Shown piece by piece: positions 1 through 64,000 of a stretch of 64,000 nucleotides of DNA. Position numbers and translations under genes: made by a program. This stretch comes from Deltaproteobacteria bacterium (GTDB lineage: Bacteria > Desulfobacterota > Syntrophia > Syntrophales > Smithellaceae): contig JAAYDW010000037.1 in the NCBI GenBank assembly GCA_012729055.1, forward strand, positions 119,028-183,027, written 5' to 3'. Under the pieces are notes generated by a model. That model searched no databases and had not been told where the DNA came from. It was given only the letters and a program-made list of their open reading frames with translations. Position 1 is the stretch's first letter. Each line of letters starts with the position of its first letter.

Positions 1-1617
1 CAGGCCCTGCCCGCCCACGATCCCCGTGCGGTCAAGGGAACGGGTGTCACGTACTTTTCCTCGCCCATGGGCGCAGACCACACGGCCGGCCTCACCTACC
101 GCCAGCCCAAGGAAAAGAAAGACCAGATCCAGACGTCGCTGGCGACGCAGATCAAGGCGGCGGCCTGCGATGCGTTCGGTTACTGCCTCAACGCCGTTCC
201 CGGCGGCGAATCCGTTTATCCTTTCTTTGCCGGGCTCATGAACGCACGCTACGGCCTTAAGCTGACCGAAGAGGACATTCTTGCTACCGCCAAGGAAACC
301 CTGCGCAACCAGCTGGCTTTCAACGAGCAGGCGCAGTTCAGCAGGATCGATACGACGATTCCCGCCTTTTTCCGCGAGGAGCTCGTCGCGCCGACCAGTT
401 CCGTCTTCGACGTCGACGAAGCAGAAGTGCGGAATTTATGGAAGGGCCTCGACACGTTCCGGGAAAAGAAGAAAGTCTGGGAAATCCGCATCCCGCCGAT
501 GCCCGACATTCTGATGGGCGAAGGCGTCGCCCGATCCATGGGCCGGAAAATCCGCGACATGAAAGTGTCCAAGATTTTTCTGGTCACCGATCCGTTCATG
601 TTCAAAAGCGGTCGGGCCAACGAAGTCGCCGGCATTTTGAAGAAAAGCGGCATTGAAGCGGAAATTTTCGCCGAAGTCGAACCGGACCCGCCCATCGAAC
701 TCATCGAACGCGCGGGCGCCCTGTACAAGGAAACGGGCTGTAACGGCATTTTGGGGCTGGGCGGCGGCTCTTCGCTGGACACGGCCAAGACGCTGGGCCT
801 GCGCGTCACGCATCCGGGCGACATGCGCGAATACGAAGGCATCGTCGGCGGCGGCGGCAAAATCAAACCGATCTTTCCGCCGATCATCTGCCTGCCGACC
901 ACCTCCGGAACCGGCAGCGAAGTCAATCCCTGCGCCGTTTTGACGGACAAGGCCCGCGATTTGAAGTTCATTCTCATGAGCAATCACTTCATTCCGAAGC
1001 TCGCGGTGATCGATCCGCTCTTCACCAAAACCATGCCGCCGGGCCTGACCATCGAATCCGGCGTCGACGCTCTGTCGCACTGCATCGAAGGCTATGTTTC
1101 GCTTGCAACGCCTTACCATCCCTACTTCGAATCCAAGGCGCTTTACGGCATCAAACTCATCGGCCGGAGCCTCATTACCGCATACCGCGAGCCGGACAAC
1201 ATGCGCGCGCGGACCGACATGTGCATGGCGGCCCTCTGCGGCGGCCTGGCGTTTCTCAAAGGCCTGGGCCTGGGGCATGCCCTCACCCACGCCATCGGCG
1301 CGCATTATCATCTGCCGCACGGACGAGCGGCCATCTTCGGCCTGCTGGGCTTCGTGATGGCCAACAAGGAAACCTGCCGCGACGCGTTCATGGACATGGC
1401 CTACCTCATCAACCGGACGGATGACCTGGAAGGAGCGCTCCGCTGGCTTTACACAGAACTGCAAATCGACCTGCGGCTCAAATCCTACGGCATTTCCCGG
1501 GAAGCGCTCCCGGAAATCGCCTTTTACACATCGCGCGACGCGGTCAACATGGCCACGGACCCGACCGCGCCGAGCCAGTCCAGAATTCTGGAACTGCTTA
1601 CGACCATGTACGAATAG
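1..1617 (+). CDS. Aldehyde:ferredoxin oxidoreductase (C-terminal part) fused to iron-containing alcohol dehydrogenase, 5' truncated by window edge
   Basis: Frame 1 is open from base 1 (QALPAHDPRAVKGTGVTYFSSPMGADHTAGLT...), i.e. upstream of the M at 67. AOR-like C-terminus with DAFGYC (DxxG-[LY]-C type motif), followed without a stop by an Fe-ADH domain (GGGSSLDTAK, TSGTGSEV, DALSHCIEGY, GHALTHAIGAHYHLPHG). Confidence 0.85.
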   Translation, partial: QALPAHDPRAVKGTGVTYFSSPMGADHTAGLTYRQPKEKKDQIQTSLATQIKAAACDAFGYCLNAVPGGESVYPFFAGLMNARYGLKLTEEDILATAKETLRNQLAFNEQAQFSRIDTTIPAFFREELVAPTSSVFDVDEAEVRNLWKGLDTFREKKKVWEIRIPPMPDILMGEGVARSMGRKIRDMKVSKIFLVTDPFMFKSGRANEVAGILKKSGIEAEIFAEVEPDPPIELIERAGALYKETGCNGILGLGGGSSLDTAKTLGLRVTHPGDMREYEGIVGGGGKIKPIFPPIICLPTTSGTGSEVNPCAVLTDKARDLKFILMSNHFIPKLAVIDPLFTKTMPPGLTIESGVDALSHCIEGYVSLATPYHPYFESKALYGIKLIGRSLITAYREPDNMRARTDMCMAALCGGLAFLKGLGLGHALTHAIGAHYHLPHGRAAIFGLLGFVMANKETCRDAFMDMAYLINRTDDLEGALRWLYTELQIDLRLKSYGISREALPEIAFYTSRDAVNMATDPTAPSQSRILELLTTMYE

Positions 1618-1628
1618 AAAAGGAGCAA

Positions 1629-3185
1629 ATGATGACCGGAGCGGAAAGTATTCTTCAAACGGCGGCGGATGCGGGAGTGAAAATTTGTTTTGCCAATCCC
1701 GGCACGACGGAACTGGACTTTGTTGCGGCGCTCGACAAGGTTCCCCAAATCCGGCCGGTGCTGGGGCTTTTCGAGGGCGTCTGCACGGGCGCGGCCGACG
1801 GTTACGGACGCATCACTGAAAAGCCGGCGCTGACCCTTCTGCATCTGGGACCGGGATTTGCCAACGGCATCGCCAATCTGCACAACGCAAAGCGCGGCCG
1901 GACGCCGATTCTCAACCTCATCGGCGAACACACGACCTGGCTCCGTCCCCACGATCCGCACCTCAACATGGACATCGCGTCGCTTGCAGGCACCGTCTCG
2001 AACTGGCACAAGGAAGTCGCTTCGGCGGACACGGCCTCATCCGACACGGCCGAGGCTCTGGCCGCGTCTCTTTACGGCCAGGTGGCAACGCTGATCGTCC
2101 CCGCCGATCACCAGTCGGCCGCTCCGCCGACGGAAACCATTTCCCAAGTCAATTTTTCTTTTCAACCGCCGGATGAGGAAGTGCTTGCCCATGCGGTCAC
2201 GATGATCGGGGAGACCAAACGGCCCGCGCTGATTCTGGGGCACCGGGCTTTGCGCCGCGAGGGTCTCGCCGCGGCCGCGCAAATTCAGGCCAAAACCGAC
2301 TGCGCGCTTTTGATGACCACCTTCCCCGCTTACTTTGACGCGGGCGCGGGGCTGCCGATTCTCCAGCGTATTCCTTATTTTCCGGGGCAGGCCCGCAAAC
2401 TGCTCGCCAAGTACGATGCTTTCATTCTGGCGGGCGCGGCGGAGCCTTCGGCCTTTTTCGGTTACGCGGGAGGAATTACCTCCTACCTGCCGGACAAGGC
2501 GCCCTGTCTGTGCCTGGATACGCGCAGGCAAAATACGGCTGTTGTTCTCGAAGAGCTTTCTTCCCTTCTCGGGCCCGACGTCGGCCCGGCCGAACTGCGC
2601 CGCCTGCTGAGCCAGTGCGCCGTACCGGATTTGCCGGCCGGACCGCTCAACGCCCGCAACATGTGCCAGGCGATCGCCGCGCTGCAGCCGGAAGGCTGCA
2701 TCGTTGTGGAAGAAGGCATTTCCTCGGGCGCATCCTCGTACGATTACGTCCCCTATCTCAAGCCTTACTGTCAACTGACGCTCACCGGAGGCGCGATCGG
2801 CATGGGCATGCCGCTTGCGCTGGGGGCCGCGCTGGCCGCGCCGGACCGCCGGGTCATCGACATCCAGGCGGACGGGAGCGCCATGTACACACTGCAGGCG
2901 CTCTGGTCGCAGGCGCGCGAAAAGACGAACGTCGTCACCGTGATTTGCTCCAACCGCAAATATTTCACCATTGAGCTCGAAAGCCTGCGCGCCGGCAATG
3001 CCGCGCCGGGCAAAGCGGCAAAATCGCTTTTGACCCTCGATCAGCCGGCGCTGGACTGGGTAAACCTGAGCCGCGGCATGGGCGTTCCCGCAACTTCCGT
3101 GAACACCACGGAAGACTTCATCCGCGCTTTCCGCGCGGCGCTTGCGGAACCGGGATCTTATTTAATTGAGGTGGTGCTGGAGTAA
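1629..3185 (+). CDS. Thiamine pyrophosphate-dependent enzyme, acetolactate synthase / benzoylformate decarboxylase-like
   Basis: 518 aa; N-terminal FANPGTTELDFV, C-terminal TPP-binding region GGAIGMGMPLALGAALAAPDRRVIDIQADGSAMYT; 11 bp after the preceding gene. Confidence 0.85.
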   Translation: MMTGAESILQTAADAGVKICFANPGTTELDFVAALDKVPQIRPVLGLFEGVCTGAADGYGRITEKPALTLLHLGPGFANGIANLHNAKRGRTPILNLIGEHTTWLRPHDPHLNMDIASLAGTVSNWHKEVASADTASSDTAEALAASLYGQVATLIVPADHQSAAPPTETISQVNFSFQPPDEEVLAHAVTMIGETKRPALILGHRALRREGLAAAAQIQAKTDCALLMTTFPAYFDAGAGLPILQRIPYFPGQARKLLAKYDAFILAGAAEPSAFFGYAGGITSYLPDKAPCLCLDTRRQNTAVVLEELSSLLGPDVGPAELRRLLSQCAVPDLPAGPLNARNMCQAIAALQPEGCIVVEEGISSGASSYDYVPYLKPYCQLTLTGGAIGMGMPLALGAALAAPDRRVIDIQADGSAMYTLQALWSQAREKTNVVTVICSNRKYFTIELESLRAGNAAPGKAAKSLLTLDQPALDWVNLSRGMGVPATSVNTTEDFIRAFRAALAEPGSYLIEVVLE

Positions 3186-3314
3186 AGATGCTCACCGGTT
3201 TGCTGACGATGCTGCAGTCGCAGATGAGCGCGGAATGGTGCGGTGGTACAAAAACGTCGGCAGGATGTCAGGCATTCCGACGAATTTTGACCAGAGCGCC
3301 GTCACCCATCCGGG

Positions 3315-4392
3315 TCATGCCGGCGCTGGGGCTTTTGCGCTCAGCAGGCAGACCTGATACCAGTAGAAGAACGCCTCGGGATTGGTTTTCTTGAGCTTGT
3401 TGAGCCTGGTATCGTACGGCGCTTCGATGGTCCAGTCGCTGACCTGCTCGGCATCCGCAAAGCGCACAAGGCCCGTTTCTCCGGTTTCGATCAGCTTTGC
3501 CAGATAGGCTGCGCGGGCTGCATAGGCGATGGCCTTTTCAATATGGTAACTTTCGGAAAAGATGTAAGCCTTGATTTGCGACACACCATTTTGCAGGGCG
3601 GCAAAGTCGCCGGCACCGGCCTTCCCTCTCGTGGCTAAGCAAAGCGCGGTTTGCACAATGTCGTTCAAGACGATCTCAGTGCCGCCGGGCAGTTCGCGGT
3701 ATTTCATTTCCGTGAGCGCGATCTTTTGGAATGTGCGGGCAACGGCCGTGACCTCCCGGATCTCCGCAAACAGATTCCCGATATCGTAGAGTTGTTTGAT
3801 GATCTCCATGGCCGCGCTGAAGCCGCCCTTCCGGTAGGGGATCCCGGTGGTGTTCGGTGTAAAGGCAGTCAACTTGTCGGCCAGAATATCTTCCCTGCCC
3901 GGAAGGCTGGCCTGCACAGGCGTTCCGTCCTGTCTGGTAAAGGGCGTATCAATATCCGTTGGCACAATGGTTTGGTAGGGGGAGGCCTCCAACAGAATAT
4001 CGAGCAGGATATTGTTTTCGGAGAGGTTCGTCTGGTGCGCGGGCTTGTAAAAGAACTTGTAATGACGCTTTTCGATGCTGGAAGCGGCGCTCCCCCGCTG
4101 CTCCGCAAACCGGGTGAAGCCTTTCGCTTCGATGAATCTGGCGAAGAGCGCGTCAAAGTCCGCCTCGTCCGGGACGATGATGTCCAGGTCAATGGAGAAC
4201 CGCCTGGGCTGCCTCTGCAACAGCATGACGGCCGTGCCGCCTTTAAAGATAAAGGGCAACCCCCGATTCCGCAAGGCCCTCCAGAAGCAGCAGGGCGCGA
4301 ATGACCTTTTCGACCAGCATCTTGTCGGCCTGCCGGTTTTCGGCGGAGACCTTCTGAATCCATTCGGGCTGTAGCGAGTCTTTTGCGATCAT
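3315..4392 (-). pseudogene. AbiEii/AbiGii-type nucleotidyltransferase toxin, apparently frameshifted near its N-terminus
   Basis: ORF 3315-4274 carries FKGGTAVMLL...RFSIDLDIIVP (nucleotidyltransferase motif). The natural N-terminus (MIAKDSLQPEWIQKVSAENRQADKMLVEKVIRALLLLEGLAESG) is in another frame from ATG at 4392. The frames join at a 5-C/5-G tract at 4260-4264. Confidence 0.75.
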
Positions 4393-4411
4393 ATCCAATT
4401 ACCGGCACAAT

Positions 4412-5149
4412 TCATTCATTTTTGCCGCTTATTTGATTCAATATCCTTTGCAAAACTTCTTTTTTGTTGCGTCTTTTTGCATAGCGGAGCAGCCGGTCCG
4501 TGTTTACGGTATATTTCCCCAGCGCGTTTGCAAAGATATTGATCATCTCATGGCCCTGCAGAAAAAAGAAGGTTTCCGCGTCGGACACAAGGTCCACAAG
4601 GATCTTTTCGAGGGTCGGAAGAGTCAGGGTGTCCGCCTCCTGAAGAGGCGCTTCGCTGACCAGGGGTTTGACGACAATCGCATCCCTGCTGCCCAGGACG
4701 AAATTCTCCATGATCTTCCGCGATGGTTGTTGAAAGCTATTTGGCTGGGTCTCTTTGACAAAATGGAACACTGCATCCACGGCCTCGCGTTCCGCCTCGA
4801 CGAGCAGGAAATCATCGGCGGCCACATGCTGAAAAAACTCCTTCAAGGCGGACGTATGCCAGCAACAGAAGGTGATCAGGGGAAACTGCTTCTTTATCCG
4901 GCTGGAAATAGCCTGCTGCTTTTTCGTAAGGTGTGGTAAAAAGCAATCGGCCTGGCCTAGTGCAAACATCCCACGACCGATTCTCTTTAAGGTACCCTGC
5001 TGGACCAGCTCGTAGATCCGCCAATTGGCTGTCGTCCTTTTAATGTCGGGATCCGTTTGGGCAAAATAATCTAATACATCGCTAGTAGTAAACGACTGTT
5101 GATCTTTAAAATATTGTGATAGCGCGTCGTTATCTTTCTTGGCCCTCAT
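4412..5149 (-). CDS. AbiEi-like antitoxin / transcriptional regulator partner of the AbiEii toxin
   Basis: ORF 4412-5164, probable start MRAKKDND at 5149. N-terminal winged-helix-like region (TTSDVLDYFAQTDPDIKRTTANWRIYELVQQGTLKRIGRGMFAL), located just upstream of the toxin on the same strand. Confidence 0.7.
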   Translation of the reverse strand: MRAKKDNDALSQYFKDQQSFTTSDVLDYFAQTDPDIKRTTANWRIYELVQQGTLKRIGRGMFALGQADCFLPHLTKKQQAISSRIKKQFPLITFCCWHTSALKEFFQHVAADDFLLVEAEREAVDAVFHFVKETQPNSFQQPSRKIMENFVLGSRDAIVVKPLVSEAPLQEADTLTLPTLEKILVDLVSDAETFFFLQGHEMINIFANALGKYTVNTDRLLRYAKRRNKKEVLQRILNQISGKNE

Positions 5150-5161
5150 GCTTCCATTATG

Positions 5162-5202
5162 CAAATTATCGGCAAAAAGTCAAGATAATTGCCGATAATT
5201 TG
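5162..5202. promoter_or_regulatory. Perfect 14-bp inverted repeat, candidate operator of the AbiE-type module
   Basis: CAAATTATCGGCAA (5162-5175) and TTGCCGATAATTTG (5189-5202), 13-bp spacer, directly upstream of the probable antitoxin start. Confidence 0.6.
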
Positions 5203-5475
5203 ATCTCTCTCATGTGCTCAAGTCATCAGCTGAGCTGGCTTGGCAAAACTGGACAGGTGCATAAGTGAGGAAGATGCTCTATAGAGAATATTAGCGACGC
5301 ACAAAAGAATCACAAGGTGGCAAGGACGGCGTTTACTCGCAGCCCCGTTGCCGCCTTGCTCCGAATGGGCCATGGCAGCGGGGGCTATGGATAACCGCCT
5401 TGTGCTTATGACGCCACGGCATTTTCGGTTTGATTTTTGTTGTCGCCCACAGCGAATCCCAGGAGGATCAGAATC

Positions 5476-5514
5476 ATGAGCAAAAGACCCAGCAGAAATC
5501 ATGCCCCACAGGGA
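5476..5514 (+). pseudogene. 5' remnant of an IS3-family-like transposase OrfA
   Basis: AGGAGG RBS at 5461 followed by ATG AGC AAA AGA CCC AGC AGA AAT CAT GCC CCA = MSKRPSRNHAP, which resembles the start of IS3-type OrfA (MSKRPRRNHxP). The reading frame degenerates immediately after. Confidence 0.5.
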
Positions 5515-5606
5515 GGCTTTATTGTTTGCCGATCGGCACTTAAACCGCCAATCGGATTCCGGGAGGGGGACTTAGACAAAAAGTTATAATGACCACAAAT
5601 AAAAAT

Positions 5607-5704
5607 TGGCGGAAGTGCATGGGAATCGAACCCACCTGGGACGGTTCTAGCGCCCCACACTGGATTTGAAGTCCAGGAGGCCCACCAGTGACCTTGGCAC
5701 TTCC
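5607..5704 (-). tRNA. selC: tRNA-Sec (anticodon TCA)
   Basis: Reverse complement GGAAGTGCCAAGGTCACTGGTGGGCCTCCTGGACTTCAAATCCAGTGTGGGGCG...GGTTCGATTCCCATGCACTTCCGCCA: 8-bp acceptor GGAAGTGC/GCACTTCC, anticodon arm CTGGA-CTTCAAA-TCCAG, long variable arm, encoded CCA. Confidence 0.95.
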
Positions 5705-5776
5705 TCTGGTGAGATCCGGTTAAACTTTATCTTCAAAAGGGGCGGGATGTCAATCTGCAAATGATTTTTTCTGCAA

Positions 5777-6127
5777 TCACGCCAGGATATCCAGGAGCGT
5801 CTGCTGCATTTCAGCGGCGGTCCTGACCGTTGTCGCATTGGCTGCAAAGGCATGCGTTGTGACTCTCTGATCGACAAATGATTCGGCCAGGTCCACGTTG
5901 GAGGATTCGCTTACTTCGCCCGTCTCTGCGTTCATCCCCGGAGGCACACCGGGAAGCTTGACCTGTGAAAGCGTTACCTGGACGCCGCCGTTGGCCGCTT
6001 CCCGCAAAGCAACCCGGCTTTTTTTAAAGCCCTCCGTGTTGACATTGGCAATATTGCTGGCGTTTACAGCCATCTTGATTTCACAGGCCCGAAGACCCGA
6101 AAGCGCAATGTTCCATGCCGATGACAT
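5777..6127 (-). CDS. Short FlgC-like flagellar basal-body rod protein (orphan)
   Basis: MSSAWNIALSGLRACEIKMAVNASNIANVNTEGFKKSR (rod-protein N-motif) and a C-terminal rod-like helix; RBS GGAGG before ATG at 6127. Confidence 0.75.
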   Translation of the reverse strand: MSSAWNIALSGLRACEIKMAVNASNIANVNTEGFKKSRVALREAANGGVQVTLSQVKLPGVPPGMNAETGEVSESSNVDLAESFVDQRVTTHAFAANATTVRTAAEMQQTLLDILA

Positions 6128-6184
6128 GCATCGTCCTCCCGTATTCTTTGATATCATCGGAAAAGGGACGGAAAAACTTGAAGA

Positions 6185-6799
6185 TCAGTTCAGTTGCAGT
6201 AAATCTTCCGGTGTGTCGAACAGATAGTCCGGTCGGGACGCGGCCAGGAGCGCTTTGCTGTGCCAGCCCCACGTGACGCCGACGGTTTTGACGCCGGCTT
6301 CTTTTCCTTCCTTGATGTCGCCGGTCGTATCGCCGATGTAGTAAATATCCTGCAGGGTCACACTGTACTTCCGGATCACGTAGAGGATTTTTTCCTTCTT
6401 GCTGTACATGAAATCGGAGCCCAGAATGTCGTCGAAGATCCCTTCGAAATCGTACAGGCGCAATGCTTCCCGGATCGTCGGCGTGTCGTTGGAGGAAATC
6501 ACCACCAGCGGATGATTCTGTTTGAGCCGGCGCAGAACCGGCCGGATGGCGTCAAAGGGCTTCATGGCCGCGTAGTTGACCTGGGTCAGAATAGACACGG
6601 AAGCTTCTTCAAACTTTTTCATGTCCACGCCCTTGTCGACGAGCGACTGATAGAAGTTCCCCTCAAAGAGTTCCAGAAACTCTTCCCGGCCGCGCGTGAG
6701 CGGCTGGCCGATGGCGTTTAGACAATCGGTGACCGTTTTTTCGTAAACGTCCAGCGAATCCACCAAAACGCCGTCAAAATCAAAAAGAAGCAGATTCAT
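6185..6799 (-). CDS. HAD-superfamily hydrolase (phosphoglycolate phosphatase-like)
   Basis: MNLLLFDFDGVLVDSLDVYEKTV..., VISSNDTP, YYIGDTTGDIKEGKEAGVKTVGVTWG. Confidence 0.9.
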   Translation of the reverse strand: MNLLLFDFDGVLVDSLDVYEKTVTDCLNAIGQPLTRGREEFLELFEGNFYQSLVDKGVDMKKFEEASVSILTQVNYAAMKPFDAIRPVLRRLKQNHPLVVISSNDTPTIREALRLYDFEGIFDDILGSDFMYSKKEKILYVIRKYSVTLQDIYYIGDTTGDIKEGKEAGVKTVGVTWGWHSKALLAASRPDYLFDTPEDLLQLN

Positions 6800-6916
6800 A
6801 TTTTTGTATTCCTACTTGCAGTAAAACGTAAATCTCGTCATTCTGCACTGATCCCAAATCCGGGAAAGTTTGAAAAAAACCGGATTTCCGCCTGCAAAAT
6901 GACGCAATATCATTAT

Positions 6917-7963
6917 TTATAATGCAACAGAACGCTTCAGGCGGGCGATGGCCGCTCGACCGGGTTTTGTCAGAATGCCTTTTTCCGTGACGATGGCCGA
7001 AATCAGCCGTGCCGGCGTGACGTCAAACGCGGGATTGTAAACCGCCATGCCCTGCGGCGCGGCCGCCACGCCGCGAAAGGTCGTCACTTCATCGGCCTGT
7101 CGTTCCTCAATGGGAATTTCCGCGCCGGTCGTCAGAGAAAAATCAAACGTGGACAGCGGAGCGGCGATGTAAAAAGGAATCCGGTGCGCCCGCGCCAGAA
7201 CGGCCAGCGCATAAGTGCCGATTTTATTGGCGGCGTCGCCGTTGGCGGCGATGCGGTCCGCGCCGACGATGACTTTATCGATTTTTCCCTGCCGCATCAG
7301 CATTCCGGCCATGTTGTCGCAAATCAGTGTGGCGGGTATTTTTTCTTTTTTCATTTCCCAGGCGGTGAGCCGCGCCCCCTGAAGAACCGGCCGCGTTTCA
7401 TCGACGTAGACGTGCAGCTTTTTGCCTTCGGCCACGGCCGCGCGGATCACGCCCAGCGCCGTGCCGTAGCCGGCGGTGGCCAGCGCTCCGGCGTTGCAGT
7501 GCGTAAGCACATGATCGCCGTCGGACAAAAGTTCGCTGCCGCGGCGTCCCATCTCCCGATTGACGGCAATGTCTTCGGCGCACATGCGCCTGGCTTCCTG
7601 CACCAGCGCCGCGGCCGGGTTTTTCGTTTGTCCGCGCAGGACTTCATCCAGGCGTTTTTTCATCCGCTCCAGCGCCCAGAATAGATTGCGTGCGGTGGGC
7701 CGCGCCGCGGCGATTTCGTCGCAGATGGCCTGAAACTTATCCCGGAACGCCTCCGGGGGCTGAGGCGGAAGCGTCAGCGCGCCCAGCGCCGCGCCCATGG
7801 CCGCGGCCACGCCGATTGCCGGCGCGCCGCGTACGGTCAGATCCCGGATGGCCGCGATGACCTGCCGGTAGTCCGCGCAAACGACCGGCCGCTCGATCTG
7901 CGGCAGGGCGTTTTGATCGATCATCACAACGGAATTGTTCTTCCAGAAAAGAGTTCTGATCAT
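6917..7963 (-). CDS. mtnA: S-methyl-5-thioribose-1-phosphate isomerase
   Basis: [15 protein letters not shown]..., [56 protein letters not shown]. Confidence 0.93.
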
Positions 7964-9390
7964 CCGGCAAGCATCTTCTTCAATAAATCGTTGACCAGCT
8001 GCGGATTGGCCTTGCCCTGGGTCGCCTTCATCACCTGGCCGACAAAGAAGCCGAAAAGCTTTTCCTTGCCGCCGCGGTAATCGGCAAGCTGTTTGGGATT
8101 AGCCGCCATAATGGCCGCAATGGTGCCGGCCAGTTCGTTTTCATCGGTAATCTGCACCAGGCCTTTTTCGGCAATGATCTCCTGCGGCGCCTTGCCGGTC
8201 GCGTACATGTCGGCAATCACGTCCTTGGCCATTTTGCCGCTGATCGTCCCTTCCTCAATGAGTTTGATCATGTCCGCAAGCGACCGGGCCGTAATGGCGC
8301 ATTCGCGGATCGCGCGCTTGTCCTCGTTGAGAAATTTCATGATGTCGCCCATGACCCAGTTGCTGGCGATCTTGGGCTTGCCGCAGAGCTTCACCACTTC
8401 TTCGTAGTATTCCGCGAGCGCTTTTTCCGCGGTGAGCACGCCCGCGTCGTAGGCGGGAATGGCATAGTCTTTCACGAATCGTTCGCGCCTGGCCTGCGGC
8501 AGCTCCGGCATCTGCGAGCGGATTTCGGCCACCCAGGCGTCGTCCACCACGACCGGCACCAGGTCGGGATCGGGGAAATAGCGGTAGTCGTGCGCTTCTT
8601 CCTTGCTGCGCATGGGATTGGTGACGCCCTGCGCGTCGTCCCACAGGCGCGTTTCCTGGACGATCTGCTCGCCGTTTTCCACCCGGTACTGCTGGCGCTT
8701 GACTTCGTACTCCAGCGCGCGCTGGACGTTGCGGAAGGAGTTCATGTTTTTAAGCTCCGTCCGCGTGCCGAATTCCTTCTGCCCGCGGGGACGGATGGAC
8801 ACGTTGGCGTCGCAGCGGAAAGAGCCCTCTTCCATGTTGCCGTCGCAGATTTCGAGATATACCAGGATTTCATGCAGGCGCCGGAGATATTCCGCCGCCT
8901 CTTCCGGCGAACGGATATCCGGTTCGCCGACAATTTCGATGAGCGGCACGCCGGTGCGGTTCAAATCCACGTAGCTTACCGGATTATTGTCGTCATGGAT
9001 CAGCTTGCCCGCGTCTTCCTCCATGTGAATCCGGGTGATGCCGATCTTCCGGGACCCCTCGCCCGTCTCGATCATGATGTACCCGTGCTCCGCCAGCGGA
9101 TAGGCGTACTGCGAAATCTGGTAGCCCTTGGGCAGGTCGGGATAAAAGTAATTTTTCCGTGCAAAGACGTTTTGCGCATTGATGGCGCAGTTCGTCGCGA
9201 GCGCCATCTTCATGGCGTATTCCACGACTTTCTTGTTGAGCACGGGCAGGACGCCCGGCATTCCCAGACAAACGGGGCAGGCGTGGCTGTTGGGGGCCGC
9301 GCCGAATTTGGTGGAACAGGTACAGAAAATTTTTGTTTCCGTGAGCAATTGGGCGTGGACTTCCAGCCCGATGATGGTTTCAAAATCCAT
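7960..9390 (-). CDS. gatB: Aspartyl/glutamyl-tRNA amidotransferase subunit B
   Basis: [57 protein letters not shown] and full-length GatB features. Confidence 0.97.
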
Positions 9391-10847
9391 TATAAAGCAG
9401 GCCTCCTTTTTTCAACGGCGGCGCTTTTTTCATACGCCGAGGCGATTTGCAGCAGCTTTCCCTCCTCGAAATGACCGGTCAGAAACTGGACGCCGATCGG
9501 CAGGCCCGACGCGCTGAAGCCGCACGGCACGGAAATGCCGGGAATGCCGGCCAGATTGGCGGAGATGGTAAACACGTCGGACAGGTACATCTGCAGCGGA
9601 TCGTCCGTTTTTTCTCCCAGCTTAAACGCGGGCGTCGGCGACGTGGGCGTCAGAATCGCGTCGCATTGGGCGAAGGCCTCGTCGAAGTCCCGGCGGATCA
9701 GCGCCCGCACCTGCGACGCCTTGCCGTAATACGCGTCGTAGTAGCCGGCGGACAGGGCGTAGGTGCCGATCATGATCCGGCGTTTGACTTCCGGGCCGAA
9801 TCCCTGCCGGCGGGTTTTCGAGTACATTTCCGCCAGATCGCGGGCGTCGGCCGCCCGGAAGCCGTACCGGACGCCGTCGTAGCGCGCCAGGTTGGAGGAC
9901 GCCTCCGCGGGCGCGATGATGTAATACACGGCAACGCAGTATTTGGTATGCGGCAGAGAAATCTCCACGATCGAAGCGCCGCACTGCCGGACCGTTTCTA
10001 TTGCCCTGGCGATGGCGGCGGAAACTTCCGGATCGATGCCTTCAATGAAATATTCTCGGGGAATGCCGATCTTCCAGCCTTGAATATCGCGTCCGAGAAA
10101 CTGCCGATAGTCGGGGACTTCCGCCCGGACGGACGTGGATTCCCGCGGATCGTAGCCGGCCAGGACATTCATCATGATCGCGCAGTCTTCGACGTCCTTG
10201 GTGAAGGGTCCGATCTGATCGAGCGAGGAGGCAAAGGCGACAAGGCCGAAACGCGACACGCGACCGTAAGTGGGCTTGAGGCCGACCACGCCGCAGAGCG
10301 CCGCCGGCTGGCGGATCGAGCCGCCCGTGTCGGAGCCGATGGAGGCGATGCACTCGTCGGCGGCCACCGCCGCGGCCGAGCCGCCGCTGGACCCGCCCGG
10401 AATTCTTTCCAGGTCCCAGGGATTGCGGGTGGGGCCGAAGAAGGAGGTTTCCGTGGAGGACCCCATGGCAAATTCGTCCATGTTGGCCTTGCCCACGAAC
10501 ACGGCGCCGGCTTGAACCAGCTTTTCCACGACCGTCGCGTTGTAGGGCGGAACGAAGTTCTGCAGAATCCGCGATCCACACGTCGTCGGAATGCCGCGGG
10601 TGCAGACGATGTCTTTCAGGGCGATCGGAATGCCGGTAAGCGCCCGGATGTCGCCTTGCCGAATCTGCTCGTCGGCCCGGACGGCCTGTTCCATCGCTTC
10701 TTCCCGCATCAGGCGGATAAAGGAATGCACCTTGTCTTCCACCTTATCGATTTGCGAAAAAACGGACCGGGTCAGCTCCGCGGACGACACCGCGCCGCTT
10801 TTCATCTTTTCCTGCAACTCGTGAATGGTTAACGCATGTAGCTCCAT
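9390..10847 (-). CDS. gatA: Aspartyl/glutamyl-tRNA amidotransferase subunit A
   Basis: Amidase signature [12 protein letters not shown]...[34 protein letters not shown]; abuts gatB. Confidence 0.97.
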
Positions 10848-10910
10848 AAAATCCTCTGTTGTCGAACAAAACCGTCGCGGCGCCTTGCGGCCGGCACGTT
10901 TTTGTTTGAA

Positions 10911-11204
10911 TTATTCAATGACTTTGGGAACACGGAAAAAATCTCCGCGCGCGTCGGGCGCGTTGGCCAGGGCGTTCGCCGTGCCGAGGGATTCGGCGGC
11001 GCGGTCTTCGCGAAACGCGTTGGTGACGGCGATCGCGTGGCTCATCGGCGCGACGCCTTTTGTGTCGAGTTCATTGAGTTGATCGATGTAGTGCAGAATA
11101 TCGTTGAGCTGGGCGGTAAATTTTTCCTTTTCCTGCTGCGTCACTTCCAGCCGGGCCAGCCGGGCGACATATTCCACATCCGCTGTGCTGAGTTTCAAAA
11201 CCAA
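10911..11204 (-). CDS. gatC: Aspartyl/glutamyl-tRNA amidotransferase subunit C
   Basis: VEYVARLARLEVTQQEKEKFTAQLNDILHYIDQLNELDTKGVAPMSHA; gatCAB order. Confidence 0.95.
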   Translation of the reverse strand: MVLKLSTADVEYVARLARLEVTQQEKEKFTAQLNDILHYIDQLNELDTKGVAPMSHAIAVTNAFREDRAAESLGTANALANAPDARGDFFRVPKVIE

Positions 11205-11212
11205 AACCTCCT

Positions 11213-12268
11213 CTACAAAACATTCCAGAACGGGCGCATGACGTCGGTCACGGATTTAATCACCGGCTTGTTGTATTCATCCGCATGTTGTTCCAGCTCA
11301 TCGAGTTTCCGATCCGTCCAGTGCGTTTCGTCGAACATCTCCTGAACAACCGCCTTGACCGATCGGGTCAGGCCCGTCACATGGTACCCGCCTTCCAGCA
11401 CGGCAACCAGCCGTCCCGCCGAGCAGGCATCGGCAATATTTAGCAATATGCGTGCCAGGGCGGCAAATCCTTCCGGCGTCACGCGCATACCGCCCAGGGG
11501 ATCCTGGTAATACGTATCAAAACCCGCTGAAACGAGAACCAGCTCCGGTTGGTACGCGAGCGCAATCGGCGTCAGAATTTTGCGCAGCGCCGATACGAAC
11601 GTTCCGTTCACTGCGCCCTGGCGCAAGGGAACATTCACGGTGTAGCCCCGGCCGTCTCCCTCGCCCGTTTCGCGCATGCCCCCCGTTCCCGGATAATGGG
11701 GATACTGGTGGGTGGAAAAATACAGCACACGCCGGTCGGAGTAAAAAATATTCTGGGTGCCGTTGCCGTGATGCAAATCCCAGTCGACGATGAGAACTTT
11801 CTGCAAACCATGTTTCCGGATCGCGTGCATCGCGCCGATCGCCACATTGTTGAAGATGCAGAATCCGGCTGAGGTGCCGGCGCTCGCGTGATGACCGGGC
11901 GGACGCACAAAGGCAAAGGCGTTATCCACCTCGCCGGTCATAACGGCGTCGACGGCGTTCAGCACGCCGCCCACAGCCAGTTTGGCGATCCCGTAAGTTT
12001 CCGGGCTCGCCACGGTGTCGGGATCGAGAATCACATGGCTTTTACCGGCCGTGCTGGCGATGTGTTCGATATAGGGCTGGGTGTGGATATACGCGAGTTC
12101 ATCGTGGCTGGCTTCGCGGGCATCAATATCCGTGTACTTCCAGGAGATATCGGGATTGTCGAGCATTTCATAAACAGACACCAGACGTTCGGGGCTTTCC
12201 GGATGAGCCGCTCCGGCGGTGTGCTGCAAGTAGCGGCCATCTTTGACAATTCCTGTTTTTCGAGACAT
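11213..12268 (-). CDS. Histone deacetylase family protein
   Basis: RPPGHHASAGTSAGFCIFNNVAIGA, VDWDLHHGNGTQ, VSAGFDTYYQDPLGGM. Confidence 0.92.
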   Translation of the reverse strand: MSRKTGIVKDGRYLQHTAGAAHPESPERLVSVYEMLDNPDISWKYTDIDAREASHDELAYIHTQPYIEHIASTAGKSHVILDPDTVASPETYGIAKLAVGGVLNAVDAVMTGEVDNAFAFVRPPGHHASAGTSAGFCIFNNVAIGAMHAIRKHGLQKVLIVDWDLHHGNGTQNIFYSDRRVLYFSTHQYPHYPGTGGMRETGEGDGRGYTVNVPLRQGAVNGTFVSALRKILTPIALAYQPELVLVSAGFDTYYQDPLGGMRVTPEGFAALARILLNIADACSAGRLVAVLEGGYHVTGLTRSVKAVVQEMFDETHWTDRKLDELEQHADEYNKPVIKSVTDVMRPFWNVL

Positions 12269-12358
12269 GAGCGCCTTCTTTCCCGACTAAGCGTTGGACT
12301 GGCCGTCGTGTATCATAAATGATTTTAAAGCGCAAATGCAGCCTTGCCGGGGCGGGAA

Positions 12359-13255
12359 TCAGACGACGTACTGGGCGCAGGCGGCGGAGAGGCCGGAACC
12401 GGCGGCGATAAACAAAATGCGGTCATTTGATTTCATCCGGCCGCCGCCGGCAAGATGATGATAGCCCAACCCCAGAGAGGAGGTATGAACATCGCCGTAT
12501 TCGTCGAAGAGGTCGATGATTTGCGATACCCCGTTAACGCCGGCGGCGCGGGCGACAACGCTGCCGAACCCTTTCGCCTGCTGCGAAGCCACGACATAAT
12601 CGATCGCTGCGGGATCGATCCGGCCGGCCGCAACAACGTCGTCCATCAGAGACGAGGCAAACACCATCAGATCCCGGATATAGCAATCTTCGACAGAGAA
12701 GGTCATACATCCCCGGCTTTTCAAGCCGTTGGCAAGGAGATCGACGCTGGCGGAAAAACCGAAGCCGGCGGCGGCGGATGTTTTAAAATGAAAATCGGAA
12801 AAACCGCGGCGGTCATCGTCGGTCCGCGCCAGCAGTACGGCGCAGGCAACGCTTTTGAAAGGAAACTCCGGGTGATCGGTTTTGGAGGGATGAATGTCTC
12901 CGGAAACGACAAGCGCATACTGCGCCTGACCGCTTCGGAAAAACGAATCGGCGATGCCGGCCGCCGTGAGAAAGCCGCATTCCCCGTCGTTGATGTCAAA
13001 AGACAGCGTTGAACGATGCAGGTGGTGATGACGGACCGGATCGAGATTCATTCCCAACTGCTGCTGAATCAGGGGCGCCATGGCCGGTTCGATGATGTTG
13101 TCATCCCGGAAGACGCCGATGTTGATCAGCAAATCGACATCGCCTGGGGCAACCCCGGCGCCGGCCAGGCATTGTTGCGCAGCTGCGACGGACATGCCGA
13201 TGGAACTTTGGGGGCCGTTCGGCAAGGCACAGGACGCCTTAATGATCGTAGCCAT
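12359..13255 (-). CDS. KAS III-like protein with apparently degenerate active site
   Basis: Thiolase-fold pattern; NDGECGF keeps the Cys. VASQQAKG sits at the usual PHQAN position and YGDVHTSS at the usual YGNTSAAS position. Start overlaps the end of the upstream KAS III gene. Confidence 0.75.
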   Translation of the reverse strand: MATIIKASCALPNGPQSSIGMSVAAAQQCLAGAGVAPGDVDLLINIGVFRDDNIIEPAMAPLIQQQLGMNLDPVRHHHLHRSTLSFDINDGECGFLTAAGIADSFFRSGQAQYALVVSGDIHPSKTDHPEFPFKSVACAVLLARTDDDRRGFSDFHFKTSAAAGFGFSASVDLLANGLKSRGCMTFSVEDCYIRDLMVFASSLMDDVVAAGRIDPAAIDYVVASQQAKGFGSVVARAAGVNGVSQIIDLFDEYGDVHTSSLGLGYHHLAGGGRMKSNDRILFIAAGSGLSAACAQYVV

Positions 13256-14285
13256 AGCAGGCCTCCAGACTTCCGATCCTGGCCGATACAAGGCCGATAG
13301 CAATGCCGGAAGCCAGCGACAGGAAAAAAATCCTGGAATTTTTTTTCAACCTCTTCCGCGCCAGGTGATCGTGCAAAACCACAAAATGAGACGTCGAAGC
13401 GGTGTTTCCGAATTTGTCGATGCCGATCAGGACCTCTGGCAGCACTTCCAAATGCCGGATGCACAGATCCAGCGCCGTCTGAATAGCGCGGGTCGATGTC
13501 TGGTGCGGAATGACATAGTCGTAATCCCGTCCGGTAAAGCGGTGCTTCTCCATCATAAATTTGATGATGCGCGGCAGGCGCAAAATGACTTCCTGGTGAA
13601 TCTCCACGGCTTTGGCGTACATCGCCATGCCGGGATTTTCGATGCTCGGCATGGCCAGACACAGATCGGCGAAATCGGCCAGCGTCAGGAAATCGACGAA
13701 ATCGATCCCCTCATCGTGGTCCGCGGCGCGGTCCATGATCAGGGCCACGCCCGAATCGCCGACGGTCAGCGACGCGAACTGAGGATCCACCGGGTCCTTG
13801 ATTTCCTTCACCGCCGTATCGGAAATCGGCGTAATGCATTCACCGCTCACAATCATGCCGGTGCGAACGGCGCCGGTTTTAATCATGTTGTTAAGAATAT
13901 GCACGGCCGTGAGCATGCCCGCGCAGGCATTCGTCATGCTGAAACTCATCGCGTCGGGCCGCAGTTTGAGACTTTTTTTCAGAAACTTGCTCATGTCCGG
14001 CTTCATCCACAGATGGAGCCCGCCTTTGAAATGGCTGATGGACGAACAGATGATTACATCCAGGTCTTCCGGCCGGTAGCGGGATTTTTGCAGGCAATCC
14101 ATCGCGGCAGCCATGGCCATTGTATAGGAATCCTGCTCGGCGGAACGCCACCGCCTGTCTTTGACGCCGGTGAGAAACTCCAGATCGAAGAGCGGCTTGG
14201 CCGGCATGCGGTCGATCAGTTCCTGCGTGGAAACGACGCGTTCGGGAAGATAAACACCCAAACTTTCAAACTGCGCTCTGATCAT
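13239..14285 (-). CDS. 3-oxoacyl-ACP synthase III family protein (intact Cys-His-Asn)
   Basis: MTNACAGML, VIPHQTSTRA, DKFGNTASTSH; start MIRAQFESLGVYLPERVVST at 14285. Confidence 0.88.
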   Translation of the reverse strand: MIRAQFESLGVYLPERVVSTQELIDRMPAKPLFDLEFLTGVKDRRWRSAEQDSYTMAMAAAMDCLQKSRYRPEDLDVIICSSISHFKGGLHLWMKPDMSKFLKKSLKLRPDAMSFSMTNACAGMLTAVHILNNMIKTGAVRTGMIVSGECITPISDTAVKEIKDPVDPQFASLTVGDSGVALIMDRAADHDEGIDFVDFLTLADFADLCLAMPSIENPGMAMYAKAVEIHQEVILRLPRIIKFMMEKHRFTGRDYDYVIPHQTSTRAIQTALDLCIRHLEVLPEVLIGIDKFGNTASTSHFVVLHDHLARKRLKKNSRIFFLSLASGIAIGLVSARIGSLEACYGYDH

Positions 14286-14481
14286 GCGCCGCCCTGGAGC
14301 TGTCTCAACATCACCGGTCCTTTGAGAAAATTTTTTTGGACGGAAGTATCGGAGTTTCGCCGAAGTGTCAAGACAATCTTGTCTGAAACGGCGCTGTCCC
14401 CGCAAACCTTGCCTTGCCGATTTAGTGTTTGCGCGCACGCGTTTATTTCTTTACAATACGCTAAAACATAAGGAGGCCAAC

Positions 14482-14829
14482 ATGAAGGTTCATTTTTACT
14501 GCTGGAGCGGCTGAAGCACCTGCCGCAAAGCGAGAGAGTTTCTCTTGCAGAAAAAGTTGGATCTGAGCGAACGGGATTTTTTCAAAAATCCCTTCAGCCG
14601 GGAAGAAATCGAAAAACTGCTGGCGGGCCGGCCGGCTTCCGACATGTTCAATGTCCGCAGTCCCAGTTTCAAAAAGCTCGGCCTGGAGCGGGAAAAACTG
14701 GGCGATGCGGAAATGGTGGACCTGATGCTGCAGGAGCCGCGCCTTATCCGCCGTCCCGTCGTACAAATCGGCCGCAAGGTCCACTTCGGAGCGGACGCCA
14801 AAACCCTGGCGGAAATTCTGGCCGACTGA
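14482..14829 (+). CDS. Selenoprotein, ArsC/Spx-like thioredoxin-fold protein with a U-S-T-C redox motif (in-frame UGA at 14512-14514 read as Sec)
   Basis: AGGAGG RBS at 14471; ATG 14482; MKVHFYCWSG-U-STCRKAREFLLQKKLDLSERDFFKNPFSREEIEKLLAGRPASDMFNVRSPSFKKLGL...LIRRPVVQIGRKVHFGADAKTLAEILAD. ArsC-family pattern with Sec in place of the first Cys of CxxC. Hairpin with GUU loop at 14530-14548. The ORF track only catches the part after the UGA (14545-14829). Confidence 0.88.
14530..14548 (+). promoter_or_regulatory. Candidate bacterial SECIS hairpin
   Basis: GCGAGAGA-GTT-TCTCTTGC: 8-bp stem (one G-U) with GUU apical loop; loop G is 24 nt after the last base of the UGA. Confidence 0.65.
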
Positions 14830-14865
14830 CAGGGCAGCCTCCCGACTCGCCTGCGCGCCTTGGCC

Positions 14866-15897
14866 TTACTGCCAGGAAAAGACCAGCCGCGTAAAGTAGG
14901 TCGTGTCCAGATAATCTTTATTTTCGGCCGGCCGGCTGTTGTAATCGTTCATGACGCCGAGGCGGAGTTTCCAGATTTCCGAAGCGACAATCGGAATTTC
15001 AAATGCGCTTTCGTGGCAAATACGGTAGTCGCGGTAATCCTCCAGGCTGGGAGTGTAGGTGACGTCGTTGGTCAGACGCCAGGCGTTGTCAAAGCGGTAC
15101 AGATGCGAAATGCCCAGATCGAGCCCCGCCGTGCCTTTCGAAGATTCACCTTTCAGCGACTCGTGGCGAAACATCAAACCGGTTCTGCCCCGCAGCGTGT
15201 GATTCGCTTTTTTCAGAAAGAAGTAGCCGTAGCCGGCGGCGGCTGTGACCCGCAAGTCGAGAGCGGCGATCTGATCGTTTTCCGCTTCCGCACGCGCATA
15301 CCAGGAGTGTTTTTCCCGGAAATAAGATTCGAAATCGATGCCGCCGACCGCCTGATTATCGCTTTCAATGCCGTCATCTTTCGCATACGCATAGCGCAGG
15401 TAGAGGAGCAGTCGATCGCGGGGCCCCTGCAGCCTGGCCTGCGCCCTTGAGCCGACGCTGATCCGCTCGGCATTGCCCGTCTTGCCGGCCACATCGACGC
15501 CGACCTCAAAGCTCCAGTGCCGGGCGCGCGGATCGGGAGCGCCTTCGGGCCAGACGTGTTCGGGCGCGTCGGCGCTGACAAGGACTTGTCCCTCCGCCGC
15601 ATCGATGCGCGTTTGTTTTTTTGTGTAGGTCAGTTTTCCCCGGACGGGTTCATGGCCGGGAAAAGCCACATATACAGGCTTGTCCGTCGTGTAGGAGAGC
15701 ACGCGCGCCGCATCAACGCTCACGACGCCGGCAAAGTCCGTCTGGACAAGGATCGTCTTCTGATCAATCCGGGAAATGGTTCCGATAAGGGTTGATCCGT
15801 TTTCCAGCGAGATGACGTCCGCGTGGACGGACTGAAGCGGGAAAAATGTCCAAAGACAAAACAAGATCAGCGGAATGATTATTTTTTTCATGAGCAA
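14866..15897 (-). CDS. DUF481-type outer-membrane beta-barrel protein
   Basis: Signal peptide; VISLENGSTLIGTISRIDQKTILVQTDFAGVVSVD; C-terminal YdiY-like region ending in aromatic residue. Confidence 0.8.
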   Translation of the reverse strand: MLMKKIIIPLILFCLWTFFPLQSVHADVISLENGSTLIGTISRIDQKTILVQTDFAGVVSVDAARVLSYTTDKPVYVAFPGHEPVRGKLTYTKKQTRIDAAEGQVLVSADAPEHVWPEGAPDPRARHWSFEVGVDVAGKTGNAERISVGSRAQARLQGPRDRLLLYLRYAYAKDDGIESDNQAVGGIDFESYFREKHSWYARAEAENDQIAALDLRVTAAAGYGYFFLKKANHTLRGRTGLMFRHESLKGESSKGTAGLDLGISHLYRFDNAWRLTNDVTYTPSLEDYRDYRICHESAFEIPIVASEIWKLRLGVMNDYNSRPAENKDYLDTTYFTRLVFSWQ

Positions 15898-16400
15898 CCT
15901 CCTTGCGAATTACCGTGACAATGGCCGGCTGGACCTTCTTGAGGCCATCTTAGGAAGAGGGGCCTCCGGAGGTCAAGAAAAATTATACTTTGCCGGGCGT
16001 CCGTCAACCGCGCCGGCCGGGCACGGCCGATACCCGGGTCAGCATCTCAAAAAAATCCGCTGCAGATAACCGGTGACATACAAATCGTCTTCCTCCGCGG
16101 CGGGAAAGCCGTAAGGCGGATGGACAGGGTCATCGGTTGCTGCGGAGGCAAAGCCCGCAGCCAGATGCGCAAAGGCAACGCTCGGGCCCGGATCGGTCTT
16201 GACGGCCGGAAAAGACGCGGCTAAAGAGGGCGGATTCCATTTTTTCATGGGATTTGTATACCAGAAGGCGAAAGGAGCCGTCAAAGGCCAAACCGGCGGA
16301 AGAACACGGGCCGTGTAGCGCTTGACAGCCGGGGGCGGCCATGCTTAAATCTAAGCGGAGGCCGGGCGGTAAAAAAATTCCTGGCTCCGGAGGAAAGATT

Positions 16401-17345
16401 ATGAAAAAGGCGATTGTCCTGGCGGTTTTGTTGGTTCTTTTCGTTGTCGTATCCTGCGCTCCCACGAACAGTTCGCGGCAACGCGAGGGTTCCAACGTGG
16501 GTCAGGAAACCCATTTGACCGTTCAGGACGAACAACGCCTTACCGAAGAAGCTCTTCCGAAAATGCGGCAGGATTATCCGCCCGCGAAAAATCCAGAGCT
16601 TCAGCGCTATATTTCCGATCTGGGCGCGAAAATCGTCCGGGCCAACAAGCTCGACGGAAATCCCTACCGGTATAATTTCACGGTTGTGGATGTGCCGGAC
16701 GTCAATGCTTTCGCCATGCCGGCGGGGACCATCTTCGTCACCGCGCCGCTCATCGCCGCCGCGTCGAGTGAAGCGGAGCTGGCCGGCGTCGTCTCCCACG
16801 AAATCGGCCACGTCGTCGCGCGCCATTCGGCGGAGAGGATGTACGCCATGGAAAAAGCCCAGAACAAAACCTGGCTTTACGCGGCGGGCGGAGCCGTCGT
16901 CGGCGCGGCGGTCGGCTACGGCGCGGGGAGGCTGCTCTGCAGGGAAGGCGATACGGCGTGCCATGCCCAGGCCGCAGTCATCGGCGGCGTGCTTGGCGCG
17001 GGAGGAGGATTACTGGCGTCGAAGTACACCTTCCTTGTCAATTCCCGCGAGGATGAAATGGAGGCGGATCGCATCGGATTTAAATATTCGGTGGCCGCCG
17101 GCTACGACAAGGACGAAGTGGGAAAATTCTATGAAAGACTGCTGCAGATGGAAAAAAGCGGCGGCGGGGGCGACAGCAGCGTGATGAAAAGCCTCTCCGA
17201 CGCTCTCTCCACACACCCGCCGAGCGAAGAAAGGGTGCAGCAGATGAAGGAGATGGCCGCGAAAAGCCCCGCTAAAAAAGGCATCACCAATACGGCGGCG
17301 TTTAGCCGGGCAAAACAGCTTGCGGCGGGACTGAGAAAAAAATAG
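16401..17345 (+). CDS. M48-family metalloprotease lipoprotein
   Basis: Lipobox VVSC; VSHEIGHVVARHSAERM (HExxH); EMEADRIGFKY. Confidence 0.92.
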   Translation: MKKAIVLAVLLVLFVVVSCAPTNSSRQREGSNVGQETHLTVQDEQRLTEEALPKMRQDYPPAKNPELQRYISDLGAKIVRANKLDGNPYRYNFTVVDVPDVNAFAMPAGTIFVTAPLIAAASSEAELAGVVSHEIGHVVARHSAERMYAMEKAQNKTWLYAAGGAVVGAAVGYGAGRLLCREGDTACHAQAAVIGGVLGAGGGLLASKYTFLVNSREDEMEADRIGFKYSVAAGYDKDEVGKFYERLLQMEKSGGGGDSSVMKSLSDALSTHPPSEERVQQMKEMAAKSPAKKGITNTAAFSRAKQLAAGLRKK

Positions 17346-17372
17346 TTTAGCCGCGCAAACCAAAATGGACGG

Positions 17373-17400
17373 GCCCTTTCCGCCTGGGAGCGGAAAGGGC
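17373..17400. other. Hairpin between convergent genes
   Basis: GCCCTTTCCGC ... GCGGAAAGGGC, 11-bp arms; no clear T-tract. Confidence 0.5.
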
Positions 17401-17422
17401 TATCCATATTCGGCGTTGCCGG

Positions 17423-18646
17423 TCAGTTTTTCAAGTGGATCGTATAGAGCACCCCCAGATACCGCTGGCCGTCGAATACCGGCTGGAAGGTTAAAACGCC
17501 CGTCCGGCCCTCCAACAGCTGCAATTCGTAAGTGTCCGCCTTTTTTGCGTGCAGGATCCGGAGAAGCTCCCGGTCATCGGTTCTGCGCCCCGCAGCGTAA
17601 TTGTAATCGCGCAGGCTGTTCTCGCGGGGGTAGCCGAAACGGTTGATCCCTCTTTCATCCATCCACTGGACGCTGTAGAGGCCGGGCGTCGAATCGTAGA
17701 GGTCCTGGAAAAGCTTCAGCGCCGCCTTTTCGTCTCCGCCGGACAAAGAGCGCACCAGCGCCGGAGCGGCGGAATGCAAGGCGAGCTTCTGTTCAAGCGA
17801 AACCGCCGGCAGCACAATGCCTGTTTTCGTCTTTTCATCCGGATGCTCGACCTGAACGACCACCAGACGCCAGTCCGTTCCGTAGAGAGAAACCGTTCGC
17901 CAGTACGTTTTTTTCCGGACTGTCCGGCGTTGCGACTGGCCGAGAAACTCATAAATCCCGGAGCCGGCGGACGTCCCGGCAATTTGCCGCCCCAGCTTGA
18001 GCAGGCTGTCATAAGACCGGTACAGCGGATCGGAAAAAAGATTAAGCCCGATCTGGGGCTTGTCCACATCGTAAAGAATCATACCATGTTTATCCATTAC
18101 CCAGATGTTCACCGGTGTGCCGGCAAAGAGGCCGTCCAGAACGCCGCCCAGAAGCTTTTCCGGCTTGAACAAGAGGCTCACCGAACCAAGACGCTTCCCG
18201 TCGGGCGTTGCCACAGGGTATTCCGCGTCGATTGCGGGAAATCCTTCCACGGCCCGGAAGACGCCGCTCAAAACCGGTTTGCCGGTTTTCAGGATTCTTT
18301 GCACCTGCTCCTGTCCGGCAATATTCTTTCCCTCGAAACGCCGGAAAGGCGCCGGCTCCAGCGTGACCATCGTTCCCTGCATGTCGACGGCCGCGCAATC
18401 CACCGCATATGAAAATTTCGAACAAAGCGCCGACAGAGCTCCCCGCGCCTCTGGGCCGGTAAGACCGGACTTACCAAGCTTTTGTGCGGCGCGGCCCAGG
18501 CCGTCGTCAAGGCGGTTTAGCTCGACCGACAGATTTTGCGCCGCCTCCGCAAGGAGCGGCGGGGGATTCGCGGCGGCAAAAGCCGCGGATGCGTCCCCAC
18601 AGAGGAAGAGAACCGTTCCCAACAGCAAAAAGAAGATTTTTTTCAT
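17423..18646 (-). CDS. Secreted cache-domain protein
   Basis: Signal peptide MKKIFFLLLGTVLFLCGDASA; cache-like pattern (VNIWVMDKHGMILYDVDKPQIGLNLFSDPLYRSYDSLLKL...WRTVSLYGTDWRLVVVQ). Confidence 0.65.
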   Translation of the reverse strand: MKKIFFLLLGTVLFLCGDASAAFAAANPPPLLAEAAQNLSVELNRLDDGLGRAAQKLGKSGLTGPEARGALSALCSKFSYAVDCAAVDMQGTMVTLEPAPFRRFEGKNIAGQEQVQRILKTGKPVLSGVFRAVEGFPAIDAEYPVATPDGKRLGSVSLLFKPEKLLGGVLDGLFAGTPVNIWVMDKHGMILYDVDKPQIGLNLFSDPLYRSYDSLLKLGRQIAGTSAGSGIYEFLGQSQRRTVRKKTYWRTVSLYGTDWRLVVVQVEHPDEKTKTGIVLPAVSLEQKLALHSAAPALVRSLSGGDEKAALKLFQDLYDSTPGLYSVQWMDERGINRFGYPRENSLRDYNYAAGRRTDDRELLRILHAKKADTYELQLLEGRTGVLTFQPVFDGQRYLGVLYTIHLKN

Positions 18647-18738
18647 GATGCACACTCGCTTTCTTATTCGGATGTCAGATATTTTCAAGAAGAGAGGCTG
18701 AGGCGCTGCCGGGGAAAAACGCCTCCGGCCGCCGGTTT

Positions 18739-19170
18739 TTACTGATCTTCATTCAACTCCGGAAAATCAAACACCACCGGCGTGCAGGTTCCCGCCACAA
18801 TGACCTGTATGCTGCCGTCCAGAATCCGTCCGGCGGCAAGGCGGTGAACCGTGATGAAATGCCGGTCGGGAGTCGAAAAATGTTTTGCGTAGAGGGAAAA
18901 TGTTTTGCCCTCCGTTCGGGCAAAGCTTTCTTCAATCTCGTCTTGCGCCTTAAATGTAAACAAAACAGCGAACCGTTTCGTCTGGTCCGCCGCGCTGTTT
19001 TCAACGGCGGTAACGGACAGGATGGTCGCCCGGCCCGGATAGCTTTTATAGCGGCACGGACCGCCGACCAGGGACTTTCCCGAAGAAAGAGGCGGCTGAG
19101 CCGTGCAGGACGCGAAAAGCACAAGCCCGGTAAAAATCACGTATAAAAATAATGCATGGCGACATTGCAC
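18739..19170 (-). CDS. Putative lipoprotein of unknown function
   Basis: GTG start after AGGAGG; lipobox LFASC; otherwise no recognised domain. Confidence 0.55.
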   Translation of the reverse strand: MQCRHALFLYVIFTGLVLFASCTAQPPLSSGKSLVGGPCRYKSYPGRATILSVTAVENSAADQTKRFAVLFTFKAQDEIEESFARTEGKTFSLYAKHFSTPDRHFITVHRLAAGRILDGSIQVIVAGTCTPVVFDFPELNEDQ

Positions 19171-19408
19171 GGCAGAGGCCTCCTGCGGATCTTTGCGGAA
19201 CACCTTTATACAACGGTGTGCAACTTTAATACAAACCGGCCGCAAACGTCAATTTCAAAAACCATCGAGCCCGGAAAATGTCTGTACAGCGGGAGCGCAT
19301 CTGCAATCCGGCGTCACCATATCGCTTGACAGACGAACAGCCGATTTCTATACTAATTTTACAGGCAAGGTTGGAAACGCGAACCGTTGCGAAAAGAAAG
19401 GGGTTGCG

Positions 19409-20011
19409 ATGAAAAAGCATTACATCAGCACGATTCTGATTATGTTTTTTGCCCTGGCCGTGATGGCTGGCTGCAACGGAGGCCAAAAGGGCCCGGCGCA
19501 ACTGGCGGTTAAAGCGGCGGAAGACGCGGTCAACGCGGCAAAGGCCGAAGCCGGCGCTTTCGATCCGGAGCAGATCGCCGCTTTGGAAAGCGCACTGGCG
19601 GAGACAAAAGACAAACTGGCGCGGGGGGAAATCAAAGACGCCCTGGAAGAGGCGCGGGGACTCGTTACCAAGGCCAAGGAAGTGATTGCCGAGGCCAAGG
19701 CAGAAAGAGACAAACTGACGCAGCAATGGATGGACCTGAGCGCTGAATTACCCAAAATGGTCGAGCGTATCCAGGCTCGCCTGGATGCGATTTCCGGATC
19801 CAGAAAGCTCCCGGCCGACATGACAAGGAAAAAACTGGCCCAAGCCAGGTCCGGACTCGAAGCCGCGAAGGAAGACTGGACCAGAGCGCAGGAAGATCAG
19901 CAATCCGGTAAACTCGCCGAGGCCGTTGCGGCGGCCGTTGCGGCGGAGGGACATTCAGTAAAAACTATGAAAATACTCGGGCTTGCCGTTTCAAATGACA
20001 AGCCGATGTAA
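19409..20011 (+). CDS. Helical lipoprotein, DUF4398-like
   Basis: MKKHYISTILIMFFALAVMAGC lipobox; Ala/Lys/Glu-rich helical repeats. Confidence 0.7.
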   Translation: MKKHYISTILIMFFALAVMAGCNGGQKGPAQLAVKAAEDAVNAAKAEAGAFDPEQIAALESALAETKDKLARGEIKDALEEARGLVTKAKEVIAEAKAERDKLTQQWMDLSAELPKMVERIQARLDAISGSRKLPADMTRKKLAQARSGLEAAKEDWTRAQEDQQSGKLAEAVAAAVAAEGHSVKTMKILGLAVSNDKPM

Positions 20012-20065
20012 ATGAATACGCGGTTCGCTGTTTAAAAATTTAGTTTCGCCGGCAACGAAAGTACG

Positions 20066-20497
20066 TCAACGTCCGCCACTGTGCCGGGGAAGAATCCAGG
20101 CCGCCAGAAGGCCCATCAGGCTGAACTCTCCGACGCCGAAGACCGCCCATTTCCAGACCAGCGAAAAAGGCAGCGGATACAAAACGTACGCATTGATATC
20201 AACCACCACCGCAAGCAAAAGACCGGTGCAGAAGCCGAAGAGCAGGCCGGTGCGAAAACTCTTTTTTTCAACCAGGCAAAGATAGATGAACACAAACAAC
20301 GCGCAAACCAGAAAAGTCGCTGCAATCGACAATCCCAGATAAGAGGAAAAGTCCGGGCGGCGCAGCGGCGCGATGGCGGCGTTGGCCTCGTCCAGAATGA
20401 TCAGGTGCACGAGCGCGTTGTACAACAGGGAAAAAGCAAAACACGCCAGAACCGTTGCAACGAATCTGGCCGGTCGAAATCCGTTCAGCAGTCCCAT
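20066..20497 (-). CDS. Integral membrane protein of unknown function (4 predicted TM)
   Basis: MGLLNGFRPARFVATVLACFAFSLLYNALVHL... hydrophobic segments. Confidence 0.6.
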   Translation of the reverse strand: MGLLNGFRPARFVATVLACFAFSLLYNALVHLIILDEANAAIAPLRRPDFSSYLGLSIAATFLVCALFVFIYLCLVEKKSFRTGLLFGFCTGLLLAVVVDINAYVLYPLPFSLVWKWAVFGVGEFSLMGLLAAWILPRHSGGR

Positions 20498-20571
20498 GAA
20501 TTCATCTCCGGAAAGCTTTTCTCCGCTTGGTGGATACGGTGTCGGTTCACTTATCCGCAACGGCGGCGCAT

Positions 20572-20913
20572 TTACGGCGTGATGTTTCTTCTCTTCATTT
20601 CCATGCGAACTTCAACACGGCGCTTGCGCAGATCCTCCGCGGTATAGCCGGTGCCTCCCGTGCCTACGCCCACACCGCCGCCGACTCCCCGGCCGATGCC
20701 GCCCACGCCGATGCCGAACGACGGACCCGTCTGCTTTTCCTGTTTTTCGATTTCATCGTTGAGACGATAGAAATATTCCAAAAGCTGCTCGTTGTTCATT
20801 TTTTTGAAATCTTCGTCGAGCATTTCCTTTGAGCCGCCGGCACAGCCCAGCACCAGCAGAGCGGCAAAACAAACCAGTACCCCCAACATTACAAGCATTC
20901 CCGCCTTCTTCAT
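20572..20913 (-). CDS. Small lipoprotein with Gly-rich segment
   Basis: MKKAGMLVMLGVLVCFAALLVLGCAGG lipobox; FGIGVGGIGRGVGGGVGVGTGGTG. Confidence 0.65.
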   Translation of the reverse strand: MKKAGMLVMLGVLVCFAALLVLGCAGGSKEMLDEDFKKMNNEQLLEYFYRLNDEIEKQEKQTGPSFGIGVGGIGRGVGGGVGVGTGGTGYTAEDLRKRRVEVRMEMKRRNITP

Positions 20914-20960
20914 TTCAACCTCCGATTGTTTCATGTGCCGATATGTCATCAAACTGATTT

Positions 20961-21632
20961 TCAGTTCATTTTTTTCAAAAGCAGCAGCCTGTCCCGGATC
21001 CGGCCGGCTTTTACGGCATCGCCATTTGACTCGTAATAGTTCTGCAACCGGTCGAGATAGGCCCAGAGCGGTCTTTTCCAGCCATTGGCCGAGGCGGTGG
21101 CAACGGCGATCTGTAAAATTTGCTCATCATAAGGCAGGTAGCGGACCCAGACACCGCAGGCAATCAGGCGCGACAGGGGATCTTCGATCGCGGTCATTGC
21201 CCGGACGGCCAAAGCAGGATCCTTTGTGGAAACGGCTTTCAGGACGTCCGCATAGCGCGCGGGCAGCAGGCCCGGATCGACGGCGCTGAAGTTGCCTTTT
21301 AAAAAATGGCAGTAGGCCATATTGGCGGGAAGCGGGTCTTGGCGGTAGAGTCTGGCGAATTCCGTCGTCTCGAAGCTTTCCAGCGCAGCGGCATGCAGCC
21401 CGAATTTGGTCAGATAGGCCAGGGAAAGCAAATTCATGTCGTTGCCGGCGGCAATTTCCCGCACGGCCTTTAAAAAATGCGGCTCGGAGGCGTCTTCCCT
21501 GCCGGACAGAAAATACGTCTTATAGTTTTCCAGATGGCGGTAGCCGTTTTCCTGCCAGTCGGGAAGAACCGCACTCTGACCGCAGGCGGACACAAGCAGG
21601 ACCATCATCAGTAAAACAGGAACTTTTCTCAT
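20961..21632 (-). CDS. Putative lipoprotein of the MCE operon
   Basis: LLMMVLLVSACGQ lipobox; start overlaps the end of the MlaD-like gene. Confidence 0.6.
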   Translation of the reverse strand: MRKVPVLLMMVLLVSACGQSAVLPDWQENGYRHLENYKTYFLSGREDASEPHFLKAVREIAAGNDMNLLSLAYLTKFGLHAAALESFETTEFARLYRQDPLPANMAYCHFLKGNFSAVDPGLLPARYADVLKAVSTKDPALAVRAMTAIEDPLSRLIACGVWVRYLPYDEQILQIAVATASANGWKRPLWAYLDRLQNYYESNGDAVKAGRIRDRLLLLKKMN

Positions 21633-22576
21633 GGCGCTTTAAACTCCGGGTTTTTCCGGGTACCGATGAGACCCTCCATTTTTTTCACAATATCGGTCAG
21701 AGAATCAACAAGATCATCGATATCGGAGCGGAGAATCTCAAAGTCCCGGGTGCCGGCAGAGGCATCTGAGCTTATTGTGTTAATATTATCAATTGTTTTA
21801 TCAAGTTTTTGCAGTTTCCCGATCATATCCTTTAATATAACATTTGCCTGAGGAAGGGCCCCTTCCGAACCGTAGAGCTGCTCATCCGTCCGGTCCGCCA
21901 TTTTATCCACCTTAATCAGCAGCCGATCAACGTTGTTAGTGATATCTTTCAGTTTTTTCAGAGAATCGTTGAGGGATCGGAGACTTTCCTCATCGGAAAT
22001 CGCCATTTCGGCCAGGGATTTCTTGGACGCCAGATTGGTTGTGATTTTTTCGGCGTTACCCAGCACCCGGTTCAAATCGCCCTTGGGATCGGAAAGATTG
22101 CGTGTCAGGCGTTCAGCATGCTCGGCAATTTGCGCCACTTTCTCCAGGACCGGTTCTATTCGGGCAATCGCATCGTTAATATCATTGACAATGGAGACTT
22201 GCGGAATTTGATTTTCAGCAAGCGGCGGACTTTTCAGATTGACCGTACTCACGACAATCTGCGCCGAACCGATCAGCGGACGGTAAAGGATGAAACTGCT
22301 GTCGGAACGGATCCATTTGACGTGGCGGTCGGGAATCTTAATTTTGATCAGCACCAGGCCTTCGTCATTGAGTTCCAGAGCCGCCACTTTACCGATGTCA
22401 AATCCGGAAAAAACCACCGGCATACCGGCGGCAAAGCCGTCACCGGAACGGGAAGAAAGCGTAAATGTATGAGTTTGTTCGAAAACACCTTTTCCCGTCG
22501 CCAGATACAGGAGAGCCGCTATGAGAATAACGACTGTGCAACCAATAAAAAGACCGACTTTCAAATCCCGGCTCAT
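21629..22576 (-). CDS. MCE/MlaD-domain protein
   Basis: MSRDLKVGLFIGCTVVILIAALLYLATG, SGDGFAAGMPVVFSGFDIGKVAALELNDEGLVLIKIKIPDRH. Confidence 0.88.
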   Translation of the reverse strand: MSRDLKVGLFIGCTVVILIAALLYLATGKGVFEQTHTFTLSSRSGDGFAAGMPVVFSGFDIGKVAALELNDEGLVLIKIKIPDRHVKWIRSDSSFILYRPLIGSAQIVVSTVNLKSPPLAENQIPQVSIVNDINDAIARIEPVLEKVAQIAEHAERLTRNLSDPKGDLNRVLGNAEKITTNLASKKSLAEMAISDEESLRSLNDSLKKLKDITNNVDRLLIKVDKMADRTDEQLYGSEGALPQANVILKDMIGKLQKLDKTIDNINTISSDASAGTRDFEILRSDIDDLVDSLTDIVKKMEGLIGTRKNPEFKAP

Positions 22577-22986
22577 GAGCCCGCTCCGCCATACTTTTCT
22601 TTCATCCATGAATAATCATATATATGACAGCTAAAATACAAATCGTCAATTTTTTTCAAGGCGGCCATGACGGGCGCAAAATCTTTTAGCTGCGGAATCA
22701 TTTTAAAGGGCTGGTCGATCAGGATCCTGGCATCGCGCACCATTGCCGCGCGCAGCAGCATTACGTAAAATCTCTCCTCCGGCGTCAGGGCAGGATTCCG
22801 CCGCAGCGCGATGTGCGCCAGGCCGAGACGGTCCAGAAGCTCCAAGGCCAACCGGCGGGCCTCCCGCATCGGCATATTTTCGTGATAGGCTTTAATGAGC
22901 GCAATGTTCAGATAAGCCTCCTGATTGGAAATGAGAGGCACATCGGAGGAAACGGGAGCCGCCTGTAAGCGATAATTCTGCGTCAA
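22573..22986 (-). CDS. ABC-ATPase-like protein of the MCE operon, no Walker A region (start uncertain, may extend upstream to about 23040)
   Basis: EARRLALELLDRLGLAHIALRRNPALTPEERFYVMLLRAAMVRDARILIDQPF resembles the signature/Walker B half of MlaF-type ATPases; sits between permease and MlaD genes. Confidence 0.6.
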   Translation of the reverse strand: MTQNYRLQAAPVSSDVPLISNQEAYLNIALIKAYHENMPMREARRLALELLDRLGLAHIALRRNPALTPEERFYVMLLRAAMVRDARILIDQPFKMIPQLKDFAPVMAALKKIDDLYFSCHIYDYSWMKEKYGGAGS

Positions 22987-23030
22987 AAGGCTTTGCGCGG
23001 CCTGTAGCGCCTGTTCGCTATCAAAAAAAT

Positions 23031-23816
23031 TTAAAACAATTTTGTCACTAATGACAGCACCTCGATAATCAGTATGGCCGAAAAGACATTTACCATCCCC
23101 CGGGAAACGGCGACGGGGATGCTGGTCAATTCATGCGATGCCCGCAAACCGAATCGAATGGGAATCAGAGTAATAAAAAAACCAAAAATGCCGCACTTGA
23201 CAAGCGCAATCACTATATCAGAAAAATTCGTTGAAATTAACAGTATCTTTGAATAAACATCCATGCCCATGCCGAAGATCAGACGAGAAAAAAGAATGCC
23301 GCTCACAAGCAGGACAATCGAACAAAGGCTGCTGAGCAGCACAATGGAGATAATTCCGTTGATAACGCGGGGTGCCAGCAGATAGTCGATCACGTCAATC
23401 CGGAAGGTTTCGAGCGTTTTAATCTCTCTGTTCACTTTCATGACGGCCATTTCCGTATTGATGGCCGCACTGGAGCGCAGCGTAATGAGCAAGACGGTCA
23501 AAAAAGGCGCAAGTTCCGTCACGATCAAGCCCATCAGGACATGGCCGATAAAATCCGTGAGACCGAACTGTTTGAGCAGCGTAAAGACGATACCGATCAG
23601 GAGCGAACCGAAAACGATGGAAACCAACAGAAAAACGGGCAAAATCTGAACGGATGTGAAATAAATTTGATTGACAAGGACTTCGCGCATGGCGCTCGAG
23701 TAGGTCTTGCGCTGGAAGATGCGCAGAAAAACCCGGCCGGAAAAGGCGATCGTGTCGGCAAACGCCAGAAATAGCATAGTGGCGCGATGTCCCAGATTTT
23801 CCCAGAAAGAAATCAT
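23031..23816 (-). CDS. MlaE-family permease
   Basis: 261 aa; SSAMREVLVNQIYFTSVQILPVFLLVSIVFGSLLI...TELAPFLTVLLITLRSSAAINTEMAVMKVNREIKTLE. Confidence 0.88.
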   Translation of the reverse strand: MISFWENLGHRATMLFLAFADTIAFSGRVFLRIFQRKTYSSAMREVLVNQIYFTSVQILPVFLLVSIVFGSLLIGIVFTLLKQFGLTDFIGHVLMGLIVTELAPFLTVLLITLRSSAAINTEMAVMKVNREIKTLETFRIDVIDYLLAPRVINGIISIVLLSSLCSIVLLVSGILFSRLIFGMGMDVYSKILLISTNFSDIVIALVKCGIFGFFITLIPIRFGLRASHELTSIPVAVSRGMVNVFSAILIIEVLSLVTKLF

Positions 23817-23990
23817 GTCCTCTCCCTTGACGGAGTCCTATCCTAACACAGGAGAACGAAGACTTCAAACGGCCATTAACAGGACGTTTTGCATTGACAA
23901 ATTCCCTCACGTCGTTATATTCAAACGAGCTTAAGAAATTGAAACATAGATGAAAAACACCCCTGTGCGTGTTGACCTTGGAGGAAAGAT

Positions 23991-25457
23991 ATGAAAAATT
24001 CAAACCGAAAAACTTTTTTTATGTTCCTGATGGCCTTTCTGGTCGCTTTTTTTATTGTGTCCGTCGTTGGGGTACTGCGCTCTTCGTTTATGACCTCGGG
24101 CGCGCCCGAGATCCCGGCGGCGCAGGCGATCCCCGCGCTTTCGGAGAGCGCAATGAAAACTCCCGTATCCTTTTCCGATCTTTCCGAACGTGTTAAACCG
24201 GCGGTCGTCAACATCAGCACATCCAAAACCTATAAAGGGCGAGGCGGATTCGGGGCGCCGTTCGGCGGATCCCCGTTCGGAGACGACTTCTTCGACCGCT
24301 TCTTCGGCGACATGCCGCGCCGGGAATTCAAGCAGCGAAGCCTGGGCTCCGGTTTCATCATCAGTGCCGACGGGTACATTTTCACCAATAATCATGTCGT
24401 CGAGCAGGCGGATAAAATTCTGGTCAAAATATCGGATGGCAAGGAATATGAAGCCAAGGTGATCGGAACGGACGCCAATACGGACATCGCACTTATTAAA
24501 ATCAAACCGGACAACAGCCTGCCGATCGCCGATATCGGTGATTCCGACAAGGTCCGCGTGGGCGAATGGGTAATTGCCATCGGCAATCCCTTTGGTCTAG
24601 ATGCCACCGTGACGGCCGGCATCGTCAGCGCCAAAGGACGTGTGATCGGAGCGGGTCCTTACGATAACTTTATTCAAACGGATGCCTCGATCAATCCGGG
24701 CAATAGCGGCGGACCTTTATTCAACATGGAAGGCAAAGTCATCGGCATCAATACGGCCATTGTCGCGCAGGGCCAGGGTATCGGTTTTGCCATCCCCATC
24801 AACATGGCGAAAAGCATTCTGGCCGACCTGAAGACCAAGGGAAAAGTGACGCGCGGCTGGCTGGGAATTTCCGTCCAGGATATTTCCGACGATATCGCGG
24901 CGAGCCTCAATCACAAGAGCAAGCAGGGCGCGCTGGTGTCGGATGTTTTTCAAGGCGACCCGGCCGACAAGGCAGGTATCAAGGTTGGAGACATAATCAC
25001 CGAAATCAACGGCAAAGCCGTCAAGGACACGCATGATCTTCTGCTCACGATTGCGGGGCTGAAAGTCGGGCAAAAAATGAACGTCAAGGTGATTCGCGAT
25101 GGTAAGGAAATGACGTTCCAGGTGACGGTGGCGGAGCGCAGGGAAAATGTCGCCGCGGACACGGAAAAATCCAGCCGCTTTCAGTTCGGCATTGCCGCAC
25201 AGGACATCACTCCGGATATGGCCAGAAGTTTGGGCATTCCGCGTGAAGGCGTCATCGTGGCTGACGTGCAGCCCGGCAGTTCGGCCGATGAAGTGGGCAT
25301 CCAAGCCCAGGACGTGATTGTGCAGGTTAACCGGGTAAAGATCCGCTCTATGAAAGATTATACCCGTGAAATAGCCAAGGCGGCGGAAAAGAAGACCGCG
25401 GCGCTGTTGATCAAACGCGGCAGATCGCAGTTTTTCGTCGTTCTCAAGCAACAGTAG
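23991..25457 (+). CDS. HtrA/DegP (Do family) serine protease with two PDZ domains
   Basis: GSGFIISADGYIFTNNHVV, DIALIKI, QTDASINPGNSGGPLFNMEGKVIGIN, two PDZ segments. Confidence 0.95.
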   Translation: MKNSNRKTFFMFLMAFLVAFFIVSVVGVLRSSFMTSGAPEIPAAQAIPALSESAMKTPVSFSDLSERVKPAVVNISTSKTYKGRGGFGAPFGGSPFGDDFFDRFFGDMPRREFKQRSLGSGFIISADGYIFTNNHVVEQADKILVKISDGKEYEAKVIGTDANTDIALIKIKPDNSLPIADIGDSDKVRVGEWVIAIGNPFGLDATVTAGIVSAKGRVIGAGPYDNFIQTDASINPGNSGGPLFNMEGKVIGINTAIVAQGQGIGFAIPINMAKSILADLKTKGKVTRGWLGISVQDISDDIAASLNHKSKQGALVSDVFQGDPADKAGIKVGDIITEINGKAVKDTHDLLLTIAGLKVGQKMNVKVIRDGKEMTFQVTVAERRENVAADTEKSSRFQFGIAAQDITPDMARSLGIPREGVIVADVQPGSSADEVGIQAQDVIVQVNRVKIRSMKDYTREIAKAAEKKTAALLIKRGRSQFFVVLKQQ

Positions 25458-25479
25458 CAAAATACCCGCAACAAGAGCA

Positions 25480-25510
25480 AAAAGGCAGACCGTTCGGTCT
25501 GCCTTTTTTT
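25480..25510 (+). terminator. Rho-independent terminator after the HtrA gene
   Basis: AAAGGCAGACCGTTCGGTCTGCCTTTTTTT. Confidence 0.85.
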
Positions 25511-25574
25511 ATCCACCGGCAAACGCCGGCAAATTGCCGTAGACAAAAGTCTGTAAAAGATTTAAACACGCAAC

Positions 25575-26633
25575 ATGAAATTTTACGATTACGCCGGCAT
25601 CATCCACATGCATTCATCATTTTCATTTGACGGCCACGCCACCATGGAACAGATTCTTTCGGCCACTCGAAAAACCGGCATCGATTTCTTAATGCTGACC
25701 GACCATGACCACTTGCAGGCCAGACGGGAGGGCTGGGAAGGCTGGCAGGATAAGACGCTGGTAGTCGTCGGAGAGGAAATCGCCCCCCGGTTCAATCATT
25801 ATCTGGCCTTCGCGATTCAGGAACCGGTATCTTACGACGGAGACCCGCAAGGAAAGAATCCCCAAAAATATATCGATGACGTCAATAAACAGGGAGGATT
25901 CGGCATCATCGCCCATCCCGACCACGAGGGCACCGAGATGTTTCACGTGAAACATTACTGTTGGAATGACTGGAACGTGAGCGGTTATGCCGCCGTCGGC
26001 ATCTGGGACTTCATGACGGACTGGCAAAAAAGTCTCCGGGGCTATTGCAGCGGACTTCTCGGCTTTCTCTTCCCCGCTTACCTGCTGAAAGGCCCTCGCC
26101 GCGTCACCCTGGAACGCTGGGACGCGCTCAATCAGATCGGCAAAACGGTCGGCATCGGAGAGTTGGACAATCACGCCAGCATCAAAAAATTTCTGGGGAT
26201 CCGTTTCGTCGCCTTCCCTTTCGAACGGGCCTTTCGGTTCATCCGGACCCATGTCCTCCTGGATCAGCCTTTCTGCGGCGACAGTCGGCAAGACATTGAC
26301 CGTCTTTTTCAAGCCCTGCTTTCCGGGCGCTGTTATTTTGCCCTGGACTACTTTGTCCCGTCGCGGGGGTTTCAGTTTATCATCGAGCAAGATGGACAGG
26401 TCTTTTCTCAGGGCGAACGTCTGAAATTGTCCGGAAGCGCCCGTCTCTCTGTTTCGTGTCCGGTTTCGGCTCAGATCCGGATTATTCGCAATGGGCGCGA
26501 AGTTCATCGGACCGCTGCCGAGCGACTTTCCCTGCCTGTTGAACAGACCGGTGTCTATCGTGCGGAAGTGTTTTTGAAAAAGATGGGTAAATTCCGCCCC
26601 TGGATCTTTTCAAATCCGATTTTTATCACGTGA
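25575..26633 (+). CDS. PHP-domain phosphoesterase
   Basis: GIIHMHSSFSFDGHATMEQILSATRKTGIDFLMLTDHDHLQARREGW. Confidence 0.85.
   Translation: MKFYDYAGIIHMHSSFSFDGHATMEQILSATRKTGIDFLMLTDHDHLQARREGWEGWQDKTLVVVGEEIAPRFNHYLAFAIQEPVSYDGDPQGKNPQKYIDDVNKQGGFGIIAHPDHEGTEMFHVKHYCWNDWNVSGYAAVGIWDFMTDWQKSLRGYCSGLLGFLFPAYLLKGPRRVTLERWDALNQIGKTVGIGELDNHASIKKFLGIRFVAFPFERAFRFIRTHVLLDQPFCGDSRQDIDRLFQALLSGRCYFALDYFVPSRGFQFIIEQDGQVFSQGERLKLSGSARLSVSCPVSAQIRIIRNGREVHRTAAERLSLPVEQTGVYRAEVFLKKMGKFRPWIFSNPIFIT
25939..25954. promoter_or_regulatory. parS centromere-like site (perfect 16-bp palindrome)
   Basis: TGTTTCACGTGAAACA, identical to the classical ParB-binding parS consensus, inside the PHP-domain gene. Confidence 0.88.
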
Positions 26634-26789
26634 CGGGTCATTCGTTGAAAAATACCTCAATGACACCATGAAACAATCTATATATTTGATTTTATTGTTT
26701 TTTTGTAATTCCGCACTGATTGTCGCGCTCTGGCGGTATCCTTAATGTATATGGATGTAGGTTTTTCTCGCTTTCCTGCTATGCCATTT

Positions 26790-27563
26790 TCATGCCTGGC
26801 AGCGTGGACAATAAAATGTGCTGCGCCCACCCTGCCGGATCCGGGTGATGACTTCTCCGCAGACCGGACAGGCTTTTCCCTCCCTCCCGTAGACGGCGAG
26901 CAGATATTGATTCTCTCCCGGACAGCCGTAAAGATCCCGCCAGTCGGAAATGGACGTTCCTCTCTTCTCGATGCCGTCTTGCAGGACACGACGGGCCTGG
27001 CGAAAAATTCTGTTCCATTCTTCTTTTTTGATTTCCGCCGCTGGCCGCAGCGGAGAAACGCGTGCGCGATGCAAAATCTCGCAGGCGTAAATGTTGCCGA
27101 TGCCGGCGACGGCGGCCTGGTCCATCAGGACAAGTTTGACGGCGACACGGCGAAGGGCCTGCCGCACGAGAAAGGCCTGCCGGTCGAAGCCGGTGATAAA
27201 ATCGTTGCGGCAGGTCTCCGGGTTGTCCACTGCCACGCAAACCGTTGCAAACCGCCGGGGATCGACCAGATCCACGCATCCCTCGGCAAAGCCAAGCCGC
27301 AACCTCGTGTGCGGCTCGATCGCGTACTCTGTCCGCCACAGCAACCGTCCCGACATCCGCAGATGAACGACCAGGCGTCGGCCGTCGTCAAGCACGCAGA
27401 CGACTGTCTTCCCGATACGCCGCACGTCCGTAACCTCGCGGCCTCGGACATCCGCCAGTCCCGAGAGTTTCTCATCGTAAACCTCCTTTGAACGGATAAC
27501 CCGTCCGACAATCTTCTCTTGCAGCTGGCGGCACAACGTTTCCACTTCCGGCAATTCCGGCAT
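26790..27563 (-). CDS. mutM: Formamidopyrimidine-DNA glycosylase
   Basis: MPELPEVETLCRQL; VHLRMSGRLLW; C-terminal zinc finger CPVCGEVITRIRQGGRSTFYCPRCQ. Confidence 0.93.
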   Translation of the reverse strand: MPELPEVETLCRQLQEKIVGRVIRSKEVYDEKLSGLADVRGREVTDVRRIGKTVVCVLDDGRRLVVHLRMSGRLLWRTEYAIEPHTRLRLGFAEGCVDLVDPRRFATVCVAVDNPETCRNDFITGFDRQAFLVRQALRRVAVKLVLMDQAAVAGIGNIYACEILHRARVSPLRPAAEIKKEEWNRIFRQARRVLQDGIEKRGTSISDWRDLYGCPGENQYLLAVYGREGKACPVCGEVITRIRQGGRSTFYCPRCQA

Positions 27564-27886
27564 GATCTTTCTCCCCATGCAGTCTGATCCGGATGGCCTT
27601 GCGCGCGGCGCGCCTGCAGGACACGTCGCGCACGGCTCTTCGGATTTTTCCCGCGGCAAAAAGGAGCGTCTTGCGCCCCTCCTCTTGCACCACCGCAGGC
27701 GGCCTGCCCACCCTCCGGATCGCCGCGACGGCAGGCGGACTCCGAATGATTTTCGTTCCGCCGCATCCGAAAATTTTCCCGCTCGTTCGGGAACGCAACT
27801 TTTAAAAATATTTTTTCATTTTTTGCGTCTAAATGCAAAATATATGTTGACAAATTTTTTTGCTTGCGTAAATTCGAAAATTATAA

Positions 27887-27912
27887 AGCCGTTCATTGAC
27901 GGCTAATTTTTT
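27887..27912 (+). promoter_or_regulatory. Hairpin plus T-tract in the kamA leader (terminator or attenuator)
   Basis: AGCCGT-TCATTG-ACGGCT followed by AATTTTTT, about 30 nt upstream of the ATG at 27944. Confidence 0.4.
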
Positions 27913-27943
27913 AAACGGAAGCGTGCTTCCGGAAGGAGGATGA

Positions 27944-29254
27944 ATGGAAAACGAGACCCTGTTCAATGAGGAGTCAGAACCTCCCGGCCCCTCGACCGGT
28001 CTTGTTGCGGTTCGAAATGAAGCAACGGATTTCTTGTCGTTGTCCACCGGCAATGCATTGCCGCCCCTCCCAAAATCAAAACCGGAACGTCTTTACTTCC
28101 CCTTTAAAGATTCACCCCGCGCCCGCGCTTTCCGAAAAAAACATTACCCCGGCATCAGCCGCATCGAGTGGTACGACTGGCACTGGCAATTTCAAAACGC
28201 CATCCGCGACGTCCACACGCTCGACAACATCATCCACCTATCCGACAACGAACGCCAAGCTATGATGCATCCATCGGGGGATCTGCCCGTGGCCATCACC
28301 CCCTATTACGCGAGCCTATTGGATCCGGAAGATCCGTCCTCGCCGCTGCGCCGTTCGGTTGTTCCGGTCGTCGACGAATGCCTGCACACGAAAGGCGAGG
28401 AAGAGGACCCGCTCTGCGAAGACGCGGATTCACCCGTACCCGGCATCGTGCATCGATATCCGGACCGCGTTCTTTTTCTGGTTACGGATCTCTGCTCCAC
28501 CTACTGCCGTTACTGCACTCGCTCGCGCATCTTCGGCCGCCAGCATCAATGCTTCATCGACATGGCCAAATGGGAAAGAGCGCTGGCCTATATCGCCTCT
28601 AATACGAACATCCGCGACGTTCTGCTCTCCGGCGGCGATCCGCTGACCCTGTCCGACGAGCGCCTGGAGTGGCTCCTGTCCCGTCTGAGGGAAATTCCCC
28701 ATGTCGAGCTGCTCCGCATCGGCACAAAGGTGCCCGCCGTTCTGCCGCAGCGCATCACGCCGGCGCTGGTGTCCATGCTGAAAAAATATCATCCGCTGTG
28801 GATGAGCATTCATGTGACGCACCCCGACGAGCTGACGCCGGAAATGAGCGCCGCCTGCATCCGCCTGGCCGACGCCGGCATTCCGCTGGGCAGCCAGACG
28901 GTTCTGCTCTCCGGCATCAACGATTCCGTGGCCACCATGACCCGCCTGGTGCACGGTCTTTTGCAGATCCGTGTTCGTCCGTACTACCTGTATCAATGCG
29001 ATCCGATTCCCGGCTCGTCTCACTTTCGCACCCCCATCAGCAAGGGACTGGAAATCATCCAGGGCCTGCGCGGTCATACGACCGGCTACGCCGTCCCGAC
29101 CTACGTTGTGGACGCGCCCGGCGGCGGCGGCAAAATTCCGCTGCTGCCCGACTATGTCGTCGGGTGGGACAAGGGCGATCTCCTGATGCGCAACTACGAA
29201 GGCAACATCTTCCGTTATCCGGACAATTCCGCCGACTCGAAGGATATCCATTAG
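27944..29254 (+). CDS. KamA-family radical SAM protein (lysine 2,3-aminomutase-like)
   Basis: CSTYCRYC (CxxxCxxC), EWYDWHWQF, VLLSGGDPLTL, VVDAPGGGGKIPLLPDYVV. Confidence 0.92.
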   Translation: MENETLFNEESEPPGPSTGLVAVRNEATDFLSLSTGNALPPLPKSKPERLYFPFKDSPRARAFRKKHYPGISRIEWYDWHWQFQNAIRDVHTLDNIIHLSDNERQAMMHPSGDLPVAITPYYASLLDPEDPSSPLRRSVVPVVDECLHTKGEEEDPLCEDADSPVPGIVHRYPDRVLFLVTDLCSTYCRYCTRSRIFGRQHQCFIDMAKWERALAYIASNTNIRDVLLSGGDPLTLSDERLEWLLSRLREIPHVELLRIGTKVPAVLPQRITPALVSMLKKYHPLWMSIHVTHPDELTPEMSAACIRLADAGIPLGSQTVLLSGINDSVATMTRLVHGLLQIRVRPYYLYQCDPIPGSSHFRTPISKGLEIIQGLRGHTTGYAVPTYVVDAPGGGGKIPLLPDYVVGWDKGDLLMRNYEGNIFRYPDNSADSKDIH

Positions 29255-29258
29255 GACC

Positions 29259-30302
29259 ATGTCCGGCAAACCAGCCTCCCCATCCTCCAGCGCCGCGCGC
29301 AAGCTTCTCATCGGTCTGACCTACGACCTGCGCGACGATTATCTGCGCGAAGGCTATTCCCTGGAAGAAACCGCCGAATTCGACAAGCCCGACACGCTTA
29401 TCGCCATCGAAGACGTCATTGAGAAATACGGCTTCGCCGTCGACCGCATCGGCCATGTTCAGTCTTTGACGCGTCGTCTGGCCGCGGGCGACCGCTGGGA
29501 TCTGGTTTTCAACATCGCCGAGGGGCTCTGCGGTTTCGGCCGGGAGGCGCAGGTTCCGGCACTTTTGGACGCCTATCGGATTCCCTATACATTTTCCGAT
29601 CCGCTCGGCCACAGCCTGACGCTCCATAAAGGCATGACCAAACACGTCGTGCGCGATCTCGGCATTCCCACCCCGGACTTCGCCGTTGTTGCCGAACCGG
29701 CGGACATCGACCAAATCGCCCTCCCCTATCCGCTTTTTGCCAAACCCGTCGCGGAAGGAACGGGCAAGGGCATTTCCGCTCTGTCGAAAATCGACGACGC
29801 CCGAAATCTTAAAGATGTCTGTCTGACACTGCTGGAGACGTTTCGTCAGCCCGTGCTGGTGGAAGCCTTTCTTCCCGGACGGGAATTCACGGTGGGCATC
29901 GTCGGCACGGGTTCCGACGCCCGAACGATCGGCGCGATGGAGGTGATGCTGACTTCCGACGCCGAGCAGCACGCCTACTCTTACGACAACAAGGAACATT
30001 ATGAAAACCTCGTCCGCTACGCCGCCGTCGCAGATGCGGAAGCCCAAAAAGCCATGGAGTTGTCGCTTCTGGCCTGGCGCGGCCTCGGTTTACAAGATGC
30101 GGGCCGCGTTGACCTTCGCTCGGATGCCCGCGGGCTGCCGCACTTCATCGAAGTGAACTCTCTGGCCGGCTTGAATCCAGTCCGGTCCGATCTGCCCATT
30201 TTGTGCCGCCTGGTGGGAATGAGCTACGAGCAACTGATCTCCGACATTCTTTCTTCGGCTCTTGCTCGGGCCGGCCTTTCCGACCGAATGCCGAAAGCCT
30301 GA
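29259..30302 (+). CDS. ATP-grasp protein, D-Ala-D-Ala ligase-like
   Basis: FNIAEGLCGFGREAQVPALLDAYRIPYTFSDPL; VDLRSDARGLPHFIEVNSLAGLNP. Confidence 0.85.
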   Translation: MSGKPASPSSSAARKLLIGLTYDLRDDYLREGYSLEETAEFDKPDTLIAIEDVIEKYGFAVDRIGHVQSLTRRLAAGDRWDLVFNIAEGLCGFGREAQVPALLDAYRIPYTFSDPLGHSLTLHKGMTKHVVRDLGIPTPDFAVVAEPADIDQIALPYPLFAKPVAEGTGKGISALSKIDDARNLKDVCLTLLETFRQPVLVEAFLPGREFTVGIVGTGSDARTIGAMEVMLTSDAEQHAYSYDNKEHYENLVRYAAVADAEAQKAMELSLLAWRGLGLQDAGRVDLRSDARGLPHFIEVNSLAGLNPVRSDLPILCRLVGMSYEQLISDILSSALARAGLSDRMPKA

Positions 30303-30321
30303 AAATACCTGAACGGATATC

Positions 30322-31311
30322 ATGCCTATGAGAAAGATCGTCATTCTGCACAGCGAAGTGGCCCAGGACGCGGCCGAAGATGAACTGGATTGCCTGCGCC
30401 AGGCGAAAACCATCGCCGAAACCGTCACGGCCCTGGGCGACGCGCCGATTCTGCTTCCCTTCGTTCTCGATCTCTCCGCCACCATGGCTAAACTGGAAAT
30501 GATCAAACCCGACGTGGTTTTTAACCTTGTTGAAACCGTCGCCGCGCGGGGCGCCATGGCATATTTCGCTCCGGCACTCCTGGACGTCTTGCGGATTCCC
30601 TACACGGGCAGCCGCACCGAGTCGATGTTTCTCACGTCCGGCAAGCCGCTTACCAAAAAAATTCTTGCAGCCAACGGCATCCCCACCCCGGACTGGATCA
30701 CGGCGGACGGAGCGCACTGCTCATCCGGGCGCCCTTGCGCCTACCTCATCAAACCCTGCTGGGAAGACGCGTCTGTGGGACTCGACGAAGAGGCCTTTCT
30801 GCCGGCAGCCGATGCCGAAACGGTTCGGAATGCCCTGCAACTCCGGCAAAAGAAACTGGGCCTGGAATGCTTCGCCGAGGCGTACATCGACGGTCGTGAA
30901 TTCAACATCGCACTTCTGGCCGCCGGCGGCGTGATCGCTTTGCCGCCCGCGGAAATCCTTTTTTTGAATTACCCTCCGGACAAGTTGAAAATGCTCGATT
31001 ACCGGGCCAAATGGGTGGAAGATTCGTTTGAGTATGAAAATACCGTCCGCAATCTGAAGCTGAAGCCACGGGACGCCGCGCTGGCGGATCGTCTGCGCGA
31101 AACGGCTCTGGCCTGCTGGCGCCTGTTCGGCTTGCGCGGTTACGCCCGCATCGATTTCCGCGTGGATTCCCACGGGCGGCCCTGGGTTCTGGAAATCAAC
31201 GCCAATCCTTGCCTGTCGCCCGATGCCGGCTTTGCCGCCGCCCTCGAACACGCGGGCATTCCCTATTCCGAAGCCATCGACAACATACTGAACGATGCGC
31301 TGAATCGCTGA
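30322..31311 (+). CDS. Second ATP-grasp protein, D-Ala-D-Ala ligase-like
   Basis: VFNLVETVAARGAMAYFAPALLDVLRIPYTGS; YARIDFRVDSHGRPWVLEINANPCLSPDAGF. Confidence 0.85.
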   Translation: MPMRKIVILHSEVAQDAAEDELDCLRQAKTIAETVTALGDAPILLPFVLDLSATMAKLEMIKPDVVFNLVETVAARGAMAYFAPALLDVLRIPYTGSRTESMFLTSGKPLTKKILAANGIPTPDWITADGAHCSSGRPCAYLIKPCWEDASVGLDEEAFLPAADAETVRNALQLRQKKLGLECFAEAYIDGREFNIALLAAGGVIALPPAEILFLNYPPDKLKMLDYRAKWVEDSFEYENTVRNLKLKPRDAALADRLRETALACWRLFGLRGYARIDFRVDSHGRPWVLEINANPCLSPDAGFAAALEHAGIPYSEAIDNILNDALNR

Positions 31312-31331
31312 AACGAAGGAGGAGTCTTTTT

Positions 31332-31682
31332 GTGTTAAAACCGGTCGTCTTGCTTTTCTTCTCCAATCTGTTCATGACCTTCGCCTGGTACGGCCACCTG
31401 AAGAACCTCAACAGCAAGCCCCTTTTTCTGGTCATCGTCATCAGCTGGGGCATCGCTTTTTTTGAATATGTCCTGCAGGTGCCGGCCAACCGCCTCGGCT
31501 TCGTGCACTACTCCCTGGGGCAGCTCAAGATCATGCAGGAAGTCATCACGATGATTGTTTTTGCGGGATTTGCCGTCCTGTACATGAAGCAGCCCCTGAA
31601 ACTCGATTTTCTGTGGGCGTCGCTGTGCATGGTCGGCGCGGTTTATTTCATGTTTCGCGGCGGTTTGCCGCAGAACGGTTAA
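31332..31682 (+). CDS. DMT-family / DUF486 small membrane protein
   Basis: GTG start; MLKPVVLLFFSNLFMTFAWYGHLKNLNSKPLFLVIVISWGIAFFEYVLQVPANRLG. Confidence 0.85.
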   Translation: MLKPVVLLFFSNLFMTFAWYGHLKNLNSKPLFLVIVISWGIAFFEYVLQVPANRLGFVHYSLGQLKIMQEVITMIVFAGFAVLYMKQPLKLDFLWASLCMVGAVYFMFRGGLPQNG

Positions 31683-31686
31683 GCCA

Positions 31687-32169
31687 ATGAATCAGCTCGC
31701 TTTCCGACACGTCATTCAGCCGTCCGACCTTGGCGCCATTTTAAACATCGTTCAATCCAGCGGTTTCTTTTCCGCCGAGGAAGTGGAGCTGGCCTGCGAA
31801 CTGGCGGCCGATCGCCTGGAGCATGGCCAGCAAAGCTCGTATCAATTCCTTTTTGCCGAGGACGGCGCGAAGGTCGTCGGCTACGCCTGCTACGGCCGGA
31901 TCCCGGCGACCGCCGCCAGTTACGATCTTTACTGGATTGCCGTCGCCGACGTCTCGCGAGGCCGCGGCTTAGGAAGCCTTCTGCTGCAAAAGACTGAAGA
32001 CGCCATCCGCGCCTGCGGCGGCAAGCGTCTTTATGCGGAAACATCCTCCCGTCCCCAGTATGCGCCGACCCATCGCTTTTATGAAAGTTGCGGCTATGGC
32101 GCCGAGGCTCTTTTGCAGGATTTCTACGCGCCGGGCGACAGTAAAATTATTTATGCTAAACGTTTATAA
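31687..32169 (+). CDS. GNAT-family N-acetyltransferase
   Basis: SYDLYWIAVADVSRGRGLGSLLLQKTEDAIRACGGKRLYAETSSRPQYAPTHRFYESCGY. Confidence 0.88.
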   Translation: MNQLAFRHVIQPSDLGAILNIVQSSGFFSAEEVELACELAADRLEHGQQSSYQFLFAEDGAKVVGYACYGRIPATAASYDLYWIAVADVSRGRGLGSLLLQKTEDAIRACGGKRLYAETSSRPQYAPTHRFYESCGYGAEALLQDFYAPGDSKIIYAKRL

Positions 32170-32304
32170 TCACAACCAATAACACCGTCATCCGCGTTCA
32201 TTTTCTTGATAAAACCTTGCAATTTCTTTCAGAATTCGCTAGAGCACTGCTGGCTTTGCAGGACATCGTCTGATCCCTTTAAGGAAGATAAGGAGGAAAA
32301 ATTC

Positions 32305-32925
32305 ATGCGCCTGTTTCCTAAAGAAGAAAACTTTTTTGAATATTTTGAAGAGCTCGCCAATAAGCTGGAAGAAGGCGGTCAGTTCTTTCTCGATATGACC
32401 AGGAATCGCGATTATTCCGAAGCGAAGGTCGCCCGGCTCAAAGAGCTTGAGCATGAAGCGGATGTGATTACGCATCGAACCTACGAAAAAATGCATAAGA
32501 CTTTCCTCACGCCCATCGACCGCGAGGATATTTACGCCCTGGTCAACAAAATGGACAGTGTCCTGGACGTCATCGAGGCCACGGCCATCCGGATTCACAT
32601 GTACAAGGTGAAGAAACCGGATGATGAAATCATCAAGCAGGCGGAAATCCTTTTCCAGGCCATTAAAAAGATCAAAGAAATTGTCCACGGTCTGCGCGAC
32701 ATGAAGAATTCCAAAATGATTCTCGACGGCTGCGTGGAAATCAATACCCTCGAAAACGCCGGCGACGTCACGCTGCGAACCATCATCACCAATCTCTTTG
32801 TAAAAGAGCAGGACGCGATTGAGCTGATCAAGTGGAAAGAAATATTTGAGAGAATTGAAGAAGCAATTGATGTTTGCGAAGACGTCTCCAACATCGTCGA
32901 AGGGATCGTCCTGAAACATGCTTGA
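32305..32925 (+). CDS. DUF47/PhoU-like phosphate transport regulator
   Basis: MRLFPKEENFFEYFEELANKLEEGGQFFLDM...LKELEHEADVITHRTYEKMHKTFLTPIDREDIYALVNKMDSVLDVIEATA; AGGAGG RBS. Confidence 0.92.
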   Translation: MRLFPKEENFFEYFEELANKLEEGGQFFLDMTRNRDYSEAKVARLKELEHEADVITHRTYEKMHKTFLTPIDREDIYALVNKMDSVLDVIEATAIRIHMYKVKKPDDEIIKQAEILFQAIKKIKEIVHGLRDMKNSKMILDGCVEINTLENAGDVTLRTIITNLFVKEQDAIELIKWKEIFERIEEAIDVCEDVSNIVEGIVLKHA

Positions 32926-33916
32926 TTCAATGGCATTTGTCATTTTTCTGGTCGTCATCGCCCTGGTGTTCGACTTTTTGAATGGCTTTCACGATTCGTC
33001 CAACTCGATCTCTACCATTGTTTCCACCCGCGTCCTTTCGCCCAAGCAGGCGGTCATCTGGGCGGCGTTTTTTAATTTTGTCGCCGCTTTTTTTATTGGA
33101 ACGGAAGTGGCGCACACCGTCGGCAAAGGCATTGTACAGCTCAATGTTATCGACAACCTGGTGATACTTTCCGCGCTGGGCGGCGCTATCATCTGGAACA
33201 TCACGACCTGGTATTTCGGCTTGCCGAGCAGCTCCTCCCACGCGCTGATCGGCGGACTCATCGGCGCGGGCATCGCCAAGGGCGGCGTCGGCACACTGGT
33301 GTGGTCCGGCATCATCAAAACCACCGCTTTTATCTTTCTGTCGCCGACCATCGGGCTGATCCTCGGATTTATCTTCATGGTGATCTCCATGAATCTCAAC
33401 CGCAACTCAAATATTGCCCGGACCGATAAACTCTACCGGAAGCTGCAGCTGGTGTCGTCGGCCGTTTACTCCACGGGACACGGCATGAACGACGCGCAAA
33501 AAACGATCGGCATCATCGCCGTCGTTTTGTACAGCAAGGGCCTCATCGGCTCCAGTTTCAACATTCCCTGGTGGATCATCATCATGTGCTATTCGGTCAT
33601 TGCCCTGGGCACCATGTTCGGCGGCTGGCGCATCGTGAAAACCATGGGCACCAAGATTACCAAACTTCAGCCGATCGGCGGATTCAGCGCCGAGGCCGGC
33701 GCCGCCTGCGCAATCATCGGGTCTTCCATAGCCGGCATTCCCGTCAGCACGACCCACACCATCGCGGGCGCCATTGTCGGCGTCGGCTCCACCAAGAGAT
33801 TGTCTGCCGTGCGCTGGGGCGTGGCCGGCAACATTGTCTGGGCGTGGATTCTGACCATCCCCATTTCGGCTACCATCTCCTCCGCCTTCTATCTGGCCGT
33901 TCATTTTTTTCTCTGA
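32918..33916 (+). CDS. PiT-family inorganic phosphate transporter
   Basis: DFLNGFHDSSNSISTIVSTRVLSPKQAV; GLPSSSSHALIGGLIGAG; IPVSTTHTIAGAIVGVG. Confidence 0.94.
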   Translation: MLDSMAFVIFLVVIALVFDFLNGFHDSSNSISTIVSTRVLSPKQAVIWAAFFNFVAAFFIGTEVAHTVGKGIVQLNVIDNLVILSALGGAIIWNITTWYFGLPSSSSHALIGGLIGAGIAKGGVGTLVWSGIIKTTAFIFLSPTIGLILGFIFMVISMNLNRNSNIARTDKLYRKLQLVSSAVYSTGHGMNDAQKTIGIIAVVLYSKGLIGSSFNIPWWIIIMCYSVIALGTMFGGWRIVKTMGTKITKLQPIGGFSAEAGAACAIIGSSIAGIPVSTTHTIAGAIVGVGSTKRLSAVRWGVAGNIVWAWILTIPISATISSAFYLAVHFFL

Positions 33917-34012
33917 ACACCGCCCTCCTGCTGCAAAAGTTAAAATGCCATTGCCAATTTAGCCGTTTTGCCGTAAATGATAATTTCCGAATGACAGACG
34001 GGAGAGGTTTGA

Positions 34013-35284
34013 ATGCCGGAAAAAAAACTGCCCTTTACGAAGAAAAAGCTCGACGCCATCCTGGCCGAGTTTCCAACGCCTTTTCATCTTTATGATGAAA
34101 AGGCCATCCGCGAAAATGCCCGCGCGTTTAAAAAGGCCTTTTCCTGGAATCAGGGCTTCAAGGAATTTTTCGCAGTCAAAGCCGCTCCCAATCCCTATCT
34201 GATGAAAATTCTGCGCGCCGAGGGCTTCGGCGCTGATTGCAGTTCGCTCGCGGAATTGCTGCTGGCCCGGGAAACCGGCATTACCGGCGAAGACATCATG
34301 TTTTCCTCAAACGACACCCCCGCCGAGGATTTTCTGCTGGCGAAAAAACTCGGGGCAATCATCAACCTGGATGACATCAACCACATCGACTATCTGGAAA
34401 AAACTGCCGGCCTGCCCGAACTTATCTGTTTCCGCTACAATCCCGGCCCCCTCAAAAAGGGGAACGTGATCATCGGCCATCCCGAAGAAGCCAAATACGG
34501 CTTCACCCGGGAGCAGCTGTTTGAAGGCTACCGGATCTGCCGCGATAAAGGCGTCCGGCGCTTCGGCATTCATACCATGGTCGCGTCCAACGAGCTCGAC
34601 GCGCAGTACTTTGTTGAAACGGCCGAGATCCTCTTCGAACTGGTTGTTCAGATTTCCCACGCTCTCAACATCCGTTTCGAGTTCATCAATATCGGCGGCG
34701 GCATCGGCATCCCCTACCGTCCGGAACAGGAACGGATCGATCTGGCGGCGATGAGCCGGGGCATTCGGGAGCAATACGATAAAATCATCGTCGACAAGGG
34801 TATGGCCCCGATCAAACTCTTTGCCGAATGCGGACGCTACATCACCGGTCCCTACGGCTATCTCGTCGCCCGGGTGCTGCACATCAAGGATACCTACAAA
34901 AAGTTTGCCGGCCTCGACGCCTGCATGGCCAACCTGATGCGGCCGGCCCTTTACGGCGCCTACCATCACATCACGATTCCCGGCAAGGAAAAGGCGCCCC
35001 ATGACGTTATGTACGACGTTACCGGTTCTCTGTGTGAAAACAACGACAAATTCGCCGTGGACCGGACGCTGCCTGCGCTTGCGCCAGGCGATCCGGTAGT
35101 GATCCACGACGCAGGCGCCCACGGTTTTTCAATGGGCTTCAATTACAACGGAAAGCTCCGCTCCGCCGAACTGCTCCTGCGCAAAGACGGGTCCGTCGTC
35201 CAGATCCGCCGCGCGGAAACCGTCGACGACTACTTTGCCACGCTGGATTTTAAGGGACTGAAAAAATTTGAGGTTCAAGGATAA
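34013..35284 (+). CDS. lysA: Diaminopimelate decarboxylase
   Basis: FFAVKAAPNPYLMKILRAEGFGADCSSLAEL; INIGGGIGIPY; DAGAHGFSMGFNYNGKLRSAELLL. Confidence 0.9.
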   Translation: MPEKKLPFTKKKLDAILAEFPTPFHLYDEKAIRENARAFKKAFSWNQGFKEFFAVKAAPNPYLMKILRAEGFGADCSSLAELLLARETGITGEDIMFSSNDTPAEDFLLAKKLGAIINLDDINHIDYLEKTAGLPELICFRYNPGPLKKGNVIIGHPEEAKYGFTREQLFEGYRICRDKGVRRFGIHTMVASNELDAQYFVETAEILFELVVQISHALNIRFEFINIGGGIGIPYRPEQERIDLAAMSRGIREQYDKIIVDKGMAPIKLFAECGRYITGPYGYLVARVLHIKDTYKKFAGLDACMANLMRPALYGAYHHITIPGKEKAPHDVMYDVTGSLCENNDKFAVDRTLPALAPGDPVVIHDAGAHGFSMGFNYNGKLRSAELLLRKDGSVVQIRRAETVDDYFATLDFKGLKKFEVQG

Positions 35285-35354
35285 AGGTCTTTGAACCTTT
35301 CTCCTCCTTGTTCTTCCCCTTGCCTTTTGGCCATTCCACCATTATATTTGCTTC

Positions 35355-35837
35355 ATGTCGAAGGAAAAATTTCCATCCACGCCGGCGGTTCTGGCGCTGA
35401 AAAAAGGAAATGCAGCCTTTACGCTGCATACCTACGCCTACGAGGAAAAAGGCGGAACGAGGATTTCTTCTCAGAAGCTCGGCGTGGACGAACACTGCGT
35501 GATCAAAACCCTGGTCATGGAAGACGAAACGGCCAGGCCTTTTATCATACTGATGCACGGCGACCGTGAGGTTTCCACAAAAAATCTGGCGCGGATCATG
35601 GGAGTCAAATCCGTTTCCCCCTGCCGGCCGGACGTGGCCCACCGGCATACGGGGTACGTGGTCGGCGGCACATCCCCCTTCGGCACGAGGAAGCGCCTGG
35701 ACGTTTACATAGAAAAGACCATCGCGGATCTTCCGGAAATTCTCATCAACGCGGGCGCCCGGGGTCTGCTGGCCGCGATGCCGCCTGCGGAACTGATCCG
35801 CCTTTTGTCCCCCCGCGAAGTTCGCGTCGGGATATAA
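35355..35837 (+). CDS. ybaK: YbaK/EbsC-family Cys-tRNA(Pro) deacylase
   Basis: MSKEKFPSTPAVLALKKGNAAFTLHTYAYEE; HTGYVVGGTSPFGTRKRLDVYIEKTI. Confidence 0.9.
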   Translation: MSKEKFPSTPAVLALKKGNAAFTLHTYAYEEKGGTRISSQKLGVDEHCVIKTLVMEDETARPFIILMHGDREVSTKNLARIMGVKSVSPCRPDVAHRHTGYVVGGTSPFGTRKRLDVYIEKTIADLPEILINAGARGLLAAMPPAELIRLLSPREVRVGI

Positions 35838-35894
35838 TTTGCCTTTTGAGTGCGAAAAAGAGATAATGCCCGCAAGATTTTGAAGGAACGTCTT

Positions 35895-36452
35895 ATGCCG
35901 GACAACGTGATCATCCGCTGTCTGAACTGCGGAACCAAAAATCGCATCCCGAAACAAAAATTTCAGGGCCGGCCGACCTGCGGCCAATGTCATGCCCCGC
36001 TAGACGAGCTGATCATCCGCTGCCTGAAATGCGGGACCAAAAACCGCATTCCGGAGGAACGCCTCAACGCCAAACCCCTGTGCGGCAAGTGCGGCGAGCC
36101 GCTTATCATCGCCAAACAGGACATCAAGCCGATCGACGTCACGGACGATTCCTTCGACCGCGAAGTGCTCTCCATGGATACCTCCGTCATGGTGGACTGC
36201 TGGGCCCCGTGGTGCGGTCCCTGCAGAAGCCTGACGCCGATCATCGACGAACTGGCTTCGGATTACGTAAACGGCGTCAAGGTCGTCAAACTGAACGTGG
36301 ACGAAAATCCGGCGACTGCTTCCCAGTACGGCATTCGCAGTATCCCAACGCTGCTTTTTTTCCGGGAAGGCCGACTGGTTGAACGTCTCGTAGGCGCCCT
36401 GCCGAAACAGGAAATCGAAAAACACCTTCTCGCGATCATTAAAACAAACTGA
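35895..36452 (+). CDS. Thioredoxin with two tandem N-terminal zinc-ribbon-like segments
   Basis: [33 protein letters not shown] and [31 protein letters not shown] followed by a Trx domain with WCGPC. Confidence 0.92.
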
Positions 36453-36469
36453 AAGAGAAAAAATACTTC

Positions 36470-37009
36470 ATGAAGTTCCCCCGGAAGCAAACTTACGCAT
36501 GTAAAATCTTTACGGTCTGGGAAGAAGATGTCCCGCTGCAAAACGGCAAGACCACACGGCAAAGCTGGGTAGAGCATAAACCCACCGTGGCCGTTGTGGC
36601 CGTGAACGATCAAAAAGAGGTGCTGCTGATCCGGCAGTACCGGGTTCCCGCCGGACGGGACCTGCTCGAAATTCCCGCCGGAACGATGGATCACGGCGAA
36701 GAATCTCCCGCCGTTTGCGCGGGTCGGGAACTGGCGGAAGAAACGGGCTTTCGCGCCGGCAAGCTGACCGAGCTTTTCGCCGGCTATCTCCTGCCTGGGT
36801 ACTGCAACGAGTTCATGTATTTTTTTCTGGCCGAGGATCTGGTGTACGATCCGCTGACGCCGGACGAAGACGAATTTATCGCTGTGCTGCCGACGAGCTT
36901 CGCCCGGGCCTGCGAACTCCTGAAGGACGGTTCGATTGTCGACGCCAAGACAGCCCTCGGGCTCCTCCTGGCCGGCCGCCATTGCAAGCAAGACGTCTGC
37001 AAAGCGTAA
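36470..37009 (+). CDS. NUDIX hydrolase (ADP-ribose pyrophosphatase-like)
   Basis: EIPAGTMDHGEESPAVCAGRELAEETGFRAG nudix box. Confidence 0.9.
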   Translation: MKFPRKQTYACKIFTVWEEDVPLQNGKTTRQSWVEHKPTVAVVAVNDQKEVLLIRQYRVPAGRDLLEIPAGTMDHGEESPAVCAGRELAEETGFRAGKLTELFAGYLLPGYCNEFMYFFLAEDLVYDPLTPDEDEFIAVLPTSFARACELLKDGSIVDAKTALGLLLAGRHCKQDVCKA

Positions 37010-37054
37010 AAAGGGCTGATGTGACAATTCTTAAAAAACGCCGAGATGCTCGAA

Positions 37055-37642
37055 TCAGCGCAGCATTTTTTCCCTTTTCTCCAGCTGAATTTCCAGATTC
37101 TTCAGCTGTTGGATATCTTTTTTCAGTTGTTCATTTTCCTGCTGCAATCTAATCAATTCCGCCGAATATTTTTCTTCCGTCTGCCGAATGCCGTCTCTCA
37201 GCCCTTCCATTTCCCTCGCGAGTTTTCCGTGGTCGTTCTGCGCCCTTTGCTTATCCAGCCGAAGCTGGTTTTGCAGCTCGGCCATTTTTTGAATACAGGC
37301 GATTACCGCTCCGGCGGCGGGTGTCCACTTGCCGTCCGGGTGTTCCCGGACAAGCTTTTCCAGTCTGAGTCTGGCTTCCTTGTAATTCGGCTCTTTTTGC
37401 TGATTACTTAAATATGAAAGGGCTTCTTCAAACAGGTCCCTGTCCGAAGGCTCTGTTTTGAAAAGATTCCCAACGGTTTCAGGCGCCCTGGCGGACGTCT
37501 CCGCAGGAGGGATAACCGATTTCGTCGCACAGCCGCCCAAAAGAGCGGCAATCATGAAAACAGCGGCCAGACGCCGGATGCCGGCTAACGCTCGACCGGT
37601 TCCGGCTGGTTTTGTCCATTTTGCTCTTGCACTTTTTTCCAT
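37055..37642 (-). CDS. Coiled-coil lipoprotein
   Basis: Lipobox ALLGGC; C-terminal coiled coil (LQQENEQLKKDIQQLKNLEIQLEKREKM); start overlaps the end of the upstream gene. Confidence 0.7.
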   Translation of the reverse strand: MEKSARAKWTKPAGTGRALAGIRRLAAVFMIAALLGGCATKSVIPPAETSARAPETVGNLFKTEPSDRDLFEEALSYLSNQQKEPNYKEARLRLEKLVREHPDGKWTPAAGAVIACIQKMAELQNQLRLDKQRAQNDHGKLAREMEGLRDGIRQTEEKYSAELIRLQQENEQLKKDIQQLKNLEIQLEKREKMLR

Positions 37643-38970
37643 TTTTCAATGTCTTCTTCTGTCACGTAGTTGCTGCCGGTCATCCTTTTGGCTTCTTCCT
37701 TTAATTCCGCCACCAGCCTAGCCATCTCCAGCGGATTCTTAAACCGCGATCCGTCATCGGTCACAATGGCCGCTGTAACGGTAATCAGTGGAAATTTTTG
37801 TATGGTCCCCTGACGATTCCGTCCGATAAAGTATCCGTTCTGAGCGTCTTGTGGTTCATAGAATCCAAGGATGCGGTCCGAAAAATCCGCTACCAGTCGT
37901 TTACAGACGTCCGCGACCTGGCCGGGCTTGCCGATCAGCACGTAATCGTCTCCGCCGATGTGCCCGAGGAAGAGGTCTCTCAACTGCGCGTCTTTGATAT
38001 ACCCCTGCAGGATCTGGGCGACTTCCTTGATGACCTCGCTGCCCCACGCATATCCGTATTTATCGGCAAACGGTTTGAAATTGTCCAGATCCACCTGGCA
38101 CAGGGAGAAGGTCTCACCCTTTGCCAGAAGCTGCTCGATTTTGAATTCAATCGCCAGATTTCCCGGCAAACCGGTAAGCGGACTGGCATCCAGATTCAGC
38201 GCCTCAAGCATCTTGAGCCTGTTGGTCATGTACGCAAACGATTTGGCCAGCGCGCCGATTTCATCATCGCGCCGGGCCTCGATTTTGTGATCCAGGTTGC
38301 CTTCCGCAATCAGGCGGGTGGCCCGCTGCAGCTGCTGCAGCGGTTTGGAGATGTTGCGGGTGATGATCAGCGCGAGCGCAATTCCCAAAACCAGGCTGAA
38401 GATTCCCAGAGTCAGCGTCATATGGACCGCAGCCCGGCTCTGTCTTGCAAACTGTTTCATTTCATCGTTGATCGCCCGGTCCATCGTCTTTTGCATGCCC
38501 CGGAGTTTTACCGCCAGGTCATCGATGGCGGTTCTTCCCATCGTATCGGAAAGGGACTGCGCTTCTTCGTTCTGGCCGTTTTGCACTTTGAAGACTTCTT
38601 CTGCAAACAATTCCCGGAGGTGTTTTTGCAGGGCGTCCATTTCGTCAACGGCCGTTTTCGTTTTCCGGTCCAGCCTTAGCTCACGGACCCGCGTCAGTTC
38701 CTCCTGGAATTCCCGGCTGCGCTGCCAGAATATCTGCTCCAGCGCCGGATCTTTTAAAATCAGGTATTTTTTTTCTGCGCTTTCCTGCGCCAGGAGAATA
38801 TCCATCAGCTTTTTGGAACTCTCCAGCAAAACAAAGTGATGCTGCGTGATCGTGTAAGCGGAACCGCTGAGCGTCTGCAGACTGTTGACGGCGTAAGCGC
38901 TTGCCAAAACGGTCAGAAGCGCCATGAACAAATACCCCAACAACAATTTGCGGCTGATTGTGAGCTTCAT
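37585..38970 (-). CDS. Membrane protein with HAMP and GGDEF-like (GGDD) domain
   Basis: TM segments, HAMP (LALIITRNISKPLQQLQRATRLIAEGNLDHKIEARRDDEIGALAKSF), LTGLPGN, HIGGDDYVLIG. Confidence 0.85.
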   Translation of the reverse strand: MKLTISRKLLLGYLFMALLTVLASAYAVNSLQTLSGSAYTITQHHFVLLESSKKLMDILLAQESAEKKYLILKDPALEQIFWQRSREFQEELTRVRELRLDRKTKTAVDEMDALQKHLRELFAEEVFKVQNGQNEEAQSLSDTMGRTAIDDLAVKLRGMQKTMDRAINDEMKQFARQSRAAVHMTLTLGIFSLVLGIALALIITRNISKPLQQLQRATRLIAEGNLDHKIEARRDDEIGALAKSFAYMTNRLKMLEALNLDASPLTGLPGNLAIEFKIEQLLAKGETFSLCQVDLDNFKPFADKYGYAWGSEVIKEVAQILQGYIKDAQLRDLFLGHIGGDDYVLIGKPGQVADVCKRLVADFSDRILGFYEPQDAQNGYFIGRNRQGTIQKFPLITVTAAIVTDDGSRFKNPLEMARLVAELKEEAKRMTGSNYVTEEDIEKWKKVQEQNGQNQPEPVER

Positions 38971-39269
38971 CTTTGAGTTACAAAACCTGAGAAGATTTTC
39001 CTGTTTTCTGAAAGCGACTTCCGACAAAAGCCTCTTTTTATGAATTATCACAACCCAGCGGTCGGCGTAAAGAACAATTTGTTTTTTGTCTCACGCGGCC
39101 GGTCTCCGGCCGTCAAAAGCGCAGAAAGCTTCTTGCCACGGGCCCAAAGTTTTGTTAAACTTCAATTCGGAAAGCAGGCAGCGCTTTTACACTCTTGAGC
39201 CATCCGTTAAAAACAGGCGTCTTTGCTCCTGCCCAAAACGTATGTTTCGGGAAGAAAGGGAAACCCCTC

Positions 39270-40568
39270 ATGATTTACAACGAAGAGTTTGAAACCCTGC
39301 CGCGCGAAGCCCTGAAGGCCCTGCAAAGCAAGCGGCTCGGACAGGTTCTGCAGCGCGTCTACCACACGGTCGGGTACTACAAAAAGGCCCTCGACGCCGC
39401 TGGTGTTACACCGGACGCGGTTTCGGCGCCGGACGACTTGAAAAAACTGCCGTTCATGACCCGCCAGGATCTGCAAAACAACTACCCTTTTGGCCTGTTT
39501 GCCGTCCCGATGAGCAACATCGTTCGTCTGCACGCCGCATCCGGCACCCCGGGACGTTCGCTGGTTTTCAGCTATACGCGGCGCGACCTGGACACCTGGA
39601 CGGAACTGGCCGCGCGATCGCTGGTCGCGGCCGGCCTGACGAAAAATGATATCGTCCACAACGCCTTCAGTTACGGACTGCTGCCCGGCGGTCTGGGCCT
39701 GCACTACGGCATCGAAAAAATCGGCGCGAGCGTCATTCCCATGTCCGACGGCAATACCAAACGGCAGATTCTTCTGCTGCAGGATTTCGGTCCGACGGTG
39801 CTGTGCGCCACACCGTCCTACGCGCTGCATCTGGCCCAGGAAGGCAAGGCGCTCGGCGTGGACATGAGATCCCTGCAGTTGCGCGTGGGAATTTTCGGGG
39901 GAGAGCTCTGGAGCGACGCAACCCGGGATGCTCTCGAAGACGCCTTCGGCATCAAGGCGCTCAATATCTTCGGCCTCTCGGAAATGATGGGACCCGGCAT
40001 GGCCACAGAATGCCTGGACGGCCGCCGCGGCATGCACGTTTTTGAAGACCATTTCATCGTTGAAACCATCGATCCGGCGACAGGCTTGGTTCTGCCCGAA
40101 GGCGAGGAAGGGGAACTGGTTTTCACCAGCCTATCCAAGGAAGCCTTCCCGCTGGTCCGCTACCGCTCCGGCAACATCTCGCGTCTGATTCCCGAACCCT
40201 GCCGCTGCGGCCGCACCCACATCCGGATGGAGCGCGTCTTGAAGCGCAGCGACGACATGCTGACCGTCCGGGGCATCAACATCTTCCCGGCGCAGGTGGA
40301 AGCCATTTTGCGGGACATCGAAGGCGTCGAACCGGACTTTCAGCTGATCATCGACAAGGTTGGGGCGCTGGACGCGGTCGAGCTGCTCGTGGAAGTCGGC
40401 GAGAATTTTTTCGGCGAAGCGGGGGGTGTCAAGGAACTGCAGACGATCGAAAAAAGGATCGTCAAGGATATGAAAGATTATTTAAGCATCTCGCCCCGCG
40501 TCAAGCTGGTCGCTCCGCAGACACTGAAGAGCAAAGGCCGGAAGGTCATCGACAAACGAATTGTTTAA
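39270..40568 (+). CDS. Phenylacetate-CoA ligase family protein
   Basis: 433 aa; [62 protein letters not shown]. Confidence 0.93.
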
Positions 40569-40617
40569 TCCCCGTACCCGCCGGCGGCGGCAGGGAACGA
40601 ACTTATGTGGAGGAATT

Positions 40618-41049
40618 ATGAAAGTCGAACAAATCTCTGTCTTTCTTGAGAACAAACCGGGCACTCTTGAGCATGCCACTCGCGTACTGAAGGAAAACAA
40701 CATCAACATCCGTACCCTATCGCTGGCGGAAACGGCGGACTTCGGCATCCTGCGCCTGATCGTCAACGATGTGGAAAAAACGAACACCGTGCTCAAGGAG
40801 GCGGGCTTCCGGGTCAGTAAAACCATCGTTGTGGCAGTGGAGGTTCCCGATCAGCCGGGCGGTCTGCACGGCATCATGGACGTTTTAAACACAGAAGCCA
40901 TCAATGTAGAGTACTTGTATGCCTTCGTGGAAAAAAGCGGACAGAATGCCGTAATTATTTTCCGCTTTGACGATCCCGAAAAAGCCATCGCGGTGCTCTT
41001 GAAACACAAATTTACGGTAGTGCCGGGGGCTAAACTTTACGAATTTTGA
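40618..41049 (+). CDS. ACT-domain protein (tandem ACT)
   Basis: [51 protein letters not shown]; downstream of the paaK-like gene. Confidence 0.92.
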
Positions 41050-41155
41050 CGGCCCATCCGTTGCTTTCGGGTCCGGTCGTCGTCTGATGCCGGCCCGCTG
41101 CAATCATTTCCGCCTTTCCCGCCGGCGGATATCCCTCTGTCCGGTTTCATGGATA

Positions 41156-41193
41156 GAAAAAGGCAGAGGCTCTGCGCCGCCTCTGCCTTTTTC
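41156..41193. terminator. Bidirectional Rho-independent terminator
   Basis: GAAAAAGGCAGAGGctctgcgccgCCTCTGCCTTTTTC between convergent genes. Confidence 0.85.
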
Positions 41194-41211
41194 CTTTGCC
41201 TTTGCTCCGTC

Positions 41212-41520
41212 TTATGCCGGGGGCTTCCCGCACTCCTTGCACTTGCCGTCCGGACCGATGACGCCGATGCACGCTCCGTCGCTGCATAAAATGCGTTTGT
41301 CCCAGTCTTCATCCTCTGCCTCCGGCACAGCGGCAACCGCTTCTTCCTCAGCAGCAGGCTGTTGTGTGGGCTGGCCGTGGCCTTCGGGAAGGACGCCTTC
41401 ATAAGGCTTCCCGCACTCCTTGCACTTGCCGTCCGGACCGATGACGCCGATGCACGCTCCGTCGCTGCATAAAATGCGTTTGTCCCAGTCTTCCTGTTCA
41501 TCAAAGATGATTTCCGTCAT
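41212..41520 (-). CDS. Cys-rich mini-protein made of two identical zinc-ribbon-like modules
   Basis: DWDKRILCSDGACIGVIGPDGKCKECGKP occurs twice (C-x4-C-x11-C-x2-C) joined by an acidic Ala/Glu linker. Confidence 0.8.
   Translation of the reverse strand: MTEIIFDEQEDWDKRILCSDGACIGVIGPDGKCKECGKPYEGVLPEGHGQPTQQPAAEEEAVAAVPEAEDEDWDKRILCSDGACIGVIGPDGKCKECGKPPA
41222..41493. repeat. Exact 89-nt direct repeat (41222-41310 and 41405-41493), period 183 bp
   Basis: ggcttcccgcactccttgcacttgccgtccggaccgatgacgccgatgcacgctccgtcgctgcataaaatgcgtttgtcccagtcttc occurs twice with no mismatch. Confidence 0.95.
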
Positions 41521-41606
41521 GTGTTTCTCCGCTTTTTTTATTGATGAGAATTCTTATGATGTCTGGCCAAAAAAGTCAATTCGAACCGAAACAACCCGGC
41601 GGGATT

Positions 41607-43049
41607 TTATCCCTTGATGCAGGCAATGGATTTGAGTCTTGCCACCTTTTTCGCGATGCCCGCCTCGTGAACCACGTCTACGACGTCGTTAAGGTTTTTG
41701 TACGCCTCGGGCATTTCCTCGCAAAGCGTGCCCTTGTTCGCGGCCATGACCACGACGCCCCGGTCCGCCAGTTCGCGGCTGATGGAGCGCCCCCGGCTGG
41801 ATTTGATCGCCTGCGACCGGCTCATCAAGCGGCCCGCGCCGTGGCAGGCGCTGCCGAACGTTTCGTTCATGGCCTTTTCCTGACCGACAAGCACATAGGA
41901 ACCGGCGCCCATATCGCCGGGAATCAGCACCGGCTGGCCGACGCTCCGGTAAAGGACCGGAACCGCCTCATGGCCCGCCGGATAAGCCCGCGTCGCTCCC
42001 TTGCGGTGTACACAGAGTTTCTTTTCCACTCCCGCGACGTGAAAGGACTCTATCTTGGCAATGTTGTGGCAGACATCGTACACGAGGCGCATGCCCAGCT
42101 CCCGCGGCGCGATGTGCAGAGCTTTCTCGAAAACCTCACGGGTGAGATGCATCAGGATTTGCCGGTTAGCCCAGGCGTAGTTGGCCCCGCAGGCCATGGC
42201 AGCCAGATAATTTTTCCCCCGCTGTGCGGCGAGGTATGTGCAGGCGAGCTGCCGGTCGGGAAGGACGATGCCTGTTTCCGCCTGGTGCTTGACCATCAGC
42301 GCCAGATAATCGTCGCAGATCTGGTAGCCCAGGCCGCGTGACCCGGTATGGATCATCACCACAATCCGGCCTTTCCGAAGGCCGAAGGCGGCGGCCGCCC
42401 GTTCATCGAAGATCTCCTGCACGACTTCAATTTCGAGAAAGTGGTTTCCGGATCCCAGCGTGCCGAGCTGCTCCCTGCCCCGCTCGAGCGCCCGGGCCGA
42501 CACCTGCTCCGGATCCGCTCCTCCGAGACAGCCACCGTCTTCCGTCGTTTCCAGGTCCTGCGCAGAGCCGAAACCGGCTTGCACCGCCCAGCGCGCTCCT
42601 TCCGCGAGCACTTTTTGCTGATCCTTGCCGGACAGGCGGACATAGCCGGTGGATCCCACGCCCGCCGGAATGCGCCGGTACAGGGCGGCGGTAAGGTCTT
42701 TGATTCGCTCCCGGACGTTGTCGAGCGCGAGGTCCGTCGCCATCAGGCGGCAGCCGCAGTTGATGTCGTAGCCCACACCGCCGGGGGAAATGATGCCCGA
42801 CTCCAGATCGAAGGCCGCCACGCCGCCGATGGGAAAACCGTATCCCCAGTGAATATCCGGCATGGCGAGCGAGAAATTGACGATGCCGGGCAGATGGGCA
42901 ACATTGGCCACCTGCCGGGCGCTTTCGTCTTTGGCCAGCAGACCGGCCGTTTTATCGCTCGCGTAAATGATGCCCGGCACGCGCATGGCGCCGGTCTGCG
43001 GCACCAGCCAGCGGTTGTCGTCCAGTTTTTCCAGTTTGATGTCATACAT
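41607..43049 (-). CDS. rtcB: RtcB-family RNA ligase
   Basis: VANVAHLPGIVNFSLAMPDIHWGYGFPIGGVAAFD; GGVGYDINCGCRLM; LGSGNHFLEI; HGAGRLMSRSQA. Confidence 0.96.
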   Translation of the reverse strand: MYDIKLEKLDDNRWLVPQTGAMRVPGIIYASDKTAGLLAKDESARQVANVAHLPGIVNFSLAMPDIHWGYGFPIGGVAAFDLESGIISPGGVGYDINCGCRLMATDLALDNVRERIKDLTAALYRRIPAGVGSTGYVRLSGKDQQKVLAEGARWAVQAGFGSAQDLETTEDGGCLGGADPEQVSARALERGREQLGTLGSGNHFLEIEVVQEIFDERAAAAFGLRKGRIVVMIHTGSRGLGYQICDDYLALMVKHQAETGIVLPDRQLACTYLAAQRGKNYLAAMACGANYAWANRQILMHLTREVFEKALHIAPRELGMRLVYDVCHNIAKIESFHVAGVEKKLCVHRKGATRAYPAGHEAVPVLYRSVGQPVLIPGDMGAGSYVLVGQEKAMNETFGSACHGAGRLMSRSQAIKSSRGRSISRELADRGVVVMAANKGTLCEEMPEAYKNLNDVVDVVHEAGIAKKVARLKSIACIKG

Positions 43050-43464
43050 CGAAGATCACCCTTGCCTTCCACCGCGTCTTTTCCTTCACCACACTCAAGC
43101 CGTGATAGGTGACGGCCTTGAGCTCCGTTCGGACCGTGTGCTTTTCCGGACGGTAGCGCACCAGCGCCAGCTCGGCTGTCAGTCTCCGGGCGGCAAATCC
43201 GGTCATTACACAGGAAACCGTAATCAATCGCTTCCCGTTAAACAAGTATAGCACCTCCCGCAAAAAATTAACCAGCAGATCGGCCGTATCGGCCCCTTCG
43301 ACGGCAACTTTTTTCCCGTGCCCCTGAAGCGGTTTTATCTCATTTTCTTCGATCATGATGTCTTTCAGCGCTACGATGGCGTTGGTAAATAGTTCCTTTT
43401 TTGTCCGTCCGAAAAATTCAATTCCGATATCGGCGGTATGGTCGAACAGCTCGTATTTTTTCAT
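43042..43464 (-). CDS. Archease
   Basis: MKKYELFDHTADIGIEFFGRTKKELFTNAIVALKDIM; overlaps rtcB. Confidence 0.92.
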   Translation of the reverse strand: MKKYELFDHTADIGIEFFGRTKKELFTNAIVALKDIMIEENEIKPLQGHGKKVAVEGADTADLLVNFLREVLYLFNGKRLITVSCVMTGFAARRLTAELALVRYRPEKHTVRTELKAVTYHGLSVVKEKTRWKARVIFDV

Positions 43465-43587
43465 GATCCAAGTATAGCTGAATGGTAAATAACGAACATG
43501 GGAGGAAAGCCGGCGCTGCTGCCGGAACTGACGCGCGGACGGCGGACGGATGATCGGGGATGTTTTAAGATGTATTTTTTTCTGCAA

Positions 43588-43625
43588 CCCGAGGGGGCGC
43601 TGATTTGCGATCAGCCCCCCTCGGG
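43588..43625. other. Long GC-rich hairpin downstream of gyrA
   Basis: CCCGAGGGGGcGCTGAT-TTGCG-ATCAGCCCCCCTCGGG: 16-bp stem with one bulged C; no T-tract following it in the gyrA direction. Confidence 0.6.
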
Positions 43626-43633
43626 ATCAAGCA

Positions 43634-46150
43634 CTATTCTTCCGCTCCGCTTTCACCGTTTTCTGCAACGGCAGCGTCATCTCCGTTGCCGTTACCGTTG
43701 CCTTCGTCATCTTTCTCATCGGCCTCCGCTGTGGTTCTGGCGACGCCGACGAGTTTTTCATCCGGTTCCAGTTCAATGAGCTTGACGCCCTGCGTCACCC
43801 GGTGGTTGACCGGGACTTCCTGTACCCGCAGTCGGATGACCTTACCGGCGTTGCTGATCAGCATGATGTGTTCTTCACCCTGGACCTGCAGCACGCCTGA
43901 AACGCTGCCGACCTTCGGAACGGTTTTGAGATTGATAGTCCCCTTGCCGCCGCGCGACTGAACGCGGTATTCGTCAATGGGCGTGCATTTTCCGAATCCG
44001 TTTTCTGAAACGGTCAGCATGAACGTATTCTCGGCGGGAATTTCCACGCCGATCACGTCGTCGCCGTCGTCCAGATTGATGCCGCGCACACCGCGCGCCG
44101 TGCGTCCCATATCGCGCACTTCATCCTCGCGGAAGCGAATCGCCATGCCGAGCCGCGTCGCGAGGAAAATATCCTGATCGCCGTTGGTCAACTGGACATC
44201 TACCAGTTCGTCGTCGTCATCGATGGAAATCGCGATGATGCCGCCGGCCCGCGGATTGGAATACGCCGTGAGGTCGGTTTTTTTGATCGTGCCCTTTCTC
44301 GTGACCATCACGACAAATTTATCCGAAACAAATTCCCGCACGGGCAGCGTGGCGCTGACCTTTTCGCCCGGCGCCAGATTGACCAGGTTGACGATCGCTT
44401 TCCCCTTGGCGGCGCGTCCCGCCTGCGGAATCTGATAGACCTTGAGCCAGTAGACCTTGCCCAAATTAGTAAAGACCAGCAGATAATTGTGCGTGGAGGC
44501 GATGAAGATTTTTTCGACAAAATCCTCTTCCTTGGTGCCCATGCCGACCTTGCCGCGCCCGCCGCGGTGCTGGCTCTTGTATAGGCTCACCGCGTTGCGC
44601 TTGATGTAACCGGTATGGGAGATCGTCACGACCATGTCTTCTTCCACGATCATGTCTTCGATGTTGATGTCCTCGGTGCTGGCGACGATTTCCGTGCGGC
44701 GTTCGTCTCCGTACTTTTCCCTTATTTCAGTAAGCTCGTCGATGATGACCTGCAGTACCTTTTGCGGATCGGCCAGAATGCCGGCGAGTTTGGCGATGAG
44801 CGCCGTTACTTCCGCATATTCCGCGTCGATTTTTTCGCGCTCCAGGCCGGTGAGACGCTGTAGTCTCATTTCGAGAATGGCCTTGGCCTGGATTTCGGAA
44901 AGCTTGAACTTGAAGCACAAGAACTCGCTGGCTTCCGCCGGGTTCTTCGCCGATTTGATGACCTGAATGACTTCATCAATATTATTGAGAGCGATGATAT
45001 AGCCTTCCAAAATATGCGCCCGCTCCTTGGCGCGCGCCAGATCAAACTGCGTGCGGCGGACGACAACCTCCTGACGGAACGCAATGAATCTCTCCAGAAC
45101 TTCCTTGAGGTTGAACACCACCGGCCGGCTGTCGGAAATCGCCAGCATGATGATGCCGAACGACACCTCCATTTGCGTGAATTTGTAAAGCTGGTTGAGA
45201 ATGACTGCGGAATTTTCGTCCCGCTTCAGATCGACCACCACCCGGATGCCTTCGCGATCCGATTCATCGCGCAAATCGGCAATGCCGGTAATTTTCTTGT
45301 CGCGTACCAGGTCGGCGATCTTCTCGATCAGTGCCGCCTTGTTCACCTGGTAAGGCAGTTCGGTGATGACGATGGTTTCTTTTTCGTTGCGGGCGTTCTT
45401 CTCAATGAGCGCGCGCGCCCGGACGCGGATGATGCCGCGGCCGGTTTTGTAGGCGGACAGAATTCCCTCGCGGCCGTTGATGAAGCCGGCTGTCGGAAAG
45501 TCCGGGCCGGGAATGTATTTCATCAGCTCTTCGACAATCAGCTTGGGGTTCCGGATGAGCGCGATTGTTCCGTTGATAATTTCCGTCAGGTTGTGCGGCG
45601 GAATGTTGGTTGCCATGCCAACCGCGATGCCCGAGGATCCGTTGAGCAGCAGCAGGGGTACGCGCGTGGCCAGAATGGACGGCTCCTGGAGGGATTCATC
45701 GTAGTTGGGAACGAAATCGACCGTATCCTTTTCCAGGTCGGCCAGGACGTCTTCCGAAATGCGGGCCAGGCGGACTTCCGTATAACGCATGGCGGCGGGA
45801 GGATCGTCGTCGATCGAGCCGAAGTTGCCCTGGCCGTCCACCATCGTGTAGCGCATGGAAAAATCCTGCGCCATGCGCACCAGTGTATCGTAAATAGCCG
45901 CATCCCCGTGCGGATGGTAACGGCCCATGATGTCGCCGACGATGCGGGCGGACTTGCGGTAGGGTTTGTTGTAGCGGTTGCCTCCTTCGTACATGGCATA
46001 CAGAATCCGGCGGTGCACCGGTTTCAGGCCGTCGCGCACATCGGGAATCGCGCGCCCGATGATCACGCTCATGGCGTAGTCCATGTAGGACTTCTTCATT
46101 TCGTCTTCTATATTCACCAGCGTATACTTATGGTGGATATCTCTTTCCAT
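43634..46150 (-). CDS. gyrA: DNA gyrase subunit A
   Basis: [53 protein letters not shown]; full length. Confidence 0.98.
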
Positions 46151-46169
46151 TTTTTACTTCCTCTCTTGA

Positions 46170-48617
<2,448 letters not shown>

Positions 48618-48623
48618 TCAAAT

Positions 48624-49736
48624 TTATATTTTCAGCGGCATGACGATACACAGGTAATTATCGCCATCCGCCGGTTTAATGAGGGTCGGCTTCAAGCCTA
48701 CTCCCACTTCCATGATGATGCTGTCCGGAGAAATGACGGATACGGCATCAATGACATAATTCACATTGAATCCGACGTCCATGTCTTCTCCCGTGTAACT
48801 GATATCGATTTCTTCCGTGGCTTCACCGACATCCAGGTTCGTGGAATTGAGCGTCATCTTCCCGGCGGTAAAAGAAATAATCACGCCGCTGTAGCGCTCC
48901 GATGAAACGACATTCATTCTCCGTAATGCATGGAGAAAGGTTTCCTTGTCCAAAACGACGGCTACACCCTTTTCCGTGGGAATCACGCGCTTGTAATCCG
49001 GATAATCCGCGTCCACCAAATTGACTTTAAGAATGGTATTTTCCGTTTTCACCACAAACATGTTCTTGTGAATGCCCACGCTGACATTCTCATGAACGTC
49101 CGTTATTTTCTTGACCTCCATCAACCCTTTGCGGGGAATGATCACGCCTTTGATAAGTTCGGGACAGGGTTCCGGCGTCTGAACTTTTGCCACCGCCAGA
49201 CGATGTCCATCTGTCGCCACCATTCTCCAGATATGGTTTGTTCCATCGGATGCCGTCTCCAAAAGAACGCCGTTGAGATTTTTCCTACTCTCATCGAACG
49301 CCATGGCAAATGACGTTTTATTAATCAGTTCCTTAACGGCGGATCCGGGAATATTGAAAAACGGAACATTCTGGCTGTCGCCGACGCTTGGAAAATCGTC
49401 CGCCGGCAATCCCGGTATCTTGTAAACGGCGCGCTGGCAAGTCACCTTGACGATGTTATTGGCGCTTTTGATGAAATGCACGATGTCGCCCTGGATTTCC
49501 CGAACCATTTCATAAAGCTTCTTGGCGGACAAAGTGATTTCCCCTTTTTCGGCAATATCCGCTTCGTAATCGGAAATAAGACTGATTTCCCGGTCGGTGG
49601 CGATGATTTTCAACTTATTATGCTCTGCTTTTAGAAGTACATTATTCAAAATGGGTGTCGTTGTCTTTTTTTCAACAATACCTAGAGTCTTTTGAATACC
49701 GTCCAAGAAGGTATTTCTGCTGATTTTAAATTCCAT
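48624..49736 (-). CDS. dnaN: DNA polymerase III beta subunit
   Basis: MEFKISRNTFLDGIQKTLGIVEKKTTTPILNNVLLKA; C-terminal LKPTLIKPADGDNYLCIVMPLKI. Confidence 0.97.
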   Translation of the reverse strand: MEFKISRNTFLDGIQKTLGIVEKKTTTPILNNVLLKAEHNKLKIIATDREISLISDYEADIAEKGEITLSAKKLYEMVREIQGDIVHFIKSANNIVKVTCQRAVYKIPGLPADDFPSVGDSQNVPFFNIPGSAVKELINKTSFAMAFDESRKNLNGVLLETASDGTNHIWRMVATDGHRLAVAKVQTPEPCPELIKGVIIPRKGLMEVKKITDVHENVSVGIHKNMFVVKTENTILKVNLVDADYPDYKRVIPTEKGVAVVLDKETFLHALRRMNVVSSERYSGVIISFTAGKMTLNSTNLDVGEATEEIDISYTGEDMDVGFNVNYVIDAVSVISPDSIIMEVGVGLKPTLIKPADGDNYLCIVMPLKI

Positions 49737-49910
49737 CCTTTCCTCCTATGGTATTAGTTCTTTAGTTTCTTAACTTAAATATACAAAAACAGTATTAGTA
49801 ATATGGCCTGTGGATATGTGGATTTAAAAATTTTCACTAATGATTTCTGTAATATTTTTTTAAATCCCTGTTGATGGTTTGTGCAAATCCCTTCTACGTT
49901 TTGTGGATAA
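49737..49910. promoter_or_regulatory. Candidate oriC (AT-rich dnaA-dnaN intergenic region with DnaA boxes)
   Basis: TGTGGATAA at 49902-49910 (perfect box, in the dnaA 3' end); TGTGGATAT at 49809 and TGTGGATTT at 49817 (one mismatch each); AT-rich flanks. Confidence 0.65.
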
Positions 49911-51240
49911 CACTATCTTCAATTTCCTGGACCATCTTTTTAAAGTTCGTGTCCGAATCCATAGCATTCAGGATTTTATTATTGGCGTATATCACCGTGG
50001 AATGATCCCGGCCGCCAATTTTTTGACCTATATCCGGATAAGAGAAATTTGTCAGTTTTCTGGCGAGGTACATGGAAATCTGCCGGGCCAGCACCAAGTT
50101 TTTGTTTTTATTGTGGGCTTTAATGTCCGCGATTTTGACATTCATTTTACCGGCAACGGTTTTTATGATTTCCTCCACACTGACATCCTCTTTATTATTG
50201 TGCTTTACAAGCTGCTTCAAAACCTCCTTTACCAGATCCAAATCGATTTTCCGGTTGGTCAGCGACGAATAAGCGGCAATCCGCACCAGAAATCCCTCCA
50301 GTTCCCGGATATTGGACTCAACGTGCGAGGCGATATACTGTGCGGTGGAGGAAGACAGTTCAATTTTGTTTTCCTGCATTTTCTTTTCAATAATAGCGAT
50401 CTTTGTTTCTATTTCCGGCGGCTGGATGTCGGCGATCAGCCCCCATTCAAAGCGCGAGCGCAGCCTTCCCTCCAGATTTGGAATATCCTTTGGAAATTTG
50501 TCGGATGTGACCACAATCTGCTTGCCGGAATCATGCAGCGTGTTGAACGTATGAAAAAATTCTTCCTGGGTTCTGTCCTTGCCGGCCAGAAACTGAATGT
50601 CATCAATCAGCAATGAACCGATATTCCTGTATTTTTCCCGAAATTTCGGCATTCGGTCGTAGCGGATGGAATTAATCATTTCATTCATGAAAGCTTCTGC
50701 GGAAACGTACATAACATTTATATCCGGATGACTGGCGATGGTCATCAGACCGATCGCGTTTAGCAGGTGGGTTTTGCCCAGACCGGATCCCCCATAGATA
50801 AATAGGGGATTATAATTTTTTGCCGGCTGCTTGGCAACGGCGATGGAAGCGGCATGGGCAAACTGGTTGGATTGTCCGACGACAAAGCGGTCAAACGTAT
50901 AATTACTATTTAGCAAAGATATACTTTTGCTCCTGGCGGCAGTCGGCGCTCCCGCATTCGCTTCAAAAGGCAGTTGAGCCGGTTCAGGCTTTTTTTCCTT
51001 TTCCTTACTTAACACGAAATCAATATCGACGCTGATGCCGACGACACTGTGCAGCGTGTTCTTGATCATGGGCAGATAATTATCCATGAGCCAGTCCTTG
51101 AAAAATTTATTCGGAACGCCCAGTTGAACGCACTTATCCTCCATGGCGATGATTTTAATCGGTTTTATCCAGGTGTCAAAATTTTGCTTTGACACTTTTT
51201 CCTGAATGATTTTAGTGGCTTTATCCCACACAGCTTCCAT
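49894..51240 (-). CDS. dnaA: Chromosomal replication initiator protein DnaA
   Basis: NPLFIYGGSGLGKTHLLNAIG; LLIDDIQFLAGKDRTQEEFFHTFN; GGRDHSTVIYANNKI. Confidence 0.98.
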   Translation of the reverse strand: MEAVWDKATKIIQEKVSKQNFDTWIKPIKIIAMEDKCVQLGVPNKFFKDWLMDNYLPMIKNTLHSVVGISVDIDFVLSKEKEKKPEPAQLPFEANAGAPTAARSKSISLLNSNYTFDRFVVGQSNQFAHAASIAVAKQPAKNYNPLFIYGGSGLGKTHLLNAIGLMTIASHPDINVMYVSAEAFMNEMINSIRYDRMPKFREKYRNIGSLLIDDIQFLAGKDRTQEEFFHTFNTLHDSGKQIVVTSDKFPKDIPNLEGRLRSRFEWGLIADIQPPEIETKIAIIEKKMQENKIELSSSTAQYIASHVESNIRELEGFLVRIAAYSSLTNRKIDLDLVKEVLKQLVKHNNKEDVSVEEIIKTVAGKMNVKIADIKAHNKNKNLVLARQISMYLARKLTNFSYPDIGQKIGGRDHSTVIYANNKILNAMDSDTNFKKMVQEIEDSVIHKT

Positions 51241-51251
51241 AAAACAACCCT

Positions 51252-51287
51252 TTATTCACAGCCCTATCAACACCTGTTGATAGGGCT
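51252..51287. promoter_or_regulatory. dnaA upstream palindrome and DnaA-box-like site
   Basis: TTATTCACA (51252-51260, TTATNCACA) next to AGCCCTATCAACA-cc-TGTTGATAGGGCT (51260-51287, 13-bp arms). Confidence 0.55.
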
Positions 51288-51298
51288 TAAAATGTTTC

Positions 51299-52156
51299 TT
51301 ACAGTTCATCAAGAAGGTAACGCGCCAGACGGTTGAGTTCATCCATGGACGAATAGCGAATTTCAATTGCGCCCTTCCTGGACGAACCCCTGAGATTGAC
51401 CCGGGCCATGCATTTGGCGGAAAGCTGCTTTTCCAGGTCCGCCATAAAACGGTCCCGCGCGGCAACTTTTTTTTCTCCGGGTTTTTGCTTTAGTTTACCG
51501 ATGAGCTTTTCGGTTTCCCGGACATTCAATTCCTTTTTCAGGAGAAGATCCAGCACAACGATCTGCTCCTCCTGTGTGGGCAGCGCCAGCAGGCAACGCG
51601 CGTGACCCGGCGTAATTTTCTGTTCCAGCAGGGCATTTTTCACCCGGGGCGGCAGTTTTAAAAGCCGGATCGTGTTCGTGATCGTGGAACGGTCTTTACC
51701 GACCTGCAGGGATATTTCTTCCTGAGACAGGCGAAATTTTTCCATCAACGTTACATACGCTTCCGCCTCTTCCAGCGGATTCAGCTCCTCGCGCAGCAGA
51801 TTTTCAATCAGCGATATTTCCGCCGCTTCCATATCCGTGGCGTTGCGGACAACGATCGGCACCTCGTGGAGACCCGCCGCCTGCGCCGCGCGCCAGCGTC
51901 GTTCCCCGGCGATGATTTCATAGCCGCCGTCTACTTTCCGGACGATGATCGGCTGAATAATGCCTTTCTGCTTGATCGAGGCAATGAGCTTTTTCTGATC
52001 TTCATCATCAAAGCGTTTACGGGGTTGATACGGGTTCGGGTGCAGCTCCTCAAGGCCGCAGGTATTGACGGAGGTTTTCTTTCCCGCTTCATTGTCCAGC
52101 AGGTCTGAAAATATCGCGCCCAGTCCCTTGCCCAGTGCATCTTTTTTTTGCGCCAT
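51299..52156 (-). CDS. parB: Chromosome partitioning protein ParB
   Basis: LGKGLGAIFSDL; NPYQPRKRFDDEDQKKLIASIKQKGIIQPIIVRKVDGGYEIIAGERRWRAAQAAGL. Confidence 0.97.
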   Translation of the reverse strand: MAQKKDALGKGLGAIFSDLLDNEAGKKTSVNTCGLEELHPNPYQPRKRFDDEDQKKLIASIKQKGIIQPIIVRKVDGGYEIIAGERRWRAAQAAGLHEVPIVVRNATDMEAAEISLIENLLREELNPLEEAEAYVTLMEKFRLSQEEISLQVGKDRSTITNTIRLLKLPPRVKNALLEQKITPGHARCLLALPTQEEQIVVLDLLLKKELNVRETEKLIGKLKQKPGEKKVAARDRFMADLEKQLSAKCMARVNLRGSSRKGAIEIRYSSMDELNRLARYLLDEL

Positions 52157-52924
52157 TTACAACTCTCCCCGAAGAATTTCCTCAGCCAGCTCCATATAAG
52201 CTATGGCTCCCCGCGACTTTACGTCATACAGGAGGATCGGCAGGCCGTGACTGGGGCATTCCGACAACCGGACGTTGCGCGGAATGATGGTTTTAAAAAC
52301 CTTTTTTCCCAGGTGCTTGCGGACATCCTCCGTCACACGATGCGCCAAAGAATTGCGCGCATCGAACATCGTCAGCAAGATACCGCCCAAAGCCAGTCCG
52401 GGATTCAAATTCGCCTTCACCAGCTTGACCGTGTTAAGCAGATATCCCAGGCCTTCCATTGCGTAATACTCGCATTGCAAGGGAACAATCAGGGAATCCG
52501 CCGCCACCAGCGCGTTGACCGTCATGAAACCCATCGACGGCGGGCAGTCGATAATAATAAAATCATAAGGCTTATCCATATTTTTGAGCAGTCTGCGCAG
52601 ACGACTTTCCCGGTTTTCCAGAGTGACGAATTCCACTTCCAGACCGATCAGATCCTGGTTGGAGGGGACCACATCCAGATCCGGAAGAGCCGTTTTCACG
52701 ATTACAGAATCGAGCGGCGCCTTTCCGATCATGGCGTGGTAGAAATTCGCCTGTTCATACCGCATCCTGTCAATGCCCAGACCGCTCGTGGAATTGCCCT
52801 GCGAATCGGCGTCAATGAGCAGCGTTTTCTTGCGGGCAGCAGCCAGCGAAGCGGACAAATTAATTGCTGTCGTCGTTTTGCCGACGCCGCCTTTTTGATT
52901 TGCGATGCATATGATTTTATTCAT
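52157..52924 (-). CDS. parA: Chromosome partitioning ATPase ParA/Soj
   Basis: MNKIICIANQKGGVGKTTTAINLSASLA; IIIDCPPSMGFMTVNAL. Confidence 0.97.
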   Translation of the reverse strand: MNKIICIANQKGGVGKTTTAINLSASLAAARKKTLLIDADSQGNSTSGLGIDRMRYEQANFYHAMIGKAPLDSVIVKTALPDLDVVPSNQDLIGLEVEFVTLENRESRLRRLLKNMDKPYDFIIIDCPPSMGFMTVNALVAADSLIVPLQCEYYAMEGLGYLLNTVKLVKANLNPGLALGGILLTMFDARNSLAHRVTEDVRKHLGKKVFKTIIPRNVRLSECPSHGLPILLYDVKSRGAIAYMELAEEILRGEL

Positions 52925-53014
52925 TATTTATGTGTAAGTCTTTCACAAAAATTTCTTGGAAAAACTTATGTGAGGACTAACACAAAAACGGGTTTTTTAG
53001 AAGGCTTTTTTGCT

Positions 53015-53677
53015 TTATTTTGCCTTTTCGAAAAGAATAATTTTCCTTTCGGGACCGGGGAGCAGATCGCTCATATCATATTGATACAATTTATATTTTT
53101 TTGATACTGTTTTGTCGGCCGCGGTTTGCTCCAGCTCGGCTGTGACGGATGGTCCCTTGAAGGTTATCAACAGGCCGCCCGGGGCCAGTAAATCGTCTCC
53201 CAGAGCCAGTAATTGAGGCAGCTTCAGCGCGGCCCGCGAGATGGCGACGTCGAATTTCTCCCGCCACCTATCCTCCCGGATGATGTTTTCGGCGCGGTCG
53301 TGCAGGACGCAGACGTCCTCGAGCTGCATAAGACGGATGATATGCTTCAAAAAAGATACTTTCTTCCGGTTTGCTTCCAAAAGATGCAGCGAGAGGGACG
53401 GCAGGGCGATTTTCAGAGGAATTCCGGGAAATCCCGCGCCGCAGCCGATATCGATCACCCGGGCATTTGCCGGCTTGATGTAAGAGGCGGCAGTCAGGGA
53501 ATCCAGAAAGTGGCGTGTGACGATGTTGTCCGCCGTTTTTTCGGAGATCAGATTGATCCTGGCATTCCACAATCGGAGTTCTTTGTGGTAAAGATCAAAT
53601 AAGAAAAGCTGGTCCGGGCCGAGTCCGATCCCCAGTTTGGCGGCTTCCCGCTCAAGCGTCGACATATCTTTCTCCAT
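53015..53677 (-). CDS. rsmG: 16S rRNA (guanine-N7) methyltransferase RsmG
   Basis: RLWNARINLISEKTADNIVTRHFLDSLTAASYIKPANARVIDIGCGAGFPGIPLKIALPSLSLHLLEANRKKVSFL. Confidence 0.95.
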   Translation of the reverse strand: MEKDMSTLEREAAKLGIGLGPDQLFLFDLYHKELRLWNARINLISEKTADNIVTRHFLDSLTAASYIKPANARVIDIGCGAGFPGIPLKIALPSLSLHLLEANRKKVSFLKHIIRLMQLEDVCVLHDRAENIIREDRWREKFDVAISRAALKLPQLLALGDDLLAPGGLLITFKGPSVTAELEQTAADKTVSKKYKLYQYDMSDLLPGPERKIILFEKAK

Positions 53678-53723
53678 GCGGGGGCCATAACAAAAATCGG
53701 ATAACGCCGCAACGGATAAATGC

Positions 53724-54398
53724 ATGAAGGAAAACCGGTATCACATCTCTTATGCGACGACTCCCCCGTCTTTACAGGGACGCTGGGAAGACAACGTCTG
53801 GCGGTCTGTTTTGCCGCTTTCCCTGGCCTGCTTTCACCCCGAAGGTAGCGCTCACCGTCCGCGCACTGAGTGCAAGCTGCTCTACGACGCCGATACTCTT
53901 TACGGCATTTTCCGCGTGGTGGACCGTTATGTGCGCGCAGTCCATACCGTTTTTCAAAGCCCCGTCTGGCGCGACAGCTGCGTGGAAATATTTGTTAAGC
54001 CCGAAAACGCCTTCGGCTATTTCAATTTCGAGTTCAACTGCGGCGGCGCTCTGCTGGCGTCCTACGTGACAGACCCGGCCCGTGCCGGAGAAGGCCTCCG
54101 GTCGTTTGTTCCGCTGGCTGCCGGGGACGATCTGCGAATCCGTCGCCATGCCAGCCTTCCGGCGACGGTTGATCCGGAAATTGACGCTCCGACGGTCTGG
54201 ACGCTCGAATTCGCCATTCCCATGACGGTTATGACCCATCATGCCAAAGGAACTAAAGCGCACTCGGGGCAGATCTGGCGGGCGAATTTTTATAAATGCG
54301 GCAATGAAACATCTCATCCCCACTGGGCGTCGTGGGCGCCGCTTTCCGCGCGCAATTTTCACGATCCGGCAAGTTTCGGCAGACTGGTGTTTTGCTGA
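53724..54398 (+). CDS. Carbohydrate-binding family 9-like protein
   Basis: LQGRWEDNVWRSVLPLSLACF...CKLLYDADTLYGIFRVVDRYV...VWRDSCVEIFVKPENAFGYFNFEFNCGG. Confidence 0.8.
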   Translation: MKENRYHISYATTPPSLQGRWEDNVWRSVLPLSLACFHPEGSAHRPRTECKLLYDADTLYGIFRVVDRYVRAVHTVFQSPVWRDSCVEIFVKPENAFGYFNFEFNCGGALLASYVTDPARAGEGLRSFVPLAAGDDLRIRRHASLPATVDPEIDAPTVWTLEFAIPMTVMTHHAKGTKAHSGQIWRANFYKCGNETSHPHWASWAPLSARNFHDPASFGRLVFC

Positions 54399-54510
54399 CC
54401 GTTTGAAAATGCGGATTTTCCCGGAGACGTTTTCCTTTTAAAATTCCGCGTGCATTTTCCCCGCAGCAGTTTTATAGAAGGCCCCGATCGATGATCAGGG
54501 AGAAAGCTTT

Positions 54511-55251
54511 ATGTCCGCGGAGGCTAAAACGAAAAACATCAGCGTGGTTTTGTACAAACCCAAGTATGCGGGCAATGTCGGCTCCGTTGCCCGCGCCGCG
54601 AAAAACATGGGCATGACCGAGCTTGTCGTGGTGGGTACGGCCGATCTTGACCGGGAAGCGATGGAGAAGCGTTCCACGCATCTGGCGGCGGATGTACTGG
54701 ACCGGATCCTGTATTGTGATTCGCTTCCGGAGGCGCTCGGGCGCTTCAACTATATTGTCGGCACCACTGCCCGTCTGGGCAAGGCCCGGGGGCCTTTTGT
54801 GTCGCCGCGGGCGGCTGCCGGCAAAATCGCCGGACTGGCGCAGAACAACAAGGTGGCGCTGCTCTTTGGCCCGGAGGACACGGGCCTTGCCAACGACGAG
54901 CTTGCGCTCTGTCATAGCGTCGTGACCATTCCGACGTCGCGGGAGTTCACGTCGCTCAATCTATCACAGGCGGCGATGATCGTGTGCTATGAAATTTTTG
55001 TGGCGCTGTCGTCAGGACGTCCGGGCGCCGCCCCTCCCAAACTGGCTTTGGCCTCCGAGCTGGAAGGAATGTACGATCAAATCCGTGAGCTCCTTTCGCG
55101 CATCGGCTTTCTCAATTCCCAAAATCCGAATTACTGGATGCTGGACATCCGCCGCTTTTTTTCCCGCGCCGGGCTTTTGTCGCGCGAAGTGAAGATTCTC
55201 CGCGGCATATGCCGGCAGATCGACTGGTCCGTGTCCAACAAAAAGACTTGA
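54511..55251 (+). CDS. TrmH/SPOUT-family RNA methyltransferase (TrmJ-like)
   Basis: ISVVLYKPKYAGNVGSVARAAKNMGMTELVVV; LLFGPEDTGLANDELALCHSVVTIPTSREFTSLNLSQAAMIVCYEIF. Confidence 0.9.
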   Translation: MSAEAKTKNISVVLYKPKYAGNVGSVARAAKNMGMTELVVVGTADLDREAMEKRSTHLAADVLDRILYCDSLPEALGRFNYIVGTTARLGKARGPFVSPRAAAGKIAGLAQNNKVALLFGPEDTGLANDELALCHSVVTIPTSREFTSLNLSQAAMIVCYEIFVALSSGRPGAAPPKLALASELEGMYDQIRELLSRIGFLNSQNPNYWMLDIRRFFSRAGLLSREVKILRGICRQIDWSVSNKKT

Positions 55252-55413
55252 CATGAAAGGCATTTTGCAGTTCATAGCTTTCGCAGACGGCGGACCCGAA
55301 CGCCCCGCCGGGTGTTTCGGGGCCTCGCCTTTTTGAGCGGCCGACTTCCAAAGATACTTTTGTAAGAACACGCAACCGTTGATTGAACTTTTTTTACGGA
55401 GGACTACTTCAGT

Positions 55414-56571
55414 ATGACCAAAATATTTTCATTTACCGGCGCAAAAAAAATTGTTTTCGGCAACGGATCGATTGCCTCTCTGGCCGCCCACGTCAAGGAT
55501 CAGCAGGCGCAACATCCGCTGATCGTAATCGATAAAAACCTGGCCCAAACGGGGCTTAAGGAAAAGATCGCGGAAATTCTCTCTTCCGCGGGCGTTAAAT
55601 TTACCGTGTATGATAAAGTGGCGCCGGAGCCGCCCATCGAACTGGCCGATGCGGGCGCGGCGCTCGCGGTCAAACGCAAATGCGACTGCGTGATCGGCGT
55701 CGGCGGTGGTTCCGCCATGGACGTAGCCAAGGCCATTGCCGTTATCGCCGTCAACAAAGGCGCGGCCGCGGATTATCTGGGCCTCAACAAGGTTCCCCGG
55801 GCCGGCCTGCCCAAAATCATGATTCCCACCACCGCCGGGACCGGCAGCGAAGTGACCTTTACTGCGGTCTTTGTGCGCAGAAATCTTCAAAAGAAGGAAG
55901 GCATGAACAGCCCGTATCTGTATCCGGAGCTCGCGCTGCTGGACCCGGAACTGACATTGTCGTTGCCGCCCGCGCCCACGGCGCAGACCGGCCTTGACGC
56001 CCTGTGCCATGCGATTGAATCCTACACGTCGATCAATTCCTCGCCGACAAGTGAAATGTTTTCGCTTGAAGCCATCGCGCTCATCGCGGAAAACCTGCGG
56101 ACCTGTGTGCATGACGGCAAAAACCTCGCCGCGCGCGAGCAGATGCTCTTGGGCAGCCTTTACGCCGGCATCGGCCTGGCCAACGCGGGCGTGACGGCCG
56201 TTCACTCCCTGTCCTATCCGCTGGGCGGGAAATTCGGCGTCGGCCACGGCCTGGCCAACACGCTTTTGCTGGCGCCCGTGATGGCGTTTAACCTGCCCGG
56301 CGCCCTGGAGAAATTCGCCGATGTCGCGGAAGCGATGGGCGAAGTCACGGACGGCCTGCCGCTTCGGGAAGCCGCCTTTCTGGCGGTGGAAGCCGTGGAG
56401 GCCCTGATTGAAGATTGCGGCATCGACGCCTCGATCAAGGACTTCGGCGTCAAGGAAACCGATTTCCCGGCGCTGGCCGATGTGGCGATGACGGTGGCCC
56501 GGCCGCTCGAAAACAATCCCCGCAAGATGACCAAAGACGACATGATCGCGATTTACGCGGAAGCTTTTTAA
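55414..56571 (+). CDS. Iron-containing alcohol dehydrogenase
   Basis: VIGVGGGSAMDVAKAIAVI; TTAGTGSEVTFTAVF; GLDALCHAIESY; HSLSYPLGGKFGVGHGLAN. Confidence 0.93.
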   Translation: MTKIFSFTGAKKIVFGNGSIASLAAHVKDQQAQHPLIVIDKNLAQTGLKEKIAEILSSAGVKFTVYDKVAPEPPIELADAGAALAVKRKCDCVIGVGGGSAMDVAKAIAVIAVNKGAAADYLGLNKVPRAGLPKIMIPTTAGTGSEVTFTAVFVRRNLQKKEGMNSPYLYPELALLDPELTLSLPPAPTAQTGLDALCHAIESYTSINSSPTSEMFSLEAIALIAENLRTCVHDGKNLAAREQMLLGSLYAGIGLANAGVTAVHSLSYPLGGKFGVGHGLANTLLLAPVMAFNLPGALEKFADVAEAMGEVTDGLPLREAAFLAVEAVEALIEDCGIDASIKDFGVKETDFPALADVAMTVARPLENNPRKMTKDDMIAIYAEAF

Positions 56572-56592
56572 GAAAGGATGGGTGAATAAATC

Positions 56593-57795
56593 ATGGCAGG
56601 AGCTGAACTGATCGGTCAGGAAGAACTCAAGGAAGTCATGGACGTGATGGAAACCGGCGTCCTGATGCGTTATGGATTCGACAAGGAAAGAAAAGGCGTC
56701 TTCAAGGTGCGCCGGTTTGAAGAGGAGTTTGCCAAATACTGCGGCGTGAAGTACGCGCTCGGCGTGACGTCCGGATCGGCGGCGCTCAAAGTGGCGCTCA
56801 CCGCGATGGACGTGGGTCCCGGCGACGAAGTGCTCGTTCCGGCCTTTACGTTTCTCGCAACGTATGAAGCCGTCCTGGAAGTCGGCGCGATTCCCGTGAT
56901 GTGCGACATCGACGATACGCTGAATTTCGATCCGGACGAAATCGAAAAAAAGAAGACCCGCTACACCAAGGCGGTGATTCCCGTTCACATGTGCGGTTCG
57001 GCGGCGAAAATCGACAAGATTATGCGGATTGCACGGAAAAATAAATTACTGGTTCTGGAAGACAACGCCCAGGGCTGCGGCGCAAGCTTTAAAGGCAAAA
57101 AGCTCGGCGGCTTCGGCGACATGGGCATCTTCAGCTTTGACTACTACAAGACCGTGACCACCGGCGAAGGCGGCATGGTGATCACCAACAATAAAAAGTT
57201 GTATCTGCGGTCGGAGTGGTACTCCGACCACGGCCACGACCACAACCCCAAGGTCGGCCGCGCGCTGGAAGGCCGCACCATTCTCGGCTTCAACTACCGC
57301 ATGAACGAGCTGCAGGGCGCCGTGGGACTGGCGCAGCTGCGCAAGCTCGACTATATTGTGGCTGAACAGAAGAAAAACAAGCAGACGATCAAAGAAGCGC
57401 TGGCGCAGGTGCCGGGCGTAGGCTTCCGGACGCTGCCCGATCCGGACGGAGACTCCGCAACCTTTTTGGCCTTTCATCTGCCGGAAGAAAAGCAGGCGCT
57501 CAAATTCCAGAAGCTGCTGTCCGCCTACGGCCTCGATACCACCTGCTACAAATCCAACAAGTGGCATTATGTTCCCAACTGGGAGCACTTCCTGGCGTTT
57601 TCCACGGCCAATTCGAAGAAATATCCATTTGCGGACAAGGCCAACAAGGGCAAGGTAAAATATTCCCGCAAGAGCATTCCGTTTGCGGAAGACATTCTGG
57701 GGCGCACCCTGGTCATGGGAATTTCCGTGAAGATGAGCTCTGAGAAGCTCGCCGCGATCGCCAACGCGATCGCCAACGCCGCGAAGAAGATGTAG
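56593..57795 (+). CDS. DegT/DnrJ/EryC1/StrS-family aminotransferase (KdnA-like)
   Basis: FAKYCGVKYALGVTSGSAALKVALTAMDVGPGDEVLVPAFTFLATYEAVLEVGA; FSFDYYKTVTTGEGGMVITNN (PLP lysine); FNYRMNELQGAVGLAQL. Confidence 0.93.
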   Translation: MAGAELIGQEELKEVMDVMETGVLMRYGFDKERKGVFKVRRFEEEFAKYCGVKYALGVTSGSAALKVALTAMDVGPGDEVLVPAFTFLATYEAVLEVGAIPVMCDIDDTLNFDPDEIEKKKTRYTKAVIPVHMCGSAAKIDKIMRIARKNKLLVLEDNAQGCGASFKGKKLGGFGDMGIFSFDYYKTVTTGEGGMVITNNKKLYLRSEWYSDHGHDHNPKVGRALEGRTILGFNYRMNELQGAVGLAQLRKLDYIVAEQKKNKQTIKEALAQVPGVGFRTLPDPDGDSATFLAFHLPEEKQALKFQKLLSAYGLDTTCYKSNKWHYVPNWEHFLAFSTANSKKYPFADKANKGKVKYSRKSIPFAEDILGRTLVMGISVKMSSEKLAAIANAIANAAKKM

Positions 57796-57821
57796 GCGCG
57801 AGCCGTCATTCCCCGCAAATC

Positions 57822-57859
57822 AAAAGCCGCGCTTGATCCATGAAGCGCGGCTTTTTTTC
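57822..57859 (+). terminator. Rho-independent terminator after the DegT-family gene
   Basis: AAAAGCCGCGCTTgatccatgAAGCGCGGCTTTTTTT. Confidence 0.88.
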
Positions 57860-57887
57860 GTTTGGCCGGTCGTGTGCGGCGCCGGAG

Positions 57888-58283
57888 TCATTCCGGTCCG
57901 GCCATTTTTGCGCCCAGTTCGGCGAGGAGTTTGCGCAAAACCGAGCGGTGGCAGCGCGTCTCATCGACGCAGTAGCAGCCGACGGAAAAATCGGCGCTGT
58001 GCGAAAGGGCCGCGAGCACCTCCAGGAGATGACGGTTTTCCGGCCGCGCCATTTCCGCGCGGTATTTCCGGAAGAAGGCGTTCCATTCTTTTTGCGTCCG
58101 GGCCGTCTGGGCCGACTTTACCAGAGCCTCCGAAGGCGCCAGATTGGGAAGCCACACATCGTAATAATTTCTTGACGCATACGCGGTTTTGGGAACGCCG
58201 CGCGGCGGCCGCCGCACCGTCCCGATGCGAATTCCTTCGCCGGGAGCTCTTTCGGTTCCCAGACGAACAATGCGAATGGCCAT
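57888..58283 (-). CDS. DUF488-family protein
   Basis: IRIGTVRRPPRGVPKTAYASRNYYDVWLPNLAPSEALVK...LAALSHSADFSVGCYCVDETRCHRSVLRKLLAELGA. Confidence 0.85.
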   Translation of the reverse strand: MAIRIVRLGTERAPGEGIRIGTVRRPPRGVPKTAYASRNYYDVWLPNLAPSEALVKSAQTARTQKEWNAFFRKYRAEMARPENRHLLEVLAALSHSADFSVGCYCVDETRCHRSVLRKLLAELGAKMAGPE

Positions 58284-58293
58284 AACACCCTCC

Positions 58294-60126
58294 TTATCGA
58301 TGTCCGCCGCCCGCTGAATCTTCGCTGAAGAGCGGCAGATAGACTTCCCACGTCGAACCCTGCCCGCCGCTTATGACGTCAATATAGCCGTTATGGTCGT
58401 GGACGATGTTCCAGGCCACGGTAAACTCCAGACCTGTGCCGCTTCTGCCCATGACTTTCTTGGTGTAAAAGGGTTCGAAAATCCTCTTCAGATCCTCGGG
58501 CGAAACTTCCGGTCCGCTGTCCTTAACGATCAGCACGGCGTGCTGTCCGGCAGAAACGCTTTGATTCTCCGTCGACGGACGGTCCACAAAACGGACGGTT
58601 GTGGCAAGCGATACGCTCCCCCGGGCGTCCATGGCTTCACACGCGCCGGCGATCAGGTTCAGAATCATTTTCTGGAGATGGGAGACGGATCCCTGAATAT
58701 TCAGAGGATGGCCGGTCAGTTCGGTTTGCACGGTCACCTGGGGATACTGTCGCAGCAGCGCCCGGTACTGGGGAGACGCTTGGGAGGAATGGAGCACCTG
58801 GTTCAGATCCAGCGGCTCTTTGGACGCGGTCGCGCTCCGGGCAATTATGGCCAGATCCTGAACAATGGCTGAGGCGCGCATGCCGGAGTTGCGCATGACT
58901 TCGAGCGGCTTGCGCAACGGGCTGTCTTCCGGGAGATCCATCAGCAGCAGTTCGGGATAGCTGACAATGGTGGAAAGCACGTTATTCAAATCGTGAGCAA
59001 CGCCCCGGGCCAGCAGGCGCAGGGATTCCATTTTCTTGAGCTGGGCCACTTTTTCTTCCTGTTCCCGGAGGACCGCTTCCTGTTCCATGCGCCTCGTAAC
59101 ATCGCGCATGACCGTCAGGATGGCCGTCCTGTTGCGGTAACGGATGTTACCGGACCGGACCTCCAGATGGCGGATCTTGCCGTCCGGACGGACGATGCGG
59201 AAAATAAGCGCATCCGGGGCATCCCCCGCAGACAGCATGTCCCCATAGTACTTCAGAAATTTTGCGCGGTCCTCCGGCGCCACGATGGGGAGAAAATCCC
59301 GCGTGGCGAAGTCGATCACCGGACGTCCGAAAATGACGTCGCAGGCCGGATTGGCAAAAACCGTCTGTTCATCCTGAATGACCAGCAGGCCGTCGTTGGC
59401 AAATTCCGTGATGACCCGGTACTTGTCTTGCGCCATCTGGTCCGTATAGCTGTCGGAAACCGCCCAGAGGACGGCGAGAGAAAATCCTAAAAAACCGTAT
59501 TCCATCAGATATTGAATGGTCGGCAGCCCCAGAACGGCGAGCGCGTCGTGGATGCCCAGCGCCAGCCAGAAAACCAACCCGGCCAGATAGACGATCCTGT
59601 GCGGCCCGGCGGCGTTCCTGCTGCGAAGCCACAAAAGGATTCCCGCCACGGCCGATGCTGCGATGTAGAGCATGAACCAGGGCCCCAGCGGCCCCAGGGC
59701 CGGTTCAACAAATGGTCCGGCCAGGCCGATGAAATGGCGACTGACGAACCGCTCGGAAACGATGAGAGGGGTGAACCACAAAAGCCCCAGCAACAGAATG
59801 TGAAATGCTCCGGCGACCCGGTGATAAAGCTTTCCTTCCAGATTCAGATAGCTGAAGGTCAGGCCGTACAGACCATGAATCAGCAGAACGTGGGCGGTAA
59901 ACTCCAGGACGCCGCCGAAACGGTTGACCGGCCCTGGCGGCAGATTGTATTCGAGAAAAACGCCTGCGGCGTAAAGCATGCCGGCGAAAGACAGGGCGGC
60001 CCCCCAAAGATACCAAGGAAAGGATGGCTTGCGAAAAGCGAAAATCAATTGAATGCCCGTCATCATGAGAGCGATGACGGCCACGGTGAAGGTTCCGGCG
60101 GACTGAATCGCGATGTGTTCGATCAT
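58294..60126 (-). CDS. Membrane sensor histidine kinase with PAS domain
   Basis: N-terminal multi-TM region; PAS; LLARGVAHDLNNVLSTIVSYPELLLMDLP (H-box); IVKDSGPEVSPEDLKRIFEPFYTKKVMGRSGTGLEFTVAWNIVHDHNGYIDV. Confidence 0.92.
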   Translation of the reverse strand: MIEHIAIQSAGTFTVAVIALMMTGIQLIFAFRKPSFPWYLWGAALSFAGMLYAAGVFLEYNLPPGPVNRFGGVLEFTAHVLLIHGLYGLTFSYLNLEGKLYHRVAGAFHILLLGLLWFTPLIVSERFVSRHFIGLAGPFVEPALGPLGPWFMLYIAASAVAGILLWLRSRNAAGPHRIVYLAGLVFWLALGIHDALAVLGLPTIQYLMEYGFLGFSLAVLWAVSDSYTDQMAQDKYRVITEFANDGLLVIQDEQTVFANPACDVIFGRPVIDFATRDFLPIVAPEDRAKFLKYYGDMLSAGDAPDALIFRIVRPDGKIRHLEVRSGNIRYRNRTAILTVMRDVTRRMEQEAVLREQEEKVAQLKKMESLRLLARGVAHDLNNVLSTIVSYPELLLMDLPEDSPLRKPLEVMRNSGMRASAIVQDLAIIARSATASKEPLDLNQVLHSSQASPQYRALLRQYPQVTVQTELTGHPLNIQGSVSHLQKMILNLIAGACEAMDARGSVSLATTVRFVDRPSTENQSVSAGQHAVLIVKDSGPEVSPEDLKRIFEPFYTKKVMGRSGTGLEFTVAWNIVHDHNGYIDVISGGQGSTWEVYLPLFSEDSAGGGHR

Positions 60127-60189
60127 TATTTTCTATCCTCTTCTGCCAAGCCCCGTCTTGGTCACTTCCTGTCCGTTTTCGGTCGGAAT

Positions 60190-60339
60190 GGTTTGCCGCT
60201 CGCCAACAGCGAAACCATAAATGGTTTCCCGATAAATATCAAGATTGCACAGCGTGGGCTCGGGCACCCGGAAATAAAGATGTGACTTTGCGGCTGCGAA
60301 TTTGGAAACAGGAAGATTGCTTATTTCGTTCAGCTCCAT
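60190..60339 (-). pseudogene. Fragment resembling an MT-A70-family DNA adenine methyltransferase
   Basis: MELNEISNLPVSKFAAAKSHLYFRVPEPTLCNLDIYRETIYGFAV, compared from memory with the family stretch 'lpv..la...shLYLWVPNALL.egl.vm.aWGF.Y'; no catalytic DPPW or remaining domain. Confidence 0.45.
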
Positions 60340-60435
60340 TTTTCCTGTAACGTCGTCCCCCGAGCTATGATTGCACGAATCGAAATCACTCCAGCGGCGT
60401 GACGCCGTTTTATCTCCTTTGATCATGTCGCAGTT

Positions 60436-61107
60436 TCAGCCGACAAGGATTACGATCAGTTTGCGCGGGCCGTGCATGCCTTTGAAAGGGCCGCCCTGGA
60501 TGTCGGCCGTCATGCTCGGGCCGGTGATGAATGTAAAATGAGCCGGCAGCCGGTTCTTATCCGCGTAAACGCTCTGCACAACCTGTTCATAGACGGCTAC
60601 AAGACGCTCGACGGGAAGCACTGCAATGTGGAGAAGGGGTGCAATGGAGATGAGCCGCGGCTGATCCCTGTCGTGCAGAAGGCAAATCGTCCCGGATTCG
60701 GCCACTCCCCAGTCCGCGCCTGTGACGCCTGCCTGGACCCTGTTGAAAGCCGCTTCCCGGTAGCTCTCGCGGTCGGGAAAATCCTCTGCCGTCAGAACCT
60801 CGACGCCCGTCGTTTTCCCCCAAGCGCGAAGATGGAGAGGCGCCAAAACGGCATCCGTTGCGGCCAGCATTATTTTCACTTGTTCCCGGGCGGCGATTTC
60901 GGCAAGGTGTGGTTTAATGTCCTGCGCGTTTGCCGCCCGATAAACCATACCTGTTTGCTCCGCCAGATTTTCCGTAAAAAGGGAAATGAGCTCCTCCCGG
61001 TTCAGCGATAAAACCGGGAGCGGCGGCAGCGGCGGTCTTGAAGGTGCTGTCCCGGCAGGCGCGTTTTTGAGCTTGCGCAAAATAAACCGTCTAACGTCGT
61101 CCGGCAT
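60436..61107 (-). CDS. LUD-domain protein, LutC-like
   Basis: GVTGADWGVAESGTICLLHDRDQPRLISIAPLLHIAVLPVERLVAVYEQV; downstream of lutAB-like genes. Confidence 0.88.
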   Translation of the reverse strand: MPDDVRRFILRKLKNAPAGTAPSRPPLPPLPVLSLNREELISLFTENLAEQTGMVYRAANAQDIKPHLAEIAAREQVKIMLAATDAVLAPLHLRAWGKTTGVEVLTAEDFPDRESYREAAFNRVQAGVTGADWGVAESGTICLLHDRDQPRLISIAPLLHIAVLPVERLVAVYEQVVQSVYADKNRLPAHFTFITGPSMTADIQGGPFKGMHGPRKLIVILVG

Positions 61108-62512
61108 CACGTTGCCTTTCTTGTTTTTTCCACTGTTTATGAAACGTCTTATGCGCCAGGGCCGGCAGGTTGCGCGAGGCAAACCACCCGTTCATCAGCC
61201 CAGGCATTTTGCGGATGACGCCGTTTGCGGCGAAACGATTGATGAGCGGCCGCAACAGACGGACGGCGAAATGCCAGCGGCCGCCGCTTTTCACCAGCCG
61301 GCCCCACGCCTTGAAAAAAAGCCCCTGCGCACGGACGGAAGAAGCCTGTTGTTCGCGGTAGTGAAGAAACAAACGCGGATGATCGACGCCGGCAGGGCAG
61401 ACGTCCCGGCACGCGCCGCAAAGCGTCGTGGCAAAGTAGAGGTCGCGCGTTTGCTCGCGGCCCAGCAGCAGGGGATTGAGGACTTGTCCCATCGGACCGG
61501 AATAGACCCAGCCGTAAGGATAACCGCCGATCTTTCCGTAAACGGGGCAGACGCTCAGGCACGCGCCGCAGCGGATGCAGCGCAGCGCCTCGCGGGCTTT
61601 GACGTCCCGGTAAATCTCCGAGCGCCCGTTGTCCAGAATAAGAATGTAGAGCTCTTCCGGTCCGTCGGCGTCACCCGGCTTTTTCGGGCCGCAGTCGATG
61701 GAGACGTAAGACGAAAGCTTCTGCCCGGTGCAGTGGCGGCACAAAAGGCGCAGCAGATGCAGGGCGTCGTTCATGGTCGGCACGACCTTTTCCAGGCTCA
61801 TCACGGAAACCTGGATGGCGGGGGACGATTTGCAAAGCCGGATGTTGCCTTCATTTTCCACATTGAAAATCGCACCGGTATCGGCCGCGGCCATGTTCAC
61901 GCCGGTGACGGCCATGTCCAGGCGCCTGAACTTGTCGCGCAGGTAGCGGCGTGCCGCGCCGCCCAGCGCAATCCGGTCCGTGGTCGGCTCGTCAATCACG
62001 CCGTGCGCCAGAAAAAGGTCGCGAATTTCCTCGACCGGCAAATTGATGGCGGGGCCGACAATATGAAACGGCGGCCGCCGCAGGAGCTGGATGATGAATT
62101 CGCCCAGGTCCGTCTCAAAGGCGTCAATGCCGTTGGTTTTAAGATATTCGTTGAGCCCCATTTCTTCCGTCACCATCGATTTGCCCTTGGCGACATAGCG
62201 GACACCCTTTTCTTTGGCGAGAGCAAGGATGAATTCGTTGGCTTGGGCGGCGGTTTTTGCCCAGATGATCTTTGCGCCGCAGGCCAGGGCGTTTTTTGCG
62301 AACTGTTCCAGAAGATCCGGCAGGCGCGCGACAGCGTCGGCGCGGATGGCGCGGCCGCAGGCAACGGCTGCGGCCGGATCGGGAAATGTCTTCATGGCGC
62401 CGGCGCAGGACCTGGCGAAGTACGGCGCCAGGCGGCCCAGAAAATTCCGGCTGCGTTCATTTTTCAGTTCCCGGTTGGCAGCGGCCGCGAATTCCTGCGT
62501 TCGAACGTCCAT
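61091..62512 (-). CDS. LutB-like iron-sulfur LUD-domain protein
   Basis: CIRCGACLSVCPVYGKIGGYPYGWVYSGPMGQVLNPLL; CGACRDVCPAGVDHPRLFLHYREQ. Confidence 0.93.
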   Translation of the reverse strand: MDVRTQEFAAAANRELKNERSRNFLGRLAPYFARSCAGAMKTFPDPAAAVACGRAIRADAVARLPDLLEQFAKNALACGAKIIWAKTAAQANEFILALAKEKGVRYVAKGKSMVTEEMGLNEYLKTNGIDAFETDLGEFIIQLLRRPPFHIVGPAINLPVEEIRDLFLAHGVIDEPTTDRIALGGAARRYLRDKFRRLDMAVTGVNMAAADTGAIFNVENEGNIRLCKSSPAIQVSVMSLEKVVPTMNDALHLLRLLCRHCTGQKLSSYVSIDCGPKKPGDADGPEELYILILDNGRSEIYRDVKAREALRCIRCGACLSVCPVYGKIGGYPYGWVYSGPMGQVLNPLLLGREQTRDLYFATTLCGACRDVCPAGVDHPRLFLHYREQQASSVRAQGLFFKAWGRLVKSGGRWHFAVRLLRPLINRFAANGVIRKMPGLMNGWFASRNLPALAHKTFHKQWKKQERQRDAGRR

Positions 62513-62515
62513 GGC

Positions 62516-63253
62516 TTACCGCTCCTCCCGTCCGGCCGCGGCGAGAAACTCTGCCAGATGCATAACTTTCCTGTCCGGGACATGGCGGCTCAGATAGCCG
62601 CCGATATTGAGCAGACAGCCCGGCTCGTTCAGCAGCAGAAGGTCCGCTCCGGAGGCCAGATAGTTTTCGCATTTTTCTTTGACCATGGCCGTGGAGATTT
62701 CCGGATAGCGGTTGGCGAACTCTCCGCCGAAGCCGCAGCAGGTTTCCGCTCCTTGCAAGGGAACCAACTTTGCTCCCCTGACGCGGGACAGCAGTTCTTT
62801 CGGCTGCGCGGAAACGCCCAGGCCCCGCAGGATATGGCAGGATTCGTGGTAGGCGACTTTGCCGTCATAGAAGGCGCCGCAGTCGGAAACGCCCAGGACA
62901 TCGACGAGATACTGAGAAAGCTCGTAAATACGCGGGGCCAGCGCCTCGGCGCGTTCCCGCCAGAACGGTTCGTTTTCGAGCAGTTCCGGATAATGGGTCT
63001 TGACGGCGCAGACGCACGAGCCGGCAGGACTGACGATCGCCTCGTCATCTCCGAAGACATCAATAAAATGCCTGGCCGCGAGGCGTGCCTCTTTGGTAAA
63101 GCCGGCGTTTACGGCCGGCTGACCGCAGCAGGTTTGTTCGGAATGATAAATGCAGCGCACACCCAGGCGCGCAAGGAGCCGATAGGTAGCCTCGCCGATC
63201 CGGGGCAGAAACAAATCCACCAGGCAGGGAATGAAGAGAGAAACGGTTTTCAT
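62516..63253 (-). CDS. LutA-like (Fe-S)-binding cysteine-rich-domain protein
   Basis: VSLFIPCLVDLFLPRIGEATYRLLARLGVRCIYHSEQTCCGQPAVNAGF; YHESCHILRGLG; TCCGFGGEFANRYPEIS. Confidence 0.93.
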   Translation of the reverse strand: MKTVSLFIPCLVDLFLPRIGEATYRLLARLGVRCIYHSEQTCCGQPAVNAGFTKEARLAARHFIDVFGDDEAIVSPAGSCVCAVKTHYPELLENEPFWRERAEALAPRIYELSQYLVDVLGVSDCGAFYDGKVAYHESCHILRGLGVSAQPKELLSRVRGAKLVPLQGAETCCGFGGEFANRYPEISTAMVKEKCENYLASGADLLLLNEPGCLLNIGGYLSRHVPDRKVMHLAEFLAAAGREER

Positions 63254-63445
63254 GCTCCATCCTTGGCATCGGATTCGGCGACTGATGACGAAAAGACCGC
63301 TGTAGTTCTTTCAGGAGAGGGCTTTGGCATGTTTTCTCTTTGCTCCCGCGCCGGCAGACGTGGCCGTTTTTTTTTCAAAAGGCCGCGGGCATAAACATCC
63401 CGGTCGGCTGTCAAGGTCCGGCCGACCGGGACGTCACAGAGAGGA

Positions 63446-64000
63446 TCAGCGCGCGGAGGCTTTTCGCAGCGGGCGCGATGCTTTTTTTACCGGTTTAGCG
63501 GGTGTTTTCAGTTTCAGAATAAAGTCCACCCGTGTGCCCTGCGCAGGTTCGATTTCCCGGACAAAAATTTTATCCTGGAGATTGTCGAAGACGACCTTTT
63601 TTTCAAAACTGGCTATCGTCAGCCGATCCGCGATTTTGGATATGGTCAGGACCGCCTGCCGGCTTCCCGGTTCCGGTGCAATCGCCGGCCGGCGTTTAAG
63701 CAGTTTCTGAACCGCGTCCCCCGTTGAGACCAGCCGCTTTTTTTGCATGATGCTGTTGAAAATGCCGACGCCCCAGTCCTTTACGGTAAAGTGGAGCTCC
63801 GTCGGCGTTTTCAGTGCCTGCAGGTCGATTTTTTCCGATGCGGAATGCTTGACGGCGTTCTTGAGAAGTTCGGTAAGCGCGTACAGCGCGACAGACGCCA
63901 CAGTGCCGGGCAGGCCGGCAAAGACGGAGCTTTCTTCCTGAATCCGGTTCATTATTTTTGTTTCGGAAAGCCCTTCGTTCGTCAGAATTTTTCGAATTCG
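63446..64000 (-). CDS. HATPase-domain (histidine kinase-like ATPase) protein, 5' truncated by window edge
   Basis: ALTELLKNAVKHS (N box) and DWGVGIFNSI (G box); the frame stays open to base 64000 (RIRKILTNEGLSETKIMNRI...). Confidence 0.7.
   Translation of the reverse strand, partial: RIRKILTNEGLSETKIMNRIQEESSVFAGLPGTVASVALYALTELLKNAVKHSASEKIDLQALKTPTELHFTVKDWGVGIFNSIMQKKRLVSTGDAVQKLLKRRPAIAPEPGSRQAVLTISKIADRLTIASFEKKVVFDNLQDKIFVREIEPAQGTRVDFILKLKTPAKPVKKASRPLRKASAR

Follow-up and report, generated by a model that had tools for sequence, protein, structure and literature searches.

Aldehyde:ferredoxin oxidoreductases (AOR) and iron-containing alcohol dehydrogenases (Fe-ADH) are enzymes of consecutive reactions and are normally separate proteins. 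The conversion between unactivated acids and alcohols by AOR and ADH is an active subject both in gas fermentation and in anaerobic alcohol oxidation, and the two partners are treated as separate enzymes that exchange a free, toxic aldehyde. In the phylum of the bacterium described here, separate Adh and Aor proteins of S. fructosivorans have been proposed to oxidize ethanol, delivering NADH and reduced ferredoxin to a confurcating hydrogenase (PMC10084766), and in the sulfate reducer Desulfofundulus kuznetsovii a neighbouring ADH/AOR pair has been held responsible for methanol oxidation (PMC10907483). In these systems the two sequential reactions are described as running oxidatively in vivo and are catalysed by two proteins from two genes, whereas the locus presented here would unite the same two reactions in one chain. 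In a 2026 classification of 4,064 AOR/WOR members by Putumbaka et al., neither an alcohol dehydrogenase nor a fusion of this kind is mentioned (PMC13328260), and a review of the AOR/WOR family is likewise silent on a fusion to an alcohol dehydrogenase (PMC12096430). No description of an AOR–alcohol dehydrogenase fusion was found in the open-access literature searched; databases may list the architecture uncommented.

The window, a stretch of 64,000 nucleotides (G000:C9:119028-183027), belongs to a methane-community bacterium related to Smithella. At positions 1-1617 of its forward strand lies a reading frame that is open from base 1, starts with QALPAHDPRAVKG and makes up the last 57% of the fusion gene. 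A preliminary description, made from these letters alone, had read them as the end of an AOR joined in frame to an Fe-ADH, with the frame already open ahead of an ATG at base 67, and the upstream sequence (locus L009) bears this out: the frame extends 1,233 bases 5' of window base 1 without a stop, and instead of the ATG at 67 one at G000:C9:117795 is the start, which gives a protein of 949 residues within a stop-to-stop frame of 961 codons. The first letters quoted in that description have to be corrected, as the visible frame begins QAL, ahead of the quoted PAH. The window part alone yields an AFOR_C match over its residues 1-129 (E=3e-13), after which Fe-ADH and ADH_Fe_C match without an intervening stop, and the AOR N-terminal domain that was to be sought upstream is present there. 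One chain, encoded in a single continuous frame, carries an AOR and a complete Fe-ADH, with the following parts.

G000:C9:117795-119027, upstream of the window (L009 coordinates): N-terminal 411 residues of the AOR domain
Window 1-444, forward strand: C-terminal part of the AOR domain, residues 412-559 of 949 (Pfam, L009 coordinates)
Window 445-474, forward strand: linker, residues 560-569, from the natural C-terminus of the AOR subfamily, where unfused relatives end, to the ADH
Window 475-1617, forward strand: Fe-ADH domain, residues 570-949, and stop codon (Pfam PF00465, PF25137)
Residues 2-203 of the 949-residue fusion: Pfam AFOR_N, E=2e-55
Residues 223-540: Pfam AFOR_C, E=2e-48
Residues 580-750: Pfam Fe-ADH (PF00465), E=8e-45
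Residues 761-947: Pfam ADH_Fe_C (PF25137), E=3e-33

The same architecture recurs elsewhere, as the preliminary description had proposed to check. When 155 Syntrophales and 395 Desulfobacterota genomes were searched, full-length fusions with 52-95% identity to the window protein were found in more than 20 Desulfobacterota genomes from several families, and the 25 full-length copies (24 loci) are, every one, 948-951 residues long. A scan of genome contigs returned four loci, all from close relatives within Smithella/Syntrophaceae, and none of the plasmid records covers 80% of the fusion query. Residues 560-578 are gapless in all compared pairs of the 25 full copies, and the linker takes 0.76 substitutions per codon versus 0.81 and 0.80 in the two catalytic domains, with 56% of the substitutions at 560-578 falling on third codon positions, a normal bias between codon positions. 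An assembly or sequencing artefact (a missing stop, as the preliminary description had itself considered) or chance read-through of two genes is thus vanishingly improbable although the window genome is a draft assembly, and on comparative grounds this reading is excluded, because over 20 other genomes of several families carry an unbroken fusion, a second independent clade exists, and the linker is constrained and gapless.

The junction falls exactly where the closest unfused AORs naturally stop, and these share the FDVD...W..L segment as their ending. A truncation of the AOR by the fusion was ruled out, the unfused relatives stopping at the same point, and the AFOR_C profile runs approximately 40 positions beyond this shared end of fused and unfused AORs. 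Internal re-initiation of a separate ADH was likewise ruled out, with no conserved start codon in the linker. Some copies are broken: that of G025 has a frame break within the AOR part and that of G118 an internal TGA. In G098 the seemingly split AOR and ADH each run to contig ends and were counted as a probable fusion. One genome carries a tandem pair of AOR–ADH fusions (L068, G043:C35:176038-181899) with 75% and 83% identity to the window protein, one copy diverging faster in its ADH half.

The AOR half can be compared with the AORs of P. furiosus (1aor, 9mqx) and C. autoethanogenum (9g7j), with which it shares the AFOR_N and AFOR_C domains, the four cluster cysteines and the Thr/Glu/His second-shell residues. 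As in Class I enzymes no small subunit stands alongside: there is no small Fe-S subunit gene among the L009 neighbours (AbfD homologue, thiolase, ThDP enzyme, acyl-CoA ligase). Only the fusion carries an in-frame C-terminal Fe-ADH, and it differs further in a histidine at the Tyr427 place and in a cysteine spacing of CX3CX3C instead of CX2CX3C, a spacing common to the unfused relatives of its AOR subfamily. Alignment to 1aor and to the other fused sequences places the [4Fe-4S] ligands at C291, C295 and C299, found 5' of the window where the remaining cluster cysteines had been expected, and at C473, within the DxxGYC motif that had rightly been taken for a cluster-ligand motif. These cysteines are nearly invariant among the fused sequences, L079 having Arg at the first position. 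Three of the four second-shell residues are kept (Thr243, Glu318, equivalent to Glu313 of PfAOR, and His438), and the fourth is changed, His417 standing at the Tyr427 place; the same Tyr to His exchange is on record for the C. formicoaceticum AOR and for WOR5/ASOR, WOR5 being also devoid of the Thr (PMC12096430). Judged from these residues, the AOR half looks catalytically complete. Two of them lie in the window.

Window 79-81, forward strand: His438, equivalent to the catalytic His448 of P. furiosus AOR (phmmer alignment to 1aor), kept in all fused sequences
Window 184-186, forward strand: Cys473 of DxxGYC, fourth [4Fe-4S] ligand (alignment to 1aor), invariant in fused sequences

With the group III Fe-ADHs, such as the NAD-dependent methanol dehydrogenases (8zwd/8zrl), Zymomonas ADH2 (3owo) and the lactaldehyde reductase FucO, the second half shares both Pfam domains, the NAD loop and the D/H/H/H metal ligands, whose roles are established for the FucO family. 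The GGGSS loop is retained, and this half, too, looks catalytically complete by its conserved residues.

Window 754-789, forward strand: GLGGGSSLDTAK, dinucleotide-binding loop of Fe-ADH, kept as GGGSx.D..K in fused sequences
Window 1066-1080, forward strand: D767 and H771, first two Fe-ADH metal ligands, by conservation in fused sequences
Window 1276-1278, forward strand: H837, third metal ligand, by conservation in fused sequences
Window 1318-1320, forward strand: H851, fourth metal ligand (LPHG), by conservation in fused sequences

It is quite improbable that one domain departs from the expected catalysis, the ADH serving as a sensor or scaffold or the AOR acting on a substrate other than an aldehyde. 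The regulatory ADH-like ErcA (NF041833) is the top NCBIfam match, but at 255.5 bits the fusion stays below the cut-off of 550; P. furiosus WOR5, which oxidises sulfonates, shares the exchange of Tyr427 for His, but so does the C. formicoaceticum AOR, and the Thr243 that WOR5 has lost is kept in the fusion, as are the metal ligands, the dinucleotide loop and the cluster ligands. A relative with 95% identity, modelled by AF2 from a 5-sequence alignment, reached a pLDDT of 34.8, too low for use.

In the tree of the AOR domain, the fused sequences fall into a main clade (27 sequences) and a second clade (G463, G264 and contig C286 of G229, from other Desulfobacterota), which are split by unfused lineages. 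The tree of the ADH domain agrees: free ADHs are the neighbours of the second clade (with G318), while the main clade attaches to different, remote ADHs. The main-clade ADH differs from the group III enzymes named above as an isolated lineage, whose nearest free ADH in the sample has 34-39% identity and which occurs, within the sample, only in the fusion or in broken copies of it. Forcing all fused sequences into one clade is rejected on both trees (p-AU 3e-69 for the AOR domain and 3e-4 for the ADH domain), and we infer from this that AOR–ADH fusions arose at least twice, the branches being long and the exact sister groups less certain than the rejection of a single origin.

The closest analogue in design is AdhE, in which an aldehyde-handling domain is likewise fused ahead of an Fe-ADH and two consecutive steps are catalysed per chain. 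The parallel drawn in the preliminary description does not extend to the chemistry: AdhE has an NAD- and CoA-dependent acylating aldehyde dehydrogenase, whereas the fusion has no CoA-acylating domain (no Aldedh among its Pfam matches, the N-terminus being AFOR_N/AFOR_C) and a predicted tungsten and iron-sulfur, ferredoxin-linked domain that would handle the free acid.

Our preferred reading, to which we assign a probability of about 0.6, is that the fusion is a bifunctional two-step oxidoreductase oxidizing an alcohol via the aldehyde to an acid destined for β-oxidation. The Fe-ADH part would convert an alcohol, possibly of medium or long chain, to the aldehyde, reducing NAD(P)+ to NAD(P)H, and the AOR domain tethered to it, of Class I type with a predicted tungsten-pterin and [4Fe-4S] cofactor, would oxidize the aldehyde to acid with reduction of ferredoxin. 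An acyl-CoA ligase would then activate the acid and an acyl-CoA dehydrogenase begin β-oxidation. Tethering would hold the reactive aldehyde scarce, and through it the very exergonic oxidation of the aldehyde would pull the unfavourable alcohol step.

The oxidative direction is favoured because a FadE5-like acyl-CoA dehydrogenase (611 residues; PDB relatives 6ijc, 8pns and FadE5 6kse) and acyl-CoA ligases co-occur with or adjoin the fusion, and the sequence from acid to aldehyde to alcohol assumed at first is not supported. In eight genomes, which belong to two genera and differ in the other neighbours, the FadE5-like gene is the next one 3' of the fusion. It is present in 24 of the 28 Syntrophales genomes that bear the fusion versus 10 of the 127 that do not (Fisher p 2e-16, uncorrected for relatedness); within the genus of the window the counts are 9/10 with and 2/10 without the fusion. 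In the window genome this acyl-CoA dehydrogenase is found on another contig, C57, and an acyl-CoA ligase is placed divergently upstream of the fusion. In the second clade, genes for DUF1302, DUF1329, YCF48-like and MMPL-type membrane proteins are conserved on the 5' side and an AMP-forming acyl-CoA ligase follows on the 3' side, the order in G264 matching by size and sequence; the cluster hints that a hydrophobic alcohol or acid is taken up or exported. As a run from DUF1302 through the MMPL exporter and the fusion to the AMP-ligase, it is seen in two families (L087 277-12583; L088 5851-17000).

Since each half reaction can run either way, acids could also be reduced at low redox potential, and gene association leaves the direction unfixed, as the same enzymes run backwards in some organisms. 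The main rival, which we consider unlikely though worth serious attention, is the same fusion operating in reverse: it would draw on reduced ferredoxin and NAD(P)H to turn acids into alcohols, an AdhE-like electron sink. Against it, the acid/aldehyde couple lies near -0.58 V, so a very reduced ferredoxin pool would be needed, and the co-occurring genes are of β-oxidation type. AOR and ADH are reported to reduce acids to alcohols in Thermoanaerobacter and Clostridium autoethanogenum (PMC10816221, PMC12727526), and S. fructosivorans has been proposed to use its reversible Aor/Adh pair both ways (PMC10084766).

A further reading starts from the immediate surroundings of the window fusion. Directly upstream lie a thiolase and a homologue of 4-hydroxybutyryl-CoA dehydratase (AbfD), the gene immediately 5' being a true AbfD homologue (1u8v, E=1e-231), and downstream follows one further gene.

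Window 1629-3185, forward strand: ThDP-dependent enzyme, acetolactate-synthase/benzoylformate-decarboxylase-like (NF005760 above cut-off)

In another genus the fusion sits among SucCD, methylmalonyl-CoA-decarboxylase-like and succinate-dehydrogenase-like genes. A specific enzyme of 4-hydroxybutyrate, succinic semialdehyde and succinate that feeds the dehydratase could be read from these contexts, but it appears improbable. The thiolase–AbfD pair says little about the substrate because genomes of the genus that lack the fusion also keep the pair side by side (G048, G041, G032 and G039, with AbfD also in G042), AbfD occurs in 68 Syntrophales genomes that have no fusion, which makes its adjacency weak evidence, and the fusion scores 230 bits against a cut-off of 500 with the NCBIfam model of 4-hydroxybutyrate dehydrogenase (NF058672). 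The ThDP gene is tied to the fusion by position only and stands beside AbfD in fusion-free genomes of the genus as well; these three neighbours, occurring also without the fusion, equally limit what the window genome says for the preferred alcohol oxidation. In the fusion-free G042 and G039, no free ADH replaces the fusion between AbfD and the ThDP gene. A two-component pair of regulators, a sensor kinase and a sigma-54-type activator, was observed at this position in fusion-free same-genus genomes (L112 8000-13000; L115 1700-7500).

Whether the fusion represents a hitherto undescribed class of bifunctional tungsten enzymes, with two or more origins, that would pass free aldehyde between ferredoxin-linked and NAD(P)-linked sites and so interconvert alcohols and unactivated carboxylic acids, is in our judgement an evenly poised question. 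That such a fusion arose twice in nature suggests a selective advantage in linking the two steps physically, and a single gene of this kind becomes a candidate for bio-alcohol work and for tests of aldehyde channelling. The 2026 classification of tungsten oxidoreductases (PMC13328260) lacks this architecture, and in Smithella-type syntrophs, in which AORs and ADHs are little known, the fusion connects an AOR with the metabolism of alcohols or fatty acids.

Further genes of the two families are present in the window genome. Unfused AOR and Fe-ADH genes lie side by side at L104 1079-5483 (G000:C51) and L103 4971-8080 (G000:C100), and on G000:C51 two Fe-ADH-like genes are consecutive, one possibly devoid of the usual metal-site residues. 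Within the window, a second, free-standing Fe-ADH, 32% identical to the fused one, occupies positions 55414-56571 on the forward strand, with a DegT-type aminotransferase-like gene approximately 20 bases 3' of it. Positions 3315-5164 on the reverse strand encode an AbiEii/AbiEi pair (PADLOC, AbiEii E=1e-108, AbiEi E=3e-83), a type IV toxin-antitoxin system of the phage-defence type. Lastly, a short flagellar rod-type protein consisting of only the Flg_bb_rod and Flg_bbr_C ends is encoded at 5777-6157 on the reverse strand, where its gene stands alone near a phosphatase-like gene.
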